Source of the DNA: Candidatus Baltobacteraceae bacterium
Lineage (GTDB): Bacteria; Vulcanimicrobiota; Vulcanimicrobiia; Vulcanimicrobiales; Vulcanimicrobiaceae
Assembly (NCBI GenBank): GCA_036488875.1
Contig: DASXGW010000008.1
Span: forward strand, 1-64,000
Direction: 5' to 3'
Length of the DNA stretch: 64,000 nt
The notes beneath the pieces are model-generated. The model saw only the letters and a list, made by a program, of their open reading frames with translations. It was not told the origin of the DNA and did no database searches. The position numbers were made by a program, and so were the translations under genes. Below are positions 1 through 64,000 of this stretch, one piece after another. How positions within the stretch are numbered: the stretch's first letter is position 1; every line of letters starts with the position of its first letter.

Positions 1-140
1 ACGGCCGCAGAAATGGCGCTCTATGCCTCAAAAGGGACACAAACCGCAAACTGACCATCCCTGGAAAGGCGACGTCCTGCCCCACACCTGGGGGGCCGTT
101 TCTGACGTGCGCTCAGGGGACCTCACCGCGTTGCGCTAAC

Positions 141-180
141 ACCCTTCGACTCCGCCCTCCCGGCTGCGCTCAGGATGACA
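141..180. repeat. Single arm of the dispersed inverted-repeat family
   Basis: This stretch reads as one arm of the repeat found in longer copies at 4303-4920 and 58737-58815: it starts with CCCTTCGACT and ends with GCTCAGGATGACA. Only one arm is present, so no hairpin is expected here. It ends about 36 bases before the preferred start of the YihY-family gene. The rest of positions 1-140 shows no gene I can support; a 17-codon open tail ending at a TGA at 52-54 could be the end of a gene lying outside the window. Confidence 0.6.
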
Positions 181-216
181 CGGCACCTCCTGTGCCTCGT
201 GGGGGATATCTTAACG

Positions 217-978
217 ATGAAGCGGGTCCTCAGGAAGGCGCTCGAGCTGTGGCAGCACCACCGGGTCTCGCGGGTCGCGGCCGCGCTGTCGTTCTACGCG
301 ATCTTCACGGTGCCGGCATCGATCCTGATGGTCGTCTGGCTGGCGCGCGCGGGGCTCGGCCCGTCGCGCGGACTCCCGGCCGTCGACGCGGAACTGGCGC
401 CGCTCATCGGCGCCAAGGGAACGCAGGGTCTCAACACCCTGGTTGCGGCCTCGCAACACAAGCTCGCGGCGGCCCCCATCGTGATCGGGGCTGCCCTGCT
501 TCTGGCCGCGGTCTTCGGCATCTTCATGCAGGTGCAAGAGGCGCTCGACGACGTCTGGGACATTCCGGAACACCGCCGTGGCGGCGTCAAAGAGATCGTC
601 GTCCTGCGGCTGCACGTCGTGATCGTGGTCGTGGCGCTTGCCTTATTGGCACTCCTGGCGCTTTTTGGCGCGGCGGCCGGCGGCCGGGCGGGCGCAATCG
701 GCCTCAACGCCGTCGCCATAATCCTCTTCCTCACGGTGGCGTACCGCGTGCTGCCGCGCGCGGACGTGGCATGGAAGAGCTGTGCGCTGGGCGCCGTCAT
801 AACCGGCGCCGTGCTGCTTTTAGGCGAGGCGGCGATCGCGTTCTACCTCACGCGCTTTCACCCCGAAAGCGGCTATGGCGAAGCGGGATCGACGATCGTC
901 CTGCTGATCTGGGTGTACTATTCCGCGTTGCTGTTTCTGTTCGGCGCGATTCTCACGCGCGCACTCGAGGACGCTTAA
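217..978 (+). CDS. YihY/BrkB family inner-membrane protein
   Basis: A 253-residue polytopic membrane protein of the YihY/virulence factor BrkB family, whose molecular function is unsettled (once annotated as RNase BN). It opens with a short basic segment and then the family pattern of a helix containing AAALSFYAIF near residues 22-31. Further hydrophobic helices lie near 90-110, 130-160, 165-180, 195-215 and 225-245. The conserved end is FGAILTRALE. I prefer the ATG at 217, with a GGGGGAT stretch 10 bases upstream, over an in-frame ATG at 175 that would start inside the upstream repeat arm. Its stop overlaps the stop of the convergent gene at 975-1268. Confidence 0.85.
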   Translation: MKRVLRKALELWQHHRVSRVAAALSFYAIFTVPASILMVVWLARAGLGPSRGLPAVDAELAPLIGAKGTQGLNTLVAASQHKLAAAPIVIGAALLLAAVFGIFMQVQEALDDVWDIPEHRRGGVKEIVVLRLHVVIVVVALALLALLALFGAAAGGRAGAIGLNAVAIILFLTVAYRVLPRADVAWKSCALGAVITGAVLLLGEAAIAFYLTRFHPESGYGEAGSTIVLLIWVYYSALLFLFGAILTRALEDA

Positions 979-1268
979 ACGACCAGGTGCGCGAAGGCGG
1001 GGCCGCCCACGGTGTACCCGAGGACGAAAACGGCCGCCACGACGACGAGAAAAATCCGGAGTAAAGGCCGGTCGAGGGACAGGGCAATGAGGACCGTACC
1101 GGCACCCAACGTCCCGACGGCAGCTAAAGCCAGGCCGGATTCCGTGACTCGGTGGAGACCGACCCACAGAAAGAACGCCACGGCCGTGCCGACGAGAAGC
1201 GCAAGCATTGCCGACGTCATCCAGATCACGAAGTCCGCCGGCTCGCGGAATGAGCGATCGTGCATCAT
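975..1268 (-). CDS. Small membrane protein, unknown function
   Basis: A 97-residue protein with three hydrophobic segments, near residues 15-37, 44-62 and 68-90, and a short charged N-terminus. I do not recognise a family. It converges on the YihY-family gene and shares four bases with its end (975-978). It may form a leftward group with the small membrane genes at 1357-1629 and 1646-1966. The hydrophobic pattern, start codon and tight packing support a real gene. Confidence 0.6.
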   Translation of the reverse strand: MMHDRSFREPADFVIWMTSAMLALLVGTAVAFFLWVGLHRVTESGLALAAVGTLGAGTVLIALSLDRPLLRIFLVVVAAVFVLGYTVGGPAFAHLVV

Positions 1269-1356
1269 CGGAGCACTATAATACCGCTCGATTCGTAAGG
1301 GTTGCTTAAAAGGGAGTGAGCCGGTTGCTTTTTCCCGGTGATTTTTTTCGCCAAAT

Positions 1357-1629
1357 TTAGAGAATCAAATGAGAAGGGTGCCAGAAAAGCAGGTAAGCTT
1401 GCAGTGCCGCTATTCCGGCATAGAAGACGACAACCCACGGCGGTTTTACCCAGCATCGCCATTGTCGAACGCCAAGCGCGTACGCGAGGAGATACAGAAC
1501 GACGGCGACGACGGAAAGCGCGAGCACCGCGTACTTTCCAAAGATCAGCGCTAAGAAGGCGGCCTTGCAAAACGTAAATGCGTAGCCTTCGATCTCCGTT
1601 CCACGTTGCTCGCGCGCCGCATCTTCCAC
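1357..1629 (-). CDS. Small membrane protein, unknown function
   Basis: A 90-residue protein with a charged N-terminus (about 16 residues) and two or three hydrophobic segments, near 22-52 and 64-82. No family is recognised. It lies 16 bases downstream of the small membrane protein at 1646-1966 on the same strand, so co-transcription with that gene and the Lgt-family gene is likely. The role is unknown; the membrane context suggests envelope function but nothing specific. Confidence 0.55.
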   Translation of the reverse strand: MEDAAREQRGTEIEGYAFTFCKAAFLALIFGKYAVLALSVVAVVLYLLAYALGVRQWRCWVKPPWVVVFYAGIAALQAYLLFWHPSHLIL

Positions 1630-1645
1630 GATTGTTTCCTTTACC

Positions 1646-1966
1646 TTAGTGCATGTTGTTTAAGCCGCCGGCGATCGTGTTGCACAGTGCCGTTCCCCCG
1701 AGCAAACCCGCGGCAAGTCCCACAAGCAACCCGCTGACGATGCCGACATTGCGACGAACCGCCATCGCTGCCCCGGTACCGAGTAAAATGGCGACGGCAT
1801 ATTCGAGAATGAAAGCCAAACTGAGATTTTTCGTCGCCTGCCCTATAGCGATGCCGAAAACTAAAAATAAGACGAGCGTCAACACGCTGCCGCCGACCAG
1901 CATGCCGACGACGACACCGATGATGAACGTGGTGACGTCGGACTTAACCGGCGGCTGCTGTGACAT
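1646..1966 (-). CDS. Glycine-rich small membrane protein
   Basis: A 106-residue protein starting with MSQQPP, followed by hydrophobic segments near residues 14-38, 46-62 and 68-95. The glycine-spaced helices (GVVVGMLVGG, GLLVGLAAGLLGG) suggest close helix packing. An upstream in-frame start at 2002 exists, but the ATG at 1966 gives a more natural N-terminus. The start lies inside the 3' end of the Lgt-family gene (23-base overlap), which suggests translational coupling. No known family is recognised. Confidence 0.6.
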   Translation of the reverse strand: MSQQPPVKSDVTTFIIGVVVGMLVGGSVLTLVLFLVFGIAIGQATKNLSLAFILEYAVAILLGTGAAMAVRRNVGIVSGLLVGLAAGLLGGTALCNTIAGGLNNMH

Positions 1967-2639
1967 TGCGCGGCATCGACAACGCGGCGAGTTTGCAAGC
2001 AAAGAAGATCAAGCCGGCGCAACACGCGAGCTGCGCAGCGGTCAAACCGAGCGGCGTCGCGGCGACGTCGCGAAAGAAATCGACCGTGAACCGCTGCGCG
2101 CAAAACAGCATGCCGCCGGCGTAAAACAGAGCGTTCTCGGGCAGACGCACGCGCCGCTCGATCGCGCAGAGCGCCGCAAAACTGACGGCTGCCAGAAGTG
2201 CAAGATACAGCTGCGCCGGATGGCGCCACGCATCGTGGTCGTGCACGGCCCACGCGACGGCCGTGACTTTGCCGTAACAGCAGCCGCCGATAAAGCACGC
2301 GACGCGGCCGATGGCCTCACCGGCCGGAAGCGCTAACGCGAAGAGATCGCCGGTCGGACGCGTGACGCCGAGCGCGCGCTTTGCGAGCACGACTGCGATC
2401 CAGCCGCCCGCAATACCGCCTTCGATCGCTTTGCCCGGCAGGCCGGTCGCAAGCCACTGCACGAGGTCCGCGCCCACTAAGCCGCCCAGAAGTCCGGCCG
2501 TCATCACGAACGCCGCGACGTTAGGAGAGAATCCCCGGCGCCGTGCCATCCACCAAAAGACCGACGCGGCCGCACAATACGCGCCGGCGTAAACCGGAGC
2601 GGCCAACGCCCATCGAACGTGTTCGTCTATTCGATCCAC
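1944..2639 (-). CDS. lgt: Prolipoprotein diacylglyceryl transferase (Lgt) family protein
   Basis: A roughly 231-residue polytopic membrane protein. Lgt transfers diacylglycerol from phosphatidylglycerol to the lipobox cysteine of prolipoproteins. Supporting motifs are GEAIGRVACFIGGCCYG in the middle, WRHPAQLY shortly after, and QRFTVDFFR near the C-terminus, all typical of Lgt-family proteins. It is shorter than classical Lgt (about 260-300 residues). The start is uncertain: I use the GTG at 2639, although an ATG at 2675 is in frame. The region 2650-2690 upstream contains CCCCGAGCATTGTCGAGGGG, which resembles a degenerate repeat arm and argues against a longer coding region. Whether it is the cell's only Lgt cannot be told. 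Confidence 0.75.
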   Translation of the reverse strand: MDRIDEHVRWALAAPVYAGAYCAAASVFWWMARRRGFSPNVAAFVMTAGLLGGLVGADLVQWLATGLPGKAIEGGIAGGWIAVVLAKRALGVTRPTGDLFALALPAGEAIGRVACFIGGCCYGKVTAVAWAVHDHDAWRHPAQLYLALLAAVSFAALCAIERRVRLPENALFYAGGMLFCAQRFTVDFFRDVAATPLGLTAAQLACCAGLIFFACKLAALSMPRNVTAAAG

Positions 2640-2719
2640 GAAGCACTCTTTTCGCCCCGAGCCTGCCCCGAGCATTGTCGAGGGGCGACCGCCAAGCCTA
2701 GGCGAATCACAAGCGCCGC

Positions 2720-3172
2720 ATGGTAAAGCGCGCGGTATCGGCGGGAATCGCCGGCGGAATCCTTCTCGACCTCTACCTGTGGCTGACGACGGCACTGCCG
2801 GCGCATCAAAGCATGCTGCCCGTCTGGCAGTTTATCGCTTCGACCGTCTTCGGAAACGTCGCGTTCACGAGCGCGTCGTACGCCGCAGCCGGGCTCGCCA
2901 TCCATTTTCTGGTCAGCATCGGGTGGGCCGGCGGCTACGCGTACTTCGTCCAAACGCAGCCGGCAACCAATCGTCGCTGGATCCTCGCCGGCGCCGCCTA
3001 CGGCCTCGTAGTGTACGTATTGATGCAGCTGATCCTATTGGGAGGCGGACACTTCACGCCGCCCGCGACGCCAAACGCACTCGTTATTCCCGTCATCGGT
3101 CACATCGTTTTCTTCGGCATTCCGGTCGCTTACGTCGTGCGCGCGCTGACGCCGGAAGTTTCGAAGGCGTGA
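2720..3172 (+). CDS. Four-helix membrane protein upstream of alr
   Basis: A 150-residue membrane protein with hydrophobic segments near residues 7-26, 55-78, 86-107 and 120-140. I do not recognise the family. Its TGA stop overlaps the GTG start of alr by four bases (GTGA at 3169-3172), so the two are almost certainly co-transcribed and translationally coupled. It is divergent from the Lgt-family gene, with about 80 bases between starts. A link to D-alanine or lipoprotein metabolism would be guesswork. Confidence 0.7.
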   Translation: MVKRAVSAGIAGGILLDLYLWLTTALPAHQSMLPVWQFIASTVFGNVAFTSASYAAAGLAIHFLVSIGWAGGYAYFVQTQPATNRRWILAGAAYGLVVYVLMQLILLGGGHFTPPATPNALVIPVIGHIVFFGIPVAYVVRALTPEVSKA

Positions 3173-4296
3173 TCGGAACCATAACGGTTTCGCTCGGCGC
3201 GCTGCGGCACAACGCGGCGCTCTTGCGCGAAGCGATCGCACCCGCCCGCTCGGCCTTCGTCGTTAAAGGGAACGCGTACGGACACGGCTTGGTCGAAACG
3301 GCGCTCGCGGTCGAGCCGTTCGCCGCACGCTTGTGTGTGTTTTCGATCGAGGAGGCGCTGGCGCTACGCGACGGCGGGATCACGGCGCCGATTCTCGTGC
3401 TCGGCCCGGTTCCACCGCGCGCGCTCACCGACGCGCTGCGCATCGATGCCGAAATCGCGCTTTGGAGCACGAAGGAATACCTCCGCGCGCTTGCCGGAGC
3501 CGCGCGCGAGCGGCACAGTCGCGCGCGCGTGCACGTCAAGATCAATACCGATCTCAATCGGCTCGGGCTGGAGCCGCACGAGCTCGTCGACGCGCTCGAA
3601 GAGTATCTGCATCATCCGGAAATCGAGATTGCGGGGATCTATTCGCATCTCGCGTCGGCCGAAGAGATCGACTCACCATACACGATGCATCAGCTCGAAG
3701 CGTTTGATCGCGCGCTTACGCAGGCCAAATCGCTGCTCGATAGCCGTGAGATTTCGCCGATTCGACACATCGCGGCGTCGGCTGCGGCGATGCTCTGGCC
3801 GCAGACGCGGCTCGACATGGTACGCTTCGGCATCGCCCTGTATGGACTGTGGCCCTCGCCGCAAACGCGCCAGGCGCTGGAATCGCCGCTCGATCTTCGT
3901 CCGGCGCTTTCGTACGCGTCGAAAATCATCGTCGTACGATCGATTCCGGCGGGCGCGTCGGTCGGCTACGGCGGAGCGTTTCACGCACCGCACGACATGC
4001 GGGTCGGCGTCGTGCCGGCCGGCTATGCCGACGGATTGCCGCGCGCGCTTTCCAACAAGGGCCACGTGCTCGTCGACGGCGCGATCTGCGCCATCGTCGG
4101 CCGCGTCGCGATGAACATGACGGAGATCGATTTGACCAACGCGCCGAACGCGCGCGCGGGCTCGACCGTAACGCTCATCGGACGCGACGGCGACGCGGAA
4201 GTCACCGCCGACGACTGGGCACTCTGGTCCGACACGATCAATTACGAAATCGTCACCCGTCTACCGAGCGAAATCCCGCGCGAGTACGTGGACTAA
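3169..4296 (+). CDS. alr: Alanine racemase
   Basis: A 375-residue PLP enzyme interconverting L- and D-alanine, supplying D-Ala to Ddl and MurF. The N-terminal barrel carries the PLP lysine in FVVKGNAYGHG (Lys33). The C-terminal domain carries the second catalytic base, the tyrosine in SVGYGG, followed by the conserved PAGYADGLPR and GRVAMNM segments. Length matches the family. The GTG start at 3169 overlaps the stop of the upstream membrane gene; the open frame extends further upstream, but Alr homology begins here. Its last roughly 65 bases have been copied three times in the amplified junction downstream (4421-4995). Confidence 0.95.
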   Translation: MIGTITVSLGALRHNAALLREAIAPARSAFVVKGNAYGHGLVETALAVEPFAARLCVFSIEEALALRDGGITAPILVLGPVPPRALTDALRIDAEIALWSTKEYLRALAGAARERHSRARVHVKINTDLNRLGLEPHELVDALEEYLHHPEIEIAGIYSHLASAEEIDSPYTMHQLEAFDRALTQAKSLLDSREISPIRHIAASAAAMLWPQTRLDMVRFGIALYGLWPSPQTRQALESPLDLRPALSYASKIIVVRSIPAGASVGYGGAFHAPHDMRVGVVPAGYADGLPRALSNKGHVLVDGAICAIVGRVAMNMTEIDLTNAPNARAGSTVTLIGRDGDAEVTADDWALWSDTINYEIVTRLPSEIPREYVD

Positions 4297-4302
4297 CTCG
4301 TT

Positions 4303-4414
4303 GTCATCCTGAGCGTAGGCGCGTAGCGCCGAAGTCGAAGGGCAGGCGAGATACATGTGTGTGGCGCCGCCCTTCGACTTCGCGCCCTCCGGGCGCTACG
4401 CTCAGGATGACAAC
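4303..4414. repeat. Inverted-repeat element, copy A
   Basis: A roughly 112-base element of two arms in opposite orientation. The left arm begins GTCATCCTGAGCGTAGGCGC and ends GTCGAAGGGC. The right arm begins GCCCTTCGACTTCGCGCC and ends GCTCAGGATGACAAC. They are separated by a short spacer containing ATGTGTGTGG. The arms are complementary over about 40 bases with small bulges, so a long hairpin is possible. It sits directly after the alr stop and may act as a terminator. No coding capacity for a transposase is present. Confidence 0.85.
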
Positions 4415-4420
4415 ATTGGC

Positions 4421-4520
4421 GACACGATCAATGACGAAATCGTCACCCGTCTACCGAGCGAGATCCCGCGCGAATACGTTGACTAACTCCGATGCGTTAG
4501 TTTACGGCGGCTATCGCCGA
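4421..4520. pseudogene. Duplicated alr tail plus hisA tail, copy 1
   Basis: Positions 4421-4489 repeat the last codons of alr and its stop (DTIN, EIVTRLPSEIPREYVD, stop) with a few substitutions. Positions 4497-4520 repeat the last eight codons of hisA, read on the minus strand. The block is therefore a copy of the convergent alr/hisA junction, lying between two inverted-repeat elements. Neither fragment can encode a functional protein. Confidence 0.85.
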
Positions 4521-4528
4521 CCGCCCCT

Positions 4529-4694
4529 GTCATCCTGAGCGTAGGCGCTTAGCGCCGAAGTCGAAGGGCAGGCGAGATCTTTGTCATCCTGAGCGTAGGC
4601 GCGTGGCGCCGAAGTCGAAGGGCAGGCGAGATAAATGTGTGTGGCGCCCGCCCTTCGACTTCGCGCCCTCCGGGCGCTACGCTCAGGATGACAA
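4529..4694. repeat. Inverted-repeat element, copy B, with doubled left arm
   Basis: This is the same element as copy A, but its left arm occurs twice in tandem (about 4529-4578 and 4583-4632) before the spacer and the single right arm ending near 4694. The two left arms differ slightly (GGCGCTTAGCGCC versus GGCGCGTGGCGCC). The doubling suggests slippage or recombination between arms. Confidence 0.85.
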
Positions 4695-4701
4695 CATGGG
4701 C

Positions 4702-4799
4702 GACACGATCAATTACGAAATCCACCCGTCTACCGAGCGAGATCCCGCGCGAATACCTTGACTAACTCCGATGCGTTAGTTTACGGCGGCTATCGCCGA
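4702..4799. pseudogene. Duplicated alr tail plus hisA tail, copy 2
   Basis: This is a second copy of the junction. The alr-derived part (4702-4769) carries a 2-base deletion after GAAATC, so it no longer preserves the alr frame, and it reads GAATACCTTGACTAA at the end. The hisA-derived tail occupies 4776-4799. It lies between inverted-repeat elements B and C. Confidence 0.85.
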
Positions 4800-4807
4800 C
4801 CGTCCCT

Positions 4808-4920
4808 GTCATCCTGAGCGTAGGCGCGTAGCGCCGAAGTCGAAGGGCAGGCGAGATAAATGTGTGTGACGCCCGCCCTTCGACTTCGCGCCCTCCGGGC
4901 GCTACGGTCAGGATGACAAC
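4808..4920. repeat. Inverted-repeat element, copy C
   Basis: This is the third copy of the roughly 113-base element, with the same arms, the same GCGAGATAAATGTGTGTG spacer as copy B, and the same end at GGATGACAAC. One base in the right arm differs (CTACGGTCAGG against CTACGCTCAGG). It is followed by a third alr-tail copy at 4927-4995 that runs straight into the genuine hisA 3' end. Confidence 0.85.
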
Positions 4921-4926
4921 ATCGGC

Positions 4927-4995
4927 GACACGATCAATTACGAAGTCGTCACTCGTCTACCGAGCGAGATCCCGCGCGAATACGTTGACTAACTC
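4927..4995 (+). pseudogene. Duplicated alr tail, copy 3, abutting genuine hisA end
   Basis: About 69 bases match the alr 3' end including the stop, with the protein tail reading DTINYEVVTRLPSEIPREYVD. It lies seven bases from the genuine hisA stop. Without the amplification this would be the expected arrangement of alr directly convergent with hisA, so either this copy or the intact alr end preserves the ancestral junction. Confidence 0.8.
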
Positions 4996-5002
4996 CGTGG
5001 TG

Positions 5003-5722
5003 TTAGTTTACGGCGGCTATCGCCGATTTTAGGTCGATCGTGCCTTTGTAGAGCGCGCTGCCGACGATGCACGCGTCGACGGTTAACGGCACCGAGCGCT
5101 TGAGCAGCTTGAGATCGTCGATGTTGCGGGCGCCGCCGTTTGCGGTGATCTTCACTTCGGCGGCGCTGGCTACTTCGTTGAGCGCGTCGATATCGTACCC
5201 CTCACCCATGCCGTCGCGGCGAATTTCGGTGAACAGAATGCGCGCGACGCCCCACATGGCGACGCGCTTGACGAGCGCATCGCGGTTGACCGGGGAACGC
5301 TCTTGCCAACCGTGCGTTGCCACTTCTTGGCCACGCGCGTCGATCGCGGCGATAACCTTCTGCGGAAAGCGTCCGATGATGTGGCGCGCCATCCGTTCGT
5401 CTTCGACCAGGATCGTTCCGATGATGATTTCCGCGGCGCCCGCGCCAAATGCGGCTTCGGCTTGTTTGACCACGCGAATGCCGCCGCCGACCTGCACCGG
5501 CACGTCGACCGCGCCGCAGATCGCTTCGACCGCCGCCTGATTCTCGCCCGAGCCGAGCGCGCCGTCGAGGTCGACGACGTGCAGCCGGCGCGCGCCGGCG
5601 GCGACGAACGCCTTCGCACGATCCACCGGGTCGCCGTCGTAGGCCGTCGACGTTTCGAGATTGCCTTGCTCCATGCGCACGCATTTACCGCCGCGCAAGT
5701 CGATGGCCGGAATCACCTGCAT
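5003..5722 (-). CDS. hisA: ProFAR isomerase (histidine biosynthesis)
   Basis: A 239-residue TIM barrel, 1-(5-phosphoribosyl)-5-[(5-phosphoribosylamino)methylideneamino]imidazole-4-carboxamide isomerase, the fourth step of histidine synthesis. The N-terminus MQVIPAIDLRGGKCVR carries the catalytic Asp8. The second half has TEIRRDGMGEGYD, and phosphate-binding glycines occur in VQVGGGIR and ITANGGARN. A strong AGGAGG lies upstream of the ATG. It follows the citrate synthase stop by 10 bases, so the two are likely co-transcribed. No other his gene is present in the window. Confidence 0.95.
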   Translation of the reverse strand: MQVIPAIDLRGGKCVRMEQGNLETSTAYDGDPVDRAKAFVAAGARRLHVVDLDGALGSGENQAAVEAICGAVDVPVQVGGGIRVVKQAEAAFGAGAAEIIIGTILVEDERMARHIIGRFPQKVIAAIDARGQEVATHGWQERSPVNRDALVKRVAMWGVARILFTEIRRDGMGEGYDIDALNEVASAAEVKITANGGARNIDDLKLLKRSVPLTVDACIVGSALYKGTIDLKSAIAAVN

Positions 5723-5732
5723 CGGATTCCTC

Positions 5733-6899
5733 CTAGCTCCTCACTCCGTTGGAGTCGCGCTTTTCGATCGGAACGTATGGACCGGGCGGGGGACCGTCGT
5801 ACGTCGCTTGCGGCCGAATCAATCGATTGTCGGCCAACTGCTCGAGCACGTGGCCCGTCCAGCCGGCAATTCGTCCGCATGCAAACAGACAGGTGAACTC
5901 GTCGCCGGGGATATCGAGATCCGCAAGGACCGGAGCGGTGTAGAAGTCGACGTTTGCGTAGATGGTGTTGTCGGGCTTCTTTTCTTGCAGCACCTTCCGG
6001 CTCGAATCTTCGAGCGAGCGTGCGATGTCGTACCACTTGCTATTCCCGACGTGTTGCGAAAGCTTCTGCGCCATCGCTTCGAGATGACGCGCACGCGGAT
6101 CGCGAACTTTGTACTCGCGATGGCCCATGCCCATGATACGTTCGCCGCGACCGAGCACGTCGCGAACGTACTGCTCGCCGCGATCGGCCGTCTTGACTTC
6201 GGTAAGCGTATGGTATGCGGCACTCGCGGCACCGCCGTGCAGATCGCCTTGCAGTGTCGCCAGCGCCGACGTAATCGACGCGTAGACGTCGGCCCGCGTC
6301 GACGCAGTCACCCGCGCCGAGAAGGTCGACGCGTTGTACGAGTGATCGGCCAGCAAAACAAAGTACGTATCGAGCGCGTCCTCTTCGATCGCGTGCGGCA
6401 CTTTACCCGAACGCATATAGAGGAAGTTGCCGGCTTGCGAAAGATCGGCGCGCGGCTCGATCGGATTGAGGCCCCGGCGGATACGGTCCCACGCGGCGAC
6501 GATCGTCGGCAGTTTTGCGATCAGCTCGATCGCGGTGTGAACGTCGGACAAATGTTCGCCGTGCGCGTTAACCGGCGAAAAGAGCGCGAGACCGCTGACG
6601 ACGGTGCGCAGCACGTCCATCGGCCATGCCGTCTTTGGCACGTTCTGCATGGCATTGATGAGTGGTTCGGGCAGCGACCGGCGCGCGCCGAGCTCGCGCT
6701 TGAGTGAGTCGAGTTCGTGGCGGTTCGGCAAATGTCCGTAGAGTAAAAGGTGGATGATCTCTTCGAACGTCGCGTTGGGGGCGAGGTCGTCGATATCGTA
6801 ACCGCGGTAGGTCAGGCGACCGATGGTACCCTCGACGTTACTAAGCTGCGTGGACCCGACGACGACGCCTTCGAGACCGCGATCGACAACGGTTGGCAA
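5733..6899 (-). CDS. gltA: Citrate synthase family protein
   Basis: A roughly 388-residue citrate (or 2-methylcitrate) synthase, condensing acetyl-CoA or propionyl-CoA with oxaloacetate. The catalytic triad is visible as His221 in GDLHGGAAS, His260 in GMGHREYK and Asp318 in NVDFYTAP. Length fits the compact bacterial type rather than the larger E. coli enzyme. The reading frame stays open far upstream, but homology and an AGGAGG seven bases before a TTG place the start at 6899. Citrate versus methylcitrate specificity cannot be decided: no prpB or prpD neighbours are present. Confidence 0.9.
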   Translation of the reverse strand: MPTVVDRGLEGVVVGSTQLSNVEGTIGRLTYRGYDIDDLAPNATFEEIIHLLLYGHLPNRHELDSLKRELGARRSLPEPLINAMQNVPKTAWPMDVLRTVVSGLALFSPVNAHGEHLSDVHTAIELIAKLPTIVAAWDRIRRGLNPIEPRADLSQAGNFLYMRSGKVPHAIEEDALDTYFVLLADHSYNASTFSARVTASTRADVYASITSALATLQGDLHGGAASAAYHTLTEVKTADRGEQYVRDVLGRGERIMGMGHREYKVRDPRARHLEAMAQKLSQHVGNSKWYDIARSLEDSSRKVLQEKKPDNTIYANVDFYTAPVLADLDIPGDEFTCLFACGRIAGWTGHVLEQLADNRLIRPQATYDGPPPGPYVPIEKRDSNGVRS

Positions 6900-6998
6900 C
6901 GATGTCCTCCTGGGGAGCGGCCTCCGCAGAATGCGGAAGCGGTCACGGGTTTTCGGCGGCCGGGAGGGGGTGTCATCCTGCGGGCCAACCTGTCCCGC

Positions 6999-7430
6999 AT
7001 GGAAGCGCTCGATCTCACGAAACGGCCGCCGCGCAGCCCTCGCGAGCGCCTCGGCGACCTCGACCTTTTGATGATGGCCCGTACGTTCGACAAGGTACGC
7101 GCCACCTTGCCGGGCGGGAACATCGGCCCCTATCAAATCTCCGGTTTTAGCTCGAGTTTGCTCAACGCGCTCGAGATGTCCGAAGCCGACCTGCGTGCGG
7201 TTATCGCCAAGGCAAGCGACGAAGCCGAAGTCGCGCGCTGGATTCGCGGACGCACCGATCCGTCGAAGTACGCCGAGTTCAACGAAAAACTCTCGGCACG
7301 GAAGATCGCCGATCGCATTGGCGACGAAAAGTGGGCCGCGCGATATCCGATCGCCAAACGCCTGCCGCCCGAAACGCCGTTGATCGATATGCTCGTCATC
7401 GACGACGAAGACATGTTCGCAAAGCACTAA
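6999..7430 (+). CDS. DUF5069 domain-containing protein
   Basis: A 143-residue soluble protein resembling the DUF5069 family: DLTKRPPRSPRERLGDLDLLMMARTFDKVRA, then GPYQISGFSSSLL near residues 47-59, and a C-terminal RYPIAKRLPPETPLIDMLVIDDE. Function is unknown. It is divergent from citrate synthase, with about 100 bases between starts. It is followed after 12 bases by the enoyl-CoA hydratase gene, whose AAGGAGG directly follows its stop, so the two probably form an operon. The ribosome-binding site for ATG 6999 is weak. Confidence 0.75.
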   Translation: MEALDLTKRPPRSPRERLGDLDLLMMARTFDKVRATLPGGNIGPYQISGFSSSLLNALEMSEADLRAVIAKASDEAEVARWIRGRTDPSKYAEFNEKLSARKIADRIGDEKWAARYPIAKRLPPETPLIDMLVIDDEDMFAKH

Positions 7431-7442
7431 GGAGGTCGACTC

Positions 7443-8201
7443 GTGGCCGACGGAATTGCCATCGAAACCAAAGCTCGCGTCGCGCACATGCGCATTTCGC
7501 GTCCCGAAAAGAAGAACGCGCTGACCACGGCGATGTACGCCGACATGGCCGACGCACTCGAATGGATTGGCGACGACGATGCGATTCGCGTGCTGGTGAT
7601 CGAAGGCGGTCCCGACTTTACGGCCGGCAACGACCTGATGGACTTCATGCAGGCGTCGATGAAGGCGGCGTCGTTCGAAGATCTTCCGGTGCTGCGCTTT
7701 TTGGGCCGGTTGCGCGACTGCAAGAAACCCGTGGTCGCCGCCGTTCGCGGACACGCAATCGGTATCGGCACGACGATGCTGCTCCACTGCGATGCCGTCG
7801 TCGCGGCGCGCGACGCGCGCTTCCGGCTGCCGTTCGTTCCGCTCGGCCTGGTCCCCGAAGCCGGTTCGAGCCTACTGCTGCCGCTGATGATCGGGCGCAT
7901 GCGCGCCAACTGGCTGCTGATGTCGGGCGAGTTTTTCTACGCCGAGGAAGCAAACGCGATGGGGCTGATTACTAAGCTCGTCGACGACGAAGTCGTCGAC
8001 AGCACCGCAACCGAAATCGCCGGACAGTTCGCGCTGCTGCCGCCGGCGGCGCTGGCCGACACGAAACGGCTGTTACGCGAGCCGACCGCCGAGCAAGTCG
8101 CCGCGCAAATGGAAGAAGAAGCCCGCGTGTTTTCGGTCCGCTTAGCGTCCGAAGAGTTTCGCGAAGCGGCGATGACCTTGCTCTCGCGCTCTAACGCTTA
8201 G
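7443..8201 (+). CDS. Enoyl-CoA hydratase/isomerase family protein
   Basis: A 252-residue crotonase-fold protein. The oxyanion-hole region FTAGNDLMDFM lies near residues 59-69. The second region AAVRGHAIGIGTTMLLHCD is followed by FVPLGLVPEAGSSLLLP, where a glutamate typical of hydratase/isomerase members sits. A strong AAGGAGG precedes the GTG start. Likely roles are fatty-acid or branched-chain beta-oxidation or enoyl-CoA isomerisation; the substrate cannot be told. It converges on ddl with a 4-base gap. Confidence 0.88.
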   Translation: MADGIAIETKARVAHMRISRPEKKNALTTAMYADMADALEWIGDDDAIRVLVIEGGPDFTAGNDLMDFMQASMKAASFEDLPVLRFLGRLRDCKKPVVAAVRGHAIGIGTTMLLHCDAVVAARDARFRLPFVPLGLVPEAGSSLLLPLMIGRMRANWLLMSGEFFYAEEANAMGLITKLVDDEVVDSTATEIAGQFALLPPAALADTKRLLREPTAEQVAAQMEEEARVFSVRLASEEFREAAMTLLSRSNA

Positions 8202-8205
8202 CGCT

Positions 8206-9144
8206 CTAAGCGGCGTCGCGGGTTTCGGCGCGTTCTAGCGCGTAGCCGATCAAACGGTCGATCAAGGCTTCGAACGTAATGCCGGTTGCCGCCGCGGCGT
8301 CGGGAAGCAAACTGGTCGGCGTGAGTCCCGGCAGCGAGTTGATCTCCAAGATATACGGGCGGTTATCGCGGCTCACGATGAAATCGGTACGTGAATAATC
8401 GCGCAGACCGATGAGGCGATGCGCGGAGAGCCCCAGCATTTGCATGCGCGCGGCGAGATCTTCGTCGATGCGCGCCGGCACGATGTGGGTGCTGCCGCCG
8501 GTTTGGTATTTGGCCTCGTAGGTATAAAACTCGTCGCGATTCGGAACGATCTCGATTACCGGAAGCGCTTCTTCGCCGAGCACGCCGCACGTAAACTCGC
8601 GACCCTCGATAAACTCCTCCGCCAACACTTCGGAATAGGCTTTCGAGGCGCTCAGCATGGCGTTGGTCCACTGTTCGTGCGTGCGGACGATGACGACGCC
8701 GAGCGCCGAACCCTCGAAGCGCGGTTTGACGACCAGCGGCAAATCCAGCGAACCGGGCAAGAGCGGCAACGTGCCGCCCGAGAGCTCGAACAGATCCCAC
8801 GCTGCAGTTGGCAGGCCCTCGGCCGCCAGCAGCTTCTTCGTCAAATGCTTGTCCATCGAAAGCGCCGCCGCCTCGACGCCGCTGCCGGTGTACGGAATCG
8901 ACAAGTACTCGAGCAGCGCTTGAACGTGACCGTCTTCGCCGCCCGGTCCGTGCAGCGCGTTAAAAACCACATCCGGTTTGATCTCGCGCATCGCGTCGAT
9001 GAAACGCTCATCGTAGTCGACCGATTTGGCATCGTAACCCAACGACTGCAGTGCGCGCAGCACCATCGAGCCGCTTTGTATCGACACTTCGCGTTCGGCG
9101 CTGCTGCCGCCCATGGCGACTGCGACTTTAGCTTTGCGTTTCAT
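8206..9144 (-). CDS. ddl: D-alanine--D-alanine ligase
   Basis: A 312-residue ATP-grasp ligase that makes the D-Ala-D-Ala dipeptide used by MurF. The N-terminus has AMGGSSAEREVS, and the middle has PYTGSGVEAAALSMDKHLTK and PLVVKPRFEGSALGV. The C-terminus has YILEINSLPGLTPTSLLP with the metal-binding acidic and Asn residues. It is the last gene of the dcw operon and overlaps murB by 17 bases. Nothing resembling ftsQ, ftsA or ftsZ follows; the next gene converges on it. Confidence 0.96.
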   Translation of the reverse strand: MKRKAKVAVAMGGSSAEREVSIQSGSMVLRALQSLGYDAKSVDYDERFIDAMREIKPDVVFNALHGPGGEDGHVQALLEYLSIPYTGSGVEAAALSMDKHLTKKLLAAEGLPTAAWDLFELSGGTLPLLPGSLDLPLVVKPRFEGSALGVVIVRTHEQWTNAMLSASKAYSEVLAEEFIEGREFTCGVLGEEALPVIEIVPNRDEFYTYEAKYQTGGSTHIVPARIDEDLAARMQMLGLSAHRLIGLRDYSRTDFIVSRDNRPYILEINSLPGLTPTSLLPDAAAATGITFEALIDRLIGYALERAETRDAA

Positions 9145-10096
9145 TACTATCTACGAACACTCCAACGAGATGAACTTCCAGCTGCAGCTCGACGCCGAAT
9201 CGATCGCGCACCGCCCTGCGCACCCTCGCGAGCAAGATTGCGACGTCCTTTGCGCTCGCGTTATCGACGTTATTGATGAAGTTGGCGTGCAGGGGAGAGA
9301 CTTCCGCGCCGCCTTCGCGCCATCCCTTGGCGCCGGCCGCCTCGATCAAGCGGGCCGCTTTGTCGCCGTCGGGGTTGCGAAAACACGACCCCGCGTTGGG
9401 CATCGCGATCGGCTGCGTGCGTTTGCGCCGCACCAGCCGCGTCTGCATCTCCTCGCGCACGCCGCGAGGGTCGGCCTTGGCAAAGGCCAGGGTGACGCGC
9501 GACACGACGGCGTCGCGAGCCAAGGTCGAGTGACGGTAGAAATACTCGACGGTGACCGGGTGCGGTTCGGGCTTCGTCGGAGACTGTACCCAGACGTCGC
9601 GTACGAACTCACCCATCTCGCGATCGGTTCCGGCATTCATGCGCAGCGAGCCGCCTACCGTGCCGGGAATCCCCGACAGCGACCCGATCGCGACCGCGCC
9701 GGCCGACGCCGCGCGCGCGGTTACCGTCCCCATCAGCGCCGACGCGCCCGCCGCCACGACAATCTCGCCCTCAACTTCATTGACGGTTACGCGCGCGAAA
9801 CCCGAACCCAGCCGAACGACGATTCCGCGCATTCCGCCGTCGCCGATCAGCACGTTGCTTCCGCCGCCCAGCACGAACCACGGCAGCTTTCGTTTGAAGC
9901 AAAAACGCATCAGTGCAGCGAGTTCGTCTTCGCTTTCCAGCAGCACCAGCGCGTCGGCGGGGCCGCCGATCTTCCACGACGTAAACTGCGCGAGCGATTC
10001 GTCGAAGGCCACGCGATCGCCCAACAGCTCGCGCAACGCCGTTCGATCGGCCTCGGTCAGCAAACTCTCGAGGGCTTGTTGCGTCGTCAAACTCAT
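9128..10096 (-). CDS. murB: UDP-N-acetylenolpyruvoylglucosamine reductase
   Basis: A 322-residue flavoenzyme reducing UDP-GlcNAc-enolpyruvate to UDP-MurNAc. The FAD-binding part shows FTSWKIGGPADA, VLGGGSNVLIGD and SGIPGTVGGSLRMNAG. The substrate domain has PNAGSCFRNP with the catalytic serine and a C-terminal LQLEVHLVG glutamate. Its start overlaps the murC stop by four bases (ATGA) and its end overlaps ddl, so it lies in the middle of the operon. Confidence 0.96.
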   Translation of the reverse strand: MSLTTQQALESLLTEADRTALRELLGDRVAFDESLAQFTSWKIGGPADALVLLESEDELAALMRFCFKRKLPWFVLGGGSNVLIGDGGMRGIVVRLGSGFARVTVNEVEGEIVVAAGASALMGTVTARAASAGAVAIGSLSGIPGTVGGSLRMNAGTDREMGEFVRDVWVQSPTKPEPHPVTVEYFYRHSTLARDAVVSRVTLAFAKADPRGVREEMQTRLVRRKRTQPIAMPNAGSCFRNPDGDKAARLIEAAGAKGWREGGAEVSPLHANFINNVDNASAKDVAILLARVRRAVRDRFGVELQLEVHLVGVFVDSNETQS

Positions 10097-11466
10097 CGCG
10101 CCACGCCCTGCTCTAGTGCGACGCGAGCGGCGAGGCGCGACGCAACATCGGTGATGTTTCCGGCGCCGAGCATGAGCACGAGCGCCCCGCGCGGCGTTTC
10201 ATCCAATAGACGATCTTCGAGCTCGGCGACACCGGCGACGTAGCGCACGTCGGAACCGGTGCGCGCCAGCGGTTCGCCGATCGAGCGCTCGCTCACACCC
10301 GGCATCGCCGGCTCCGATGCCGCATAGACCGGCGCGAGATAGACGCGATCGGCACCTCGCAATGCGTCCGCGAAATCCGCGGCTAGAAAAGCGGTTCGCG
10401 TGTACCGATGCGGCTGAAACGCCACGTACACCGGCCCGCGATGGTACTGCCGCGCGGCCAGAATCGTCGCGCGCACCGCGGTCGGATGATGCGCGTAATC
10501 GTCGACGAGGATCATGCGATCCGTGGCGGACAGAATGTCAAAACGGCGGCGCACGCCGCGAAACGCGCCGAGCGCGCCGGCAATCCGCGCAAACGGAATC
10601 TCGAGATGGCGCGCCACCGCGATTGCGGCGAGCGCGTTGAGGATGTTGATCTCACCGGGAACGCGCAGCTCGACGGTCCCCAGGCAAACGTCACCGGCGA
10701 TCGCATCGAATGACGCCGTCACTCCGTCGAAACGGACGTTCGCGCCGCGGACGTCGGCGCGCGGTCCGAAACCAAACGAAATCGTCTTGGCGCGCAACTC
10801 GTGCTCGAGCAGCGATGCCGACAACTCGTTGTCCGCACCGACCACGGCGAGACCGCCGTCGGGAAGCTTGGCAAGAAACTCGCCGAACGCGCGCACGAGC
10901 TGCGGCAGTTCCTCGTCGCTGGCGAGGTGATCGTTTTCGATGTTCGTCACGATCGCGATCTCGGGATCGAGCAGCGCGAACGAACCGTCCGACTCGTCGG
11001 CCTCGGTGACGAACCACGGCGACGTTCCGTCGTGCGCGTTGGTGCCGAGCAAGCCGTCGATGCCGCCGAGGACCAAACTCGCGTCCACGTCCGAGAGCCG
11101 CAGCACCGCGTGCACCATGGCGGTCGTCGTCGTCTTTCCGTGCGTTCCGCACACGGCAATGCCGCGACGGCCGTCGATGAGTTTTGCGAGCATCTCGCCG
11201 CGGTGCAGCAGTGGAATGCCCAAACGCTGCGCGGCGGCGTACTCGGGGTTGCGCCGCTCGATCGCCGAGCTCACCACGACCGTTTGCGCCGAGCGGACGT
11301 TGGCGGCATCGTGGCCGATCGTCACGGCGACGCCTTCGTCGCGCAATCGCGCGATCAGCGGCGTTTCCTTGACGTCCGAACCGGAGACGGCTTCGCCGCG
11401 CGCGAGCAGAATGCGCGCGATCGCGCTCATCCCGATGCCTCCAACGCCGACAAAGTGTACGCTCAC
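10093..11466 (-). CDS. murC: UDP-N-acetylmuramate--L-alanine ligase
   Basis: A 457-residue Mur ligase adding L-Ala to UDP-MurNAc. The N-terminal FVGVGGIGMSAIARIL binds the nucleotide sugar. The ATP loop CGTHGKTTTTAMV is near residue 105, and the catalytic EADESDGSF follows. The C-terminal domain has DDYAHHPTAVRATI. It starts three bases after the murG stop and overlaps murB by four bases. Confidence 0.97.
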   Translation of the reverse strand: MSVHFVGVGGIGMSAIARILLARGEAVSGSDVKETPLIARLRDEGVAVTIGHDAANVRSAQTVVVSSAIERRNPEYAAAQRLGIPLLHRGEMLAKLIDGRRGIAVCGTHGKTTTTAMVHAVLRLSDVDASLVLGGIDGLLGTNAHDGTSPWFVTEADESDGSFALLDPEIAIVTNIENDHLASDEELPQLVRAFGEFLAKLPDGGLAVVGADNELSASLLEHELRAKTISFGFGPRADVRGANVRFDGVTASFDAIAGDVCLGTVELRVPGEINILNALAAIAVARHLEIPFARIAGALGAFRGVRRRFDILSATDRMILVDDYAHHPTAVRATILAARQYHRGPVYVAFQPHRYTRTAFLAADFADALRGADRVYLAPVYAASEPAMPGVSERSIGEPLARTGSDVRYVAGVAELEDRLLDETPRGALVLMLGAGNITDVASRLAARVALEQGVAR

Positions 11467-11469
11467 GCT

Positions 11470-12570
11470 TTAGTTCTTTCTCGCCAACAAGGCGTCGACC
11501 CGGGCGACAATGGTCGCAACCGGATCGCCCGCGCTCAAACGGGCGGCCGCCGCCCGCATCGCGTCTAAGCGCGCCGGTTCGGCGCATTCCGCCAAAACGA
11601 TGCGCAATCGGCCCGAAGCGAGCTCGCGGTCCGCAACCGTTACGCCCGCCCCCGCCGCCGTAAACTGTTGCGCGTTTGCCGCTTGATGGTCTTCGGCCGC
11701 GTGCGGATACGGCACGAGAATCGCGGGTTTCCCCAAGGCCCCCAGCTCGCCGAGCGTCGACGCGCCGGCACGCGCCAGCACCAGATCGGCGGCGGCGTAC
11801 GCGTCGGCGATATCGTTGAGATAGGGTCGAACGATCGAATCCGACGGGCCGAGCTCGGCACGTACGCGGTCGTACTCGTGTTCGCCCGTCACTTGCAGCA
11901 GCTGCCAGCCCGGTGGAAGTCCATCACTTTTGGTCAGCGAGGTCAGCGCATCGTTGATCGCGCGCGCGCCCTGACTGCCGCCCATCGCGAGCAGCGTCTT
12001 GCGGCTTGGATTGAGTCCGAGACGCGCGACGGCCGCTTCGCGCGAAGGCAGATTGCGTAAGGACGCGCGCACCGGAACGCCGGTCTTCACGTATTTTCCG
12101 TCAAAGCGCGCATCGCCGGCGTCGAACGCACCCCAGACTTCGTCGACGAGCGGCGCGAGCAGACGATTCGTCAATCCCGGACGCGCGTTGGGTTCAAAAA
12201 GCGCAATCGGTCCGCGGTAGAGTGCGAGCGTTCGCAGCGTGCGCGCCGCCAGCACGAGCGGAAAGCATACGTATCCGCCGGTAGCGATCACGAACGCGGG
12301 TTTGAGTTTGCGCAGCAGTGCGAAACTCTGCACGGTTCCCGCGGCATTGGCAAATGCGGTCAGCGGAAGTTCGGCGTTGACTTTTCGGGATAGGGGCCGG
12401 CTCGCGATCGGATGCAGCGTGTAGCCGGCTTGCGGCACGATCTTGGCTTCGAGCCGACCGGCCGTGCCGACGAATTCCGATGCCGTACCGCGCGCTTTTA
12501 ACGCGTCGGCAATCGCGATGGCCGGATACAGATGGCCACCCGTGCCCCCGCCTGCAAAGACAACGGTCAC
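11470..12570 (-). CDS. murG: Lipid II synthase (UDP-GlcNAc transferase)
   Basis: A 366-residue GT28 glycosyltransferase converting lipid I to lipid II on the inner face of the membrane. Supporting motifs are FAGGGTGGHLYPAIAIADAL at the N-terminus, ATGGYVCFPLVLAA, FEPNARPGLTNRLL and the donor-binding ARAGASTLGELGALGKPAILVPYPHAAEDHQ. The usual EQN of the acceptor loop reads EPN here. The GTG start overlaps the ftsW stop (GTGA at 12567-12570). The frame remains open upstream, but that is the shadow of ftsW. Confidence 0.95.
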   Translation of the reverse strand: MTVVFAGGGTGGHLYPAIAIADALKARGTASEFVGTAGRLEAKIVPQAGYTLHPIASRPLSRKVNAELPLTAFANAAGTVQSFALLRKLKPAFVIATGGYVCFPLVLAARTLRTLALYRGPIALFEPNARPGLTNRLLAPLVDEVWGAFDAGDARFDGKYVKTGVPVRASLRNLPSREAAVARLGLNPSRKTLLAMGGSQGARAINDALTSLTKSDGLPPGWQLLQVTGEHEYDRVRAELGPSDSIVRPYLNDIADAYAAADLVLARAGASTLGELGALGKPAILVPYPHAAEDHQAANAQQFTAAGAGVTVADRELASGRLRIVLAECAEPARLDAMRAAAARLSAGDPVATIVARVDALLARKN

Positions 12571-13733
12571 GCTCTGGCGCTGAGGCGTCGGGATCGGCCG
12601 ACGTTGGCGATGAGGGCGACGGCGATCAGATTGACGACCAGCGAACTTCCGCCGAACGAGATGAACGGCAGCGGCACGCCGGTAACGGGCCACGACGACG
12701 TGACGACGCCGATGTTGATGAAGGCTTGGATCGCGATCATCGACGCACATCCAATCGCCAAGAAGAATCCGAACCGGTCGGGCGCGCCTAGCGCGATACG
12801 AATCGCGCGATAGGTAAAGGCCATGAAGAGGAAGATGACGGTGAGCGCGCCGACCAAGCCGAGCTCTTCGCCGAGAATCGAAAAGATGAAGTCGGTGTAT
12901 TGTTCGGGGAGATAGAAGAACTTGGCGCGCGACGCACCCAAGCCGACGCCGAAGATCCCGCCGCTTCCGAGCGCCAGCAGCGACTGCACGATGTGAAAGC
13001 CGGTGTTCTGCGGATCCTTCCACGGATCGAGGAACGCAAAGATGCGCGCACGCCGGTAGGAACTGGTGAGCACCGTTGCGGCGGCAAACGGAACGGTCAC
13101 CAATGCCACGGCGGCGAGATGCGCGACGCGCGCGCCCGCCGAGAAGAACAGCGCGAACGCGGTAAAGACGATTAGGCTCGCGGTTCCCATGTCGGGCTCT
13201 TTGAGCACGAGCAGCGCGACGATTACGACGGGGACGCACAGCGGAAACAGGCCGCTGCCTAGCGACGTGATGCGTTCCCCGCGCACCGAAAGCATCGCCG
13301 ACAGATAAATGATGACGCCGAGTTTCGCAAACTCCGACGGCTGGACGCTCAACGACGACACGCCGATCCACCGCCGGCCGCCGTTAACGCCCAAGCCGAT
13401 GTGCGGAACGAAGACGAGCACCAGGCCGACGACCGCGCCGACCAGCAAGAACGGCGCCGCGCGCTTGAGCGCGGTAAGGTCGAGGCGATACACGAAGTAA
13501 GCGGCGCCCAAACCCGCGACCAGCCAAATCAGCTGGCGCTTGAGATAGTACGCGATATCGCCGTGTTCGGCGTACGCCGTCGCGCTCGACGCGGAAAAGA
13601 CCATGACCAGACCGATACCGACCAGTGCCGCGACCAGCGCGAACAGCACCGCGTCGGGCGGCTGCGTAACGTACGACTGCACCGGCGCGCGCTCGCTGCG
13701 CCGATTCCGTGCTACCGCAGCGCCGCTACGCAC
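12567..13733 (-). CDS. ftsW: Lipid II glycosyltransferase FtsW (SEDS family)
   Basis: A roughly 388-residue polytopic SEDS protein, the peptidoglycan polymerase of the divisome. It shows GRRWIGVSSLSVQPSEFAKLGVIIYLS, LVLKEPDMGTASLI, SLLALGSGGIFGVGLG, the conserved EQYTDFIFSILGEELGLVG, and GVPLPFISFGGSSLVVNL. I start it at the GTG at 13733, which overlaps the murD end by eight bases and has CGGGAG upstream; a downstream GTG near 13680 is possible. Position between murD and murG is the classical order. Confidence 0.95.
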   Translation of the reverse strand: MRSGAAVARNRRSERAPVQSYVTQPPDAVLFALVAALVGIGLVMVFSASSATAYAEHGDIAYYLKRQLIWLVAGLGAAYFVYRLDLTALKRAAPFLLVGAVVGLVLVFVPHIGLGVNGGRRWIGVSSLSVQPSEFAKLGVIIYLSAMLSVRGERITSLGSGLFPLCVPVVIVALLVLKEPDMGTASLIVFTAFALFFSAGARVAHLAAVALVTVPFAAATVLTSSYRRARIFAFLDPWKDPQNTGFHIVQSLLALGSGGIFGVGLGASRAKFFYLPEQYTDFIFSILGEELGLVGALTVIFLFMAFTYRAIRIALGAPDRFGFFLAIGCASMIAIQAFINIGVVTSSWPVTGVPLPFISFGGSSLVVNLIAVALIANVGRSRRLSARA

Positions 13734-15144
13734 CGGCCGGCTCCCGAAGTTCGGAGACCGCCGCGATGAAACGCTCGCCGCGATCTTCGGCCGAACGGAA
13801 CATATCGAACGACGCGCATCCCGGCGAAAGGAGCACGACGTCGCCGGCTTGCGCGAAATCGCGCGCACGCCGCACGGCATCTTCCATCGACGTGGCGCGC
13901 ACCGTTACCGGCGCTTGGCTTGCCTCGACGATTTCCGGCGCCGCTTCGCCTATCGCGACGAGCGCTTTGACGCGGGCGCGAATGGCGCGCCCCATCTCTT
14001 CAAAGCTCGTGCCTTTCGCGCGCCCGCCGGCGATGAGCACGATCGGACGATCGAACGCGAGCAGCGCCGCAACGACCGAACCCGGATTGGTCGACTTGGA
14101 GTCGTCGACGTAGGTCACCCCGCCGACTTCGCCAATCGTCTGCAGCCGGTGCGGCATCGGTTTAAACGAAGCCACCGCCGCGCCCAACGCGCCCGGGTCG
14201 CATCCGGCCGCGATCGCCGCGAGAAATGCGGCCATCGCGTTTTGCACGTTGTGCTCGCCGGCTAATGGAATGTCGCCGCGCCCGACGATCGCGACGGGTC
14301 GCGGATCGCCGGAGACCGGCGCGTACGTCACGATACCGTCGCGTACGTACATCGTGGCCGAGCCCGCGCCCAGATCCGACGGATTAGCGGCTAACGTGAA
14401 CCACATTTGATGCGCCTGCACCCGCGTCTCGCCGTGGCGCCAATGGAGCTGTGCGATCCGCGGATCGTCGAGATTGCCGATGAAGAAATCGCTCATCGAC
14501 TGGTTGGCGAAGATGCGATACTTCGCCTCGGCGTACTCGTCCATCGAGTAGTAACGATCCAAATGATCGGGCGCGAGGTTCAGCAACACCGCGACGCGCG
14601 GACGAAACGATCGAATCGCTTCGAGCTGGAACGACGAGACTTCGGCAACGACCCAATCGCGCTCGGTCGCCGGCAGAATTTCTTGGATCAGCGGATTGCC
14701 GATGTTCCCGCCGACGTACACGGTGCGGCCGCACTCGCGCAAAAGGTGACCGATCAGCGCGGTCGTCGTCGACTTTCCCTTGGTACCGGTCACGGCGACG
14801 ATCGGCGCCTTGCACAGGCGGTACGCAACTTCGATCTCGCTTACCACCGGCACGTTCGCGGCGTTGACCGCGCGGACGACCGCCGACGTCGGGGGAACGC
14901 CCGGCGACAGCACCGCCGAAGTGAGACCTTTGAACACCGGCTGCAGCTCGCTCGGCAAGACGAACGTCCCGCCCGCCGACTCGACCGCAGCGATGGCGTC
15001 TTGCAGCTCGGCAGCGGGTTTTTCGTCGGTTGCGTACACGCGCACACCGCGATCGCGCAACACCGACGTGCTGGCGAGACCGCTCTTGCCGAGCCCGATG
15101 ACGAGCACCGTTTCCGTAGCGTCGAATGCAAAAAAACTACTCAT
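13726..15144 (-). CDS. murD: UDP-N-acetylmuramoyl-L-alanine--D-glutamate ligase
   Basis: A 472-residue Mur ligase adding D-Glu. The N-terminal VLVIGLGKSGLAS binds the substrate nucleotide, VAVTGTKGKSTTTALIGHL is the ATP loop, and GNIGNPLI, VAEVSSFQLE and LNLAPDHLDRY follow. The C-terminal domain has VDDSKSTNPGSVVAAL and DVVLLSPGCASFDMF. The ATG overlaps the mraY stop by four bases; earlier in-frame starts lie inside mraY and are not used. Confidence 0.97.
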   Translation of the reverse strand: MSSFFAFDATETVLVIGLGKSGLASTSVLRDRGVRVYATDEKPAAELQDAIAAVESAGGTFVLPSELQPVFKGLTSAVLSPGVPPTSAVVRAVNAANVPVVSEIEVAYRLCKAPIVAVTGTKGKSTTTALIGHLLRECGRTVYVGGNIGNPLIQEILPATERDWVVAEVSSFQLEAIRSFRPRVAVLLNLAPDHLDRYYSMDEYAEAKYRIFANQSMSDFFIGNLDDPRIAQLHWRHGETRVQAHQMWFTLAANPSDLGAGSATMYVRDGIVTYAPVSGDPRPVAIVGRGDIPLAGEHNVQNAMAAFLAAIAAGCDPGALGAAVASFKPMPHRLQTIGEVGGVTYVDDSKSTNPGSVVAALLAFDRPIVLIAGGRAKGTSFEEMGRAIRARVKALVAIGEAAPEIVEASQAPVTVRATSMEDAVRRARDFAQAGDVVLLSPGCASFDMFRSAEDRGERFIAAVSELREPAGA

Positions 15145-16103
15145 CGAACGATCGCCCAGCCCACGGCAGAACACAACAGCGACGCCAGCCAAAAGCGCCC
15201 CGTCACTTTCGTTTCGGGCCAGCCCTCCAGCTCGTAATGGTGGTGCAGCGGGCTCATACGGAAGATACGCTTGCCGTGCGTCAGCTTGAAGTACGTCACT
15301 TGCAAAATGACCGATAGCGTTTCGGCGACGAAGACGCCGCCGATCACGATCAGCAGCAGCATCTCGCCGCTCAAAATGGCGACACCCGCGAGCAGCGCGC
15401 CTAACGCCAGCGATCCCGTGTCGCCCATGAACATTTTGGCCGGATGGCGGTTGTAGTAGAGGAACCCCAAGCACGCGCCCAGCCCGGTCGCCGCACCGAT
15501 CATTGCCGCCGGTACGAGCGTTTGCGCGCCGATCAACACGAACACCACTAGCGGGGGCACGATCGTTCCGGTTGCGAGTCCGTCGAGTCCGTCGGTAAGG
15601 TTGACGGCGTGGATCGTGCCGACCACGGCGACAATGCCGAGCACGAGCCACAGCCAGTGCGGTGCGATCAGCGAGTAGGAACCGGCGTGAAATAGCGTGT
15701 CGCGCGGAAAGAAACTGTACGATCCGTCGAGCGCGCGCAGGAACATGATAGCGACGAGCGCCGTGAGCAAGAACTTCGTTCGCGCGCGCAATCCGCGATT
15801 GGTCCCCTGACGTACCGCAAGATAATCGTCGATGAATCCGACGAGCCCGCACGCGATCGCCAAAAAGCCGAGCGGCACGACGAGCGGCACGCGGGTGAGC
15901 ATGGCGAGCGCCATCGCCACGATGAAGATCACGCCGCCCATCGTGGGGGTACCGCTCTTGACTTGATGCGTGGCCGGCGCGTCCTCGTACGCACGTTGGC
16001 GAAACTGCAATCGGCGCAGCAGCGGCAGCACGAGAGCTCCTACGACGAGCGCCACGACCGCGCCCTGGAACGCCCATAATGGTGCGGCAGCCAACAGCGT
16101 CAT
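15141..16103 (-). CDS. mraY: Phospho-N-acetylmuramoyl-pentapeptide transferase
   Basis: A roughly 320-residue polytopic enzyme making lipid I from UDP-MurNAc-pentapeptide and undecaprenyl phosphate. It has THQVKSGTPTMGGVIF, the catalytic GFIDDYLAV, HAVNLTDGLDGLATG, YYNRHPAKMFMGDTGSLALG and the MSPLHHHYELEGWPE signature near the end. The ATG at 16103 overlaps the upstream CofE-like stop (ATGA); an earlier in-frame ATG at 16148 would extend it into that gene. Confidence 0.96.
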   Translation of the reverse strand: MTLLAAAPLWAFQGAVVALVVGALVLPLLRRLQFRQRAYEDAPATHQVKSGTPTMGGVIFIVAMALAMLTRVPLVVPLGFLAIACGLVGFIDDYLAVRQGTNRGLRARTKFLLTALVAIMFLRALDGSYSFFPRDTLFHAGSYSLIAPHWLWLVLGIVAVVGTIHAVNLTDGLDGLATGTIVPPLVVFVLIGAQTLVPAAMIGAATGLGACLGFLYYNRHPAKMFMGDTGSLALGALLAGVAILSGEMLLLIVIGGVFVAETLSVILQVTYFKLTHGKRIFRMSPLHHHYELEGWPETKVTGRFWLASLLCSAVGWAIVR

Positions 16104-16816
16104 GCCGGAACGTCCTCGCGCAGCGGACTTCTTCCGGCGGCGCGCCACTTCAATACGACGACCGGCGTCTGTTCGTCGCCGTTGCCGTGCGGATTATCCA
16201 GCAGCGCTCGCTCGATAGCGGTACGGTTCACGCCGTCCGACGCACCTAACACTTTGGCCTTTTGTAAGTCGTTGGCATCGACGACCGCGCACGCGATGCC
16301 GGTGCGCGACGCAAACGTCGCCGAGAACGCGTCGGGATCGCGCGGCGCAAACACGATGGCGCGTTCGTAGGGTGGCATGGTTCCGGTGTAGCCGTCGATG
16401 GCGGTAATCGCATCGCCCATGACTTCGTAGAAGGCGCCGCGGCGTCCGCGCAGGCGGCCGAGCACGTGCGCCGCGGTTGCCTGCACGACGCGCCAAACGC
16501 CGACGCGGTCGATCACGAGCTGCATCGACTCCGGCTGGTTGACGGTTGCTAAGGCGCCCGCTCGTCGCGACAACGCATATGCTAGCCGCGACGGACGCAC
16601 GAACTCCGCCGGAACGAACTCGCCTTCGGCGATCGCGACGGCCGTCTCCGAGACCGCAATGACGTCACCCGCGCGCGCGATCCCGCTCACCGCTTCGGCA
16701 ACCACGGCAACGAGATCGTCGCCCGGCCGCACCAACCGCGTGCGTACGGGAATGGCAACCAAGCCCGGCGGCAGCTCGGGACGCACGACGGCGAGCGAAC
16801 GCGTCGCAACACTCAC
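16100..16816 (-). CDS. CofE-like (F420-0:gamma-glutamyl ligase superfamily) protein in the dcw operon
   Basis: A 238-residue protein whose first third follows the CofE pattern: AIPVRTRLVRPGDDLVAVV, then AGDVIAVSETAVAIAEGEFV near residues 48-67, comparable to the GD-L, GDVLVV and SKAEG segments of F420-0:gamma-glutamyl ligases. The C-terminal part contains AVVDANDLQKAKVLGAS near residues 177-193. Known CofE enzymes add glutamates to coenzyme F420 using GTP, but no other F420 gene is visible. The gene is fused into the operon by 4-base overlaps with both murF and mraY, so its product is probably made with the cell-wall enzymes. A role as an amino-acid ligase acting on a peptidoglycan precursor is only a hypothesis. 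Confidence 0.65.
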   Translation of the reverse strand: MSVATRSLAVVRPELPPGLVAIPVRTRLVRPGDDLVAVVAEAVSGIARAGDVIAVSETAVAIAEGEFVPAEFVRPSRLAYALSRRAGALATVNQPESMQLVIDRVGVWRVVQATAAHVLGRLRGRRGAFYEVMGDAITAIDGYTGTMPPYERAIVFAPRDPDAFSATFASRTGIACAVVDANDLQKAKVLGASDGVNRTAIERALLDNPHGNGDEQTPVVVLKWRAAGRSPLREDVPA

Positions 16817-18186
16817 GCGAGCAGGTCCTCCACGATTTCCTCGAGCTTGTATTTACGCGATCCTTTGAGCAGCACGACGTCGCCTTTGCGCGCGTGTTCG
16901 CGCAGCCAGCGAGCGGCCTGCGCGTTATCGTCGATCGTCACGATCATCTGCGACGAAAAGCCGGCCCCGGCGGCTCCACGGGCCAGCGCGCCGGCGTATT
17001 CTCCGCTAACAAGTAATACGTCGACGCGCTTGGCTGCGTGCGCCCCCACCCGCTCGTGCAATTTTTCAGATTCGTTTCCCAGTTCGGCCATGCTGCCGAG
17101 CACGGCAATCGCGCGTTCGGGTTTCTCCATGGCGAACGCGTCGAGCGCAGCGACCATTCCGCTCGCGTTGGCGTTGTACGCGTCGTAAATGACGCGCCAG
17201 CCGGCGGGCACGCGAAACGATTCGAACCGTCCTTCGGGCAAGCGTAACGTCGCCAGAACCTCGCGCATCGACGCGAGCGGTACGCCGAGCTCGAGCGCGC
17301 CCGCGATTGCCGCGGCCGCGTTGGCGCGGTTGTGCAGGCCGGGAACGTTGACGTCGACGTCGAGTTCTTCGCAGCGATCGCCGTCGCGATCGACCGCGCG
17401 CGAGCGTCCGGCCAACGTCGTCATGCGGCCCGGACGATCCGCGGCTTCCGCTTCGCGCGCGGCAAACCAATGCGGCGGATGCACCAAACGGGCGGCACGC
17501 TTGACCGAGACGGGATCGTCGGCGTTGAGCACCGCACGCGCGCCTTTTTCAAAGAGCGCCCACTTCGTCTCGGCAAGCCGTTCGCGCGATCCCATGATTT
17601 CCAAGTGCGCTTCGCCAATGTTGGTCAGCACGCCGACTTCGGGTTTGGCAAACGCGACGAGCGTTGCGACGTCGCCGTACTGGCGCGCCCCCATCTCGAT
17701 CACGATTGCGTCGTGTTCTTCATTGGACGCCGCGAGCAGCAGTTTGCCGACGCCGATCTCGTTATTCTCGTTGGCCGGCGCCGCGATCACGCGGCTTCCG
17801 TATTTCGTCGCCAGCAGTTGCGTAAGGAACGCCTTCGTCGTCGTCTTTCCGGTACTGCCCGTAATCGCGATGACGCGCCCCGCGAACGTGTCGCGCGCAA
17901 TGCCCGCCAACGTCATGTACGCCGAGCGCGTACGCTCGACCAGGAGGGTTGCGACTCCGGGAACGCGCGAATCGGCTTCGTCGACGACCAGCAGCGCGGC
18001 GCCGCGCTTGACGGCGTCGGCCGTGTAGTCGTGACCGTTGAACCGGTCGCCGGTCAGGGCCACGAACGTGTCGCCTCGCTCGAGCGTGCGCGTGTCGGTG
18101 CTGACGCGCACCTCGGCCGGCGCGGCATCGGCATCGAAGAGCGTCGCACCCAGCGCGGTCACGGCTTGTTGAATCGGGATGTTCAT
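16813..18186 (-). CDS. murF: UDP-MurNAc-tripeptide--D-alanyl-D-alanine ligase
   Basis: A 457-residue Mur ligase completing the pentapeptide with D-Ala-D-Ala. It shows VSTDTRTLERGDTFVAL in the N-terminal domain, the ATP loop AITGSTGKTTTKAFL, VIEMGARQYGDVATL, NIGEAHLEIMGSRE and a C-terminal YDAYNANASGMVAALDAF. The ATG overlaps the murE stop by four bases. Earlier in-frame starts lie in murE and were rejected. Confidence 0.96.
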   Translation of the reverse strand: MNIPIQQAVTALGATLFDADAAPAEVRVSTDTRTLERGDTFVALTGDRFNGHDYTADAVKRGAALLVVDEADSRVPGVATLLVERTRSAYMTLAGIARDTFAGRVIAITGSTGKTTTKAFLTQLLATKYGSRVIAAPANENNEIGVGKLLLAASNEEHDAIVIEMGARQYGDVATLVAFAKPEVGVLTNIGEAHLEIMGSRERLAETKWALFEKGARAVLNADDPVSVKRAARLVHPPHWFAAREAEAADRPGRMTTLAGRSRAVDRDGDRCEELDVDVNVPGLHNRANAAAAIAGALELGVPLASMREVLATLRLPEGRFESFRVPAGWRVIYDAYNANASGMVAALDAFAMEKPERAIAVLGSMAELGNESEKLHERVGAHAAKRVDVLLVSGEYAGALARGAAGAGFSSQMIVTIDDNAQAARWLREHARKGDVVLLKGSRKYKLEEIVEDLLA

Positions 18187-19643
18187 GCTAGACGCTCCAA
18201 GGCGTCCCGCACGACCGCGACATCGTCGAAATCGAGAACCCGTTCGCCGACGAGCTGATACGCCTCGTGTCCTTTTCCGGCGACGAGCACGACGTCTCCC
18301 GCGCCCGCTTCGGAAACGGCGCGTTGGATGGCGCGCCGCCGGTCGAGCTCGACCGCGACGGTCGACTGGGACCCGCTGCCGGCAACGATCTCGGCGGCAA
18401 TCGAGCCGGGATCCTCGCTGCGCGGATTGTCGCTGGTCACGATCACGCGATCGGCCAACCGGGCCGCGACGGCGCCCATCTCCGGACGCTTGCCGCGATC
18501 GCGATCGCCACCGCAGCCGAAGACGACGAAGAGTTTGCCGCGCGTCGTTTCGCGCAGCGATCGCAGCGCGTTTTCGAGCGCGTCGGGCGTGTGCGCGTAA
18601 TCGACGACGACGTCGATGGCGCCGCCACGCACGTGCTCCATCCGTCCGGGCACGCGTTCGAGCTCGGCCAATCCGGCAGCCGATGCGGCATCGTCGACGC
18701 CCAACGTGCGCGCGGTGCCGATTGCGGCCAGCGCGTTCCAAACGTTGAACCGTCCGGGAAGCCGCACGAAGAACTCGCGGCCGTCGAGCGTAAAGCGGCT
18801 GCCGCCCGGTTCGACGGCCACGTTGGTCGCGACCAAGGTGGCGCTGCGGCTGCCGTAGGTCAGCGTTTCGACGCCGCGCCCGCGAAGATCGGCGGCCCAG
18901 CGCAAGCCGTGTTCGTCGTCGGCATTGATCACGCACGTCTGCGCGAGCGCGAACAGCCGGCGCTTCGCCGCCGCGTACGATTCCAACGTCTGATGAAAAT
19001 CTAAGTGATCGCGCGTCACGTTCGTCAGCACGCCGATGCGGAAACGCACGTCCTCGACGCGATCGAGTGCGAGCGCGTGGGAGCTGACCTCCATCGCGAC
19101 CGTAGTCGCCCCCGCGTCGTGCATCGCCGCGAGCAGGCCTTGGAGCTCCACCGGTTGCGGCGTCGTGTTCGCAAGCGTCCACGATCGATCGCCGAACTCG
19201 GCGCCGACGGTGCCGATGACGCCGCACGGGCGGTTTGCCGCATTGCAGATTGCGGCAATCATGCGCGTCGTCGTCGTCTTTCCATTCGTGCCGGTCACGC
19301 CGGCGACGTCGAGCGCCTGCGACGGATCGCCGTAAAACGCGGCGGCGAGCGGCGAGAGCGCGCGCCGCGTATCGGGAACGTGTACGACCGTCACGTGCGC
19401 CGGTACGCGCGGCTGATGCGCCGCCTCGACGACGATCGCGATCGCGCCCTTGGCAACCGCCTGCGCGACGTACTCGTGACCGTCGGCGTGTTCACCGCGC
19501 AGCGCGACGAAGAGCGCTCCCGGAGACACCGCCCGCGAGTCGATCGTTATTGCGGTGACCAAGCGCGTGGTGTCGCCGTTGACTTGCGAGCTCGCCGGCA
19601 ATCGGAGCAACAGCGCCGCCAGCTCCATCGTGCGCTCAGCCAT
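18183..19643 (-). CDS. murE: UDP-MurNAc-dipeptide--meso-DAP ligase
   Basis: A 486-residue Mur ligase adding the third peptide residue. The N-terminal ITIDSRAVSPGALFVAL is followed by AGVTGTNGKTTTTRMIAAI, EVSSHALALDRV, TNVTRDHLDFHQTLESYAAAK and VVDYAHTPDALENAL. The C-terminal TSDNPRSEDPGSI has the DNPR signature associated with meso-diaminopimelate specificity rather than lysine. It overlaps the upstream PBP gene by eight bases and murF by four. Confidence 0.96.
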   Translation of the reverse strand: MAERTMELAALLLRLPASSQVNGDTTRLVTAITIDSRAVSPGALFVALRGEHADGHEYVAQAVAKGAIAIVVEAAHQPRVPAHVTVVHVPDTRRALSPLAAAFYGDPSQALDVAGVTGTNGKTTTTRMIAAICNAANRPCGVIGTVGAEFGDRSWTLANTTPQPVELQGLLAAMHDAGATTVAMEVSSHALALDRVEDVRFRIGVLTNVTRDHLDFHQTLESYAAAKRRLFALAQTCVINADDEHGLRWAADLRGRGVETLTYGSRSATLVATNVAVEPGGSRFTLDGREFFVRLPGRFNVWNALAAIGTARTLGVDDAASAAGLAELERVPGRMEHVRGGAIDVVVDYAHTPDALENALRSLRETTRGKLFVVFGCGGDRDRGKRPEMGAVAARLADRVIVTSDNPRSEDPGSIAAEIVAGSGSQSTVAVELDRRRAIQRAVSEAGAGDVVLVAGKGHEAYQLVGERVLDFDDVAVVRDALERLA

Positions 19644-21378
19644 GCGCCGGCTTTACGGGATCTTCCACCGGCAAAATGCCCGCGTGCAGCATCGCCGCGC
19701 GTGAAATCTCGGAAAAGGCCGGCGCCGCGACGACGCTGCCGTAGTAGGAACCGATGGGACGCTCGACTTTCACGTAAACCACGTATCGCGGGTGTTCGTA
19801 GGGGACCATTCCGATAAACGAGGCGGCATAGTATCCCGCGCGATAGGTGCCGCCGACGACCATCTCCGCGGTGCCGGTTTTTCCGGCAGTCGTATACCCG
19901 GGGATTTGGGCCGACGGGTCGCCCGTTCCGTGCATTACGACCAAGCGCAGGAAGGCGCGCAGCTCGGCGGCGGTCTTTTCGGAGAAGACGCGGCGGACGA
20001 CCTTAGGGGTAGTGGTGCGGACCAGCTTGCCGTCTTGATCGTAGACGGCGCGAACGATCCGCGGCTGGAGAAGCAGGCCACCGTTGGCGATCGCGCAGTA
20101 GTAGCGCGCCATCGCGATCGGGGTCACCGACACGCCTTGCCCAAACGACATCGTCGCGAGCGACGGCGCGCTCCAATCCGGCGGCGGCGGCACGATGCCG
20201 GGGTTTTCGCCAGGCAGACCGATGCCCGTCGGATCGCCGAAGCCCGCGCGTCTCTCCATGTCGTAAAACGTACGCGCGCCGATGGACATGCCCACTTCGG
20301 CGGCGCCGACGTTGTGCGAGTACTGGATGATCTGCGAGAGCGTTTCGGTGCTGCCGTTTAGCGGCATATCGTCTTCGGCGTTGTGGATTACCCGGCCGCC
20401 GACTTCGAGCGCGTCGCGCGCCGGAAAGACCGACGTCAGCGACACCTTATGGGATTCGAGTGCGGCCGCGGCGGTAACGAGCTTAAAGGTCGAGCCCGGC
20501 TCGTAGGCGTCCATCACGGCGCGGTCGCGGCGCGCTCCGTCGCCGAACTTCCAGAAACGATTCGGATCGAAGTCGGGCATGTTCGCGAGCGCAAGCACTT
20601 CGCCGGTCCACGGATCCATCACGATGGCCGTTCCGTCGAGTGCGTGAAAGGCTTTGACTTGCTTTGCCAATGCGCGTTCGGCGGCGAACTGTAAATACGA
20701 GTCGATCGTCAGCTCGACGTTGTCGCCGGGTTCCGCCGGCTTGACGACGCGTTCCATTCCGAACGGAATCGGCCGTCCGAACTCGTCGGCTTCGAGCGTC
20801 ATCGAGCCCGAGCGGCCGCGCAGGACGTCGTCGTACGAGTACTCGAGTCCGTCGAGGCCGTTTTCATCGGTGCCGACGAAACCGATCACCGTCGACGCCA
20901 GCGTTCCCACCGTATCGACGCGCAAGCCTGAGTCTTCTTCTTTTAACGCGATACCGGGCAAGCCGAGATCGCGCACGCGTTCGGCAACGTCGTGCGGCAC
21001 TTTGCGCGCGATCCACGCGAACCACGAATGTTTGTCACGCAGTCCTTCGATCGTTTCGGGCGAAAGTTTGCCGACCGTCTTGCTCAGTTGCGCGATGGTG
21101 CGATTGACGTCGGTCATGTCGCGCGGTACCGCGTAGACGCTTTCGGACGGCAAAGAACGCGCCATCACGTTTCCGTCGCGATCGAGAATACTGCCGCGCC
21201 GCGCGAAGACTTCCACCGTGTCGGATCGCTGCGCGAGCGCGTCGCGCGCATAGGCAGGTCCGTTACGCACTTGCACGTCGACCAGCCGCCAGACCAGGTA
21301 GAGCGCGATGAGCAGGCAAGCGTAGAATAGATACTTAGCACGCATCGGGGCGACGCGCGCGAACGTTCGTTGATGCAC
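19636..21378 (-). CDS. ftsI: Peptidoglycan D,D-transpeptidase (FtsI/PBP class B)
   Basis: A 580-residue class B penicillin-binding protein. A single membrane helix lies near residues 14-30, followed by the dimerisation domain and the transpeptidase domain. The active-site motifs are EPGSTFKLVTA (SxxK), YSHNVGAAE (SxN) and TAGKTGTAEM (KTG). Its place between ftsL and murE is that of ftsI. The N-terminus may begin at the internal ATG at 21345, giving a shorter cytoplasmic segment. The gene starts three bases after the ftsL stop. Confidence 0.93.
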   Translation of the reverse strand: MHQRTFARVAPMRAKYLFYACLLIALYLVWRLVDVQVRNGPAYARDALAQRSDTVEVFARRGSILDRDGNVMARSLPSESVYAVPRDMTDVNRTIAQLSKTVGKLSPETIEGLRDKHSWFAWIARKVPHDVAERVRDLGLPGIALKEEDSGLRVDTVGTLASTVIGFVGTDENGLDGLEYSYDDVLRGRSGSMTLEADEFGRPIPFGMERVVKPAEPGDNVELTIDSYLQFAAERALAKQVKAFHALDGTAIVMDPWTGEVLALANMPDFDPNRFWKFGDGARRDRAVMDAYEPGSTFKLVTAAAALESHKVSLTSVFPARDALEVGGRVIHNAEDDMPLNGSTETLSQIIQYSHNVGAAEVGMSIGARTFYDMERRAGFGDPTGIGLPGENPGIVPPPPDWSAPSLATMSFGQGVSVTPIAMARYYCAIANGGLLLQPRIVRAVYDQDGKLVRTTTPKVVRRVFSEKTAAELRAFLRLVVMHGTGDPSAQIPGYTTAGKTGTAEMVVGGTYRAGYYAASFIGMVPYEHPRYVVYVKVERPIGSYYGSVVAAPAFSEISRAAMLHAGILPVEDPVKPAHG

Positions 21379-21380
21379 TG

Positions 21381-21821
21381 CTAGGGGTGAGCGGGAATCA
21401 ACATCCCCGCGAGCGAGGAGAAGGCGGCGAGATGCCGCCCCTGCGACGCCTGCGCCGACGAAGGCAGCTCGACCAGGGCGAAATGCTGCGGTTCGATCAT
21501 GCCCAAGCGTGCGGCAAGCGCCGCCAAACGGTCGTCCGAGCGAAGCACCGCGATCTTGTCGTCGAGACGCATCGTCTCGGCTTGGAGCGCCGCGCGCTCG
21601 TGCTTGGCGTTGGCAACGGCGTACGACAACCCGGTGAGTTCCGACGTGAGCACGACGTAGGCCATCAGGAACGCCAGCACGATGGTGAGTGCGCCCGAAA
21701 TTTGCAGTAGATTCTTATATCGCGCTTTCGACTTTTTGTCGATGCGCCGGTGCGTCGCCGCACGCGCGGTGCGAGGATTGGGAATCCGGTGCTTGCGTTC
21801 GAGTTGGCGGGGCTGTACCAA
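21381..21821 (-). CDS. ftsL: FtsL-like division protein
   Basis: A 146-residue bitopic protein: a basic cytoplasmic stretch of about 38 residues, one hydrophobic helix near 42-62, then a helical region with leucine-rich heptad character (AKHERAALQAETMRLDDKIAVLRSDDRLAALAARLGM) typical of FtsL/DivIC coiled coils. Sequence conservation in this family is low, so the call rests on architecture and on the position between rsmH and ftsI. The start is a TTG immediately following the rsmH TAA, with AAAGG eight bases upstream inside rsmH. Confidence 0.8.
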   Translation of the reverse strand: MVQPRQLERKHRIPNPRTARAATHRRIDKKSKARYKNLLQISGALTIVLAFLMAYVVLTSELTGLSYAVANAKHERAALQAETMRLDDKIAVLRSDDRLAALAARLGMIEPQHFALVELPSSAQASQGRHLAAFSSLAGMLIPAHP

Positions 21822-22694
21822 TTAACTGGCCTTTCGTCGAGCCGCGCGCAACTTAGCGCTGCGCGCGCGAACGTTTTGCGTGATTTCGTGCTCCGTGGGA
21901 GCCAGCGGCCGGCGCGTCAGGACTTCGAGCCGTTCGTCGTCGCGGAACGTATGCTTCACGATGCGGTCTTCGAGCGAGTGAAAGCTGATGACGGCCACTC
22001 GACCGGCCGAACGCAAGCGCCCAATTGCGGCGTGCAGGCCCTCGCGCAGGGCGTCGAGCTCGTCGTTGACCGCGATGCGCAGCGCTTGAAAGACGCGCGT
22101 CGCCGGATGGATGCGCTCGCGCCGCCCAGGGCGGTGAACGATGCCCGCGATCAGCGATGCAAACTCGGTGGTGGTGGCAGGCAGCGTCCCTGACGCGCGC
22201 CGCTCGACGATCGCGTGTGCGATGCGACGCGCGGCACGTTCTTCACCGTAATGGAAGAACATGTCGGCCAGTTCGCGCTCGCTCGCACTGGAGAGAACGT
22301 CGTACGCGGTGCGCCCGGCGTACGGATTCATCCGCATGTCGAGCGGCGCGGGTTTGCCCAGGGAGAAGCCGCGTTCGGGATCGTCAAACTGCATGGACGA
22401 TACTCCCAAGTCGAATAAAATGCCATCGATCGACCCGATCGCTTGACGGTCGAGCTGCTCGCACAGCTCGCGAAAGTTCGCCGGTATAAAGGTAAAGCGA
22501 GGGTCGGCGATCTCGGCCGCTCGCGGTATCGCCGATGGATCCGCGTCGAACGCGAGGAGCCGGCCAGTCTCCAAACGATCCAAGATCGCCCGGGAGTGCC
22601 CACCCGCACCGAAGGTCGCATCGACGTAGATCCCATCGGAGCGGATCTCCAGGCAGTCCAAGGCCGGACCCAAGAGCACTGGGACGTGGCTCAT
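21822..22694 (-). CDS. rsmH: 16S rRNA m4C1402 methyltransferase
   Basis: A 290-residue SAM-dependent methyltransferase (formerly MraW) for N4 of C1402 in 16S rRNA. The N-terminus HVPVLLGPALDCL is followed by the SAM loop YVDATFGAGGHSRAIL. Later come GILFDLGVSSMQFDDPERGFS, RMNPYAGRTAYDVL and VAVISFHSLEDRIVKHTF. It is slightly shorter than typical. It starts 12 bases after mraZ. Confidence 0.96.
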   Translation of the reverse strand: MSHVPVLLGPALDCLEIRSDGIYVDATFGAGGHSRAILDRLETGRLLAFDADPSAIPRAAEIADPRFTFIPANFRELCEQLDRQAIGSIDGILFDLGVSSMQFDDPERGFSLGKPAPLDMRMNPYAGRTAYDVLSSASERELADMFFHYGEERAARRIAHAIVERRASGTLPATTTEFASLIAGIVHRPGRRERIHPATRVFQALRIAVNDELDALREGLHAAIGRLRSAGRVAVISFHSLEDRIVKHTFRDDERLEVLTRRPLAPTEHEITQNVRARSAKLRAARRKAS

Positions 22695-22706
22695 GCGCGC
22701 ACCACA

Positions 22707-23156
22707 TCAGTACACGCCGAGGTCGGCCATGAAATCGGCAACCTCGCCCCCCGAGACGCTCTCGACGTTGTAGCGTTCCGCGGCCCAAATCTCGATGCGC
22801 GTCATCATGCCGACCGAGACGACGTTGCGTTCGATGCCGGCATAGGCGCGCAGACTGGCGGGAATGACGACCCGGCCCTGGGTATCGCTTGTGACTTCCT
22901 CTGTATGGGCGAAGATGTAGCGCAAAAACCGCCGGTACTTGTCGCGGTCTTCCTTGCGCGGCGGCGCCTCGAGCCGGCGCGAGATTTCCACCCACGTCGC
23001 AAGCGGAAAAAGGGCGAGGCACGGGTCCGGGTGCCCGATGGTTAGGACGAAGCGTTCGCCCAGGCGGTCCCTGAAGCGCGCGGGCACGATGAGACGCCCC
23101 TTACCGTCGAGGGCGTGCTGCTCCGACCCAGCGAAACGCGGCAGATCCGCCTGCAC
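22707..23156 (-). CDS. mraZ: Transcriptional regulator MraZ
   Basis: A 149-residue protein with two tandem SpoVT/AbrB-like domains: HALDGKGRLIVPARFRDRL in the first and VTSDTQGRVVIPASLRAYAGI in the second. MraZ binds direct repeats upstream of its own gene and controls the dcw operon, in E. coli as a repressor. The matching repeats are visible at 23173-23198. The gene starts the operon here; GGAGG lies just upstream of the ATG. Confidence 0.96.
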   Translation of the reverse strand: MQADLPRFAGSEQHALDGKGRLIVPARFRDRLGERFVLTIGHPDPCLALFPLATWVEISRRLEAPPRKEDRDKYRRFLRYIFAHTEEVTSDTQGRVVIPASLRAYAGIERNVVSVGMMTRIEIWAAERYNVESVSGGEVADFMADLGVY

Positions 23157-23172
23157 CTAAGTCCTCCGGAGA

Positions 23173-23225
23173 CACCACTAAGCACTACTTTGCTCCACTA
23201 TACGCCCCAAGAAGGCGCGAGGCAA
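23173..23225 (-). promoter_or_regulatory. dcw promoter with triple MraZ box
   Basis: Read on the minus strand: TTGCCT at 23225-23220 (-35-like), a 17-base spacer, TATAGT at 23202-23197 (-10-like), then three hexamers GTGGAG (23198-23193), GTAGTG (23188-23183) and GTGGTG (23178-23173). The hexamers are separated by exactly four bases each, giving 10-base periodicity. The known MraZ site in other bacteria is direct repeats of GTGGG/AG with a 10-base period upstream of mraZ, so this is a strong operator match. It overlaps the -10 and the likely transcription start, which fits repression. The region 23229-23420 on the other side is the leader of the divergent lipoprotein gene; I see nothing else definable in it. 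Confidence 0.85.
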
Positions 23226-23420
23226 GTTTGACCGGTGGCGGGATCCAGCTTAATTACGGAAGTCCATCTAGCACGAACGCTTGTTCGATGACGTCTTTCC
23301 GCTCGCGTTATTGGAAGGCGAGCGCTTTGCACGAGCGCCTACGCCTGTCGGTTCTCCACGAATCGGCGAGAAATACGTCCGTGGGGAAATGCGAGAAGGA
23401 AACGAATCGTTGTATCTCCC

Positions 23421-25424
23421 ATGCGCAATTTAGCGCCCTTGCGTTGGCTAACGCTCCTCGCGCTATCGGCGATTGCCGCTTGCTCTGCGCGTACTTCCTC
23501 GTTTGGCGTATTGCCGAATGCGGTTCGGGTTTCGCGTGTAGAGCGTTCGGCGGCGGGATACAGTGGCGATCTTTTTGTTGCCAACGTAGGAAGAAATACC
23601 CAACGCGGCAGCGTCGCGGTTTTTGCGAACGGGGGTTCTAACCCCGTTCATCAGGTCGTGAACGGGATCGATAGACCGAGCGCAATCGCGTTCGAACTTT
23701 CCGGGGACCTCGTCGTTGCCAACTCGGCGCGAGACTCGCTAACCGTTTACGACGCGGCGACTCTCACGCTCGAGGACACGATCACGCAAGGTGTTTCGTC
23801 GCCGTCGGCGCTGGCGACGGATTTCATGGGGAACGTTTACGCCGGCAATCAGAACAGCGTGACCGTATACGCGCCGCACCAGAGCGCACCGATACGAACG
23901 ATTTCCGGAGTCGTCGCGCCGCGGCGGCTCGCGTTCGATCAATACGGCTCGCTATACGTCGTCCAAAACAGCACCATTGAGGTGTATGCGCCGGGAGCCG
24001 TGAAGCCGTTTCGTACGATTCGCAAGGGCCTCAACGATCCGCGTTGGACCGTATTCGCTTCGGATGGCAGTTTGGTCGTCGCTAATGCGGGCGGCACCAG
24101 TGGAAAAGGATCGATCGCGATATATCCGCCGTACGCCAACGTACCCAAGCTGCGTATTACCGCGGGAATCGACGTGCCGGTGCGCGTCGTCTTCGATTCG
24201 TCGGGAAACATGTACGTTGCCAACGACGGCGACGGAACCGGATCGGTCACGGTTTTCGCGAAGGGCGGCGTACGACCGCTCCGCACCATCAGGGCCGGTA
24301 TAAATCACCCAAGCGCGCTCGACTTTGCTTTCGGGCGTCTCTACGTAGCAAATGCTCCTTCGAGCGGTGCGGGATCGCTTGTGTCTTACGTAGTCGGGTC
24401 GTCGCAGCCCGCGCAAACGATTACCACCGGCGTCAACGTTCCGTCGACGATGCGCGCGCCGGGTAAAGCGGTTAAGCAGTATCTCTTTGTCTCAAACGTC
24501 GCGAAGAATTCGGTCACGATCTATCCGATTGGAACCGGTAACCTCGTGCGCACGATTTCCTCCCAGATCTCCAAACTGAATTCGATGTTGGTGGACGGAT
24601 GGGGAAATCTCGACGTGCTGGGAGCCGCAGGAGTGAGCGTCTACGCAGCGGGCGGCCTCACGCCTTTGACCGATCTTTCCGGCACGAACGACGTTTCCGC
24701 AATTGCGCTGGATTCGAACGGGTCGCTCTACGTTTCGCACGAGGGCGGCGGAACGGCGAACTATCCCGGATCCATCGGAATCTATCCGCCCGGTTCGACC
24801 AGTCCAGTGCGCACCATCGCGGGTTCGAGCACGTCGGAAATCCATATGCCGGTAGCGCTCGCAGTCGACGCTACCGGCAACCTTTACGTCGGAAACCTCG
24901 CCGACGGATTTCGTTCTTCTTCGGATTATCCAGGGAACTACGTAACGATGTTTACCCCCGGAAGCAGTACGCCGTCGAACGTCATTGGGGTGAACGCACC
25001 CGAGCGCCTCGCTGTCGACGGATCGGGAAATCTGTTTGTAGGCAGCGCTAAGTCGTATTTTACAAGCTACGGGCCGGCGACGATCTTCGAATATGCGCCC
25101 GGGAGCAGTAAGCTGTTGCGGCAGATCGCGCTTAGCGCGCCGACATCAGCGTTTGTGCTTGACGGCGCGGGAAATCTCTACGTTGCCAACGAGAGCACGA
25201 ACGCCGTCGACGTGTACGCGCCGGGCGCGACGACGCCGGGGCGATCCATCGTGCGGGGCGTCGGCGCACCGTCAGCCCTGCTATTCGATCCGGTGGGAAA
25301 TCTCTACGTAGCGAACTCCTCGTTAAACACGGTGACCATGTATGCACCGGGGTCGAGTACTCCGTCGTTGACGATTCACAGCGGAGTCGACGCGCCAAAC
25401 GCGCTCGCCTTGGGAGGTTCGTAG
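23421..25424 (+). CDS. NHL-type beta-propeller lipoprotein (large)
   Basis: A 667-residue lipoprotein: a basic N-terminus, a hydrophobic segment and a lipobox IAAC at Cys21. The body is a long series of roughly 40-45-residue repeats built on the pattern (L)YVAN---TVTVYAPG---P-RTI--G---P-ALAFD--GN, giving well over ten blades, enough for two propellers. Such NHL/SMP-30-like propellers usually bind ligands or proteins; no catalytic residues can be assigned. AAGGAA lies upstream of the ATG. Its stop TAG shares one base with the GTG of the next paralogue, so they form an operon. Confidence 0.85.
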   Translation: MRNLAPLRWLTLLALSAIAACSARTSSFGVLPNAVRVSRVERSAAGYSGDLFVANVGRNTQRGSVAVFANGGSNPVHQVVNGIDRPSAIAFELSGDLVVANSARDSLTVYDAATLTLEDTITQGVSSPSALATDFMGNVYAGNQNSVTVYAPHQSAPIRTISGVVAPRRLAFDQYGSLYVVQNSTIEVYAPGAVKPFRTIRKGLNDPRWTVFASDGSLVVANAGGTSGKGSIAIYPPYANVPKLRITAGIDVPVRVVFDSSGNMYVANDGDGTGSVTVFAKGGVRPLRTIRAGINHPSALDFAFGRLYVANAPSSGAGSLVSYVVGSSQPAQTITTGVNVPSTMRAPGKAVKQYLFVSNVAKNSVTIYPIGTGNLVRTISSQISKLNSMLVDGWGNLDVLGAAGVSVYAAGGLTPLTDLSGTNDVSAIALDSNGSLYVSHEGGGTANYPGSIGIYPPGSTSPVRTIAGSSTSEIHMPVALAVDATGNLYVGNLADGFRSSSDYPGNYVTMFTPGSSTPSNVIGVNAPERLAVDGSGNLFVGSAKSYFTSYGPATIFEYAPGSSKLLRQIALSAPTSAFVLDGAGNLYVANESTNAVDVYAPGATTPGRSIVRGVGAPSALLFDPVGNLYVANSSLNTVTMYAPGSSTPSLTIHSGVDAPNALALGGS

Positions 25425-26533
25425 TGCGTTTCGTCACTGCGGGCTGTCTCGCGCTCGTCATCGCCGGCTGCGGTGCGCGTTCGCAGCCGGCTCAGCCGTT
25501 GCCCGTTCCGGCTGCAGACGCAAAAAGTTCGGATGCGCAGTCGCTCTATCTCGAAAACTACGGCTCAAATAGGATTGAGGTATACGCACTTGGCGCGACG
25601 ACCGTAAAATACGAAATCGTTGGGCCGGCCGGATGTGCGTTTGTGGGACCGCTCGCGTTTACCGTGACCGGATGGCTCGTCGCAGAGTGTGGGCACGCGA
25701 TAATCGAGATACCGCCAGGCACGACAAAAGCGAAGAGAATCATCACGGACGGCGTGCCGCCCGACTTCGTGGCAATGAGCGTCGATGCGTCGGATAATCT
25801 CTATGTCGCGGGAGAGAACTACACATCAACCTTCACCGGCATCATCGAATATTCGCCTTGGAGCTCCGTACCGATCCGAACCATCGCCCTCGGGTTCAAC
25901 CCCTATTCACTTGTAACGGACGCCGGCGGAAGCATCTTCTTAGCGCATGAGCCTGGGGCGGCGGCCAAACAGCCCGGTATCGCGATCTACCCACCCGGAA
26001 CGTCCGTGACTCAGGTGCGCGAAGTTCCATTTCCTTTCCCACCAACGTCGATGACACGGGACGCTAAAGGCTCGGTCTACGTCGGCGGCTACACGGGCAC
26101 GTGGCCGACGCTGTCGGCCCAGATCGTCGCGTACGCTCCGGGGTTGACGACGAAACTGCGCACGATCGTCGGGCCGCCGAAATTGGGTCTGAGCGATCTT
26201 CGCGTCGATTCCGCCGGGCGGATGTATGCGCTCTACTTCGGCCGTCCCCAATACGTGCTTCACCACCCCGGAACGCCGGTGTACAACATCGACGTGTACG
26301 AAGCCGGCGCGACGAGACCGTCGCGCGTGATCCATGAAGGGTTGCAGAACCCCCGCATGATCGCAGTCGACGATCGCGGTTACATCTATGCTCTAAACAT
26401 CGGTCCGCACGAGAACCATCCGGCACGCTACGTGAATCCGTCGATTGCCGTCTACGCCCCCGGAGGTTCCGTGCCTGTGAGCACCATTACGGAAGGCGTA
26501 ACGTCGGCCACGGCTATAGCCGTCGGCCCGTAA
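25424..26533 (+). CDS. NHL-type beta-propeller lipoprotein
   Basis: A 369-residue paralogue of the preceding gene. Its lipobox is IAGC at Cys16, and its blades are more diverged (SLYLENYGSNRIEVYALGA, NLYVAGENY, SIAVYAPGG). GGGAGG sits just before the GTG start inside the end of the upstream gene. It ends 21 bases before the stop of a convergent paralogue. Likely an outer-membrane or periplasmic surface lipoprotein of unknown ligand. Confidence 0.8.
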   Translation: MRFVTAGCLALVIAGCGARSQPAQPLPVPAADAKSSDAQSLYLENYGSNRIEVYALGATTVKYEIVGPAGCAFVGPLAFTVTGWLVAECGHAIIEIPPGTTKAKRIITDGVPPDFVAMSVDASDNLYVAGENYTSTFTGIIEYSPWSSVPIRTIALGFNPYSLVTDAGGSIFLAHEPGAAAKQPGIAIYPPGTSVTQVREVPFPFPPTSMTRDAKGSVYVGGYTGTWPTLSAQIVAYAPGLTTKLRTIVGPPKLGLSDLRVDSAGRMYALYFGRPQYVLHHPGTPVYNIDVYEAGATRPSRVIHEGLQNPRMIAVDDRGYIYALNIGPHENHPARYVNPSIAVYAPGGSVPVSTITEGVTSATAIAVGP

Positions 26534-26554
26534 ACCCTCGGGGCACCGACGACG

Positions 26555-27544
26555 TTAGGGAGCGATGGCGAGGGCCACGGGCTGCCGGATCTGAGATGAG
26601 ATCGTCAGCATCGGCGTGGTTTTGCCGGGGCCGTAGACCGTGACGTTGCTGAACGCACCGTTGACGACGAACAGATTTCCCGTACCGTCGACCGCTAATG
26701 CGAGCGGGTTCCCGACGCCGCGCGAAATCGTTTGCGAAAGCGCCAGATTCTTCAGATTATAAACGGTTACGGTCGACTGCGTTTGAGTGACGCCCCAGTT
26801 CGCCACGTACAGCGTATTCTGGAAACGGGCGAGCGTGCTGGGGAAGTCGATGCCCGCGGTAATTTGCTTCGTAGGTGTCGTCGCGGTCGGCGCGTACACC
26901 GTTACGTTGGTGTTGTTGACGCAGTAGAGAATGTCGTTGCCGTCGACGGTGATGCCGAGGGGACCATTGTGCGTGTGCACCGTGCGGCCGGCGGTTATGC
27001 TGTGGGGTTCGAACACGAGGATCTCGTTGAGGCCGGGATTCCCGACGTACAGACGGTCGAGCCGATCGAAGGTGAGCGCGTGCGGATCGACGTGGACGAT
27101 CGTGAGCATCGGCGCAGTCTTGTTGGGCGCGTAGATCGTGACGGTGCCGTTGCCCTTGTTACCGACGTAGAGGTTGCCCTGTCGATCGAACGCCAGTGCT
27201 CGCGGCTGCGAGATCCCAGTTCTCATCGTCCGCAGCACGGTCGTGCTGTCGGCTTTAATGACGCTCACCGTCGAGTTGCCGCGATTGGCTACGTAGAGAT
27301 TGCGCTCTGCATCGACCGCCAATGCAGCGGGCGCGTTCAAGCCGGCGGCGATCCTTCGAAGCAGCTTACCGTTGGCAGCGTACACCGTGACCGCCGTATG
27401 ATTGGCGACGAAGATCTCTTCGGAAGAAGCGGCCGCGCGCGTAACGGGCGACGGATTCACCGGTGCCGGCATGCCGGCGCCCGAACAGCCCGCGAGCGCG
27501 AGCAGTGCGGCTTGGATGGCGGCGAGCGTGCGAAGCCGGTTCAC
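26555..27544 (-). CDS. NHL-type beta-propeller lipoprotein
   Basis: A 329-residue lipoprotein with lipobox LAGC (Cys20) followed by about six to seven blades such as NLYVANRGNSTVSVIKA, NLYVGNKGNGTVTIYAPN and LYVANWG. It is the second gene of a minus-strand pair: its GTG overlaps the stop of the upstream paralogue (GTGA at 27541-27544). Length suits a single propeller. Ligand unknown. Confidence 0.8.
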   Translation of the reverse strand: MNRLRTLAAIQAALLALAGCSGAGMPAPVNPSPVTRAAASSEEIFVANHTAVTVYAANGKLLRRIAAGLNAPAALAVDAERNLYVANRGNSTVSVIKADSTTVLRTMRTGISQPRALAFDRQGNLYVGNKGNGTVTIYAPNKTAPMLTIVHVDPHALTFDRLDRLYVGNPGLNEILVFEPHSITAGRTVHTHNGPLGITVDGNDILYCVNNTNVTVYAPTATTPTKQITAGIDFPSTLARFQNTLYVANWGVTQTQSTVTVYNLKNLALSQTISRGVGNPLALAVDGTGNLFVVNGAFSNVTVYGPGKTTPMLTISSQIRQPVALAIAP

Positions 27545-28581
27545 GGACCCAGCGCGAGCGCAACCGGCAGATCGATACCGGTGCGAATCTTGAGCTTCGG
27601 CGAAGCGGCGCCCGGCGCATAGACGGCGACCATCTTGCGATTGGCGACGTAAAGCGCGCCGGAGCCGTCGAAAAGCAGCGCCGTCGGGGCGGTTATTCCC
27701 GAGCTGATCGTGCGCAGCGGCTTCGACGCTCCAGGCGCGTACACGGTAACCGTACTCGCGACGTTATTTGCGACGTAGAGGTTGCCCGACGCATCGAGAC
27801 GCACGGCCACGGGGCCGCTTATACCGTTCTTGATCTCGCGCTGCGGTTTGGTCGCGCCGTTAGAGTAGACTGCGACGACGTTGAGATTCGTATCGGCAAC
27901 GTACAGAGTATCCTTTGCATCGAGCGCCAACGACTGCGGATCGCTGACACCGACGGCGATCTTCGCTACGATGCCGGTGCTCCCGTGAGCAAAGACCACG
28001 ACGCGCGAACCGACTCCGCCGTATGGTCCGGAACTGCGACCGACGTAAACGTCGTCGGCGGTATCGAACGCGACGGAGATCGGATAGAAGCTCTTGAGTG
28101 CGCGCAGCAGCGTGCTCGAGCCCGGGGCATACACGCCGACGCTGAAGTATCCGTTAGCGACGTAGAGATTGTCGGCCGAATCGACCGCAAGCGTACGCGG
28201 CACGCTTACTTTCTGCGTAATGGTGCGCGACGGCATCGTCGCTCCCGCCGGATACACGGGCACGCTGCCCTTACCGGCATCGTTAGCGACGTAGAGCGTT
28301 CCCGACGAATCGAACACCAGCGCCGACGGTCTAACTCCCACGATCTTTCGCAGAACCGAACCGCTGCCCGGCGCGTAGACCGTCACCGTCGAAGCGTTGG
28401 CCACGTAGAGATTGTTAAACGACGCGCTATGGCGAATTAAGGACGGGGCGGTCGCGCGCAGCGAGGGCATAGCTGGGAAGATCTGCTGCGCGGGCAAACC
28501 GGAACAGCCGGTCGCCGAAACGAGAGCCGCTGCTAAAAATGGATATCGACCCGTTCGCAAACGAAAAGCCGGCAGTCCCAT
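27541..28581 (-). CDS. NHL-type beta-propeller lipoprotein
   Basis: A 346-residue lipoprotein using the ATG at 28581 (a nine-residue longer form from 28608 is possible). The signal peptide ends in SATGC (Cys26), followed by regular blades NLYVANASTVTVYAPGSG, TLYVANDAGKGSVPVYPAG, NLYVANNVASTVTVYAPGA and ALYVANRKMVAVYAPGA. The blades are very similar to those of the other three propeller genes, implying recent duplication or gene conversion. First gene of the minus-strand pair. Confidence 0.8.
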   Translation of the reverse strand: MGLPAFRLRTGRYPFLAAALVSATGCSGLPAQQIFPAMPSLRATAPSLIRHSASFNNLYVANASTVTVYAPGSGSVLRKIVGVRPSALVFDSSGTLYVANDAGKGSVPVYPAGATMPSRTITQKVSVPRTLAVDSADNLYVANGYFSVGVYAPGSSTLLRALKSFYPISVAFDTADDVYVGRSSGPYGGVGSRVVVFAHGSTGIVAKIAVGVSDPQSLALDAKDTLYVADTNLNVVAVYSNGATKPQREIKNGISGPVAVRLDASGNLYVANNVASTVTVYAPGASKPLRTISSGITAPTALLFDGSGALYVANRKMVAVYAPGAASPKLKIRTGIDLPVALALGP

Positions 28582-28673
28582 GTCTACCGGCGTTTCGCAT
28601 TCGCGCAAACACTACTGCACGAACCGGTTCTAAAGTCCCAATCTATGCGTGACTTTTAATCGACGCCTAACCC

Positions 28674-29108
28674 TTACTTACCGCTGCCCGGCGATCCGCG
28701 TTCCGCCACGAAGTCGTAAAGATGTCCGCGGTAGTCAGCGGTTCCGGAAATCGTATCGTCGGCCGAGATCGTGCCCTGGAACGACATCGAGCCTCCGATC
28801 TGCAGCGCAACGTGACCGTCTTGACGGTCGATCGTTCCGGTCACCGCAACGATGCGGTCGTTGAGCGGATCGGGCATGGCCGACATTCCGGTATACGTAC
28901 CGTCGATGGAATCGTCGTGAATGTTGAGCCGCATCGATCCGAGATGTGGCATACCGGCAGGCCCGATAGCCGTCTGGAACGCGGCGACGTAAGCGAGGTT
29001 TGCACCCGATCCTCCGTACTGCGCTGCCGCCCAAGCGGGGGTCGTTACTCCGCCGAGCGCGGCAAACGCGAACGCGAGTGCGAAGGCGGGTGGAAGATTT
29101 CGTTTCAT
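28674..29108 (-). CDS. Secreted protein of unknown function
   Basis: A 144-residue protein with a clear signal peptide (basic MKRN, hydrophobic core, cleavage after AWA near residue 27). The mature part is beta-rich: RLNIHDDSIDGTYTGMS, IVAVTGTIDRQDGHVALQIG, FQGTISADDTISGTADYRG. The pattern suggests a small beta-sheet periplasmic protein, but I do not recognise a family. It is divergent from the winged-helix regulator at 29189. Confidence 0.65.
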   Translation of the reverse strand: MKRNLPPAFALAFAFAALGGVTTPAWAAAQYGGSGANLAYVAAFQTAIGPAGMPHLGSMRLNIHDDSIDGTYTGMSAMPDPLNDRIVAVTGTIDRQDGHVALQIGGSMSFQGTISADDTISGTADYRGHLYDFVAERGSPGSGK

Positions 29109-29133
29109 GACTCATATTATGATTCCGCCGCCT

Positions 29134-29151
29134 TTGACAACTCTGTGAGTT
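29134..29151 (+). promoter_or_regulatory. Candidate operator overlapping a -35-like hexamer
   Basis: TTGACA at 29134-29139 runs directly into a perfect 13-base palindrome AACTCTGTGAGTT (29139-29151, arms of five around TGT). It lies in the 80-base gap between the secreted protein gene and the winged-helix regulator, 38 bases before the regulator start. A good -10 at normal spacing is not evident, so the promoter assignment is weak. The palindrome is the right size for a dimeric winged-helix regulator. Confidence 0.4.
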
Positions 29152-29188
29152 CGGCGGCCGCAGGTGATTCGGACTATCGTCGACGCAT

Positions 29189-29587
29189 ATGTCGGCCTTG
29201 GAGCGTAAAGAGTTTTCCGCTGCATTTCGCGAGTTCGTTCGTCAAAACGTCGCCTCGGTAGAGCAAGTAGACGTCCTCTTGCTGCTGCAGAGCGATCTGG
29301 CGCGCTGCTGGACGATTGCCGAACTGAGCACGGCGCTGTCGAGTTCGCACACCTCGATCGCGCGCCGGCTCGCGATTTTGTGCGCGCGCGGGCTGGTAGT
29401 GCGCGAGGACTCGGGTCAATTCCGATACGTTTCCGACGTCGCGCACGATGTGCTGGTGAGCGAGCTTCGGGGCGAGTACGCGTCGCGCCCAACCAGCGTC
29501 ATCGGGCTCATTTACTCCAAGCGAACGTCCGCGCTCGAGAGCTTTTCGGACGCTTTCCTGTTAGGTGGTGACGACCGTGACCGCTAG
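29189..29587 (+). CDS. Winged-helix DNA-binding protein
   Basis: A 132-residue protein with a helix-turn-helix near residues 45-70 (CWTIAELSTALSSSHTSIARRLAILCARGLVVRE) and a short wing (DSGQFRYVS), as in MarR/GntR-like regulators, followed by an alpha-helical C-terminus. No ligand domain is obvious. It overlaps the first of two DUF5985-type membrane genes, suggesting a coupled regulator/membrane module. Confidence 0.7.
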   Translation: MSALERKEFSAAFREFVRQNVASVEQVDVLLLLQSDLARCWTIAELSTALSSSHTSIARRLAILCARGLVVREDSGQFRYVSDVAHDVLVSELRGEYASRPTSVIGLIYSKRTSALESFSDAFLLGGDDRDR

Positions 29588-29837
29588 CATCGTCTACATT
29601 CTTTGCATGCTCACAAGCGCCGCGTGCGCCGTGCTGCTCGCCCGCGCCTACGTTCGGTCGCGCGAACGCCTGCTGTTTTGGAGTTCGCTCTGCTTTGCCG
29701 GCTTGTGCGCCAACAATGCGATGCTTTTTATCGACGTCGTGCTGTTGCCTCAGGTCGATCTTTCCATCTGGCGTCTCGTGCCGGCGCTGCTGGGAATCGC
29801 CGCGCTCTGTTACGGTCTCATCATGGAGGCGGAGTAG
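29577..29837 (+). CDS. DUF5985 family membrane protein, first copy
   Basis: An 86-residue membrane protein with three hydrophobic helices (VYILCMLTSAACAVLLARAY, LLFWSSLCFAGLCANNAMLFIDVVLL, VPALLGIAALCYGLIME). I choose the GTG at 29577 because AGGTGG sits eight bases upstream; GTGs at 29565 and 29568 are in frame too. It begins inside the end of the regulator gene. DUF5985 proteins have no assigned function. Confidence 0.65.
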   Translation: MTASIVYILCMLTSAACAVLLARAYVRSRERLLFWSSLCFAGLCANNAMLFIDVVLLPQVDLSIWRLVPALLGIAALCYGLIMEAE

Positions 29838-29839
29838 TC

Positions 29840-30097
29840 GTGTACGGCCTCATATCCGGGGCGATCATGTTCGGCAGCTTTGTTGCCTCGTTGTTCTTCT
29901 ATCGCTTCTGGCGCCGGACGCTCGACCGTCTCTTCGTATGGTTCGCCGTCGCCTTCCTGATACTCGGCGTGGAACGCCTGGTGCTCGCGATCACGCACGC
30001 GAGCGAGATCTCGTCGCCCGCGATCTATATCATGCGCCTGATCGCGTTTGGCCTGATCATCGCGGCCATCGTCGACAAGAACCGCCAGCGACCCTAA
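29840..30097 (+). CDS. DUF5985 family membrane protein, second copy
   Basis: An 85-residue membrane protein starting at a GTG two bases after the previous stop. It has three hydrophobic segments, with FFYRFWRRTLDRLFVWFAVAFLILGVERLVLAI in the centre and VDKNRQRP at the end. It resembles its neighbour in size and helix layout, with FWRRTLDRLFVWFAVAFLILGVER corresponding to SRERLLFWSSLCFAGLCANN, so the pair probably arose by duplication and may hetero-oligomerise. Function unknown. Confidence 0.65.
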   Translation: MYGLISGAIMFGSFVASLFFYRFWRRTLDRLFVWFAVAFLILGVERLVLAITHASEISSPAIYIMRLIAFGLIIAAIVDKNRQRP

Positions 30098-30143
30098 ACC
30101 GAGGCCAACACTTCGCCGGCTCGAAGCCTCTATTACCGTGAAG

Positions 30144-30704
30144 ATGGCTGACCGACAAGAGATCGCTCCCGCCGCCATCGAGGCGGCGCGTGCCGGACGT
30201 CCGGGTGCCGCGGATCGTCTCGTCGCCGAGGCGTGGCCGCACGCCTATCGGATCGCCTATGGGCTGCTGCGCGACCGCGATCTCGCGCAGGACGCCGCAC
30301 AAGAGGCGTGTGCCGCGATCTTTACGCGGATCTCGCAGCTCCGTACGGCCGAAGCCTTTCGCGTTTGGCTCTATCGCATCGTCGTGCGCGAAGCGGCCCG
30401 GCTCGAACGCAAACGCGCGCTGTCCCACGTTTTGGGATTCGCTCCCGCGAGCGTCGACGACATCGCCGTCTCGACCCTGCGCGCAGATCTGCGATCCGCT
30501 CTCGGCAAACTCGCGCGACTGCAGCGGGCGGTCATCGTGCTTCGTTATTACGCCGGAATGAACAGCACCGAGATCGCCGCGGTGCTCGCGATTCCGGCCG
30601 GATCGGTGCGCTTTCATCTGGTCGAGGCGCGCCGCGCGCTCGAGCGGCTTCTCGACGAGCCGCGGTCGTCATCGCGCTTCTTGGAGGTGGCTCGTGTCGT
30701 TTGA
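30144..30704 (+). CDS. ECF-type RNA polymerase sigma factor
   Basis: A 186-residue sigma-70 family factor of the extracytoplasmic-function class. Region 2 spans about residues 20-90 (AYRIAYGLLRDRDLAQDAAQEACAAIFTRI, then FRVWLYRIVVREAARLER). Region 4 spans about 115-175 (LGKLARLQRAVIVLRYYAGMNSTEIAAVLAIPAGSVRFHLVEARRALE). A GTG at 30138 is an alternative start. It overlaps the next small membrane gene by 11 bases, the usual arrangement of a sigma factor with its anti-sigma partner. Confidence 0.88.
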   Translation: MADRQEIAPAAIEAARAGRPGAADRLVAEAWPHAYRIAYGLLRDRDLAQDAAQEACAAIFTRISQLRTAEAFRVWLYRIVVREAARLERKRALSHVLGFAPASVDDIAVSTLRADLRSALGKLARLQRAVIVLRYYAGMNSTEIAAVLAIPAGSVRFHLVEARRALERLLDEPRSSSRFLEVARVV

Positions 30705-30939
30705 TCTGCGTCTGGCGCTCGGCGAGACCTTCGACGTCCCGGTGCCGCCCGTACCGGTCGCCGCGATTCGCGTACGTTCCGCCGCCGCGGCCACGCGCGA
30801 GACGACGCGTTGGCGGATGCTCGTCGCCGCGATTGCCTTGACGTCGGCCTTTACCCTGACGCTTGCGTGCGAACGATACGCTCCGGCACACGCGCGCGCT
30901 CCCATCGTCTCGGCGACTCCGTCGCCTCTCGTCACCTAA
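30694..30939 (+). CDS. Small single-helix protein coupled to the sigma factor
   Basis: An 81-residue protein with a cytoplasmic-like N-terminal half, one hydrophobic segment near residues 43-59 (LVAAIALTSAFTLTLAC) and a short proline-rich end. GGAGGTGG precedes the GTG start inside the sigma-factor gene. Its position and topology suggest an anti-sigma or accessory role, but there is no zinc-finger (HxxxCxxC) motif, so this remains inference. Confidence 0.6.
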   Translation: MSFDLRLALGETFDVPVPPVPVAAIRVRSAAAATRETTRWRMLVAAIALTSAFTLTLACERYAPAHARAPIVSATPSPLVT

Positions 30940-30943
30940 CACC

Positions 30944-32455
30944 GTGCCTCCGTGGGTTCTCTTAGCCGGCATCGCGACGATCGCCGGGCTGGATCTCATT
31001 GCGCTCTCGGGCGGCGCGCTGACGATTCCGGCGCTCGTTGCGATCTTCGCGCTGCTCGTCGCCGGCATACATCGCCTGGAAAGCGCGCGCCTCCCACGCG
31101 TCGAGACGGCCGATTGGCCGGAGGAATCGACGCCAATGGTTTGGCCGCTCGATTACGCGATCGCCGGCGCGATCGGTGCCGGCAACTTCGCCTTGTCGTT
31201 TATCGGGTATTGGCGGCCCGACGGAGCCTCGTGCTGGACGCTCGGGCGGCTATCGCATTGCGGCATCTTTGACGAGCTCTACTTCGCGCGGGCCGGAGAA
31301 GAGTATCTGCTCAATCTCCGCATTTACGAGAACACGCATCCGCCGCTCTCCAAGCTGCTCGTCACGCTGTCGATGCTGCTCTTCGGCGGGATGCCCGGCG
31401 GCGACAACCCGCACGGCTGGCGTTTCCTCGACGTCGTCTTCGGCGCGCTGGCCGTGGTCGTGCTGTACGCATTTGCCAAGCGCGTTACCGGATCGACGCT
31501 CTTCGCTTCGATCGCGGCGATCCTGCTGTCACTCGACGGCATGCATTTCGTGCAGTCGCGCATCGCGACGCCCGAAGGCTTCGCCGTCGTCTTTGCGACG
31601 TTCGCGACCTATGCGTTCTACCGCTTCGTGATGGAGGTACAGGCCGGCGGTGCATCGCGACTGTGGCTGGTGCTCTTTTCGATCGCACTCGGTTGCCTCG
31701 TGAGCACCAAGTGGTACGGGGTCATGGGCTTCGGCGTAAGCTTCGTCGTTCTCGCCGGGCTCTATTTGCGCCGCCCGCATAGTTTTCGGCTCGCCCGTAC
31801 CCTTGCTGCCATCGTTTGCGTCAGCGCCGCCGTCTACACGTTTTCGTGGGTGCCGGATCTGGTCAGGAACTCGCCGGATCCCAATGAGATCCACAGCTTC
31901 GGCGACGTCCTTAACCGGCAGAAGCAGATGTTCGACTACCACGACACCTTGCGCGCCACGCATCCGTACTCGTCGAAATGGTGGGAATGGCCGCTCGACG
32001 ACGTTCCGGTCGCCTATTTCTACGACGACCGCCGCACGAACAAACAAGACCCTAACGGCTGCTGCGTACTCGAGATTACGTCGCTGCCGAATCCGGTCGT
32101 CCTCTGGTTTGGGCTGTTCTCGGTACCGTTCGTAGGGTGGCTAGCAATTGCTCGACGAAACATCGGCTGTTCCCTCATCGTGTTGACGTATCTCATGCAA
32201 TGGCTGCCGTGGATGGGATCGCCGCGCATTACGTTCGCCTATCATTTTTATGACGACATTCCATTGATTTGCTTGTGCAACGCGATCGCGCTGCAGAACG
32301 TGCGACGGCTTTCCGGCCTCGTTTCGGCGGCCTATGTCGCTCTGGCCGGCATCGCGTTCGTCTTTTTCTATCCCATCCTCTCGGCCCATGCGGTCACCTG
32401 GAACGCCTGGCACGCGCGCATGTGGCTTCCGACGTGGATTATCGGCCCCGGCTGA
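30944..32455 (+). CDS. Pmt-type dolichyl/polyprenyl-phosphate-mannose protein mannosyltransferase
   Basis: A roughly 503-residue multi-spanning glycosyltransferase of the PMT (GT39) fold. The first luminal loop has the acidic pair in CGIFDELYFARAGEEYL, followed by the family signature RIYENTHPPLSKLLV. The C-terminal part has WWEWPLDDVPVAYFY and SPRITFAYHFYDDIPL. Such enzymes transfer mannose from a polyprenyl phosphate to Ser/Thr of exported proteins. The GTG start lies four bases after the preceding stop, in an apparent operon with the sigma factor. The 3' end overlaps the convergent Ada-like gene by 17 bases. Confidence 0.82.
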   Translation: MPPWVLLAGIATIAGLDLIALSGGALTIPALVAIFALLVAGIHRLESARLPRVETADWPEESTPMVWPLDYAIAGAIGAGNFALSFIGYWRPDGASCWTLGRLSHCGIFDELYFARAGEEYLLNLRIYENTHPPLSKLLVTLSMLLFGGMPGGDNPHGWRFLDVVFGALAVVVLYAFAKRVTGSTLFASIAAILLSLDGMHFVQSRIATPEGFAVVFATFATYAFYRFVMEVQAGGASRLWLVLFSIALGCLVSTKWYGVMGFGVSFVVLAGLYLRRPHSFRLARTLAAIVCVSAAVYTFSWVPDLVRNSPDPNEIHSFGDVLNRQKQMFDYHDTLRATHPYSSKWWEWPLDDVPVAYFYDDRRTNKQDPNGCCVLEITSLPNPVVLWFGLFSVPFVGWLAIARRNIGCSLIVLTYLMQWLPWMGSPRITFAYHFYDDIPLICLCNAIALQNVRRLSGLVSAAYVALAGIAFVFFYPILSAHAVTWNAWHARMWLPTWIIGPG

Positions 32456-33308
32456 CGCTGTGCGCGCGCTCGCGATCGATGAGCGCGCGCTTGCGCTCTA
32501 AGCCCCAGCGATAGCCGCCGAGCTCGCCGGTACCGCGAATGACGCGATGACACGGAATCACCACCGCGACGGGATTGCTCGCGCACGCTCCGGCCACGGC
32601 GCGCGCGCCGTTGGGCGAACCGATCGCATCGGCAACCTCGGCGTACGATTGCACTTCGCCATACGGAATCGACTGCAGATATTTCCAGACGCGCATTTGA
32701 AATGCGGTCGCGCGAATGTCCAACGGCAAGTCGAGGTGCGGCTGATCGCCGGCGACGTGGCGCGCGATGGCTTGGACCCACTGCGCGAACGCGGGGTGCG
32801 GTGGCGTTTGCATCGGGGTGACGTCGGCGTTGCGATACTCCGCGCGCAGCCGTTCGATCAGCTCGTCTTCGGAGTCGCCGAACTGCACGAAGCAAATCCC
32901 GCGATCCGTCGCGCCGATCATCATGAGACCGGCCGGCGTCCGCAACGGCGCGTACGAGATAGCAACGCCTTCACCGGCCCGCCGGTACTGCGCCGGCGTC
33001 ATGCCCAACCGGGAGATCGCCTGCTCGTAGACGCGGCTCGCCGAACCGTAGCCCGCATCGTAGACTGCCGCGTCGACGGGTTTAGCTTGCGCCAAGCCCC
33101 GCTTGAGTTCGGCGAATCGTATCCCGGCGAGATATTGTTTGGGGGTGACGCCGACGACGGCTTTGAAGCTGCGGGCGAAGTGATAGCGGCTCATCGCAGC
33201 CATCGAGGCAAGCCGGTCGAGGGTGAGGGGTTCCTCGCTGTGGGTCTCGATGTACCGGCAAATTTTCCTGATCCGCTCAGGAACTGACGAGGGTGTCTGC
33301 TGTACCAT
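32439..33308 (-). CDS. AraC-type regulator fused to O6-methylguanine-DNA methyltransferase
   Basis: A 289-residue bifunctional protein. Residues about 10-110 form an AraC-type double helix-turn-helix (PLTLDRLASMAAMSRYHFARSFKAVVGVTPKQYL). Residues about 115-280 form an alkyltransferase with FQMRVWKYLQSIPYGEVQSYAEVA and the acceptor cysteine in NPVAVVIPCHRV (Cys253). Unlike Ada it lacks the N-terminal four-cysteine zinc domain that senses methylphosphotriesters. It repairs O6-alkylguanine and may regulate alkylation genes. I use the ATG at 33308; a TTG at 33332 is in frame. The gap 33309-33416 holds a GAAGAA/TTCTTC hairpin just before the next gene. Confidence 0.9.
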   Translation of the reverse strand: MVQQTPSSVPERIRKICRYIETHSEEPLTLDRLASMAAMSRYHFARSFKAVVGVTPKQYLAGIRFAELKRGLAQAKPVDAAVYDAGYGSASRVYEQAISRLGMTPAQYRRAGEGVAISYAPLRTPAGLMMIGATDRGICFVQFGDSEDELIERLRAEYRNADVTPMQTPPHPAFAQWVQAIARHVAGDQPHLDLPLDIRATAFQMRVWKYLQSIPYGEVQSYAEVADAIGSPNGARAVAGACASNPVAVVIPCHRVIRGTGELGGYRWGLERKRALIDRERAHSVSRGR

Positions 33309-33416
33309 GGGTATCACTCTAACGGCCGGCAAGCGGGCCAGCCATCCGAAAGTTGCCGCCGGTTGGGGTCGCCAGGCCCGACCGGGACGTTAGAAGAAAG
33401 CGTAACTTCTTCCCTT

Positions 33417-33890
33417 ATGAGGCGATTGCTCGGGATATTTGCCCTTTTGAGCCTGCTCTACGGCTGTAGCGGTGCGGGGTATCTCCCCTATGCGCCGCAC
33501 GCGCTCGATCCGTCCCAGATCCACGGTCTGGTCGCCGGCGCCTCTGAGTCCAACGGCGTTCCCGAGGGCCTGGTCCACGCCGTCCTGATGGCGGAATCGG
33601 CCGGGGATCCGTCGGCGGTGAGCACGGCCGGAGCGCAGGGGCTCATGCAGCTCATGCCCGGGACCTCTGCGGGGTGCGGCATCGCCAATCCGTTCGACCC
33701 GGTCGAGAACGTTCAGTGCGGCGCGGGATATCTGGGCGCCATGCTCCGCCGGTACCATAACAACGTCACGCTAGCGGTCGCCGCCTACAACGCCGGTCCT
33801 GGCGCGGTGGACCGTTACCACGGCGTTCCGCCGTACGCCGAAACTCGTGCGTACGTCACCCGCGTGTTGACGGCGTACCGAGACTACTAA
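33417..33890 (+). CDS. Lytic transglycosylase lipoprotein
   Basis: A 157-residue lipoprotein: signal peptide with lipobox LLYGC (Cys17), then a compact SLT domain. The catalytic glutamate is Glu60 in VLMAESAGDPSAVSTAGAQGLMQLMPGT, followed by VAAYNAGPGAVDRYHGVPPYAETRAYV. It cleaves glycan strands with 1,6-anhydroMurNAc formation. It is directly upstream of the LPS-transport genes, so envelope remodelling during outer-membrane assembly is a plausible context. Confidence 0.9.
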   Translation: MRRLLGIFALLSLLYGCSGAGYLPYAPHALDPSQIHGLVAGASESNGVPEGLVHAVLMAESAGDPSAVSTAGAQGLMQLMPGTSAGCGIANPFDPVENVQCGAGYLGAMLRRYHNNVTLAVAAYNAGPGAVDRYHGVPPYAETRAYVTRVLTAYRDY

Positions 33891-33903
33891 CTCCTTCGCT
33901 TTA

Positions 33904-35058
33904 ATGGCGACGCTCACACACCGGCAGCCGCTTCCTCGCGTCCGCGCTGCTCTACCGCGCTTGCCCATTCTCGACGCCTATCTGCTGCGCGAAATGCTCG
34001 GCCCGTTTCTCTTTGCGTTTTCGGCGTTCTTGCTGTTCTGGGCGTTGAACATCTTCTTTCTCGCGGCCGACTACATCATCAACCAGCACGCGCCGTTCTT
34101 CCTCGTGCTGCGATTCGTCATCTTTCGCGTTCCGCAGGCCATTCCGATGGCGTTTCCGTTCGCGTGCTTGTTCGCCGCGCTGCTGGCGATGGGTCGTGTG
34201 ATGGGCGACAACGAGGTCACGGCGATGCGAACCGCGGGCATTTCGGTCGTGCGCATCGCGATCGCGCCACTGGTCTTCGGCTTTGTGATGTTTTTGATCG
34301 CCTACGGAATGAACGAGTGGATTGCGCCCGCTTCGGTGGATCTCTCGACGCGCACGTTCTATCAAATCATCTACCATACCGACGCGCTTCCCGTGGAGCC
34401 GCAGTTTTTCCGCAAGGATCAGGATACCGGCAACGTCTTCTACGTCACGCAGGTCGGTACCGACAACCGCACGATGGAAGACGTGCAGATTTTCAAGCCG
34501 GCGCGCTACGGCCCGTGGAACGAGACGCTGCAGGCGAAAACCGCGTCGGTCAGAGGGAACTCGCTAGTCCTGCACGACGTCATCGATACGCGTTACAACA
34601 ACGACGGCTATTTGACCAACCAACAGCGCGTCAAGGAAATCTCCATCGGTTTGCCGATGGGAGAGACGGTGTCGCAGTTCGTCAGCAACGTCAACAACGA
34701 TCCATGGACGATGAGCAGCAAGTCGCTGCGCCAGCAGGTCAACGCGCTCGAGACGCAGGGAATCGGCGGCACCGCGCTGGGCAACTTGCAGCTCAATCTC
34801 GCCGACAAGCTCGCGTGGCCGTTCGCCTGCTTCATCGGCGTCGTCTTGGCGCTCCCCTTAGCATTGCGTTTCGGCAAACGCGGCCGGACGCTCGGCATCG
34901 CGATGGCCATCATCGCGTTCTTCGTCTATTACCTCATGACGTCGGCGGCGGCGGCCTTCGGTCGCAACGGCGCGATCAACCCGTACCTCGCGGCCTGGTT
35001 GCCAAATGCCCTCATGGGAATCGTGGGTGTGACCTTGCTCAGGCTGGAAGAGCGCTGA
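33904..35058 (+). CDS. LptF/LptG-family LPS export permease
   Basis: A 384-residue YjgP/YjgQ-family protein: one N-terminal pair of membrane helices (residues 30-85), another pair near 100-140, a periplasmic beta-jellyroll domain in the middle, and two C-terminal helices near 300-370. LptF and LptG together with LptB drive LPS from the inner membrane to the periplasmic bridge. Only one permease gene is present, so its partner is elsewhere or it works as a homodimer. It is followed after four bases by the LptD-like gene. Confidence 0.88.
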   Translation: MATLTHRQPLPRVRAALPRLPILDAYLLREMLGPFLFAFSAFLLFWALNIFFLAADYIINQHAPFFLVLRFVIFRVPQAIPMAFPFACLFAALLAMGRVMGDNEVTAMRTAGISVVRIAIAPLVFGFVMFLIAYGMNEWIAPASVDLSTRTFYQIIYHTDALPVEPQFFRKDQDTGNVFYVTQVGTDNRTMEDVQIFKPARYGPWNETLQAKTASVRGNSLVLHDVIDTRYNNDGYLTNQQRVKEISIGLPMGETVSQFVSNVNNDPWTMSSKSLRQQVNALETQGIGGTALGNLQLNLADKLAWPFACFIGVVLALPLALRFGKRGRTLGIAMAIIAFFVYYLMTSAAAAFGRNGAINPYLAAWLPNALMGIVGVTLLRLEER

Positions 35059-35062
35059 GCCG

Positions 35063-37564
35063 GTGTTTCTTTCGCGCAAGGGAAGTCGCGGCGTCGCCGC
35101 GATCGCATCGTTCGTTGCGCTGCTAAACGCCGTACCGGCGTGGGGATCGGCGCCGACCGGCGCCGACGGTAATGCAGCGACCGCGCTCATGCTTTTCAAC
35201 CGCCAAACGTGCGCGCAGCGCTATTCGGGCGGCAGCCAACAACAAGTCGCGCAAGTCACGCCGAGTCCGTCGCCATCGGCGAGTCCCGTTTCGACGCCGG
35301 GTTTACCCAATACGATTCCCGGCACCGGAAACGGAACGTACCAGCTGTACGCGACACCGCGGCCGCGGCCGGGGTCCACGGCCATAGTGAGCCCGCCGCC
35401 GGTCCCGACGCCGACACCCGGTCCGACCGGATCGGGGCCTCCAATCTTCCTCGAGCGCGGCGGCGAAACGCCGCCGCCGATCGCGCCGGCCGGACACGCG
35501 ACGCCCACGCCGACGCCCGTGCCGACCGGCGTGCCGACGTTGCCGCCCGGATACGTCGCGGTGATCTCAGATCGTGTCGAAGGCGGAACGAAGAAAGGTC
35601 AGCCCTCGGATGCCATCGGCAACGTTCACATCTACTATCGCGACGAAGAACTCGTCGGCGAACGCGCGCACTTCGACGGCAACCGGACGATCACGCTGAC
35701 CGGTCATCCGTTCTTAGTCAACCACACGCACGACTCGATCCTCACCGCCGACGAAATCTCGTTCGACACGATCGCCGAGACGGCCAAGCTGATTCACGGC
35801 AACGGCGAAAGCGCCGAAGGCGTTCAGATCGGCTTCATCCACTTCCACGCGACCGACTTGCACACCGATAACGACGGCAGCGCGCACGGCATCGATCCCT
35901 ATTTGACGACGTGCGAAAATCCGCGCGGCGGCTATCACGTCACTGGAAAAACGATCGACGTGATTCCCGGCGACAGGATCGTCATCACGAAGGCGGTCCT
36001 GTGGCTCGGCGCCGCAGCCGTCTTCTATCTTCCCAAGCTCATCATACCGTTGCGCACCGTGACGGATCAGCGCCAGCGCCCCCAATGGTTCCCCGAGGTC
36101 GGATACGACCAGTACGAAGGCGCCTGGATCAAGATCAAACTCCCGTTTGGTAAAGATCAATACTATTACGGCTATTACATCCTGAACTATTTCACGAAGG
36201 CGGGGCTCGGATTAGGTTACGTCGGCTTCTACGCCGCCCACAGCGGCCGGCGCAGTGTCAGCATCAACATCTACGAGCAAAACGACCCGATCGAGGGCGG
36301 CCGCACGTACAACGCCGCGCTGCAAGAGCAAGAGAACTTCACCCAGCATTTGCGCGGCAACTTCCAGTTCGCGTATCAGTCGAACTACGGGGCACTGACG
36401 AACATTCCGCCCAACGAAACCCTCACCGGCGCGATCGTCCATCAGACCGATCGCGCGTCGCAAAACTACTCCTTCAGCCGCAACTCAGTTGGAACGCAGT
36501 CGAGCAGCGACACGTTCACGTTCACCGACACGCGCCAGTTCAACCAGTTCTTGAACCAGGCGGTCAGTCTGAATATCTCCGATTCGGCGACGAACTACAT
36601 CTCGTCGACGTTCACGCACACGACCGAGTTCGACTACTTGATGCATTACACGACGACCGGCGCCGACTACCAGGTGGAGTACAATAAGACGTATACCGAT
36701 CAGGGATTCGGCATCAACAAGGTCCCCGAATTCCAAGTCCGGCCGTACGACTTTTTCCAGCATTTCGTCGTTCCGCTGTCGGCGCAGCTGACGTTCGGCG
36801 AATACAGCGAACCGTCGTCGCCGGACGTCGATACGACCAGCCTCGCCACGTGGCGCACCGACGCGGGAGTCGTACTCGGTCCGGCTTTGGCCAAAGTCTT
36901 CGGCAGCGATTTCCAAGCGACGGTCAACGTCGACCAATACGCGTACGGTACGGGCGACCTCAAAGCCGCCGTCCAGCAGGAGATGTCGCTGACCACGCCC
37001 ATCGGGTCGCACATCGTCAACTCGCTGACGTACAACGAGGCCAACTACAACGGTCCGGCGCTGGTGCCGTTTCAATATCTCGACCAGCAGCCGACGCAGA
37101 ACACCCACAACGCGCAGGACCTGATACGCCTATTCAACGACGACGTCTATAGCGTCGCGTTAGGCTGGTCGACGAACTTCCCGCTCAACATGAACGCGCA
37201 GCCGGTCAGTTATCAAATTACCGCAAAACCGTCGCAGCGCTCCGTGGTCTTGTTGTCGGGCGCCTACATTCCCGGACCGGGTCTTGGATTCGAGACGACC
37301 AACGTGCAGCTCTCGACGCCGTTCGGTCGCGACGCCGCGCTGCAATTCGTCTCGGACATCCAGTGGAAAGGCCCCGAGTTCTTCTCGAACAAGATTTTCT
37401 ATTACACGCGCACGATCGGAGACTGCTATCAAGTGCGCTTACTCTATAGCGAAGCATCGCGCTCGGTCAACGTTGGATTGAGCATACTGGCGTTCCCGAA
37501 CCAACAGGCGACGTTTGCGATCGGCCAACCCGGCGGAATCCTTCCGAGTACGTTTAACTACTAA
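35063..37564 (+). CDS. LptD/OstA-like outer-membrane LPS assembly protein
   Basis: An 833-residue exported protein starting with GTG. A signal peptide (about residues 1-29, ending VPAWGS) is followed by a long low-complexity linker rich in Pro, Thr and Ser (about 65-165). Next comes an OstA/LptA-type beta-jellyroll ([42 protein letters not shown]), then [15 protein letters not shown], similar to the LptD transition, and a C-terminal half with alternating beta-strand character fitting a beta-barrel. Its place next to an LptF/G permease supports an LptD role. The Thr-Pro linker is unusual for LptD. Confidence 0.75.
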
Positions 37565-37862
37565 CGATTCTCACGAACGAGCGTTCCTCGCGCAGGATCA
37601 GCCGTTTGTTTTGGGCCATGGCAAAGTTCGCGCGCGCTTCGTCGTCGCCGCGCAACCGCTCCCGGTACCGTTCGTAAGCCGCCAGGCTGTCGAAGCCGAT
37701 CAGCGCGTAGGCGACGTCGTTGCTGCCCTCGTGCGGCATGAAGTAGCCGAGTAAGCTTCCGCCGCAGCGCGGAACGATCGTCCCCCAGTTACGCGCGTAT
37801 TCTTCGAACGCCGCGGTCTGAAACGGGTCGATTTGGTAGCGGATCAAGCAGGTGACGTTCAC
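37554..37862 (-). CDS. NIPSNAP family protein
   Basis: A 102-residue ferredoxin-like-fold protein: [67 protein letters not shown] and a final [16 protein letters not shown] proteins act as small dimeric alpha/beta barrels with no agreed reaction. I start it at the GTG at 37862; the open frame further upstream overlaps the DUF1272 gene and is not protein-like. Its end overlaps the LptD-like gene by 11 bases. Confidence 0.8.
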
Positions 37863-37887
37863 CCACGCATTGTAGCGCGCGGTCGCT

Positions 37888-38064
37888 TCAGGTTTGGCTG
37901 AAACGTCGTGGGCGGACGACCAGCTCGCCGCCGCAGTTAGGACAGTTACGGTCGCGTTCCCCGGCGCACGTCGCGCAAAACGTACACTCGTAAGAGCAGA
38001 CGTACGCCTCATCGGCCAGGCCGAGCGGCGCGGCGCAGATTTCGCAGGCGTCCTTCATCTGCAT
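37888..38064 (-). CDS. DUF1272 zinc-binding small protein
   Basis: A 58-residue protein dominated by cysteines: [28 protein letters not shown] and [15 protein letters not shown], fitting the DUF1272 family, which probably binds zinc. It shares one base with the stop of the TlpA-like gene (TAATG), so it is in the same operon. Function unknown. Confidence 0.8.
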
Positions 38065-39104
38065 TAGCGCCCGCCGGGAACCTCGCACGATTCGAACGCG
38101 ACGTCGTAGATCCCCAGTCCGTATCCGTCGGGCGACAGGCGCAGCTCGTGTTGGCCGAATTTTGCGTTCTCGACGAGTACGTACGCACGCGGCTCGTCGA
38201 CCGTCACGTACGAGTTCCCGTGATCGTCGAAACGAACGTCGGTTCCGGCGTCGGTCTTGGCGAGCGGGGCGCCGTCTTGCGTTACGCCGACGCGAATCGT
38301 TTTGCCCTGCTCGGGTTTGAGCACGGCAACGACCTCGATCGCGTGATAGCGCAGCGCCGCGTATCCGCCGGATCCACCCGAAATCGCGCCCGAATCGCTG
38401 CGATGCCAGTAACCGTTCAAATACACGTTCCCGTCGGCGTGCGAGCCGGAATCGGTATACGCAAAGTCGCGCGTCGGATCGGCGAAGTGAGGCGCGTTGG
38501 CTATACCTTGCCGGGCGATGACGACTTCGTCGGACTTCGGATAACACACCGCTCCGGGCTTGTCGTAGTTATCCTGCGGCAAGAGCGCCATGAGGTGCGG
38601 GAGCTTGAGATGCGGATCTTGTGCCAGCAACAGGGCTTGAATCTTGCTTTCGGTCTGCTGGTAGTTTCCTTCGCCGCTCGAACTTTCGACGAGCTTTCCA
38701 TTTTGATCGAAGAGAAACTCGGTCGGCCACGCGTTGACGCCATACCGCTTCCAAATCGCGAAGCTGCTGTCGAGCACCACCGGCCAGGTGACCGCAAGGC
38801 GCGGAAGCGCGGCGGCGACGTTGGCGCGCTGGCCGGAAAAGCCGAACTCCGGCGAATGTACGCCGACGATCGTGAAGCCGTACGGCTTATAGCGTTTGTA
38901 CCACTCTCGCAGGTACGGGAGCGTGCGCAGACAGTTGACGCAGGTGTACTCCCAGAAGTCGACCAGCGTAACCTTACCGTGCAGCTCGGCGGGACTTAGC
39001 GGCGGCCCGTTGAGCCAGCCGGCGTTGCCGTCGAACGGCAGCATCGTTTCGCCGGGTGACATCGCCAGGAGCAGTGCGAACGCCGCAGCGGCCAAACGCG
39101 CCAC
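38064..39104 (-). CDS. TlpA-like thioredoxin-domain exported protein
   Basis: A 346-residue protein with a signal peptide, an N-terminal thioredoxin-fold domain carrying the redox motif CVNC in FWEYTCVNCLRTLPYLREW (about residues 49-67), and a C-terminal beta-sandwich domain of the kind attached to DipZ-type thiol-disulfide proteins (YLNGYWHRSDSGAISG near 225-240, ending YDVAFESCEVPGG). It probably reduces or oxidises periplasmic thiols; the electron-supplying membrane DsbD part is not here. It follows the ToxR-like regulator by three bases. Confidence 0.85.
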   Translation of the reverse strand: MARLAAAAFALLLAMSPGETMLPFDGNAGWLNGPPLSPAELHGKVTLVDFWEYTCVNCLRTLPYLREWYKRYKPYGFTIVGVHSPEFGFSGQRANVAAALPRLAVTWPVVLDSSFAIWKRYGVNAWPTEFLFDQNGKLVESSSGEGNYQQTESKIQALLLAQDPHLKLPHLMALLPQDNYDKPGAVCYPKSDEVVIARQGIANAPHFADPTRDFAYTDSGSHADGNVYLNGYWHRSDSGAISGGSGGYAALRYHAIEVVAVLKPEQGKTIRVGVTQDGAPLAKTDAGTDVRFDDHGNSYVTVDEPRAYVLVENAKFGQHELRLSPDGYGLGIYDVAFESCEVPGGR

Positions 39105-39107
39105 GCC

Positions 39108-40472
39108 TCAGTGTCCGATCGAACGGAGCAATCCTTTGAATCGCGCGGACTTGGCGATCGGCGCGAACCACGCCGAACTCTTCAACAGAGGCAGCGATGG
39201 CTCTCGGCACGCGACCGCGCTTTCCAAATGATCGAGCGCCTCGTCGTTACGCCCCAAACCTACCGCGACCATGGCCAAATTCCAGTACACGATGAACTCC
39301 GTCCGAACCATTTCGAGAAGCATCGTGTAAATCTCTTTTGCGCGCTCGGTTTCGCCCATGTCGCCGTACGCGCGCGCGAGAAGCGGCAGACGCAGCGCCG
39401 CATCCTCGGCGCGATCCTGCGGCAGCATGAGTAGGTCGACCACCGCGTCTGCCGGCCGGCCGCCGAGAATCAGCGCCTGCGCGCGATGGCGCCGCGCGAT
39501 TGCAAACTCGGGGCCGTTTTCGATGAGATGCGAGAGATAGGCGATCGCCTTCTCGTAATCCCCGGCCTGCGTGAGGACTTTGCCCAAGAGAATTTGCAGC
39601 GCCGGTGATGACGGCTCGACGGAAAGCGCGTGCTGCGCTTCAGAGAGCGCGCGATCGCCGGCGCCGGTGCATTCGTAATACCACACCGCGTTGGTGCAGA
39701 CCGGAATCGAATCTGGATTCAAGCGCACGGCCCGATCGATCTCGCGCTTGGCCTCGCGCCAATCCCACTCGCAAAAGAGCATGATGTTCGAGAGGGCCGC
39801 GTGCGCGGTGGCCGACGACGGCTCGAGATTGAGCGCGCGAACGATCGCCGCTTTGGCCTTCGGAAACGCGTACGACCCCGGCACGTACCAATACTCCGCC
39901 ATGTACGAATGCGCGCGAGCCAAACCCACTAACGCCGGCGAGTAATCCGGACTGACCGCCAGCGCCGCCTCGAAATAATCGATCGACGACCGCAAGGTGT
40001 TCGCCGTGCGCCGTTCCAGCAAGTAACTGCCGCGGCTGTAGTGGCGGAACGCCTCGAAGCCGCCGCGCAGTAGCGTGCCGTCGCGCACTTCAGCGACGAC
40101 CGGCGCCGGCTCGCCGGCGGTGGGATTCACCACGCTCACCGGCGAGGCAAACCGGAAGCCCTTGTTGTGCGCCGTCATGATGTAGAGACGGTCCTTGGCG
40201 CGCTCTCCTAGGATGCGGCGCAGCATGTAGACGTGCTGTGAGAGGTTCGCTTCACTCACCGGTTCGCCCGACGAGATCACTCCGGCCAGCTCCCGGCGGC
40301 TGACGACGCTGCCGTTGGCCTGGATCAGCACGAGCAAGAGCGCAAACAGCCGCTCGGGCAGCGGCACCACTTCGGAGCCGTACGTGAGCAAGCCGCGTGC
40401 CGGATCGAGCCGGAATGGCCCAAACACGTACACCCAGGACGGCTCGACCATCGATCTCACGCCTGCGTTCAT
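39108..40472 (-). CDS. ToxR/OmpR-type winged-helix regulator with TPR repeats
   Basis: A 454-residue cytoplasmic regulator. Residues about 10-110 form an OmpR/ToxR-type DNA-binding domain (FGPFRLDPARGLLTYGSEVVPLPERLFALLLVLI, LSQHVYMLRRILGERAKDRLYIMTAHNKGFRF). The remainder is a set of TPR-like helical repeats (YFEAALAVSPDYSPALVGLARAHSYMAEYW, AIVRALNLEPSSATAHAALSNIM). No membrane helix is present, unlike CadC or ToxR. The start could also be the ATG at 40451. It probably regulates the downstream tlpA-like operon or itself. Confidence 0.82.
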   Translation of the reverse strand: MNAGVRSMVEPSWVYVFGPFRLDPARGLLTYGSEVVPLPERLFALLLVLIQANGSVVSRRELAGVISSGEPVSEANLSQHVYMLRRILGERAKDRLYIMTAHNKGFRFASPVSVVNPTAGEPAPVVAEVRDGTLLRGGFEAFRHYSRGSYLLERRTANTLRSSIDYFEAALAVSPDYSPALVGLARAHSYMAEYWYVPGSYAFPKAKAAIVRALNLEPSSATAHAALSNIMLFCEWDWREAKREIDRAVRLNPDSIPVCTNAVWYYECTGAGDRALSEAQHALSVEPSSPALQILLGKVLTQAGDYEKAIAYLSHLIENGPEFAIARRHRAQALILGGRPADAVVDLLMLPQDRAEDAALRLPLLARAYGDMGETERAKEIYTMLLEMVRTEFIVYWNLAMVAVGLGRNDEALDHLESAVACREPSLPLLKSSAWFAPIAKSARFKGLLRSIGH

Positions 40473-40526
40473 CAGTGCTCTACATAATGCACGAGCCGTC
40501 GAGCGTGTGACACGCGCCGTTTCTTT

Positions 40527-41291
40527 TTACGGCGGACAGGTATGGGGCGGCGCCGTTGTGGCGTTGTTGGCAATCTCGACGCTGATGATTTGCGCTGGTT
40601 CGGGAATTTGATCGCCGCTCGAGAGCGCGAAGTACGTTTGGTCGAAGTTCGTGCAAATCAAAAGCGGCGGCTGGGTCACCCACGTTGTGTCGGTCGGACC
40701 ACCGACGCCCATCGAGTTCACAAAGATAAGCTGATTGTTCGCGTTTGCTTGCGTGACGAACGCGTTGAACGTCCAGACCTTGGCGTATGGCGCCGGGCTG
40801 CCGGTCGGCGTCGGCGTCGGACCCGGCGTCGGCGTGGCTTGATTTTTGAAGATGGAACGCTGAAAACTCACAGTAAACTCTGTGCCCGATCCGTTACTAT
40901 TTGCGACGAATTGCAACTGACTCGCAGTGGTTCCCAAGGGTTGAAAGTGCGGGGGGATCGCCGGGTTGGTGGGATTCTTGATGAACTGAAAGGGTTGCGC
41001 GTAGACCCCGCCTCCGGAAGTACCAACCTCAATGCCGTCCGAGAACGCCGCCCAGTTATTTCGCACGGGGTTGGTGTCCGGCGAGAGCCCGTTGGCGGTC
41101 GTATTGAAAACGACCCAATATTGGTAAGTCGAAAAGTCGAATGGGGCAGAGACGTCAAACTTCACGACCATAAAGCCGGGATTTGCGCCGCCGGCTCCCA
41201 AACCGGGAGGATTCGGCGTAACCTGGCGTCCGCAAGCCACGATCATGAGTGCCGTTACGAGTACGAGAGAGAAACCGAGTCTGCGAATCAT
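40527..41291 (-). CDS. Lipoprotein of unknown function
   Basis: A 254-residue lipoprotein with lipobox IVAC (Cys20) and a beta-rich body containing a TPTPGPTPTPTGSPAP linker near residues 155-170. No family is recognised. Its ATG (41291-41289) physically overlaps the ATG of lnt on the other strand (41290-41292) within a single CATG, so the two genes are divergent with no intergenic space. The gap 40473-40526 to the regulator is unremarkable. Confidence 0.7.
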   Translation of the reverse strand: MIRRLGFSLVLVTALMIVACGRQVTPNPPGLGAGGANPGFMVVKFDVSAPFDFSTYQYWVVFNTTANGLSPDTNPVRNNWAAFSDGIEVGTSGGGVYAQPFQFIKNPTNPAIPPHFQPLGTTASQLQFVANSNGSGTEFTVSFQRSIFKNQATPTPGPTPTPTGSPAPYAKVWTFNAFVTQANANNQLIFVNSMGVGGPTDTTWVTQPPLLICTNFDQTYFALSSGDQIPEPAQIISVEIANNATTAPPHTCPP

Positions 41292-42765
41292 GCCTACCTC
41301 GCTGGTGCGCGACGTCGTCGTTGCCGCAGCGGCGGCCGTCGCGTTAGCGGCAGCATTTCCGAAGATCGGTGCGGCGTGGGTCGTTCCACTAGGAACAGCC
41401 GCGCTGTTCTGGACCTGGCAAGGTGCCTCCTGGAAACGAGCAGCGGTACTCGGCTGGTTTTCCGGCATCATCTTCTTTGCCATCGCTTTCGATTGGGTAG
41501 GGCACACCGTCGGGAACTACATCGGTGCCTACGGCCCTTTTTTGATGTTCGGTCCTGCTATTGTTGAAGCACCGTTCTGGGGATTCGCTGGGATTGCGAG
41601 CGCGCTGGCTTACCGCTACGCACATCCGGCACTCGCACCGCTGGCCGCGGCCGCCGCGTTTACCGTCTTCGAATGGCTCCGGTCGATCGGGGTGATGGCG
41701 GCGCCGTTCGATCAACTCGGCTACACGCAGGCCGATTCTCCGCTGCGCGCGATCGCCGCGTTCGCCGGGACCTACGGGATAACGTTCGCGTTGTGCGTCA
41801 TCGGCGCATACGGCGCCGACGCCATTGCGCGGCGCACGTGGCGCCGGTTTGCGATCGCCCTTGGCGCCACCGCGCTCGCAGCCGGGGCTGCGTGGCTGGC
41901 GTGGCCCGCACGCCACTTATCGCCTCCGGCGACGCGCGTCGTTGCCGTCCAAGGCAACATCGCTCAATCGCTGAAGTGGAATAGCCTCGGCTTGGCGATC
42001 TCACGCTACTCGATGCTCACCCGCACCGCCGCCGCGCGCCGTCCGCAGCTGATCGTCTGGCCTGAAACGGTGATCACCACCGATCTCAACCGCTATCCGG
42101 CCTTGCTGCACGCATTTCTGGGTCTCAGCCGCGAAGTGAAATCCACGATCGTCGCCGGGAGCATCGACTACACGCGCCACGCGGCGTACAACGCGCTGTT
42201 CGTTCTGCAACCCGACGGAACGTATCAAGTCTACCGCAAGCGTCAGCTCGTGCCGTTCGCCGAGTCGTTTCCGGGACGCAGCTTCTTAGGATGGCTGCCC
42301 TACGTCGGCGAGCTCAGCGGTCGCTTCGGCACCGGAAAGGTCGACGGAGTCTATCGCACCACCGCGCTGCCGATCGCGCCGCTAATTTGTTGGGAGTCGG
42401 CGTTTGCCGATCTCGCCCACGCGCAAATCGTCGACGGCGCGCAGCTGCTCGTCGTCAGCACCGACGACGCGTGGTTCGGCACAACCTCGGGACCCTACAT
42501 GCACGCGCAGATTTCGCAGCTGCGTGCGATCGAGACCGGCGCCTACGTCGTGCGCGCGGCCGCCACGGGCATCAGCGGGATTATCGCGCCGGACGGCACG
42601 TGGCAAAAGCGCAGCGCCATGGAGGAAATGGTTGTCGTCGACGGCTTGGTCGGCCCGCGCGTTCCGACGGTGTATTCGCGCATCGGGCCGGCGCCGGTCG
42701 CGTTAGCCTTCGTCCTTCTCTACATCGTTCTCATGGTGCTGCCGCGCGTGCAACATGACAAGTAA
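41290..42765 (+). CDS. lnt: Apolipoprotein N-acyltransferase
   Basis: A 491-residue integral membrane enzyme that N-acylates the lipidated cysteine of apolipoproteins. Several N-terminal helices are followed by a nitrilase domain carrying the catalytic triad: Glu in LIVWPETVI, Lys in YRKRQLVPFAESFPG and Cys in PLICWESAFADL. The start is either the ATG at 41290 or one at 41245; either overlaps the divergent lipoprotein gene. Together with the Lgt-family protein it accounts for lipoprotein maturation. Confidence 0.94.
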   Translation: MPTSLVRDVVVAAAAAVALAAAFPKIGAAWVVPLGTAALFWTWQGASWKRAAVLGWFSGIIFFAIAFDWVGHTVGNYIGAYGPFLMFGPAIVEAPFWGFAGIASALAYRYAHPALAPLAAAAAFTVFEWLRSIGVMAAPFDQLGYTQADSPLRAIAAFAGTYGITFALCVIGAYGADAIARRTWRRFAIALGATALAAGAAWLAWPARHLSPPATRVVAVQGNIAQSLKWNSLGLAISRYSMLTRTAAARRPQLIVWPETVITTDLNRYPALLHAFLGLSREVKSTIVAGSIDYTRHAAYNALFVLQPDGTYQVYRKRQLVPFAESFPGRSFLGWLPYVGELSGRFGTGKVDGVYRTTALPIAPLICWESAFADLAHAQIVDGAQLLVVSTDDAWFGTTSGPYMHAQISQLRAIETGAYVVRAAATGISGIIAPDGTWQKRSAMEEMVVVDGLVGPRVPTVYSRIGPAPVALAFVLLYIVLMVLPRVQHDK

Positions 42766-43318
42766 GCAGAAGCGCCTTTGGAGACGCATTGCGATCGTCG
42801 CGGGGGCGCTCTTCATCGTATGGGTGGTGGTTGAAGTCGTCGTCGCGGGTAGCGGTCCGACCCCTCCGCTGCCGTCGTCGGTTTCGATGAATCTCAAGGG
42901 CGGTCACGTCGTCACCAACCGCATTTCGACGAAATCGTGGACGTTCGATTACGAGCACGCGCAGCTGTCGCCCGACGGCTTGACCGGAAGCGTCGACGGC
43001 GTGCGCAACGGCGTCGTCTACCGAAAGGGCAAACCGTATCTCAAGATCTCCGCGGAACACGTGCAGCTCGACATCGACTCGCTCGATTTCACCGCGATCG
43101 GCAAGGTGCACGTCGAACGCATCGGCGATCCCGAGCACCGGTCTTTCGACACCGATCTCGTTACCTGGACGAACAACGCCAAGCTGCTGCATATGGACCA
43201 TCCGGTCTACGTGCACTCGGGCAGCCAGACGCTGCGAATCGACGGCGTTACGGTCGATTTCGACGCGAACACCATTCATCTCGGGAAGGTGGCGGGGGGA
43301 GTCGAGTTCCACCATTGA
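42755..43318 (+). CDS. LptC-like LPS export protein
   Basis: A 187-residue protein with one N-terminal membrane anchor (about residues 10-31) and a periplasmic beta-jellyroll-like region: SMNLKGGHVVTNRISTKSWTFDYEHAQLSPDGLTGSVDGV, YLKISAEHVQLDIDSLDFTAIGKVHVER, LRIDGVTVDFDANTIHLGK. This matches the topology and pattern of LptC, which receives LPS from LptBFG. It overlaps the end of lnt by 11 bases, so it is in the same operon and not beside the permease at 33904. Confidence 0.72.
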   Translation: MTSKQKRLWRRIAIVAGALFIVWVVVEVVVAGSGPTPPLPSSVSMNLKGGHVVTNRISTKSWTFDYEHAQLSPDGLTGSVDGVRNGVVYRKGKPYLKISAEHVQLDIDSLDFTAIGKVHVERIGDPEHRSFDTDLVTWTNNAKLLHMDHPVYVHSGSQTLRIDGVTVDFDANTIHLGKVAGGVEFHH

Positions 43319-43328
43319 ATAGTGGCGC

Positions 43329-43811
43329 ATGCGACGCATTCTCATCGCCGCCGCAATTGCGTTATCTGCCTGCGGCGGCGGCCATAAGGCCGATTCCGAC
43401 GCATCGGCGCCGCCTCTGCTCATCGACGGGCGCGGCACGACGATGGCGCTGGAGAAGGTCGTCACCCACATCGCGTTCCGGCCCTACATACCGGCGCAAG
43501 CGATCGCGTTTGCGGTGCTGCCGCCGCTGGGTGACTTGGATACCAACGAGCATCGTGGGATCGGCGTGGAGTATCAAGCCGGACGCAATGCGATGTTGCT
43601 ATCGGAATGGCCGAAGCAAGGCTTTTCGATCGCGTTTGGCAGCACGAGCATTTTGACCGACTGCCACCCGGTACATTACAGCACGACGAGCGTCGCCTGG
43701 ACCACGCCAGGCAACCTCGTCATGACGCTTCAACCCGACGGTCCGGTCGACGCGCCGGAAGTCGATCGCGAAGCGCAGCGCGTCATTCGTGCCGGAGCGT
43801 GCCGGCGTTAG
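43329..43811 (+). CDS. Small lipoprotein of unknown function
   Basis: A 160-residue lipoprotein with a short signal peptide and lipobox LSAC (Cys15) followed by a glycine-rich tether. The mature part carries two further cysteines (one in LTDCHPV, one near the C-terminus) that could form a disulfide. No family recognised. It starts ten bases after the LptC-like gene and probably belongs to the lnt operon. Confidence 0.65.
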   Translation: MRRILIAAAIALSACGGGHKADSDASAPPLLIDGRGTTMALEKVVTHIAFRPYIPAQAIAFAVLPPLGDLDTNEHRGIGVEYQAGRNAMLLSEWPKQGFSIAFGSTSILTDCHPVHYSTTSVAWTTPGNLVMTLQPDGPVDAPEVDREAQRVIRAGACRR

Positions 43812-43817
43812 AACGGG

Positions 43818-44135
43818 CTAGTGCTTGCGCTCCTCGCCCCCACCCAGCTTTTTCTTCGCCTCGGCAATCAGCTTCTTGACCTTCTGACCGCCTTTGTGGC
43901 CGATCTCTTCGTAAAAGTCGGAGCCGTACTTTTCTTTGACGACTTTTCCGCCTTTTTGACCGATGGATTCGTAGAACTCGACGCCGTGCCGATCGCGTGT
44001 GGCCTTGCCACCTTTGCGTCCGATGTCCTCATAGAACGTCGAACCATACCGATCGCGTACGGTGTCGCCACCTTTTTTTCCGGCTTCGCGCACGGACATT
44101 TCACGCTTCGCTGCGTCGTCGTTCTTATCAGCCAT
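43818..44135 (-). CDS. KGG-repeat stress protein (con-10/GsiB-like)
   Basis: A 105-residue hydrophilic protein with a repeated roughly 20-residue unit of the form GGxxxRDRYGSxFYExIGxKGG, seen about four times (EAGKKGGDTVRDRYG, EDIGRKGGKATRDRHG, ESIGQKGGKVVKEKYG, EEIGHKGGQKVKKL). It ends in a lysine-rich tail. Such proteins are linked to desiccation and general stress (GsiB, Em-like) and are probably disordered. The end is six bases from the convergent lipoprotein stop. Confidence 0.85.
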   Translation of the reverse strand: MADKNDDAAKREMSVREAGKKGGDTVRDRYGSTFYEDIGRKGGKATRDRHGVEFYESIGQKGGKVVKEKYGSDFYEEIGHKGGQKVKKLIAEAKKKLGGGEERKH

Positions 44136-44186
44136 CAGTCCCTGTTACAGTTGCCGAAGTAGTCGGGTCGAGAGAAGTTGAGCGAT

Positions 44187-44405
44187 TTAGGTTGACGCCT
44201 TGCGTTTCGGGCGCTGACCGCCTTTTTGGCCGATGACTTCGTAAAACGACGGGCCGTACTTGCTCTTCGTCGCTTCACCGCCTTTGCGGCCGATTTCTTC
44301 ATAAAACTCGGAGCCGTATTTGGCTTTGACTCGTTCGCCGCCACGGCGTCCGGCTTCGCGAACGCTCATGCCGCCGCCGGCGGGTCCAGGGTCTTGCAGT
44401 GCCAT
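44187..44405 (-). CDS. KGG-repeat stress protein, second copy
   Basis: A 72-residue paralogue: MALQDPGPAGGGMSVREAGRRGGERVKAKYG, then EEIGRKGGEATKSKYG and EVIGQKGGQ, ending with basic residues. It has one repeat fewer than its neighbour. The ATG at 44405 is preferred because the frame upstream is not protein-like. The tandem arrangement suggests joint stress-controlled expression. Confidence 0.8.
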   Translation of the reverse strand: MALQDPGPAGGGMSVREAGRRGGERVKAKYGSEFYEEIGRKGGEATKSKYGPSFYEVIGQKGGQRPKRKAST

Positions 44406-44638
44406 AATAATGTGGACCTCGTATCTGCTGAAGGGGGGTGGGGTACGAGTGTTACTCTTTCCCATCCGAGCGCTTGGTAAACTCACGGGTTTCTCAGGAA
44501 CTGCTAGGTCCGCAGCTCCCCGGACACGGGAGGCCAAGTGATTCATTCCCAAGCGGCCTGCATATGACTCGCTCGGCGCCTCTGCAGGGATGAATTGACC
44601 AAAAGATTAGTCCGTAAGTCCGGGGAATCAACAGGCGC
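44406..44638. other. Intergenic region with no recognised gene
   Basis: These 233 bases separate the KGG genes (leftward) from the BsuPI-domain gene (rightward) and must hold both promoters. I see a G-rich run (GGGGGGTGGGG near 44430) and no tRNA, 4.5S, tmRNA or riboswitch signature. No coding frame looks convincing. Confidence 0.4.
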
Positions 44639-45292
44639 TTGCACCTGCTATTTCTGGCGACTGTTCTGACCGTCAAGTTGGTCGTACAGCGTTCGAGCCT
44701 CGATTTGCTCGACACGCTGCCTATCGCCGTCGTCGTACAAAACCCGACATCGACACCGCAGTCGCTGCGTTTCATCCAGCCGGCGGAGTACGCGATCGAG
44801 CTGCGCGCGTCCGACGGCACGTTGATGTGGAGCTCGCCCGGAAGTGCGCGGCCCGTCGCTCCCGCCTTTCCCGCGCACTCGCGCACGTTTGCGCCGGGAT
44901 CGACGACGCTTGCGGTATACGACTGGAATCAGTTATTGGGAAACGGCAGCAGCCCGCCCTACGGGACCTACACGCTGCGTGCGCGACTGATCGGCGACGC
45001 TCCGGTTCCGGAGAGCAGCGTCCGCGTTACGTTCGTACCGCCGCTGTCGCCGTCGACACTTCCCGCGCTTCGCGCCGGCGAAGATTTCACGCTCGTCGGG
45101 AGGCTCGACGAACAGCGCGCCATTTTGACCGACGAACACGGAAGCGCGACGTTATCTCATCGGCTGCTTGCGGCACCCTCGGGGACGCTGATGCTCGTTC
45201 GAGGTTTTGTTGCCGTGTTGCCGGGCGGATCGCGCGTCTTTAACGTCGAGCGCTGGGCGGTGCTGAGCACTCAGCCGGCAAGCGCGCGGTAA
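44639..45292 (+). CDS. BsuPI-domain (intracellular proteinase inhibitor-like) protein
   Basis: A 217-residue protein starting at TTG with a short hydrophobic N-terminus. Residues about 25-120 match the BsuPI pattern: AVVVQNPTSTPQSLRFIQPAEYAIELRASDGTLMWSS, then a FPAHSRTFAPGSTTLAVYDW stretch and YGTYTLRARL. The C-terminal part is an extra beta-rich segment with no clear family. The domain is found in the B. subtilis protease inhibitor and in many envelope proteins. The start is uncertain because no ATG lies nearby. It overlaps coaE by 22 bases at the convergent end. Confidence 0.65.
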   Translation: MHLLFLATVLTVKLVVQRSSLDLLDTLPIAVVVQNPTSTPQSLRFIQPAEYAIELRASDGTLMWSSPGSARPVAPAFPAHSRTFAPGSTTLAVYDWNQLLGNGSSPPYGTYTLRARLIGDAPVPESSVRVTFVPPLSPSTLPALRAGEDFTLVGRLDEQRAILTDEHGSATLSHRLLAAPSGTLMLVRGFVAVLPGGSRVFNVERWAVLSTQPASAR

Positions 45293-45849
45293 ACCTCGCT
45301 CGTCCGTTCGCGCAGGCGATCGAACTTGCCGTCGTTTTCGATGACGTAATCGGCTCGCCGGCGAGCTTCATCGGGATCGATTTGCGCCGCCATACGCGCG
45401 CGTACGCGCGCTTCGTCGATCCCGTCACGCGCAACGATCCGGGCGATGCGCGCGTCTTCGGCCGCGACGACGAGAACCGTCTTGTCGACCAGCCGGTCGT
45501 AAGCGGTTTCGAACAGCAGCGGAACGACGTGAACGACGAGTTGGCCGGGCTTGGCTCGCGCATCGCGCTCCATCGCCAGACGGCGGATGTGCGGATGCAA
45601 AATGGCGTTGAGGCGCTCGCGCGCCGTCGGATCGTTGAAAACGATTTCAGCCAGCGCGGCACGATCGAGCGCGCCCGTCCGCACGACTTGCGGCCAGACG
45701 CGCGCGATCTCCATAAAACCGTCGCTGTTGGGCGCCACCGCCTCGCGCGCGAGCGCGTCGGTATCGACGATGCAGGCACCGAGATCTTCGAAGATCCTGG
45801 CAACGGCGCTCTTACCGGCGCCGATGCCACCCGTCAATCCGACACGCAA
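45271..45849 (-). CDS. coaE: Dephospho-CoA kinase
   Basis: A 192-residue P-loop kinase for the last step of CoA synthesis. The Walker A motif is GLTGGIGAGKSAVA at the N-terminus, followed by VDTDALAREAV and the lid region with VPLLFETAYDRLVDK. It is the last gene of the minus-strand polA-mutM-rpsA group, 18 bases after rpsA. Confidence 0.95.
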   Translation of the reverse strand: MRVGLTGGIGAGKSAVARIFEDLGACIVDTDALAREAVAPNSDGFMEIARVWPQVVRTGALDRAALAEIVFNDPTARERLNAILHPHIRRLAMERDARAKPGQLVVHVVPLLFETAYDRLVDKTVLVVAAEDARIARIVARDGIDEARVRARMAAQIDPDEARRRADYVIENDGKFDRLRERTSEVYRALAG

Positions 45850-45867
45850 GCGCGGCCTGCGGTGTTG

Positions 45868-47016
45868 CTACTCGGGAATCGATTCCGAAGGAGGCACGAC
45901 GTCGATCTCCTCGACGACGAGCTGCTCGATCTCCTCGGGCGGCACGTCGGCGACGTGCTGAATCGAGGCGGTGATGCGGCGGGTCGTGTGATTGATCGAC
46001 AACAGCGTCACTTCGATCTCTTGTCCCGGGTTGTACTGCGTGGAGGCGTCGAACTCGCCCTTAGGCACCATTGCGAGGATGCCGGGGATGATTTCGACGA
46101 GCAGATAGTTCGGCGTAACCTTAACGACTTGCGCCGTCAATTTGTTCGTTTCGTACAGCTTGTCGGCGTGCTCGTCCCAAGGATCCGGAAGCGTGTGCTT
46201 GAGCGAGAGGCTGACCTTCTTCGCTTCGGCGTCGAACTTCATGATTTCGACTTGCACGACGTCGCCGATCTTGACGACTTCCGACGGATGCTTGATGCGG
46301 GCGTAAGACAGCTCGCTGTTGTGAATCAGGCCGTCGATGCCGCCGAGGTCGACGAACGCGCCGAAATCGGCTAGGCGAACCACGACGCCTTCGCGGATCT
46401 GCCCGACTTCGAGCGTATCGAGAAGCTCCTGCTTCTTGGCTTGCAGCTCTTCCTCGAGGACGAGGCGCTGCGAGAGAACGACGCGATGCCGCTTGTGATC
46501 GAGATCGATCACCTTTAAGCGCAGACGCTGCCCGACGAGCTCGTCGAGATTGCCCACGGGCTGACGGCGAATCTGCGATGCCGGAACGAATCCGCGCATG
46601 CCGAGGTCGACCAAAACGCCGCCTTTGACGACTTGCGTAACGGTCGCTTCGATGACTTCATCGCGTTCGTGGGCTTCGATGACTTTCTCCCACGTCTTGA
46701 GGGCGCGCGCGCGGCGTTCCGATAAAAAGAGCGTTCCGTCCATGTCGTCGATGCGATGAATCATCACTTCGAGCGTGTCGCCGACCTTGATGACTTTTGG
46801 ATCGACCGCAAGCGAGAGCTCGCGGAACGGAAGGACGCCTTCGGATTTTCCGCCGACGTCGACGAGCAGTTCGTCCTTATCTTTTTGGACGACCATGCCG
46901 TTGAGGACTTGGCCCTCGTCGAGGACTTTCAGCGATTCTTCGTAGAGCCGCTGTTCGAGTGCGAGTTGATCTTCCTCTATTTGAGCGGGAGCGATTTCAG
47001 TCGTAGAGATGTTGAT
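45868..47016 (-). CDS. rpsA: Ribosomal protein S1-type protein with four S1 domains
   Basis: About 382 residues with four OB-fold S1 domains: around 34-105 (VLDEGQVLNGMVVQKDKDELLVDVGGKSEG), 119-185 (ATVTQVVKGGVLVDLGMRGFVP), 203-275 (GVVVRLADFGAFVDLGGIDGLIH) and 288-360. S1 binds mRNA on the 30S subunit. Domain 1 begins upstream of the first ATG (46896), so translation must start earlier. The frame is open to a TAA at 47026-47028 and contains no ATG, GTG or TTG there. Two ATC codons (47016, 47010) follow AAGGTAGG; an ATC start is therefore suggested. Fewer domains than the six of E. coli S1. Confidence 0.9.
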   Translation of the reverse strand: MNISTTEIAPAQIEEDQLALEQRLYEESLKVLDEGQVLNGMVVQKDKDELLVDVGGKSEGVLPFRELSLAVDPKVIKVGDTLEVMIHRIDDMDGTLFLSERRARALKTWEKVIEAHERDEVIEATVTQVVKGGVLVDLGMRGFVPASQIRRQPVGNLDELVGQRLRLKVIDLDHKRHRVVLSQRLVLEEELQAKKQELLDTLEVGQIREGVVVRLADFGAFVDLGGIDGLIHNSELSYARIKHPSEVVKIGDVVQVEIMKFDAEAKKVSLSLKHTLPDPWDEHADKLYETNKLTAQVVKVTPNYLLVEIIPGILAMVPKGEFDASTQYNPGQEIEVTLLSINHTTRRITASIQHVADVPPEEIEQLVVEEIDVVPPSESIPE

Positions 47017-47050
47017 GTTCCTACCTTAAATTATTTTATTTTTGCAGACG

Positions 47051-47863
47051 TCACCGCTGACATCGCCGGCACCACCAGGTTCCCCGCTGTGCCAGCACCG
47101 TTCGTACGATCGGGCCGCCGCAACGCGGACACGGTTCGCCGAGCCTGCCGTAGACGGAGAGTACGTTTTGAAAGCCTCCCCGTAGCCCATCGGCATCCAC
47201 GTAGTCGTCGACGCTCGTCCCCCGCAGCTCGATAGCCCGGGTCAAGACGTCTACGACGGCGTGGTATAACCGGCGAATCGCTGGTTTCGTCAACGCCTTA
47301 GCGGGACGGCTCGGACGGATCCGAGCTTCCCATAGCGCCTCGCACGCGTAGATATTTCCTATGCCCGCGATGCGCCGTTGGTCGAGCAGCAATGCCTTAA
47401 CCGGCGTCGTCCGCCCCGCCAGCATACCGATAAAGGCTTCCTGTGTAAAGCCTGAAGATAACGGCTCGACGCCAAGGTCCCGATCCCAGGGTTCGCCCGG
47501 TTCCACAAGGCGCATCCGGCCGAAGGTACGCACGTCGGCGAAGCTGAGACGGCCGCCGTCGGCAAATCGCAACACCACGTGCGTTCCGGGGAAATCGGTC
47601 TGACGCGGCCGCGCGACCACCAGGCGGCCGGTCATTCGGAGGCTGATGACGAGCGAGCGGCCGCCCGAGAGCTCGAGGACGGCATACTTTCCGCGGCGCG
47701 TCACCCCCGTCACGGTCTGGCCCGTCACGGCACGTTCAAAGGAGACACCCGGGGGTGCCTGAGCGATTTTTCGCAGCCGGATTTCGACCGTTTCTATCCG
47801 CCGCCCGACAATAGCAAAGTTGAGGCCGCGTACAATCGTCTCGACCTCAGGGAGCTCGGGCAC
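47051..47863 (-). CDS. mutM: Formamidopyrimidine-DNA glycosylase
   Basis: A 270-residue Fpg/Nei-family glycosylase removing 8-oxoguanine. After removal of the initiator the N-terminal proline and PELPEVETIVRGL form the active site. LDQRRIAGIGNIYACEALWEARI carries the helix-two-turn-helix, and the C-terminal zinc finger is CPRCGGPI...WWCRRCQ. The start is a GTG. It lies 34 bases upstream of rpsA, across an AT-rich gap (47024-47042) that could hold an rpsA promoter (TAAAAT-like). Confidence 0.95.
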   Translation of the reverse strand: MPELPEVETIVRGLNFAIVGRRIETVEIRLRKIAQAPPGVSFERAVTGQTVTGVTRRGKYAVLELSGGRSLVISLRMTGRLVVARPRQTDFPGTHVVLRFADGGRLSFADVRTFGRMRLVEPGEPWDRDLGVEPLSSGFTQEAFIGMLAGRTTPVKALLLDQRRIAGIGNIYACEALWEARIRPSRPAKALTKPAIRRLYHAVVDVLTRAIELRGTSVDDYVDADGLRGGFQNVLSVYGRLGEPCPRCGGPIVRTVLAQRGTWWCRRCQR

Positions 47864-47875
47864 GGCCGCGAGTGG

Positions 47876-48037
47876 CTAGATGCTGTGCGCGGCGCTACTT
47901 AGCGTAGAACTGTTGTTCGAGCCGAGCTTGAAGACGGCCAGGACCGCAACTGCCGCGATCAAGGCGATGATCAGCGCATACTCGACCAGGGTTCCACCGG
48001 AGTCGTCCGAGAGCATCAGCCGTAGGCTTTTCGTCAT
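47876..48037 (-). CDS. Flp-type IVb pilin, orphan
   Basis: A 53-residue protein: MTKSLRLMLSDDSGG followed by TLVEYALIIALIAAVAVLAVFKLG. This is the class IVb prepilin pattern: a short basic leader ending in Gly14, then a hydrophobic helix with Glu at +5 and Tyr at +6. It is predicted to be cleaved by a TadV-type peptidase and assembled by Tad/Flp machinery, none of which is in the window. It lies five bases after the DUF192 gene and 12 bases before mutM, so it is expressed within a housekeeping operon. AAGGG precedes the ATG. Confidence 0.8.
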   Translation of the reverse strand: MTKSLRLMLSDDSGGTLVEYALIIALIAAVAVLAVFKLGSNNSSTLSSAAHSI

Positions 48038-48042
48038 GGCCC

Positions 48043-48465
48043 TTAGTTCGATGCGACCGAGGGAACATCTGCTAGGTTGAGCCTGGTTCCGGTAACGATT
48101 CCGTCTAGAGCCGCCTCGCCGGCGGGGAGCTCGATCACGTACTTCCCGACGCCGTTCTCAAGGGGGATCTTTCCGTCGGGCAGGGTGGGAGCGACCGTCG
48201 CCACCTTCGCGTCCACGAGCCGCACGGTGCCGTCCGCGCCGACGAACACCATGTCCAGTGGAATCAGCGTGTCCTTCATCCAGAACGCGACCTTGTCGTC
48301 TTGCGCAAACACGAAGATCATCCCGGTGTGTTTGGGCAGCGACGTGCGATTCATCAGTCCGTGTTCGCGCTGCGCCTCCGTCTGCGCGACCTCCAGCCGC
48401 AGGTCGGCCTTCGGTGCGTGAACTACGACGACGGCGAGCACCGCCGCAATCAACGCGCTAAACAA
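48043..48465 (-). CDS. DUF192 family exported protein
   Basis: A 140-residue protein with an N-terminal signal-like helix and the DUF192 core: EVAQTEAQREHGLMNRTSLPKHTGMIFVF, KVAFWMKDTLIPLDMVFVGADGTV and a final VIELPAGEAALDGIVTGT. Function of the family is not established. The start is a TTG at 48465 overlapping the polA stop by eight bases, so it is coupled to polA. Confidence 0.85.
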   Translation of the reverse strand: MFSALIAAVLAVVVVHAPKADLRLEVAQTEAQREHGLMNRTSLPKHTGMIFVFAQDDKVAFWMKDTLIPLDMVFVGADGTVRLVDAKVATVAPTLPDGKIPLENGVGKYVIELPAGEAALDGIVTGTRLNLADVPSVASN

Positions 48466-51085
48466 CGGCGCCCTCGGCGATTTCGTCGTCGATCGCCTCG
48501 ACGTCGTACCAGTTGCGTCCCGACTTCAACGTCACTTCCAGCGGTACGGAGAGCGCGATCGCCGCTTCCATATGCTTGCGCACGAGCGACGCAACTTCGT
48601 TTCGGCTCGACGATCGTACTTCGAAAATCAGCTCGTCGTGAATTTGCAGCAGCATCACCGCATCGAGCCCGGAGTCGCGCAGCGCGCGGTCGATCCGCAC
48701 CATCGCGAGCTTCATGAGATCGGCGGCGCTGCCTTGAAGCGGCGCGTTGGTCGCCTCGCGCTCGGCCGCGGCGCGCAGCATGTAGTTGCCGGAGCTCAGC
48801 CCGGGCATATAGCGGCGCCGCCCCAAGATCGTCGACACGTATCCGTCACGCCGTCCCTCTTCGATGGTGCGGTCGATATACGCGCGCACCGACGGAAACC
48901 GCGCGAAGTAGGCGGCCGTGATTTCCTTGGCTTCGGCTCTACCGATCTCCAATCGCTGCGCGAGCCCGAAATCCGACATGCCGTACAGCAAGCCGAAGTT
49001 GACGCTTTTGGCCATGCGGCGCTGATTGCCGTCGACGGCTCCGTCCGGCGGGACGGCGAAGATCTGCCGTGCCGTAAAGTCGTGAATGTCTTGGCGCTGC
49101 TCGAAAGCTTCGCGCATCGCCCGGTCGCCCGAGAGATGCGCCATGAGGCGCAGTTCGATCTGACTGTAGTCGGCGGCAAGGAGCACGTGATCGGCGTCGC
49201 GCGCGACGAACGCTTTGCGAATGCGCCGGCCCAGCTCGCCGCGAACCGGAATGTTTTGCAGGTTCGGATTGGTCGAGGAGAGGCGCCCGGTTGCCGTCGC
49301 CGTCTGATTGAACTCCGTGTGCAAACGCTTGTCGCCGGGATCGACGAGCCCTGGAATGACGTCGACGTAGGTGTTCTTGAGCTTCGTTACCTCGCGCCAC
49401 TCGAGCACGAGCGCGCAGATCGGGTACTCGCGCGCGAGACCCTGCAGCACTTCCACGCCCGTCGCCCATCCGGTCTTCGTTTTCTTCCCGCCCGGAATCT
49501 CGAGCTTCCCAAAAAGAATTTCGCCGAGCTGCTTGGGCGAACCAATGTTGAACTCTTCGCCTGAAAAATCGTAGATCTGCTTTTGCAAACGCGTTGCCGC
49601 CGCGTCGATCCGCTCGCCGATCACCGCGAGCTCGCGTGGATCGATCGCGATACCCGCCGATTCCATAGCGGCGAGAATCGGGGCGAGCGGCACCTCGACG
49701 TCGCGATAGAGCTCGAGCTGCGAGCGCTCGTCGAGCGCCGCGCGCTGCGTTTCGATCAGCGCGAACGCAGCGTTCGCGTGAGCGGCGGCATCGGCGGGAA
49801 CGCTCGCGTGCAGAAACTCGGCGGCCGCATCCTCGAGGTCGGCAAAGCCGCGCGCGGGATCGAGCAAGTGCGCCGCGATCATCGCGTCGTCGGTAAACCG
49901 TGCGCGCTCGATACCGCGCCCGCGCAAGACGCGCAACACGCGCTTTGCGTCGTACGCGGCCGTCGCCGCCTTTGCGTCGAAGATCGCGTGCAGCGCGTCG
50001 CGCACGGGTTGGTGCGTCAACGCCGCGACGGTAAACGAGACGCCCGAACCGGAGCGATCGGTCACGCCGATCGTGTCGTCGAGCGCGGCGAAAGCGACGC
50101 GCGGCGAGGAAGCCATCGCGCGCAGCTCTTCTCCCAAACGAGCGAACTCCGGCGGATCGACGCAAGCGGCGTACGTGCGATACGTGCCCTCCAGCTGCTT
50201 CCCGGTGTCGAACAGCGGCAGCCCGGTCGGCGCCTGCAGTTTGGCCAGCAGCGATTTGAACTCGAGGTCGCTGTAGAGCGGATAGAGTTCGGCATCCGGC
50301 GGAAGCTGGTAGCGGCTCTCCTCCCAATCGACCGACAGCGGCAGATCGCGCCGCACGATCGAAACGGCTCGGCAAAGACGCGCCTGTTCGCCGTACTCCT
50401 CGACGAGTTTCTGCAGCTTCGGATTTCCCGCAAGCTCCGGACGCGCGACCAGCGCGTCGAGCGATCCGGCGGCCTGCAGCAGCTTCGTCGCCGTCTTTTC
50501 GCCGACGCCCGGGATGCCGGGAAGATTGTCCGAGGGGTCGCCTTTGAGCCCGCGATAATCCGGCAGCTGCACCGGATCCAAGCCGAAGCGCTCGCGCACC
50601 GCGGCCGGATCGTAACGGCCGAGTTCGGTGATGCCGCGGCGTGTCGTCAGCACGATCGTGCGTTCGTCGACGATTTGCAAGAGATCGAGATCGCCGGTCA
50701 CGACGATCGTCTGTTCGCCGGCCTCTTCGGCTTGACGCGCGAGCGTCGCGATGACGTCGTCGGCCTCTTGTCCCTCCATTTCGACGATAGGAATGCGATG
50801 CACGCCCAAAATGCGCCGCACCAAGGCGAACTGGCCGCGCAGCTCGTCCGGCATCGCCGTGCGCTGCGCTTTGTATTCCTTATACAACGCGACGCGGTCG
50901 GCCGGCATGCCCTTATCGAACGCCGCAATGACGTGCGTGGGCTTCTCGTCCGCGATGATCTTGTTGAGCATCATCGTGAATCCGTAAGCCGCGTTGATCG
51001 GAACGCCCTTACTGGTCGTCAGTCCCGGCAACGCAAAGAAAGCACGGTAGACCAGCCCGTAGGTATCTAAAAGCATCAGACTCAT
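48458..51085 (-). CDS. polA: DNA polymerase I
   Basis: An 875-residue family A polymerase. Residues about 1-290 are the 5'-3' exonuclease (MLLDTYGLVYRAFFALPG, DYRGLKGDPSDNLPGIPGVGEKTA). Residues about 310-480 correspond to the 3'-5' exonuclease but lack its DxE motif (the region reads FAALDDTIG), so proofreading is probably inactive. The polymerase domain has motif A DYSQIELRLMAHLSGD, motif B RRMAKSVNFGLLYG and motif C LQIHDELIFEV. It functions in Okazaki-fragment processing and repair. Confidence 0.96.
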   Translation of the reverse strand: MSLMLLDTYGLVYRAFFALPGLTTSKGVPINAAYGFTMMLNKIIADEKPTHVIAAFDKGMPADRVALYKEYKAQRTAMPDELRGQFALVRRILGVHRIPIVEMEGQEADDVIATLARQAEEAGEQTIVVTGDLDLLQIVDERTIVLTTRRGITELGRYDPAAVRERFGLDPVQLPDYRGLKGDPSDNLPGIPGVGEKTATKLLQAAGSLDALVARPELAGNPKLQKLVEEYGEQARLCRAVSIVRRDLPLSVDWEESRYQLPPDAELYPLYSDLEFKSLLAKLQAPTGLPLFDTGKQLEGTYRTYAACVDPPEFARLGEELRAMASSPRVAFAALDDTIGVTDRSGSGVSFTVAALTHQPVRDALHAIFDAKAATAAYDAKRVLRVLRGRGIERARFTDDAMIAAHLLDPARGFADLEDAAAEFLHASVPADAAAHANAAFALIETQRAALDERSQLELYRDVEVPLAPILAAMESAGIAIDPRELAVIGERIDAAATRLQKQIYDFSGEEFNIGSPKQLGEILFGKLEIPGGKKTKTGWATGVEVLQGLAREYPICALVLEWREVTKLKNTYVDVIPGLVDPGDKRLHTEFNQTATATGRLSSTNPNLQNIPVRGELGRRIRKAFVARDADHVLLAADYSQIELRLMAHLSGDRAMREAFEQRQDIHDFTARQIFAVPPDGAVDGNQRRMAKSVNFGLLYGMSDFGLAQRLEIGRAEAKEITAAYFARFPSVRAYIDRTIEEGRRDGYVSTILGRRRYMPGLSSGNYMLRAAAEREATNAPLQGSAADLMKLAMVRIDRALRDSGLDAVMLLQIHDELIFEVRSSSRNEVASLVRKHMEAAIALSVPLEVTLKSGRNWYDVEAIDDEIAEGAVV

Positions 51086-51093
51086 GATTTCGT

Positions 51094-53448
51094 CTATTTC
51101 ACTACTACGCTGCTGCTGCCCGCGCTAACGCTGCCGTCGTCGGAGATTGCGAGCACGGACAGCGTGTAACGGCCGCTCTGCGCCGGCATTTGCACGTCGA
51201 CCGAACCGTTGGTCGCCCGTGCGACGTTCCAGGATACCGCTTCGGTTTCGGCTTGCGCGAGCTCGACGACGGCCGGCGGCTCCGTGCGCCGAACAAAACC
51301 GAGCACCTGCGCGTGCTCGCCCGTCGAATCGACCCAGGGATGCCACGTGACCGCGGAGGGCGCGCTGCTCTGCGTCGTAGCGACGCCGATCTCCAGCAGC
51401 GACGGCGCCGAGTCGAAGAGCGCGCTTCCCGACGGCGTCCCGCGGCTAATGCGCACGATAACGGTACCGGCAGCGTGCGTTTGATCGCGAAGCGCGATGC
51501 TGGCCGCTTCGCCGGGAGCGAAATCGGTGCGGACGAGCGCGATTGGAACGTACTGCGGCCGTCCTGGCGCAACAAGCCCGAGCGCGACGCCGTTCCACGC
51601 GACCGCGCCGTCGCGCACGAACGCGGCACCGACGCGCAGCTGTCCGGTTGCGTCGACGGCGTGGAAGTGCGCGATCGCGTGACCGCCGTTGGTCGGCACG
51701 ACCGTCGCCTGAACGCCGAGCGCACTCTCGAGCGTGACGAGCGCGTCTCCTTGCGCGCCCGGTACGCTCGCGTCGACGGTAACCGCGTCGCCGCTGCGAT
51801 ACGCGGGTTTATCGAGCGCGATACGCACGTCGCCGCTGCCGCCGTCGATCGAACTGGTGGCGGCTTGCGTGACGACCTGAGCTTGCGCGGCGTCCATCGA
51901 TTTTCCGTCGTCGTCGACGATGGCGAAGATCAGATTTGTTCCGAGCGGGGGAGCCGTGAAGCTTCCGCGCGCGTGGCCGTCATCGTCGAGCGTCAGACTT
52001 TGCTGCGACGTGGAAGAGCCGTGAACGAGCTGAACGGTAACGGCGTGATTTGCCAGCGCCTTTCCGGTGGCGAGGTCATTGGCATACACGTCGAAGAAGA
52101 CCGGCGTCCCGAGCGTCGCTTCGTCGCGATCGAGTGCAACGCGCACGGCCGCTCGTCCCGTCGGAACGACGACGCGCGTATCGGCGGTCGCGCCGCCCGA
52201 TTCCACGCGCACGCCATAGGTGGATCCCAGTTCGTCGCTCGGATGCGCAATCGCGACGACGGCGTTTCCGTCATCCCCCGTTCGCACCGTTTGATCGAGC
52301 CACGTCGTGGTTCCCCACGGCGTCGTCTCGGGCGTATAACCCACGAAGACGTGCGGCGAGCGCACGACCGACACGTGCACCGGAACGCCGCCGCGCGAGG
52401 AATGAACGAGCAGCGGAACGTCGCGCGCCGGGTCGCAGCTCTCGCCGCATTGCGCCGAGACGTCGAGCGATAAACCGCTGGCATTGGCGTCGACGTGCAA
52501 GGTCGCGCCGCCCGTGCCGCCGCCGGCTTGCGCCAACACCGCGTAATCGCCGCTCGTCGCGCCGGACGGAATCGCGAACGTCGCCGAGAACGCTCCGGCG
52601 CTGTCGAGTGCGGCGTGCTGCTCGCCGACGAGCGACGCCCCTCGACGGACGGAAACGACGGCGTCGCCGCGCGTCGGATGCAAAACGTTACCGTCGCGGG
52701 TGCGCGCGAATCCGACGACGCGCACGCTCTCGCCGGCGTGAACGACCGCCGAATCGGTTCGCACGCCGACGATGGTCGAAGGCAGCGGCGCCTGCGGCAA
52801 CAAACTCAAGAACGCGTAGCTCGATCCCCACTGCGCGAGCGCGAACACCGGACGAGGCGAACGATTCCAGCGCACGATGCCGTGCGCGTCTGAGTACATC
52901 GTGACGAATCGATTGTTGACGACGAACGAAACCCGCATCCGCGAGATCGCGTGCCCGCTGCCGAGATCGGTACCGTACAGCATCAGCTCGCTCGGCGTTT
53001 CCTTCGATACCAATCCCACGCGCGACCGGTTGATCCACACCTGCTCGCCGACGTCGCCGCGTCGCGCCTCGACGATAAAGAAACCCTCGCGCGAGCCGAG
53101 CTGCACGTCGACTTCGTTCGATTGAAATTGATAGCCGCCCGGCGGCGCGAACGAAAACGATGCGACTTGACGCCGGCCGCGCGTCGAAATCGCGCGCGGA
53201 CGCGCGTTCGAGCCCGCGGTGAGCACGTCGGCCGGATCGACTTGGTACACCGCAAAGTTCACCGGCGCGCTCGAATAGGTGTCCAGTCTAACCGTCGTGG
53301 GCTTCCACGGGACGTTCGAATCGCCGGCAAAGAGCGCGAAGTACGCGTCGAGTCGGTGGAGATCGACGATCGCCCGCTCCGCATTGACCGGCGTTATGGA
53401 AAGGGCGAAAACGACGAGGATCGAGAGGAGAAAACGAACGAGCACCAT
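51094..53448 (-). CDS. Macroglobulin-like (MG2-type) multidomain secreted protein
   Basis: A 784-residue protein with a signal peptide (cleavage near VNA, residue 23) and a chain of beta-sandwich domains. Around residue 230 it has VGVRTDSAVVHAGESVRVVGFARTRDG, the MG2-like pattern of bacterial alpha-2-macroglobulins; a second repeat is ALDKPAYRSGDAVTVDASV near 545. The protein is about half the length of true alpha-2-macroglobulins and has no thioester CxEQ motif or obvious alpha-alpha barrel. A protease-trapping role is therefore not supported. It lies eight bases upstream of polA. Confidence 0.65.
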   Translation of the reverse strand: MVLVRFLLSILVVFALSITPVNAERAIVDLHRLDAYFALFAGDSNVPWKPTTVRLDTYSSAPVNFAVYQVDPADVLTAGSNARPRAISTRGRRQVASFSFAPPGGYQFQSNEVDVQLGSREGFFIVEARRGDVGEQVWINRSRVGLVSKETPSELMLYGTDLGSGHAISRMRVSFVVNNRFVTMYSDAHGIVRWNRSPRPVFALAQWGSSYAFLSLLPQAPLPSTIVGVRTDSAVVHAGESVRVVGFARTRDGNVLHPTRGDAVVSVRRGASLVGEQHAALDSAGAFSATFAIPSGATSGDYAVLAQAGGGTGGATLHVDANASGLSLDVSAQCGESCDPARDVPLLVHSSRGGVPVHVSVVRSPHVFVGYTPETTPWGTTTWLDQTVRTGDDGNAVVAIAHPSDELGSTYGVRVESGGATADTRVVVPTGRAAVRVALDRDEATLGTPVFFDVYANDLATGKALANHAVTVQLVHGSSTSQQSLTLDDDGHARGSFTAPPLGTNLIFAIVDDDGKSMDAAQAQVVTQAATSSIDGGSGDVRIALDKPAYRSGDAVTVDASVPGAQGDALVTLESALGVQATVVPTNGGHAIAHFHAVDATGQLRVGAAFVRDGAVAWNGVALGLVAPGRPQYVPIALVRTDFAPGEAASIALRDQTHAAGTVIVRISRGTPSGSALFDSAPSLLEIGVATTQSSAPSAVTWHPWVDSTGEHAQVLGFVRRTEPPAVVELAQAETEAVSWNVARATNGSVDVQMPAQSGRYTLSVLAISDDGSVSAGSSSVVVK

Positions 53449-53531
53449 GTTGCGCCTGTGGTCTTCGCCCTCGCCCTTCGGCGGCCCCGGCCGGGCAGGG
53501 CGGCGGCGCGAAGGCGCGTAAGGGCTCGGGC

Positions 53532-53702
53532 GTGGACGAGCAACCCGCCGACGACGGTCATCCCACTTCGACCCGTTGCCGCTTCTGCGGTTGCGAGGAC
53601 GATGCGCTCTCGGCCGACGCGATGCGCGAAAAGGAGCACATTCAAGTCGTCGTGGCCTGTGGGTCGTGCGGCCATCCGTTCGCCATCCTCTCCCGCAACT
53701 AA
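53532..53702 (+). CDS. Small zinc-ribbon protein
   Basis: A 56-residue protein starting at GTG, with CRFCGCEDD in the first half and VVACGSCGHPFAIL in the second: two CxxC pairs that fit a zinc ribbon. It resembles small single-domain zinc proteins of unknown function. It is divergent from the macroglobulin-like gene (83 bases between starts) and 18 bases upstream of the next secreted-protein gene. Confidence 0.6.
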   Translation: MDEQPADDGHPTSTRCRFCGCEDDALSADAMREKEHIQVVVACGSCGHPFAILSRN

Positions 53703-53720
53703 AGTAGAAAGAACACCTTG

Positions 53721-54248
53721 ATGAAGGTCAGTCACACCGTCGCGCTCTTCGTATTGCTCTTCGGGCTGCCGGCGTGGTCGAGCGCCGCAACGCCGCCGCC
53801 GGCCACGGGCGGCCTTCCCGGAATGCCGCAAATCAAGCTTCCGACGGTGCCGCTGCGTACCGAGTATCTCGTCGAAGTGAACAACAAAGGTCAAGTCGTC
53901 AAATCGAAGCCGTCGAAGCTCTCGAAGCTCGATACGTTCAACCTCATGACGTACGGCAATACGCTGCAGATGTGGATTCGCAAGCCCGACGATACGGCGA
54001 CGGTGGGACTCTTTCGCGTGACGTTTGACTACGATCCGAAGACGAGGAAAGTTGCTCGCAACATCGAGCTGGTGACACCCGGCGGAAACTGGGGCGAGGA
54101 ACCAGGCGCTGCAGCCGTCATGTACCAGGACGCCGTGAAGCAGCTCCAAGCGAAGATCAAGCAGGAGCAAGATCAAAACGCGTCGTTACCGTCGCTCAAC
54201 GAAATTCGCGGAAAATCGCCCGCGCCCACCGCGTCTCCGCCGCGCTAG
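53721..54248 (+). CDS. Secreted protein of unknown function
   Basis: A 175-residue protein with a signal peptide (MKVSHTVALFVLLFGLPAWSSA) and a lysine-rich body: EYLVEVNNKGQVVKSKPSKLSKLDTFNLMTYGNTLQMWIRKPDDTATVGLFRVTFDYDPKTRKV. The C-terminus has a short coiled-coil-like segment (YQDAVKQLQAKIKQEQDQ) and a Pro/Ser tail. I do not recognise a family. It ends four bases before the fumarylacetoacetate hydrolase gene. Confidence 0.65.
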   Translation: MKVSHTVALFVLLFGLPAWSSAATPPPATGGLPGMPQIKLPTVPLRTEYLVEVNNKGQVVKSKPSKLSKLDTFNLMTYGNTLQMWIRKPDDTATVGLFRVTFDYDPKTRKVARNIELVTPGGNWGEEPGAAAVMYQDAVKQLQAKIKQEQDQNASLPSLNEIRGKSPAPTASPPR

Positions 54249-54252
54249 CAGC

Positions 54253-55101
54253 GTGCGTTTCGTCACTTATCGCGGCGTCGACGGCAGCACGCGGCCCGGA
54301 GTCCTCGAGGGAGATGCGATACGAACGATCTCGACGCAGACGTTAGCGCAATACGTCGCGCTCGCGCCGCACGAGCGCATCGCCTGGCATTCTGCCGACG
54401 AGGTGATCCCGTTGTCGAGCGTTACGCTCGACGCGCCGATTCGTCCGGAGCGTAACGTATTCTGCGTCGGACGAAACTATTTGGAACACGCGAAGGAAGG
54501 CGCGCGCGCGTTGGGACGCGACCTCAAACTCCCCGACGTGCCGACGTTTTTCACCAAGGCGCCGACGGCCATCGCCGCGCCCGGGGCGACGCTGCACCTG
54601 CTCGCGAGCGTGTCGCCCGAGTACGATTTCGAAGCGGAGCTGGCGGTCGTCATCGGCGCGCGCTGCCGCGACGTCACCGAAGACGAAGCCTACGACGTCG
54701 TCTTCGGCTACACGGCGCTCAACGACGTCACGGCGCGCGACCTGCAGCGCACGCACGGCCAATGGTTCAAAGGCAAGAGCCTCGACGACGCGTGTCCGAT
54801 CGGCCCGTGGATCGTCTCTCCGGAGGAGCTCGGCGACCCGCACGCGCTCGAGATTCGATTTCGCCGCAACGGCGTCGAGAAGCAGCACAGCAATACCGGT
54901 CAGATGATCTTTCGCATTCCGCGCTTGATTGCCGAGCTGAGCAAAGGGATGACGCTGCTGCCGGGCGACGTCATCGCAACGGGCACGCCCGAAGGCGTGG
55001 GGTTCGCGCGAACGCCGCCCGAGTTTCTCGCCGACGGCGACGTGATGGAGGTCGATATCGAGAAGATCGGCGTCTTGCGCAACACGGTGGCGATCGCGTG
55101 A
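54253..55101 (+). CDS. Fumarylacetoacetate hydrolase family protein
   Basis: A 282-residue FAH-superfamily enzyme. It shows FCVGRNYLEHAKE near residues 74-86, PTFFTKAPTAIAAPGATLHL, the metal ligands in EYDFEAELAVVIG, YTALNDVTARDLQ, QWFKGKSLDDACPIGPWIV and GDVIATGTPEGVGFARTPPEFL. Members hydrolyse C-C bonds or decarboxylate acylpyruvates and related acids; the exact substrate cannot be assigned. GTG start. Confidence 0.88.
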   Translation: MRFVTYRGVDGSTRPGVLEGDAIRTISTQTLAQYVALAPHERIAWHSADEVIPLSSVTLDAPIRPERNVFCVGRNYLEHAKEGARALGRDLKLPDVPTFFTKAPTAIAAPGATLHLLASVSPEYDFEAELAVVIGARCRDVTEDEAYDVVFGYTALNDVTARDLQRTHGQWFKGKSLDDACPIGPWIVSPEELGDPHALEIRFRRNGVEKQHSNTGQMIFRIPRLIAELSKGMTLLPGDVIATGTPEGVGFARTPPEFLADGDVMEVDIEKIGVLRNTVAIA

Positions 55102-55102
55102 C

Positions 55103-55480
55103 GTGACGGTACTAACGCTGCTCTGCTACGTTCTCGCGCTCGGGCTCGTCGTCATCGGCGTGCTAGGGATCATCTTCCCCGAGGTGCTTTCGGGCTTGTA
55201 CGGCATGCGTGTGAGCGACGACTCGTCGCACGCGTACGTGCGCGCCACCGCGATTCGGGATATCGGGATCGGCGTCGCGCTGGCGATCGCCGTCTACGCG
55301 CACGTCCTTTTGCTCCTGATAACGCTGATCGCGATCGGGCTTGCCGTCTCGTTCGCGGATTTTACGATCGTCTTGCGCGCGCGCAAGGGGCGCGTCGGCG
55401 TTTCGCACGCCGGACATGCCGCCGGCGCAATCGCATTTATCGTCGCGCTCGGCATGGCGCTGTTCGCCATCGGACGCTAG
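55103..55480 (+). CDS. DUF4267 membrane protein
   Basis: A 125-residue protein with four hydrophobic segments and a central VSDDSSHAYVRATAIRDIGIGVALAIAVYAHV, the pattern of DUF4267. It starts at a GTG two bases after the previous stop, so co-transcribed. Function unknown. Confidence 0.7.
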   Translation: MTVLTLLCYVLALGLVVIGVLGIIFPEVLSGLYGMRVSDDSSHAYVRATAIRDIGIGVALAIAVYAHVLLLLITLIAIGLAVSFADFTIVLRARKGRVGVSHAGHAAGAIAFIVALGMALFAIGR

Positions 55481-55530
55481 CGCCGTAATCGTTCGTAGGA
55501 GTCCGTCGGCCGCAGGCCAATGCCAGGCCT

Positions 55531-56652
55531 ATGATTTTTGCGGTACCCCGCGAGGCCGCTTCTAAGGAGCGCAGGGTTGCGCTCGTGCCCGAAACGGTCT
55601 CGAAGTTCGTCAAGTCCGGTATTTCGGTTCGCGTGCAGCGCGGCGCCGGCACCGCCGCGGCCTTCCCCGACGATCTCTACACGGCGGCGGGGGCGACGAT
55701 CGTTGACGATCCGCGCCAACTCGTCGCCGAGGCCGACGCCGTACTCACCGTCGGCCGGCCGTCGCCCGAAACGCTGGGAGCGCTTCGGCCCGGCACCGTC
55801 GTCGTCGGATTTCTCAATCCGTTAGGCGACCCGGCGTATCTCGCGGATCTCGCGCGAGCCGGCGTCACGGCCCTAGCGATGGAAATGATCCCGCGCATCA
55901 CGCGCGCGCAATCGATGGACGCCCTTTCGTCGCAAAGTAATATCGCAGGTTATAAAGCGGTGCTGCTCGGGGCCGCCACGCTCCCGAAGTTTTTTCCGAT
56001 GCTCACGACCGCCGCGGGAACGATCCCGCCCGCCAAGGTGCTCGTGCTCGGAGCCGGCGTCGCGGGCTTACAGGCGATCGCGACCGCGCGGCGGCTCGGC
56101 GCCGTGGTCAGCGGTTACGACGTGCGTGCCGTCGTCAAAGAACAGGTGCAGTCACTCGGCGCGACGTTCCTGGAGTTCGATCTCGGCGGCGATGCCGAGG
56201 GCGCGGGAGGCTACGCTAAGGAGCTCACGCCCGAACAGCAGGAGCGCCAGCGCGCGTGGATGGTCGAACAGATCGGAGCGAACGACGTTGTGATCACGAC
56301 CGCGCTCGTTCCGGGCCGCAAGGCTCCCATACTCGTCAGCGAAGCGGCGGTTGCCGCGATGAAACCCGGAAGCGTGATCGTCGATATCGCGGCCGAAGCC
56401 GGCGGCAACTGCGCGCTGACCAAGGCCGACGAAATCGTGACCTCCGGCAACGGCGTGGCCATCGTCGGTACGACGAACCTTCCGTCGACGATGCCGTACC
56501 ACGCAAGCCAGCTCTACTCGCGCAATATCAACGCGCTATTGTCGCCGTGGATCAAAGACGGCGTACTGACGATCGACATGAACGACGACGTCGCCAAAGG
56601 CGCGTGCGTCGTTCACGCAGGCAACGCTCTGGTAGGAGGACCCGCATCGTAA
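55531..56652 (+). CDS. pntAA: NAD(P) transhydrogenase subunit alpha part 1
   Basis: A 373-residue NAD(H)-binding subunit (dI) of the proton-translocating Re/Si-specific transhydrogenase. It has AVPREAASKERRVALVPETV at the N-terminus, AMEMIPRITRAQSMDALSSQSNIAGYKAVL and the nucleotide loop VLVLGAGVAGLQAIATARRLGA. The gene is split from the membrane part, as in Rhodospirillum. Its TAA shares one base with the next ATG. Confidence 0.95.
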   Translation: MIFAVPREAASKERRVALVPETVSKFVKSGISVRVQRGAGTAAAFPDDLYTAAGATIVDDPRQLVAEADAVLTVGRPSPETLGALRPGTVVVGFLNPLGDPAYLADLARAGVTALAMEMIPRITRAQSMDALSSQSNIAGYKAVLLGAATLPKFFPMLTTAAGTIPPAKVLVLGAGVAGLQAIATARRLGAVVSGYDVRAVVKEQVQSLGATFLEFDLGGDAEGAGGYAKELTPEQQERQRAWMVEQIGANDVVITTALVPGRKAPILVSEAAVAAMKPGSVIVDIAAEAGGNCALTKADEIVTSGNGVAIVGTTNLPSTMPYHASQLYSRNINALLSPWIKDGVLTIDMNDDVAKGACVVHAGNALVGGPAS

Positions 56653-56963
56653 TGGATGCCGCACACTATCTCAACCTGTTGCTGGTACTCGTTCTGGCGA
56701 TCTTCGTCGGTTTCGAAGTCATCTCGAAAGTTCCGACGACCTTGCACACGCCGCTGATGTCGGCGACCAATGCGATTCACGGCATCGTCATCGTCGGCGC
56801 GATCGTCATCGTCGCGCAGCTCTTCGGCGGCTCGGCCCCCGGGGTAGTCATGATCGGGCTCGCGACTGCGGCCGTAACGTTGGGCGCGATCAACGTCTTC
56901 GGCGGATTCGCCGTTACCGAACGCATGCTGCAGATGTTCAAGGGTAAGGAGCGGACCAAGTGA
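56652..56963 (+). CDS. pntAB: NAD(P) transhydrogenase subunit alpha part 2
   Basis: A 103-residue membrane subunit with helices forming part of domain II: LLLVLVLAIFVGFEVISKVPTTLHTPLMSATNAIHGIVIVGAI, then GLATAAVTLGAINVFGGFAVTERMLQMF. The family signature SATNAIHGI is intact. The 3' end overlaps pntB by four bases (GTGA). Confidence 0.95.
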   Translation: MDAAHYLNLLLVLVLAIFVGFEVISKVPTTLHTPLMSATNAIHGIVIVGAIVIVAQLFGGSAPGVVMIGLATAAVTLGAINVFGGFAVTERMLQMFKGKERTK

Positions 56964-58363
56964 GCGCCACCGCGGTCGGCCTCTATCTCGGCGATCTCGT
57001 CGCCATCGCGCTCTTTATGTACGGCCTGCACGAACTGAACTCGCCGGCGACGGCGCGGCGGGGCAACCGCATTGCGATGATCGGCATGGTTATCGCGATC
57101 GTCGCCATCCTCATACAAACCGGCGCCGTCGGCTGGTGGGCGATTCTCATCGGTGTCGTCGTGGGCGGTGCCGTCGGCATCGTCGCAGCCTTCAAAGTCA
57201 AAATGACCGCGATGCCGCAGATGGTCGCGCTGTACAACGGCGCGGGCGGCGGCGCGGCGGCGCTCATTTCGATCGTCGAGTACTACGTGTCGCTCAACGG
57301 AACGGCGTCGCTCGACAACGTGATCGCAGTCTCGCTCGTTCTCTCGCTCATCATTGGGGCGGTCAGCTTCGCCGGCTCGATCATCGCGTTTCTCAAGCTT
57401 CAGGAGTTGATGACCGGGCGCCCGGTGACGTATCCGGGACAGCAGGTCGTCAACGCAATCATTCTTCTCGCGATTGTCGGGCTGGGCGTGTGGTTCGTCG
57501 TCACGCTGGGGATTTTGCCGCCGGGCGCGTTCCTTGGCCTCGTCGTCGCCGCGCTGCTGCTCGGCGTGCTCTTCGTGCTCCCGATCGGCGGGGCCGACAT
57601 GCCGGTCGTGATCTCGCTGCTCAACTCGTGTACCGGCGTGGCCGTCGCGATCGCGGGGTTCGAGATCAACTCGTTCCTGCTCATCGTGTGCGGTGCGCTC
57701 GTCGGCGCGAGCGGTACGATTCTCACGGTTGCGATGGGCAAAGCGATGAATCGTCCGCTGACCAACGTGCTTTTCGGCGCGTTCGGTTCGGCCGGCGGGA
57801 CCGAAGCGGTGACCGGCTCGGGTGGGCCGCAGCAGATTCGTCAAGCCAGTGCCGACGACGTCGCAATCATGCTGGCCTATGCCAACAAGGTCGTCTTCGT
57901 TCCGGGATACGGCATGGCGGTCGCGCAAGCGCAGCATAGCGTCAAAGCGCTAGCCGATCAGCTCGAAAAGCGCGGCGTCAAAGTGCTTTACGCGATCCAT
58001 CCGGTCGCCGGACGTATGCCGGGGCACATGAACGTTCTGCTCGCGGAAGCCAACGTGCCCTACAATCAGCTGCTCGACATGGAAGACGTCAATCCGGAGT
58101 TTTCGACGACCGACGTCGCGCTGGTCATCGGCGCTAACGACGTCACCAATCCGGCCGCGCGCAACGTCGCGAGTTCGCCGATTTACGGCATGCCGATCCT
58201 CGACGTCGACAAAGCCAACAACGTCGTCGTGCTCAAGCGCTCGATGCGCTCGGGGTTTGCGGGCATCGAAAATCCATTGTACGAGATGCCCAACTGCTCG
58301 ATGCTCTTCGGCGACGCGAAAGCGTCGGTCGAGGAACTCACTGCGGCGGTAAAAGCTACTTAG
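56960..58363 (+). CDS. pntB: NAD(P) transhydrogenase subunit beta
   Basis: A 467-residue subunit with nine or so membrane helices followed by the NADP-binding domain III. Visible motifs are SCTGVAVAIAGFEI in the membrane part, then VFVPGYGMAVAQAQHSVKALAD, YAIHPVAGRMPGHMNVLLAEA, LVIGANDVTNPAAR and GMPILDVDKANNVVVLKRSM. The complex couples proton entry to NADPH formation from NADH and NADP. GTG start. Confidence 0.96.
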   Translation: MSATAVGLYLGDLVAIALFMYGLHELNSPATARRGNRIAMIGMVIAIVAILIQTGAVGWWAILIGVVVGGAVGIVAAFKVKMTAMPQMVALYNGAGGGAAALISIVEYYVSLNGTASLDNVIAVSLVLSLIIGAVSFAGSIIAFLKLQELMTGRPVTYPGQQVVNAIILLAIVGLGVWFVVTLGILPPGAFLGLVVAALLLGVLFVLPIGGADMPVVISLLNSCTGVAVAIAGFEINSFLLIVCGALVGASGTILTVAMGKAMNRPLTNVLFGAFGSAGGTEAVTGSGGPQQIRQASADDVAIMLAYANKVVFVPGYGMAVAQAQHSVKALADQLEKRGVKVLYAIHPVAGRMPGHMNVLLAEANVPYNQLLDMEDVNPEFSTTDVALVIGANDVTNPAARNVASSPIYGMPILDVDKANNVVVLKRSMRSGFAGIENPLYEMPNCSMLFGDAKASVEELTAAVKAT

Positions 58364-58380
58364 AAACTCAAAAGCGCCGT

Positions 58381-58728
58381 CTAGAGCTTCTTCATGTCTT
58401 TGACGAGCGCAGAAGCGGTCGCGGCTGGAACGCCGATCGATTCGAGATAGCGCACGTTCTCCATCGATCCGCCCCCGGATCGTACGACGACCCACGAACC
58501 CTTTTGTTTGACGATCGCTTCGCCTTTGCCGCCGGGATCGCCGGTATCCCAGCGCGTGAGAATCCACACGCCTTCTTGCGACATCGGGCCGACGATAATC
58601 ACCGGAACGTGCATGCGTGCCTGCATCACCGAAACGATCGTCGCGTGCGTCGCCTCGGATGGGATTTTGGCAACGGCTAACCCCGTCGTGCCGATACACA
58701 ACGCGAGAATTGCGACAGCTTTCTTCAA
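58381..58728 (-). CDS. Secreted protein of unknown function
   Basis: A 115-residue protein with a signal peptide (MKKAVAILALCIGTTGLAVA). The mature part has a repeated WxL/WVV beta pattern (GVWILTRWDTGDPGGKGEAIVKQKGSWVVVRSGGG) and a helical end (YLESIGVPAATASALVKDMKKL). No family assigned. It converges on pntB. Confidence 0.65.
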   Translation of the reverse strand: MKKAVAILALCIGTTGLAVAKIPSEATHATIVSVMQARMHVPVIIVGPMSQEGVWILTRWDTGDPGGKGEAIVKQKGSWVVVRSGGGSMENVRYLESIGVPAATASALVKDMKKL

Positions 58729-58736
58729 TATACGCC

Positions 58737-58815
58737 TGCCCTTCGACTTCGTTTATCCTGAGCGTAGCACACGAAGTGTGCGAAGTCGAAGGGCTCAGGA
58801 TGACAGTATCAGGAT
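58737..58815. repeat. Dispersed inverted-repeat element, diverged copy
   Basis: This copy begins GCCCTTCGACTTCG, contains TATCCTGAGCGTAGC, and then the mirror CGAAGTCGAAGGGC followed by TCAGGATGACA and a second partial TCAGGATGACA. The outer arms can pair over 14 bases. The final half-copy supplies the last codons and TGA stop of the RND pump gene read on the minus strand. Confidence 0.75.
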
Positions 58816-61800
58816 GACACTAGGGGTGGTGGTTCGGTGAGCGGTGGCGGAGGGAGTTCGGACGTTTGGGGCGGTTTCTTCTTTTTGCGTTCGGTCCAGT
58901 TGACGACTAGGACATAAAGCACGGGTACGATCGCCAAGTTCATGACGGTCGAGACGAGCATGCCGCCCAGAACGGCGGTGCCGAGCGAAATGCGCGACTG
59001 CGCTCCGTCCCCGTGTGCGAAGGCGAGCGGCAAAATGCCTAGGATGAAGGCGATCGACGTCATGAGAATCGGCCGCAGGCGCGTCGCCGCGGCGTGCGTG
59101 ACCGCATCGATCGTATCGCGTCCTTCCTCGCGAAGTTGATTCGCGAACTCGACGATAAGAATCGCGTTCTTCGCGGCCAGACCGACGAGCATGATATACC
59201 CGATCTGCGCGTAGACGTCGCTCGTGGTGATGTAGATCGGAACCGGATGTCCCGCGAGTTTACTGTGAATCAGGAACGTTACGACGCCGGCCCAAAAGCG
59301 CAGGAAGATCGCGCCGACCGCGCCCAACAGCGCCAGCGGCACCGCGAGCATGATGACGAACGGCGTCGTCAAGCTCTCGTATTGCGCGACTAGAATCAAG
59401 AACACGAAGAGCAGGCCCATAGCGAAGATGGCGATCGTCTGTGGCCCGCTCGACACTTGCTCGCGCGCGATGCCGCTCCACGCGTACGACATGCCGAAGG
59501 GCAAGTTCTCCTTCGCCAATCGCATCATCGTACCGAGCGCGTTACCCGAACTGGAATCGGCCGACGGCTGACCGTCTATTTCGATCGCATTGTATTCGTT
59601 GAAACGCATGATCGTCACGTAAGCGTTGACGTTCTGCAGCTTCAAGAACTGCGACGCCGGCATCATGGCGCCGGCCGAGTTGGCGACGTAGACGCGCGAG
59701 AGCGACTGCATCGTCGCGCGATCCTTAGCGCGTGCCTGAACGACCACGTTGTACGACCGGCTTCCGTAGTCGAAGAAGTTCACGAACGTCGAGCCGGTGC
59801 TCGCGTTGAGCGTTTGGAAAAAGCTCGACGGCGAGATGCCGAACTGCTGCGCCTTCGCACGATCGAAGTTCGCCTGCAGGTACGGACCGCTGAAGATCGT
59901 CGGGTAACGCATCGCTTCGAGCTTGGGATCCGCGGCGGCTTTCGCAAGAATCGTTCCGGCAACCTTACTGAGTTTATCCAAGCCGAGATTGTTGACGTCC
60001 TCGATCTCAAACGCGAATCCGCCCGTCGAGCCTAAACCCGGAATCGGCGGCGGATTGGCCGGAAGCGCCGTCACGCCGGGCATTTTCATGAATTCCATAT
60101 ACAGTTGGTATTGCAGATAGACCGCGCTGCTTTCGATGCCCGCACGTTCTTTCATGGGCTTGAGCGTGACGAAGAGCGTTGCTTGATTCGAACCGTTGTT
60201 AGCTAACCCAAAGCCGATGCCCGACGTTACCGCCTCCACTTGCGGAAGATGGAGCATATAGCTTTCCATCTTCTTGACGACGGCGGTCGTCTGATCCATC
60301 GACGACTGAATCGGCAGCGACACGATGACGAAGAGCAAGCTCTGATCTTCCTCGGGTATGAAGCCCTGCGGCGTAACGACGAAGAGAGCTCCGACGAGCA
60401 CCAGTCCGCCAAGGAAGATCATGACCATCGTTCGGGCGTGCGCGATGAATCTCGGCACGAGGCCTTCGTACGACGCGGTCAACGCGGCGAGCTTCTTGTT
60501 GAACCATTCGAGAAAGACGTTCTTGGTCGGTTCTTCGCCGTGCACCCATTGGTAGGTGAGCACCGGGGCGAGCGTCATTGCCGTAAAGAGCGAAATTCCG
60601 ATTGACGCGGCAATCGTGAGCGCGAACTGGCGATACAGTTGGCCGGTCGTTCCCGGCAGGAACGAAACCGGAATGAAGACCGCCATCAAAACCAGCGACG
60701 TCGCGATCACGGCACCGCCGATCTCCCTCATTGCCCGCGCGGTTGCCTCGAACGGACTGCTCTTGTCGTCGACGATGTGCCGGACGATATTTTCCAGCAC
60801 CACGATTGCGTCGTCCACGACGAGACCCGTAGCCAAGGTCAAGCCGAAGAGCGTCAGCGTGTTGATGCTGAAGCCGAGTATTTGGAAGATCGTAAACGTT
60901 CCGATCAGCGAAACCGGGATCGTGATCGACGGAATGAGGACGCTGTGCCAGTTCTGCAAGAACAGGAAGATGACGAGCACGACCAACAGGATCGCGATGA
61001 AGAGCGTGACGACGACCTCTTCGATCGACGACTTCACGAACTCCGACGTGTCGAAGGCGATCTCGTAGCCGTAGCCGGCCGGAAACTGTTTGGCCAAGCT
61101 CGCCATGGTCGCGCGCACGTTCTTGGAAATCTGCAGCGAGTTGGCCGTCGGCTGTCCTTGGATCGCCAAAACGACTGCGGTCCGGCCGTCGAAGCGCGCC
61201 GACGTGATATAGTTCTGCGCGCCGAGCTCGACCTCGGCAACGTCGCCGAGCCGCACGTACCCGCCGTTTGGCTGCACGGCGACGACGATCTTCTTAAACT
61301 CTTCGGGCGAGGTCAGCCGGCCGTCGACTTTGATGGGAATTTGGAACGGTTGCGAGCCGGTCGTCGGCGGCTGGCCGATCGCGCCGGGTGCGACGTCGGC
61401 ATTATTTGCTTGAATCGCGTTGACGATGGTGGAGAGGGAGACTCCGTTGGCTTGCAGCTTGTGGGGATCGACCCAAATGCGCATGCCGTACGTGCGATCG
61501 CCGAGCACCGAGACGGCACCGACTCCGGGGATACGCTTGAGCTCCTCGATGACGTTAACGTCGGCGTAGTTGCTGACGTCGATATCGGACACTGCAGAGC
61601 TCGTCGACGTCATCGCGACGGCGATCGTGATATTGCCGGAGCTCTTCTGCACCGTGACGCCGTAGCTTTGCACCGCTTGCGGCAGCTGCGCGAGCGTCAG
61701 ATCGACGCCGTGCTGAACGTTGACTTGATCGATCGTCGGATCGGTTCCCAGCGCAAAGGTGCAGACGATCGTCGCCGTTCCGTTGGCGCTCGAGTACGAC

Positions 61801-62036
61801 TGCATGTACTGCATGCCGTCGGCGCCGTTGATGTTGATCTCGAGCGGCGACGTGACCGAACGCACGACCGACTGTGCGTCCGCGCCCGGATACTGCGCCG
61901 TCACGGTTACCGTCGGCGGCGCAATCTGGGGATACTGCGAGATGGGCAGCGTGGGCAGCGTGATCGCGCCGGCAAGCAGCACGATGAAACTCATCACGGC
62001 TGCAAAAAGCGGCCGCTTTAAAAAGAATTCGATCAC
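58809..62036 (-). CDS. RND efflux pump, HAE1 (AcrB-like) inner-membrane subunit
   Basis: A roughly 1075-residue RND transporter with 12 helices and two large periplasmic loops. The N-terminus EFFLKRPLFAAVMSF is typical. The proton-relay aspartates lie in LATGLVVDDAIVVLENIVRH, and the conserved GFIPEEDQSLLFVIVSLP is present. The start is a GTG with GAGGTGAT upstream; a longer frame exists to 62132. No membrane-fusion or outer-membrane partner gene is adjacent in the window. The C-terminus (PPPLTEPPPLVSS) is short, proline-rich and ends in repeat-derived sequence. Confidence 0.93.
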   Translation of the reverse strand: MIEFFLKRPLFAAVMSFIVLLAGAITLPTLPISQYPQIAPPTVTVTAQYPGADAQSVVRSVTSPLEININGADGMQYMQSYSSANGTATIVCTFALGTDPTIDQVNVQHGVDLTLAQLPQAVQSYGVTVQKSSGNITIAVAMTSTSSAVSDIDVSNYADVNVIEELKRIPGVGAVSVLGDRTYGMRIWVDPHKLQANGVSLSTIVNAIQANNADVAPGAIGQPPTTGSQPFQIPIKVDGRLTSPEEFKKIVVAVQPNGGYVRLGDVAEVELGAQNYITSARFDGRTAVVLAIQGQPTANSLQISKNVRATMASLAKQFPAGYGYEIAFDTSEFVKSSIEEVVVTLFIAILLVVLVIFLFLQNWHSVLIPSITIPVSLIGTFTIFQILGFSINTLTLFGLTLATGLVVDDAIVVLENIVRHIVDDKSSPFEATARAMREIGGAVIATSLVLMAVFIPVSFLPGTTGQLYRQFALTIAASIGISLFTAMTLAPVLTYQWVHGEEPTKNVFLEWFNKKLAALTASYEGLVPRFIAHARTMVMIFLGGLVLVGALFVVTPQGFIPEEDQSLLFVIVSLPIQSSMDQTTAVVKKMESYMLHLPQVEAVTSGIGFGLANNGSNQATLFVTLKPMKERAGIESSAVYLQYQLYMEFMKMPGVTALPANPPPIPGLGSTGGFAFEIEDVNNLGLDKLSKVAGTILAKAAADPKLEAMRYPTIFSGPYLQANFDRAKAQQFGISPSSFFQTLNASTGSTFVNFFDYGSRSYNVVVQARAKDRATMQSLSRVYVANSAGAMMPASQFLKLQNVNAYVTIMRFNEYNAIEIDGQPSADSSSGNALGTMMRLAKENLPFGMSYAWSGIAREQVSSGPQTIAIFAMGLLFVFLILVAQYESLTTPFVIMLAVPLALLGAVGAIFLRFWAGVVTFLIHSKLAGHPVPIYITTSDVYAQIGYIMLVGLAAKNAILIVEFANQLREEGRDTIDAVTHAAATRLRPILMTSIAFILGILPLAFAHGDGAQSRISLGTAVLGGMLVSTVMNLAIVPVLYVLVVNWTERKKKKPPQTSELPPPPLTEPPPLVSS

Positions 62037-62101
62037 CGAGCCATCACCTCGGTAGCCATTTCGTGAGGATACCTTGTTCCCGTGTCCGCCCCCTCTGCTC
62101 G

Positions 62102-63757
62102 TCAGCGTAAAGTCCAGGCGAAGGCGTTCCACGTCGGCAAGAACGCGTTGGGCGCAAAACCGCGCAGCTGCGACCGGTACGCATAGAGGTACCTGGCATT
62201 GAAAAGGTACACGATCGGCACGTCGCTCGCCGCGATTCGCGCGATCTGCCCGTAGAGACGCTTACGTTCCGCTCGGTCGGTCGCCGCCAGCGCCTGCTGC
62301 TCGAGCGCGTCGACCCGCGCGTTGCACCAACGCATGTAGTTTGACGGCCCGTTGCAAGCCAGCACCGCCGAATCGTCGGGATCCGCGCCCATGGTCCAGG
62401 GGACATAGGCCATGTCGAAGCCGCCGCTTGCCAGCACTCCGGTACGAGGCAGGAAGAGTTGTGCGTTGCTCACGGATTTGACGTTCACGCCGACGCCGCG
62501 ATCGTGCAGCTCTGCTTGCACCGCCGTCGCGACGCGCACGCCCGTCATGGATTCGGGAAACTGCACGTAGACCAACGCAAGCGCGGCGCCGTCTTTGTGC
62601 CGCATCCCGTCGGCACCGCGACGCCAGCCGGCGAGATCGAACAGCGCGTCGGCGGCGCGCGGATCGTACGCGGGTTCTTTGACGGCCGGGTCGTACGCCC
62701 ATGAAAACTGCGGCGTGATTTGATCGGTTACCGGATAGACGCCCAGCGTGATTTTCTTGGAGATCGCCTCGCGATCGATCGACATCGCGATCGCGCGCCG
62801 AACGCGCACGTCGTCGAGCGGAGGGTGCGCCGTATTGAGCGCCAATCCGGCGACCACCGACGTCGGCACGCTGACGAAGTTCAACCCCGCTTTTCCGCGC
62901 AACACCGCCAGCTGCACCGGCGCAATCAAGTTCCAATCGAGCTCGCCGGATCGTAAAAGCAGCAGATTCGTCGACGGCTCCGGCACGATGCGGACGTCGA
63001 GTCGGTCAACGGCGGGCCGGCCGCGCCAGTACAGCGGGTTGGACGCGTACGCGAGCCCTTCGCCGCGCACCCAGCGGACGAACCGGAACGGCCCGTCGCC
63101 GACGCTCGGCTTTTCGTTAAATTCGCTGCGCGCGAGCGGTCCTTGTGCGGCGAGCACGTGCTTGGGCAAAACGAACTGCGGCGAGAAGCCGTACGAAAAA
63201 TACGTCATCACCGCGGGCGCCCAGGCTTTGCGCAAATGAAAGACTACGGTATACGCGTCCGGCGCGTAAGCGCGGTCGATCAAATCGTATCCCTCGTGCG
63301 AGCGAACCGGGTTTTGCGGATCCAAAATCGCGCGCAAAGTGAACAGCACGTCTTCGCTGGTAACGGGGCGTCCGTCGCCCCATCGCACGCCCCGCCGTAA
63401 CCGGTAGACGATCGTTCGCCCGTCGGCCGTCAGGCCGCCGTTAGCCGTCGTCGGAATTTCGGAGAGCAGCGCCGGAACGGGATGCCCGGCAGCGTCGAGG
63501 TCGATGAATGGCTCGAACGACAGACGGGCAACCTGCTGCTCGACCGAGGCGGCGTCGGGGTGGACGAACAGCGGATTGAGGGTCTGCGGGTCGGCCGCGA
63601 GGGCGAATCGTACGCCTCCGACCGGGGGGCCGCTACCCTGCCCGTGGCTGCAGCCGGCCGCGAGGAGGGCTGCCAGGATTGCAAATCTCCCAACAAGCCC
63701 CCTTGCGCCGAATAAATCGTTGGTGCTATTATTGCCTGACCGAAGATTGTTCGGCAA
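62102..63757 (-). CDS. Peptide/nickel-type ABC transporter substrate-binding lipoprotein
   Basis: A 551-residue solute-binding protein of family 5. The signal region ends in a lipobox LAAGC (Cys36), followed by FALAADPQTLNPLFVHPDAASVEQQVARLSFEPFI, GRTIVYRLRRGVRWGDGRPVTSEDVLFTL and RRAIAMSIDREAISKKITLG, all typical of OppA/DppA-like proteins. I place the start at a TTG (63757) with GGAGG five bases upstream. No permease or ATPase genes follow; the RND gene is next on the same strand. Confidence 0.88.
   Translation of the reverse strand: MPNNLRSGNNSTNDLFGARGLVGRFAILAALLAAGCSHGQGSGPPVGGVRFALAADPQTLNPLFVHPDAASVEQQVARLSFEPFIDLDAAGHPVPALLSEIPTTANGGLTADGRTIVYRLRRGVRWGDGRPVTSEDVLFTLRAILDPQNPVRSHEGYDLIDRAYAPDAYTVVFHLRKAWAPAVMTYFSYGFSPQFVLPKHVLAAQGPLARSEFNEKPSVGDGPFRFVRWVRGEGLAYASNPLYWRGRPAVDRLDVRIVPEPSTNLLLLRSGELDWNLIAPVQLAVLRGKAGLNFVSVPTSVVAGLALNTAHPPLDDVRVRRAIAMSIDREAISKKITLGVYPVTDQITPQFSWAYDPAVKEPAYDPRAADALFDLAGWRRGADGMRHKDGAALALVYVQFPESMTGVRVATAVQAELHDRGVGVNVKSVSNAQLFLPRTGVLASGGFDMAYVPWTMGADPDDSAVLACNGPSNYMRWCNARVDALEQQALAATDRAERKRLYGQIARIAASDVPIVYLFNARYLYAYRSQLRGFAPNAFLPTWNAFAWTLR
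63740..63754. promoter_or_regulatory. Candidate Lrp/AsnC operator between divergent genes
   Basis: A perfect palindrome CCGAA-GATTG-TTCGG of 15 bases lies directly against the TTG start of the binding-protein gene and 22 bases before the ATG of the AsnC-type regulator. Upstream on the plus strand, TTGCGC (63703-63708) and TATTAT (63727-63732) with an 18-base spacer may form the regulator's promoter. Size and symmetry fit Lrp/AsnC-type sites, but the match to any consensus is not tested. Confidence 0.5.
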
Positions 63758-63776
63758 ATCCGCCTCCCTAGCGAAT

Positions 63777-64000
63777 ATGGTATTAGCAACCGAAGAACTC
63801 GACGAGCTTGATATCCGGCTCCTTGACGCGTTGCAGCGCAACGCCCGGTCCACCTTTGCCGAGCTCGGTTCGGTCGTCGGGCTCAAGGCCCCGGCCGTCC
63901 ACGACCGCGTCAAACGGCTCGAGCAGCGCGGCTACATCCAGCGCTACTCGGTACAGCTCGACGCGAAGCGTTTGGGGCTCAACCTCACCGCGTTCGTGAG
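63777..64000 (+). CDS. Lrp/AsnC family regulator, truncated by window end
   Basis: Only the first 74 residues are in the window. They begin MVLATEELDELDIRLLDALQRNARSTFAELGSVVGL, the typical N-terminus and first helices of Lrp/AsnC proteins, then the recognition helix KAPAVHDRVKRLEQRGYIQRY and the start of the ligand (RAM) domain. The gene runs off the end without a stop. It is divergent from the binding-protein gene, with only 19 bases between the start codons. Confidence 0.85.
   Translation, partial: MVLATEELDELDIRLLDALQRNARSTFAELGSVVGLKAPAVHDRVKRLEQRGYIQRYSVQLDAKRLGLNLTAFV

Follow-up and report, generated by a model that had tools for sequence, protein, structure and literature searches.

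The junction between the convergent genes alr and hisA of this Candidatus Baltobacteraceae bacterium is probably best read as a cluster of REPINs (inverted pairs of REP units) from a REP family that has a GIY-YIG nuclease as its likely mobiliser, with local amplification of the tails of both genes. The array spans positions 4230-5026 of the window, i.e. the whole stretch of 64,000 nucleotides that was analysed (G000:C8:1-64000), and is located inside a 346-kb contig of a genome of 3.7 Mb in 15 contigs. It contains the alr 3' end (69-70 nt) four times, the hisA 3' end (24 nt) three times, three inverted-repeat elements of about 115 nt (E1, E2, and E3), and one further arm, in the order alr (tail 1), E1, tail 2, hisA tail, extra arm, E2, tail 3, hisA tail, E3, tail 4, and hisA. 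The intact alr gene, coding for alanine racemase (3169..4296, forward strand), was recognised as an open reading frame with 77% identity over its full length to that of a same-genus relative, and its true end constitutes tail 1 (about 69 nt; 4230-4298, forward strand). It is followed by REPIN E1 (4301..4415, no strand assigned), which was delimited by repeats, junctions, and folding, and which consists of two inverted REP units with their heads (TGTCATCC) facing outward; its predicted single-strand DNA fold reaches -54.6 kcal/mol (z -12.5). Repeat searches placed the remaining parts, namely alr tail copy 2, a non-coding relic (4420..4488, forward strand); a 24-nt hisA tail relic (4497..4520, reverse strand); a lone REP arm preceding E2 (4528..4578, forward strand); REPIN E2 (4581..4696, no strand assigned); alr tail copy 3, a relic with a 2-nt deletion (4701..4767, forward strand); a second hisA tail relic (4776..4799, reverse strand); REPIN E3 (4807..4921, no strand assigned); and alr tail copy 4, a relic (4926..4994, forward strand) that adjoins the true 3' end of hisA (5003-5026). 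The latter gene (5003..5722, reverse strand) is an intact open reading frame, with 93% identity in a same-genus relative. Elsewhere in the window, two imperfect tandem repeats with a 60-nt period occur at 43951-44077 and 44217-44342.

Reading of the sequence and repeat searches thus confirmed the original prediction of four alr tails and three hisA tails with inverted-repeat elements between them, as well as that of a doubled left arm in its copy B, which corresponds to the extra arm before E2. The predicted invariable succession of alr tail and hisA tail holds for tails 2-4 but not for tail 1, belonging to alr itself, where an element comes directly and no hisA tail is found. Likewise, the periodicity was recovered, with start-to-start spacings of 279-280 and 226-227 nt instead of about 281 and 225 nt, and the inverted-repeat element proved slightly longer than the predicted length of about 112 nt. 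The repeats are far above chance (TRF score 1040), and the array copies are 91-96% identical. As these copies differ from each other by 4-9%, the array is neither brand-new nor a simple duplication in the assembly. An assembly artefact (collapsed or duplicated reads), which the draft state of the genome might have favoured, is therefore extremely improbable, the more so since the genome has similar arrays at other places and the array lies inside a long contig. The comparison with a relative that had been proposed as a check bore out the insertion, in that the stop codons of alr and hisA overlap at the equivalent junction of the same-genus genome G001, where the element is absent. Among the other relatives compared, only L009 and L014 displayed matches to the element near alr.

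Strong hairpins between convergent genes might also represent intrinsic terminators in series, selected to insulate both genes, and a string of possible hairpin terminators had indeed been predicted. This part of the prediction did not stand, as the elements possess neither T-tracts nor a terminator-like site, the sole terminator-like site of the junction being the hisA end (5011-5025), and as REPs are present at many other intergenic sites. Because of the absent T-tracts, a terminator array was rejected, its probability being very low.

Genome-wide searches revealed what the first reading had not seen, namely that the alr/hisA elements are REP units of a mobile family that is linked to a nuclease gene and extends over the whole genome. 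Each arm is a REP of about 48 nt, a short palindromic hairpin with many intergenic copies, present at no fewer than 56 clusters. Its invariant head (TGTCATCCTGAGCGTAG) and invariant tail (GAAGTCGAAGGGC) enclose a variable apex; in this genome, the head (TGTCATCC) carries TGTC, followed by AT. Heads with 0-1 mismatch numbered 122 in the genome, versus two for a reversed control pattern. The 71 full REP units retrieved contained 38 distinct apices, 27 of which form a stem of 4 bp or more without mismatch (2.7 on average and 9 at most after shuffling), and these 27 use 11 different stem strands. Such compensated stems of varied sequence indicate conservation of the hairpin despite sequence change. 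Single REPs make up 45 of the 56 clusters, and inverted REP pairs with a short spacer, i.e. REPINs, were found as E1-E3, at C2:47430, and at C4:442. A further divergent REP copy occurs in the window itself (118..181, reverse strand, limits approximate), with a 13-mer head at 167-179. An Rfam search returned chance-level miRNA matches only. Tandem copies of the head alone, in units of 24-30 nt comprising about 9 nt of flank plus TGTCATCCTGAGCGTAG, precede a full REP at L136:1038-1140, at L039:1187-1247, and in L200 (G045); these suggest that the tip of the hairpin was partially duplicated more than once.

In the array, a unit made up of a REPIN, an alr tail, and a hisA tail has been amplified locally in tandem, i.e. 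it consists of tandem REPIN copies that include flanking sequence. Blocks 2 and 3 share the same abnormal junction between hisA tail and element, in which CCGCCCC or CCGTCCC is followed by the REP head. This common aberrant junction implies that one junction was formed once and was later amplified, as by unequal exchange or slippage. Furthermore, a genome-wide survey showed duplicated flanks, hence direct repeats of the kind that a transposon with target-site duplication leaves, at only two of the 56 REP clusters, which argues that ordinary insertion is not their cause and that they are not target-site duplications. The other case (C5:11023-11154; L131:986-1180) concerns a single REP with about 70 nt of a neighbouring gene end, repeated twice. 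The claim that duplication proceeded via recombination or slippage instead of simple insertion is hence supported by both the common junction and the survey. A long target-site duplication, by which a flank of approximately 70-100 nt would be copied at each REPIN insertion, would fit the 69-nt direct repeats of the alr tail around E1; as 54 of the 56 clusters are without flanking duplication and none is obvious in pairs of empty and occupied sites of relatives, this explanation was largely refuted by the survey and is highly improbable. An almost even chance can be given to a second explanation, according to which the array arose purely from recombination between ordinary repeats, whether recA-dependent or by slippage, without any REP-specific enzyme at this locus. 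Unequal exchange predicts precisely the one junction that blocks 2 and 3 have in common, and tandem REPIN clusters including their flanks occur in Pseudomonas fluorescens (PMC3116915). However, recombination of this kind leaves unexplained the initial events, namely the succession of tail 1, E1, and tail 2 and that of hisA tail, CCGCCCC, and element, with breakpoints that lack homology, and the genome possesses the second duplication of a REP with a gene tail. It accounts for the local amplification only and is compatible with a wider REP/nuclease system.

For REPs of the GTAG type, the accepted partner is a RAYT transposase. In the REPs of this genome, too, the apical palindrome comes after a GTAG tetranucleotide, as in RAYT-type REPs, a resemblance that counts against a GIY-YIG mobiliser; yet no Y1 transposase is present. 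Indeed, no Y1_Tnp domain (PF01797), and thus no HUH transposase gene linked to REPs as in RAYT/REPtron systems, was found in this genome, and a Y1 transposase was present in four of the 99 same-family genomes, none of the four being REP-rich. A RAYT was hence rejected as the mobiliser.

The densest REP arrays of the genome (9 and 4 REPs, in opposite orientation) flank a gene coding for a 103-amino-acid GIY-YIG protein. Its homologues were sampled at 50 loci of the same family and at 35 loci of named organisms in several phyla, with 21 UPF0213-type GIY-YIG genes of the same family (including L052) as controls. Long inverted repeats between the left and right flanks occurred at 32 of 44 family loci and 17 of 33 loci from other phyla, versus none of the 21 controls (p 4e-9 and 5e-7), the repeats differing in sequence (for example TCCTGAGCTTGTCGAAGGA, TGGTGAGCCTGTCGAACCA, GGCTGAGCTTGTCGAAGCC, and GGTTGAGGAGG...GTCTCGAAACC). 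A strict scan for CGTC-type REPs around the first 35 homologues found nothing except in Caedibacter, and a more general rule was therefore sought. This rule describes a hairpin of the form N4-GAG-loop-TCGA-N4', in which N4' is complementary to N4 and the stems differ between organisms. A hairpin of this kind was present within 350 nt of the gene at 43/50 family loci and 31/35 loci of other phyla, compared with 2/21 control genes; hairpin density amounted to 4.05-4.68 per kb near the gene versus 0.14-0.47 per kb beyond 800 nt, and altered hairpin cores gave almost no matches. As the rule had been derived from these family and other-phyla loci themselves, it was tested without modification on further loci, from the sphingomonad order, where it recovered a hairpin at 23 of 24 REP-type genes versus none of six other GIY-YIG genes. 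Similarly, all five out-of-sample loci from plasmid and viral collections carried the hairpin, a scan of viral contigs having yielded two relatives only, whereas two of the 27 pooled non-clade GIY-YIG genes did. Clade loci without a recognised hairpin numbered 7/50, 4/35, and 1/24 in the family, other-phyla, and sphingomonad sets, respectively. On either side of the gene, most hairpins at the family loci face away from it (74/80 on the left, 67/74 on the right). Thus, one GIY-YIG clade is specifically associated with GAG/TCGA hairpins across several phyla, the hairpins being found in Pseudomonadota, Actinomycetota, Chloroflexota, Ignavibacteriota, and Bacteroidota, besides the lineage of the window.

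The protein itself matches the PF01541 domain (61.9 bits), with the catalytic Tyr, Arg, and Glu of the GIY-YIG superfamily, and residues Y7, Y17, G19, R27, H31, and E65 are invariant or nearly so. Its fold was predicted with a mean pLDDT of 91, the best PDB matches being UPF0213 proteins (1zg2 and 1ywl), followed by Slx1. The REP-type genes form a single clade (support 100/100), apart from the UPF0213-type (YhbQ-type) controls, and W71 is invariant in their products, its position being occupied by L in UPF0213. Slx1 is a structure-specific nuclease of branched DNA. Given the predicted resemblance to its fold, the GIY-YIG protein is a plausible candidate for a structure-specific nuclease acting on the extruded REP hairpin.

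The REP-type GIY-YIG gene is mobile. It occupies sites that are empty in relatives, and shared neighbourhoods were found for 16 of 1225 pairs of REP-type genes, versus 188 of 210 pairs of the syntenic controls. At one convergent junction across a genus, one species displays a REP-gene-REP arrangement and another its own gene with REPs, while in other species the site holds REPs alone or an unrelated ORF, and in several it holds nothing. REP copies, counted with one exact 13-mer and with kinship corrected to the genus level only, are far more numerous in the 50 genomes with the gene than in the 49 without it (p=2e-11; p=5e-5 at the genus level). Small ORFs between REPs were observed as well. 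An ORF of about 100 amino acids for a small membrane protein is situated between REP pieces in G059 (C201; L201, reverse complement, approximately 2690-3180), and in the source genome small ORFs between outward-facing REPs, at L037:1641-2247 (C8) and L044:1065-1434 (C13), code for a coiled-coil/TM protein and a small membrane protein, respectively.

The main rival to a mobiliser role regards the GIY-YIG gene as a passenger, or as a selfish gene of the homing type that prefers REP-rich intergenic sites, the REPs being spread by another agent such as the replication machinery or another enzyme. Indeed, the G059 ORF is bracketed by REPs at the very junction where G043 has a REP-GIY-REP arrangement, so that REPs may carry other cargo; since they can flank unrelated small ORFs, also in the genome under study, the nuclease could be such cargo. 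Moreover, REP-rich genomes without a detected clade gene exist, namely G045 (83 copies; 65% complete), G095 (104 copies; 91% complete), and G101 (31 copies; 76% complete). Against this, cognate hairpins consistently bracket this single clade in several phyla but not the other GIY-YIG genes of the same genomes, their orientation at the family loci is outward on either flank, and REP number tracks gene presence. A passenger role is therefore rather unlikely.

In the favoured reading, a REP of the bulged-hairpin family (stem-GAG-loop-TCGA-stem) was probably inserted as an inverted pair directly after the alr stop codon, and tandem amplification then took in the neighbouring tails of both alr and hisA. 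The GIY-YIG protein, with its Slx1-like fold, may recognise the extruded REP hairpin and nick or cut alongside it, whereupon repair or replication restart at the break would copy REPs to new sites. The same breaks might cause local template switching or unequal exchange, and might in this way have generated the alr/hisA array.

Several known systems resemble this arrangement in part. In Pseudomonas fluorescens SBW25, REPINs are inverted REP pairs that also form tandem clusters including their flanks (Bertels and Rainey 2011, PMC3116915), which makes the alr/hisA array a new member of a known arrangement; in both cases, clusters adjoin the partner nuclease gene. However, the SBW25 REPs are of the GTAG type and paired with a RAYT (an HUH tyrosine nuclease), whereas here the core is GAG/TCGA, the partner is a GIY-YIG protein without any RAYT, and most REPs are singlets. 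As in the REPtron, a tnpA_REP gene flanked by REPs (PMC8266576, PMC3733652), a small nuclease gene is located between inverted copies of the REP that it presumably recognises, and the hairpins have a conserved bulge; unlike in the REPtron, the nuclease fold is an unrelated one. Also, the gene is highly mobile and non-syntenic here, while TnpA_REP is presented in the literature as a domesticated transposase (PMC8266576, PMC3733652). CGTC-tagged REPs, 'not associated to transposase genes' (Di Nocera et al. 2013, PMC3733652), possess stems of 8-9 bp and loops of 4-5 nt (PMC3733652). The REPs of this genome share the CGTC/TGTC tag, in the head TGTCATCC, but instead of such a stem with AT/AT at its base they have a short outer stem, a GAG/TCGA bulge, and a variable apex, and the tag is missing from most members outside this genus and in most other phyla. 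In Caedibacter sp. (L089:2230-2915), three CGTC-type REP hairpins lie no farther than 300 nt from a divergent GIY-YIG gene, a hint at a possible GIY-YIG partner for CGTC REPs, too. Finally, GIY-YIG homing endonucleases and UPF0213/YhbQ-type proteins share the PF01541 domain and the conserved Y, R, and E, but REP-type genes are REP-bracketed and mobile, unlike the syntenic UPF0213 genes.

REP-like repeats without a known mobiliser are very common. The main REP survey describes a whole REP super-family without a dedicated transposase and leaves the matter open; by its stem geometry, the family studied here is a different one. On balance, the data favour an undescribed class of REP system, in which a dedicated Slx1-like GIY-YIG nuclease, itself mobile, would move GAG/TCGA bulged hairpins in several phyla; this would be a counterpart of the RAYT/REP system with an unrelated enzyme. 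The open-licence papers searched included none that connects GIY-YIG genes with REPs, an earlier report elsewhere being possible. A small nuclease clade that is bracketed by such hairpins across phyla represents a directly testable candidate mobiliser, and its link to REPs provides a way to explain local rearrangements like the duplicated gene ends between convergent genes.

Follow-up and report, generated by a model that had tools for sequence, protein, structure and literature searches.

Four beta-propeller lipoproteins in mirror-image gene pairs of a Candidatus Baltobacteraceae bacterium: members of an old, scattered family and candidate binding proteins

Four genes for related lipoproteins, lying in two pairs that face each other on opposite strands, raise the question of how such a cluster arose and what its products might do. 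We have analysed one such locus in a 64,000-nucleotide stretch of DNA (the window) from a Candidatus Baltobacteraceae bacterium. The forward strand carries A (23421..25424; 667 amino acids) and B (25424..26533; 369 amino acids, GTG start), and the reverse strand carries D (27541..28581; 346 amino acids from the ATG) and C (26555..27544; 329 amino acids, GTG start). The ORF coordinates agree with the initial annotation, which described two lipoprotein genes per strand in convergent pairs with overlapping stop and start codons: the TAG stop of A and the GTG start of B have one base in common (TAGTG, 25422-25426), the stop of D and the GTG start of C overlap by 4 nt (GTGA, 27544-27541), and the 3' ends of B and C face each other across 21 nt (26534..26554) in which a terminator scan found no terminator-like site. 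The start of D is the ATG at 28581, with an alternative TTG 27 nt upstream, at 28608. Promoter scanning gave four sites, compared with 1.0 (sd 1.1) expected from shuffles, one of them on the mraZ strand in the gap between mraZ and A; five terminator-like sites were seen against 6.0 expected, and Rfam and tRNA searches of the window returned no match.

Read by eye from the sequence, all four proteins carry a signal peptide whose lipobox closes with cysteine, as is characteristic of bacterial lipoproteins, specifically IAAC in A (Cys21), IAGC in B (Cys16), LAGC in C (Cys20) and ATGC in D (Cys26, numbering from the ATG). All are built of blades of about 42 residues with a LYVAN/VTVYAPG pattern, and a blade parse gave 14 blades in A and seven in each of B, C and D, those of B being divergent. 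The earlier estimate that one protein had about twice as many blades is thereby made exact, as A consists of two sets of seven: A1-A7 (residues 50-347; 23568..24461, forward strand) and A8-A14 (residues 348-667; 24462..25421, forward strand). A profile made from the 35 blades matched A-D at E 1e-65 to 1e-190, a circular result, as the model was built from them. The predicted structure of D (pLDDT 89) has a low-confidence linker after the lipobox, followed by a high-confidence propeller of 28 strands with block pLDDT mostly 95-99 across the ring; with closure read from the strand order, D is modelled as a closed seven-bladed propeller of the YVTN/NHL type with four-stranded blades. The model of A contains two propellers in tandem and is less certain (AlphaFold pLDDT 76.5, pTM 0.57), with a low-confidence stretch between them at residues 336-352, and for B and C the seven blades are known from sequence only.

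Independent repeat models, together with the lipoboxes, the blade parse and the model of D, support the original description of four lipoprotein beta-propellers with a common blade pattern. The NHL repeat (PF01436, gathering cut-off 20 bits) is matched above cut-off by C (44.0) and D (42.5) and just below it by A (19.8), with no match in B at E <= 0.1, and the YVTN repeat model scores 43 bits in C. The weakest protein in these models is B, where only SBBP passes, and barely (20.6 against a cut-off of 20.5 bits). In NCBIfam, all four proteins have the ScyD/ScyE family (NF033206) as their top match (A 69.9, B 32.5, C 48.7 and D 41.5 bits), in each case under its curated 80-bit cut-off, and we do not place them in that family. 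By phmmer, A, C and D match one another at 131-309 bits and PDB propellers at no more than 60, 103 and 84 bits, which speaks against their blades resembling unrelated NHL proteins more closely than one another. The same comparison is mixed for B, which matches A, C and D at 36-93 bits and, at E <= 0.1, matches nothing in the PDB, yet the designed propeller Pizza7H is a better match than B for each of A, C and D (60, 103 and 84 bits, compared with 55, 34 and 73 bits for B).

How, then, did the four genes come together? The initial annotation proposed a recent expansion by local duplication and inversion, possibly with blade shuffling. The genes are indeed clustered, in mirror image and of one family, and in a tree D pairs with the second half of A (support 97/78); an AU test on A-D as one clade does not reject it (p 0.555, the tree so constrained being 2.3 log units better). 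Against this, the five propellers (A-N and A-C of A, B, C and D) are only 25-39% identical in pairs, at silent sites (z -1.45 to 1.27) all 10 pairs are at background, the best-scoring partner of every propeller lies outside the cluster, and the tree places B (95/88) beside a gene from a different contig and one in another genome. The DNA repeats within the cluster are short and imperfect, none being longer than 43 nt (79%) in reverse complement or 54 nt (67-72%) in direct orientation. Blade-by-blade comparison showed no near-identical blades, the cluster has no tandem DNA repeats, and no sign of shuffling was seen. On silent sites, identities and outside partners we reject a recent duplication, and a local origin of the kind first proposed is very improbable. 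One of two putative orthologue pairs used as controls is itself at background (z -0.59; the other is above it, z 3.14), so that the silent-site test can date duplication only to before saturation. A recent internal duplication of A is likewise rejected, its halves being about 34% identical with silent sites at z 0.68; the halves as sisters were not rejected by an AU test (p 0.226). The tree comprised 59 rows and 301 columns, with A and a 647-aa protein of genome G013 each entered as two halves; outside G000 and G001, proteins in which fewer than six blades were detected were set aside, as was an 833-aa protein of G005. Of the tree's 56 inner branches, 28 are open, and the bootstrap had not settled.

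An ancient common origin of A-D would be compatible with the AU test, which neither shows nor excludes it. In a sample of 33 propellers with exactly seven or 14 detected blades, blade-position register among the cluster propellers is weak (z 0.35-1.63, shift 0 being best in four of 10 pairs), two putative orthologue pairs give z 4.8-4.9, and shift 0 is best in 146 of 528 propeller pairs compared with about 75 expected. A shared seven-blade ancestor is likely for the whole family, though it cannot be demonstrated for individual pairs. The fold and a build by blade amplification are common to A-D and to the highly repetitive, recently amplified propellers, for which Pereira and Lupas (2022; PMC9218822) set a mark of more than 60% median internal blade identity; A-D fall below that mark, with medians (per shorter blade) of 0.37 in A-N, 0.38 in A-C, 0.30 in B, 0.35 in C and 0.44 in D.

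The host genome has its closest named relative in a Candidatus Eremiobacterota bacterium. A genome-wide count (E <= 1e-20) placed 20 genes of the family at 15 of its loci, and matches occur in 30 of 41 genomes, with a range of 0-51 per genome found within the same taxonomic family. A-D are part of a large, old, scattered and diverged family in this lineage, not a fresh duplication. Their location is also variable. Synteny with relatives defines a block (23157..33362) bordered on the left by mraZ, which opens the division (dcw) cluster (22707..23156, reverse strand; Pfam MraZ 1.2e-29), and on the right, in the SLT/LptFG operon, by a gene for an SLT transglycosylase-domain protein (33363..33890, forward strand; Pfam SLT 1.1e-25), which is adjoined by an LptF/LptG permease gene (33904..35058, forward strand; Pfam 1.4e-73). 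The gap is 10.2 kb here and about 0.1 kb in one relative, and in two relatives mraZ and the SLT gene are almost adjacent; the A-D cluster is cargo of this variable gap. The block also holds a protein O-mannosyltransferase-type gene (30863-32455); such genes are found in 41 of 41 genomes whatever their propeller number, which makes this one uninformative as a glycosylation partner. Among the open-licence papers listed for the phylum together with propeller, lipoprotein or NHL terms, no title is about these proteins, and the words propeller, NHL and lipoprotein are absent from the full text of one paper on the phylum (PMC9758169).

Where the propellers vary may indicate what they do. Loop lengths were measured strand to strand in 33 propellers (up to 231 blades), with residues beyond the commonest length counted as extra. 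The B-C loops hold 606 extra residues (219 measured, sd 3.8), the D-A loops 50 (195, sd 1.1), the C-D loops 26 (221, sd 0.5) and the A-B loops 2 (164, sd 0.2), and by established propeller geometry B-C and D-A loops lie on the same face, which therefore carries 656 of the 684 extra residues. For the cluster's own propellers the corresponding counts are 84, 6, 1 and 0. B-C loop length variation is common among propellers at large and might reflect neutral drift where a face is unconstrained. Loop variation on one face makes the putative ligand-binding diversity of A-D more plausible. Across 37 proteins, and setting aside the lipobox cysteine, His, Glu, Lys, Trp and Cys stay below 40% in every column, and the conserved Asp, Asn and Arg repeat blade after blade and look structural, as framework positions would.

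This pattern bears on whether A-D could be enzymes resembling lactonases or virginiamycin B lyase. Pfam Lactonase passes its cut-off in A and C (28-45 bits), C reaches 18.3 bits against Vgb_lyase, far below the 50-bit cut-off, and lactonase-type propellers are among the closest folds; but the Lactonase matches span only parts of the proteins, neither the 37 proteins nor the 231 blades show a His, Glu, Lys or Cys conserved in a particular blade, and the conserved Asp recurs from one blade to the next, all of which makes an enzymatic role hardly credible. An anti-phage defence role was also rejected, as PADLOC models gave no full-length match in A-D, only partial matches of A, C and D to PD-T4-6 (27-34 bits).

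The best fold match, by Foldseek as well, is the archaeal surface-layer YVTN propeller 1l0q (Z 34.5, 2.0 A over 280 residues), which like A-D is exported and has the blade motif, four strands per blade and seven blades. A structural or adhesive role has been suggested for archaeal YVTN surface-layer propellers, and A-D could in the same way be tiles of an S-layer-like or matrix-binding coat, their number and variety serving to build it; the many paralogues and the tandem double propeller of A would suit such a role. However, 1l0q differs in that it carries a PKD domain, where Pfam found none in A-D or in the six family members scanned in all, in that A-D are lipid-anchored, and in an identity of only 21%. 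A repeating lattice unit would not be expected to have long and varied loops on one of its faces, and a coat might be more constant than 0-51 matches across genomes of one taxonomic family. We consider a coat function unlikely, if worth keeping in mind.

The mycobacterial PknD extracellular domain and the designed Pizza propellers resemble C and D by sequence (E up to 1e-28 for C and 1e-22 for D), the PknD domain (1rwi, E 9.7e-20) being among the closest sequences and folds to D. These propellers are six-bladed and so differ in blade number, Pizza7H excepted, and PknD is a kinase. A-D might be extracytoplasmic parts of sensing or protein-assembly systems, of the PknD sensor or BamB type, that bind cellular proteins instead of ligands from the environment. 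LuxR- and BTAD-type regulators stand beside one family locus (L046), and the variable block contains a sigma-70-family gene and a MarR-like gene (match below cut-off), but Pfam finds neither a kinase nor any other non-propeller domain over cut-off in A-D, and gene number differs widely from genome to genome. This role appears quite improbable.

The Bacteroides surface lipoproteins BtuG1 and BtuG2 are also among the closest folds (Z 29.4-30.0, 15-17% identity). BtuG of the BtuB-BtuG vitamin B12 uptake system (PMC10404256) is, like A-D, a lipoprotein with a linker and a seven-bladed propeller; it differs in having a receptor gene beside it, with none beside the A-D cluster, and the likeness here is one of fold and lipoprotein build. 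Variation on one loop face, with conserved polar residues as a repeated framework, favours binding proteins of differing specificity comparable to BtuG. We propose, at about an even chance of being right, that A-D are extracytoplasmic binding proteins made as coupled pairs from an old, scattered family, each with its own ligand. They would be exported by Sec and lipidated at the lipobox cysteine, a flexible linker would tether the rigid seven-bladed disc (two in tandem in A), and all discs would have one frame, with specificity in the loops of one face (mainly B-C, less D-A), which change in length while the opposite face stays constant. Translational coupling would yield A with B and D with C as fixed pairs, and each disc would bind its ligand as a capture lipoprotein of the BtuG type. 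We infer outer-membrane location, surface exposure, ligand binding and pairing; in one cultured representative of the phylum the outer membrane is covered by LPS (PMC9758169).

Several observations count against this capture role: we found no outer-membrane sorting rules for the phylum, no ligand site was identified on the A-D propellers, and there is no TonB-receptor plug match in the window, the sole one on the contig being about 250 kb away. With no TonB receptor adjoining the cluster, a BtuG-like mechanism is inferred. Elsewhere in the genome (C8:276605-283173), two family genes do lie 48 nt behind a TonB-dependent receptor gene, in the neighbourhood typical of BtuG. Counted from rounded midpoints in the host genome, receptors are near two of 15 family loci at 5 kb (0.8 expected) and three of 15 at 6, 8 and 10 kb (0.9-1.5 expected), which is not significant at any of these distances (P 0.06-0.19), and no association of the family with receptors is shown.

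These results indicate that paralogues of a repeat family can lie side by side in mirror image without being recent duplicates, and they point to an abundant exported propeller family in a phylum with few cultured members. The B-C and D-A loops are a testable candidate seat of specificity, for which the receptor-linked locus provides a starting point. More speculatively, and with a good deal less confidence than we place in binding itself, some Eremiobacterota may possess a lineage-specific recognition repertoire of up to dozens of lipid-anchored discs that combine a constant frame with a single hypervariable loop face. The set would turn over from genome to genome, some of it sitting in a division-cluster/LPS-export hotspot, and its role might be to capture many environmental nutrients or to recognise other cells.

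The four-gene cluster is real and was correctly described by the initial annotation, whose positions agree with the open reading frames found: genes A (23421-25424) and B (25424-26533) lie on the plus strand, and C (26555-27544) and D (27541-28581) on the minus strand, all encoding beta-propeller lipoproteins. The TAG stop of A and the GTG start of B have one base in common, the stop of D overlaps the start of C as GTGA and the 3' ends of B and C are separated by 21 nt, so the pairs A/B and C/D converge, each with the overlapping stop and start codons reported for them. Read by eye, all four proteins begin with a signal peptide that runs to a lipobox cysteine. When cut at the repeat, A has 14 blades of about 42 residues and B, C and D have 7 each, in line with the claim that one protein has about twice as many; these counts were confirmed with a blade HMM built from the same A-D blades, and independent repeat models support the blades of A, C and D, and give just marginal support to those of B.

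Blades nearer to unrelated NHL proteins than to each other would have pointed to a convergent arrangement. With the database size fixed, phmmer was used to compare the four proteins with each other and with the PDB. A, C and D are nearer each other, with mutual scores of 131-309 bits against best PDB scores of 60, 103 and 84 bits, respectively, all for the designed propeller Pizza7H, whereas the picture for B is mixed. Its scores against A, C and D are 36-93 bits, nothing in the PDB matches it at E <= 0.1, and Pizza7H outscores it when queried from A (60 v 55), C (103 v 34) and D (84 v 73). On these sequence scores B is a very diverged family member.

The cluster had been taken for a recent expansion by duplication and inversion, and this is contradicted by the sequence comparisons. 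Counting A as two propellers (A-N and A-C), the five window propellers are 25-39% identical in alignment, and at fourfold codons for the same amino acid none of the ten pairs shows third-position agreement beyond the codon-usage expectation (z -1.45 to 1.27). Of two control pairs, putative orthologues from the window's own genome and its genus mate, one stood above background (z 3.14) and the other did not (z -0.59), so the silent-site test rules out recent events only. Reverse-complement matches between the pairs reach at most 43 nt (79%) and direct repeats at most 54 nt (67-72%), and a search for tandem DNA repeats in the cluster found none. By alignment score, every window propeller has its best partner outside the cluster: for C it lies in L066, and for the other four (A-N, A-C, B and D) in the own genome. 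In a tree of 59 propellers, with half of its inner branches open and an unsettled bootstrap, A-D form no common clade; B groups with two genes, one from contig C4 and the other from genome G012 (95/88), and the second half of A joins D (97/78). A constraint tree holding the five propellers together was not rejected (p 0.555, 2.3 log units better), and therefore the cluster may have an ancient local origin. A-D are thus old, lineage-expanded paralogues and not recent duplicates.

Of the blade shuffling also proposed, no recent sign was found. Median internal blade identity is 0.30-0.44 per window propeller, under the 60% that Pereira and Lupas (PMC9218822) describe as a mark of recent blade amplification. 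Blade similarity tracks nearness to the family consensus and neither protein nor position; for 19 of 35 blades the top match is D6, A13 or A14, and mean blade scores are 41.3 within propellers, 41.5 at equivalent positions between propellers and 37.4 overall.

The own genome (3.7 Mb, 15 contigs), searched with a family profile at E <= 1e-20, holds 20 family genes at 15 places, four of them in the window cluster. At the same cut-off, 30 of 41 genomes have matches (matches, not genes), numbering 0 to 51 per genome, and this whole range is spanned even inside one taxonomic family. The nearest named match, 40% identical over 35-355, comes from a Candidatus Eremiobacterota bacterium. Overlapping same-strand family genes also occur at C8:280412/281491 in the own genome, as three genes in the genus mate (G001:C152) and as a pair in G014:C46. 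Two propeller pairs, putatively orthologous between the own genome and the genus mate (L051/L103 and L050/L107), share 41% and 68% identity, where RsmH and MraZ share 83-85%, and so the family seems to diverge fast. Among other members, a 647-aa protein of G013 (L159:3557-5500) has 11-13 detected blades, its second half far nearer the consensus than its first, and an 833-aa protein of G005 (L160:2099-4600) has 10, more than one propeller's worth. L158:1944-2984 of G018 is the most symmetric of 33 measured propellers (0.52) and G020 has a group of close paralogues (L140, L152); both are possibly more recent amplifications.

The cluster lies in the gap between mraZ and the SLT/LptFG operon (window 23157-33362; L111, L114-L117 and L119 in relatives), which is a variable region in the bacterial family, of about 0.1-10 kb. 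Measured from tblastn ends, the gap is about 0.1 kb in G018 and 0.2 kb in G005, where the two flanks are neighbours, 2.1 kb in G010, 2.5 in G075, 7.7 in G043, 8.1 in G020 and 10.2 in the window. Its cargo differs: G020 has a TonB receptor and others, G043 a sucrose-phosphate-type glycosyltransferase and G075 an Ada-like protein that is also in the window; in the genus mate a LuxR-type gene adjoins mraZ. None of twelve mraZ loci of relatives gave a blade-HMM match, L101, L113 and L118 extending just 3.0, 0.4 and 0.9 kb past mraZ and L110, L112 and L120 stopping short of the SLT-LptFG side. The G+C offset of the propeller block is small (60.7%, against 64.4% to its left and 62.7% to its right). 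The window also carries a short (530 aa) protein O-mannosyltransferase-type gene (30863-32455), a second copy in its genome; 37 of 41 genomes have one such match, mostly on a frame of ~1000-1200 aa. Several relatives match the window DNA at about 43845-44485 more than once, in overlapping and offset alignments, which suggests an internally repeated coding stretch.

The fold of A-D is ordinary. D was modelled with AlphaFold2 from an alignment of 37 family proteins (mean pLDDT 89.4, pTM 0.83), and has 28 strands, with block pLDDT mostly 95-99, after a low-confidence part ending at about residue 50. Its last strand, the C-terminal 341-345, sits where the innermost blade strand belongs, and so, from strand order, the ring is probably closed by the C-terminus. 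The model of A, from 12 sequences of which two reach its first half, contains the strands of two propellers, with a low-confidence part at 336-352, and is less certain than that of D (pLDDT 76.5, pTM 0.57 for A); many of its Foldseek matches are multi-propeller proteins, with low TM-score. The best solved neighbour of D is the archaeal surface-layer YVTN propeller 1l0q (Z 34.5, 2.0 A, 280 residues, 21% identity), other top neighbours being lactonase-type propellers and the Bacteroides surface lipoproteins BtuG1/BtuG2 (Z 29.4-30.0). Many unrelated seven-bladed propellers reach scores equal to those of BtuG, so function is not deducible from fold alone.

Lengths of the loops between blade strands were taken strand to strand in 33 propellers, dropping loops with a missing anchor column and counting residues beyond the commonest length as extra. 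B-C loops carry 606 extra residues (219 loops), D-A 50 (195), C-D 26 (221) and A-B 2 (164); for the window's own propellers the figures are 84, 6, 1 and 0. From the known geometry of propellers, B-C and D-A loops lie on the same face, which thus holds 656 of the 684 extra residues. In the alignment of 37 proteins the lipobox Cys is the only His, Glu, Lys, Trp or Cys column to reach 40%; Asp (0.76-0.92), Asn and, at about half, Arg are conserved, repeat across blades and look like framework positions. That the frame is conserved while one face varies suggests that family members are scaffolds for binding different targets.

The outer membrane of a cultured member of the phylum is covered with LPS (PMC9758169), and so the A-D lipoproteins could be displayed on the outside of the cell. 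There they would capture ligands, on the model of BtuG, a seven-bladed propeller lipoprotein reported to bind cobalamin and cap the TonB receptor encoded with it (PMC10404256). The BtuG layout is found elsewhere in the own genome (L046:4606-11174; G000:C8:276605-283173), where a TonB-dependent receptor gene is followed after 48 nt by two overlapping family genes, the second of which encodes a long additional N-terminal region ahead of its propeller. Unlike BtuG, the window cluster has no TonB receptor nearby, and receptor enrichment near own-genome family loci is not significant (3 of 15 at 6, 8 and 10 kb, expected 0.9-1.5; 2 of 15 at 5 kb, expected 0.8; P 0.06-0.19), so the path from display to capture is inferred. 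Extracytoplasmic binding is the most likely function of A-D, and the value of the finding, modest overall, lies mainly in how large and variable the family is and in its single variable face.
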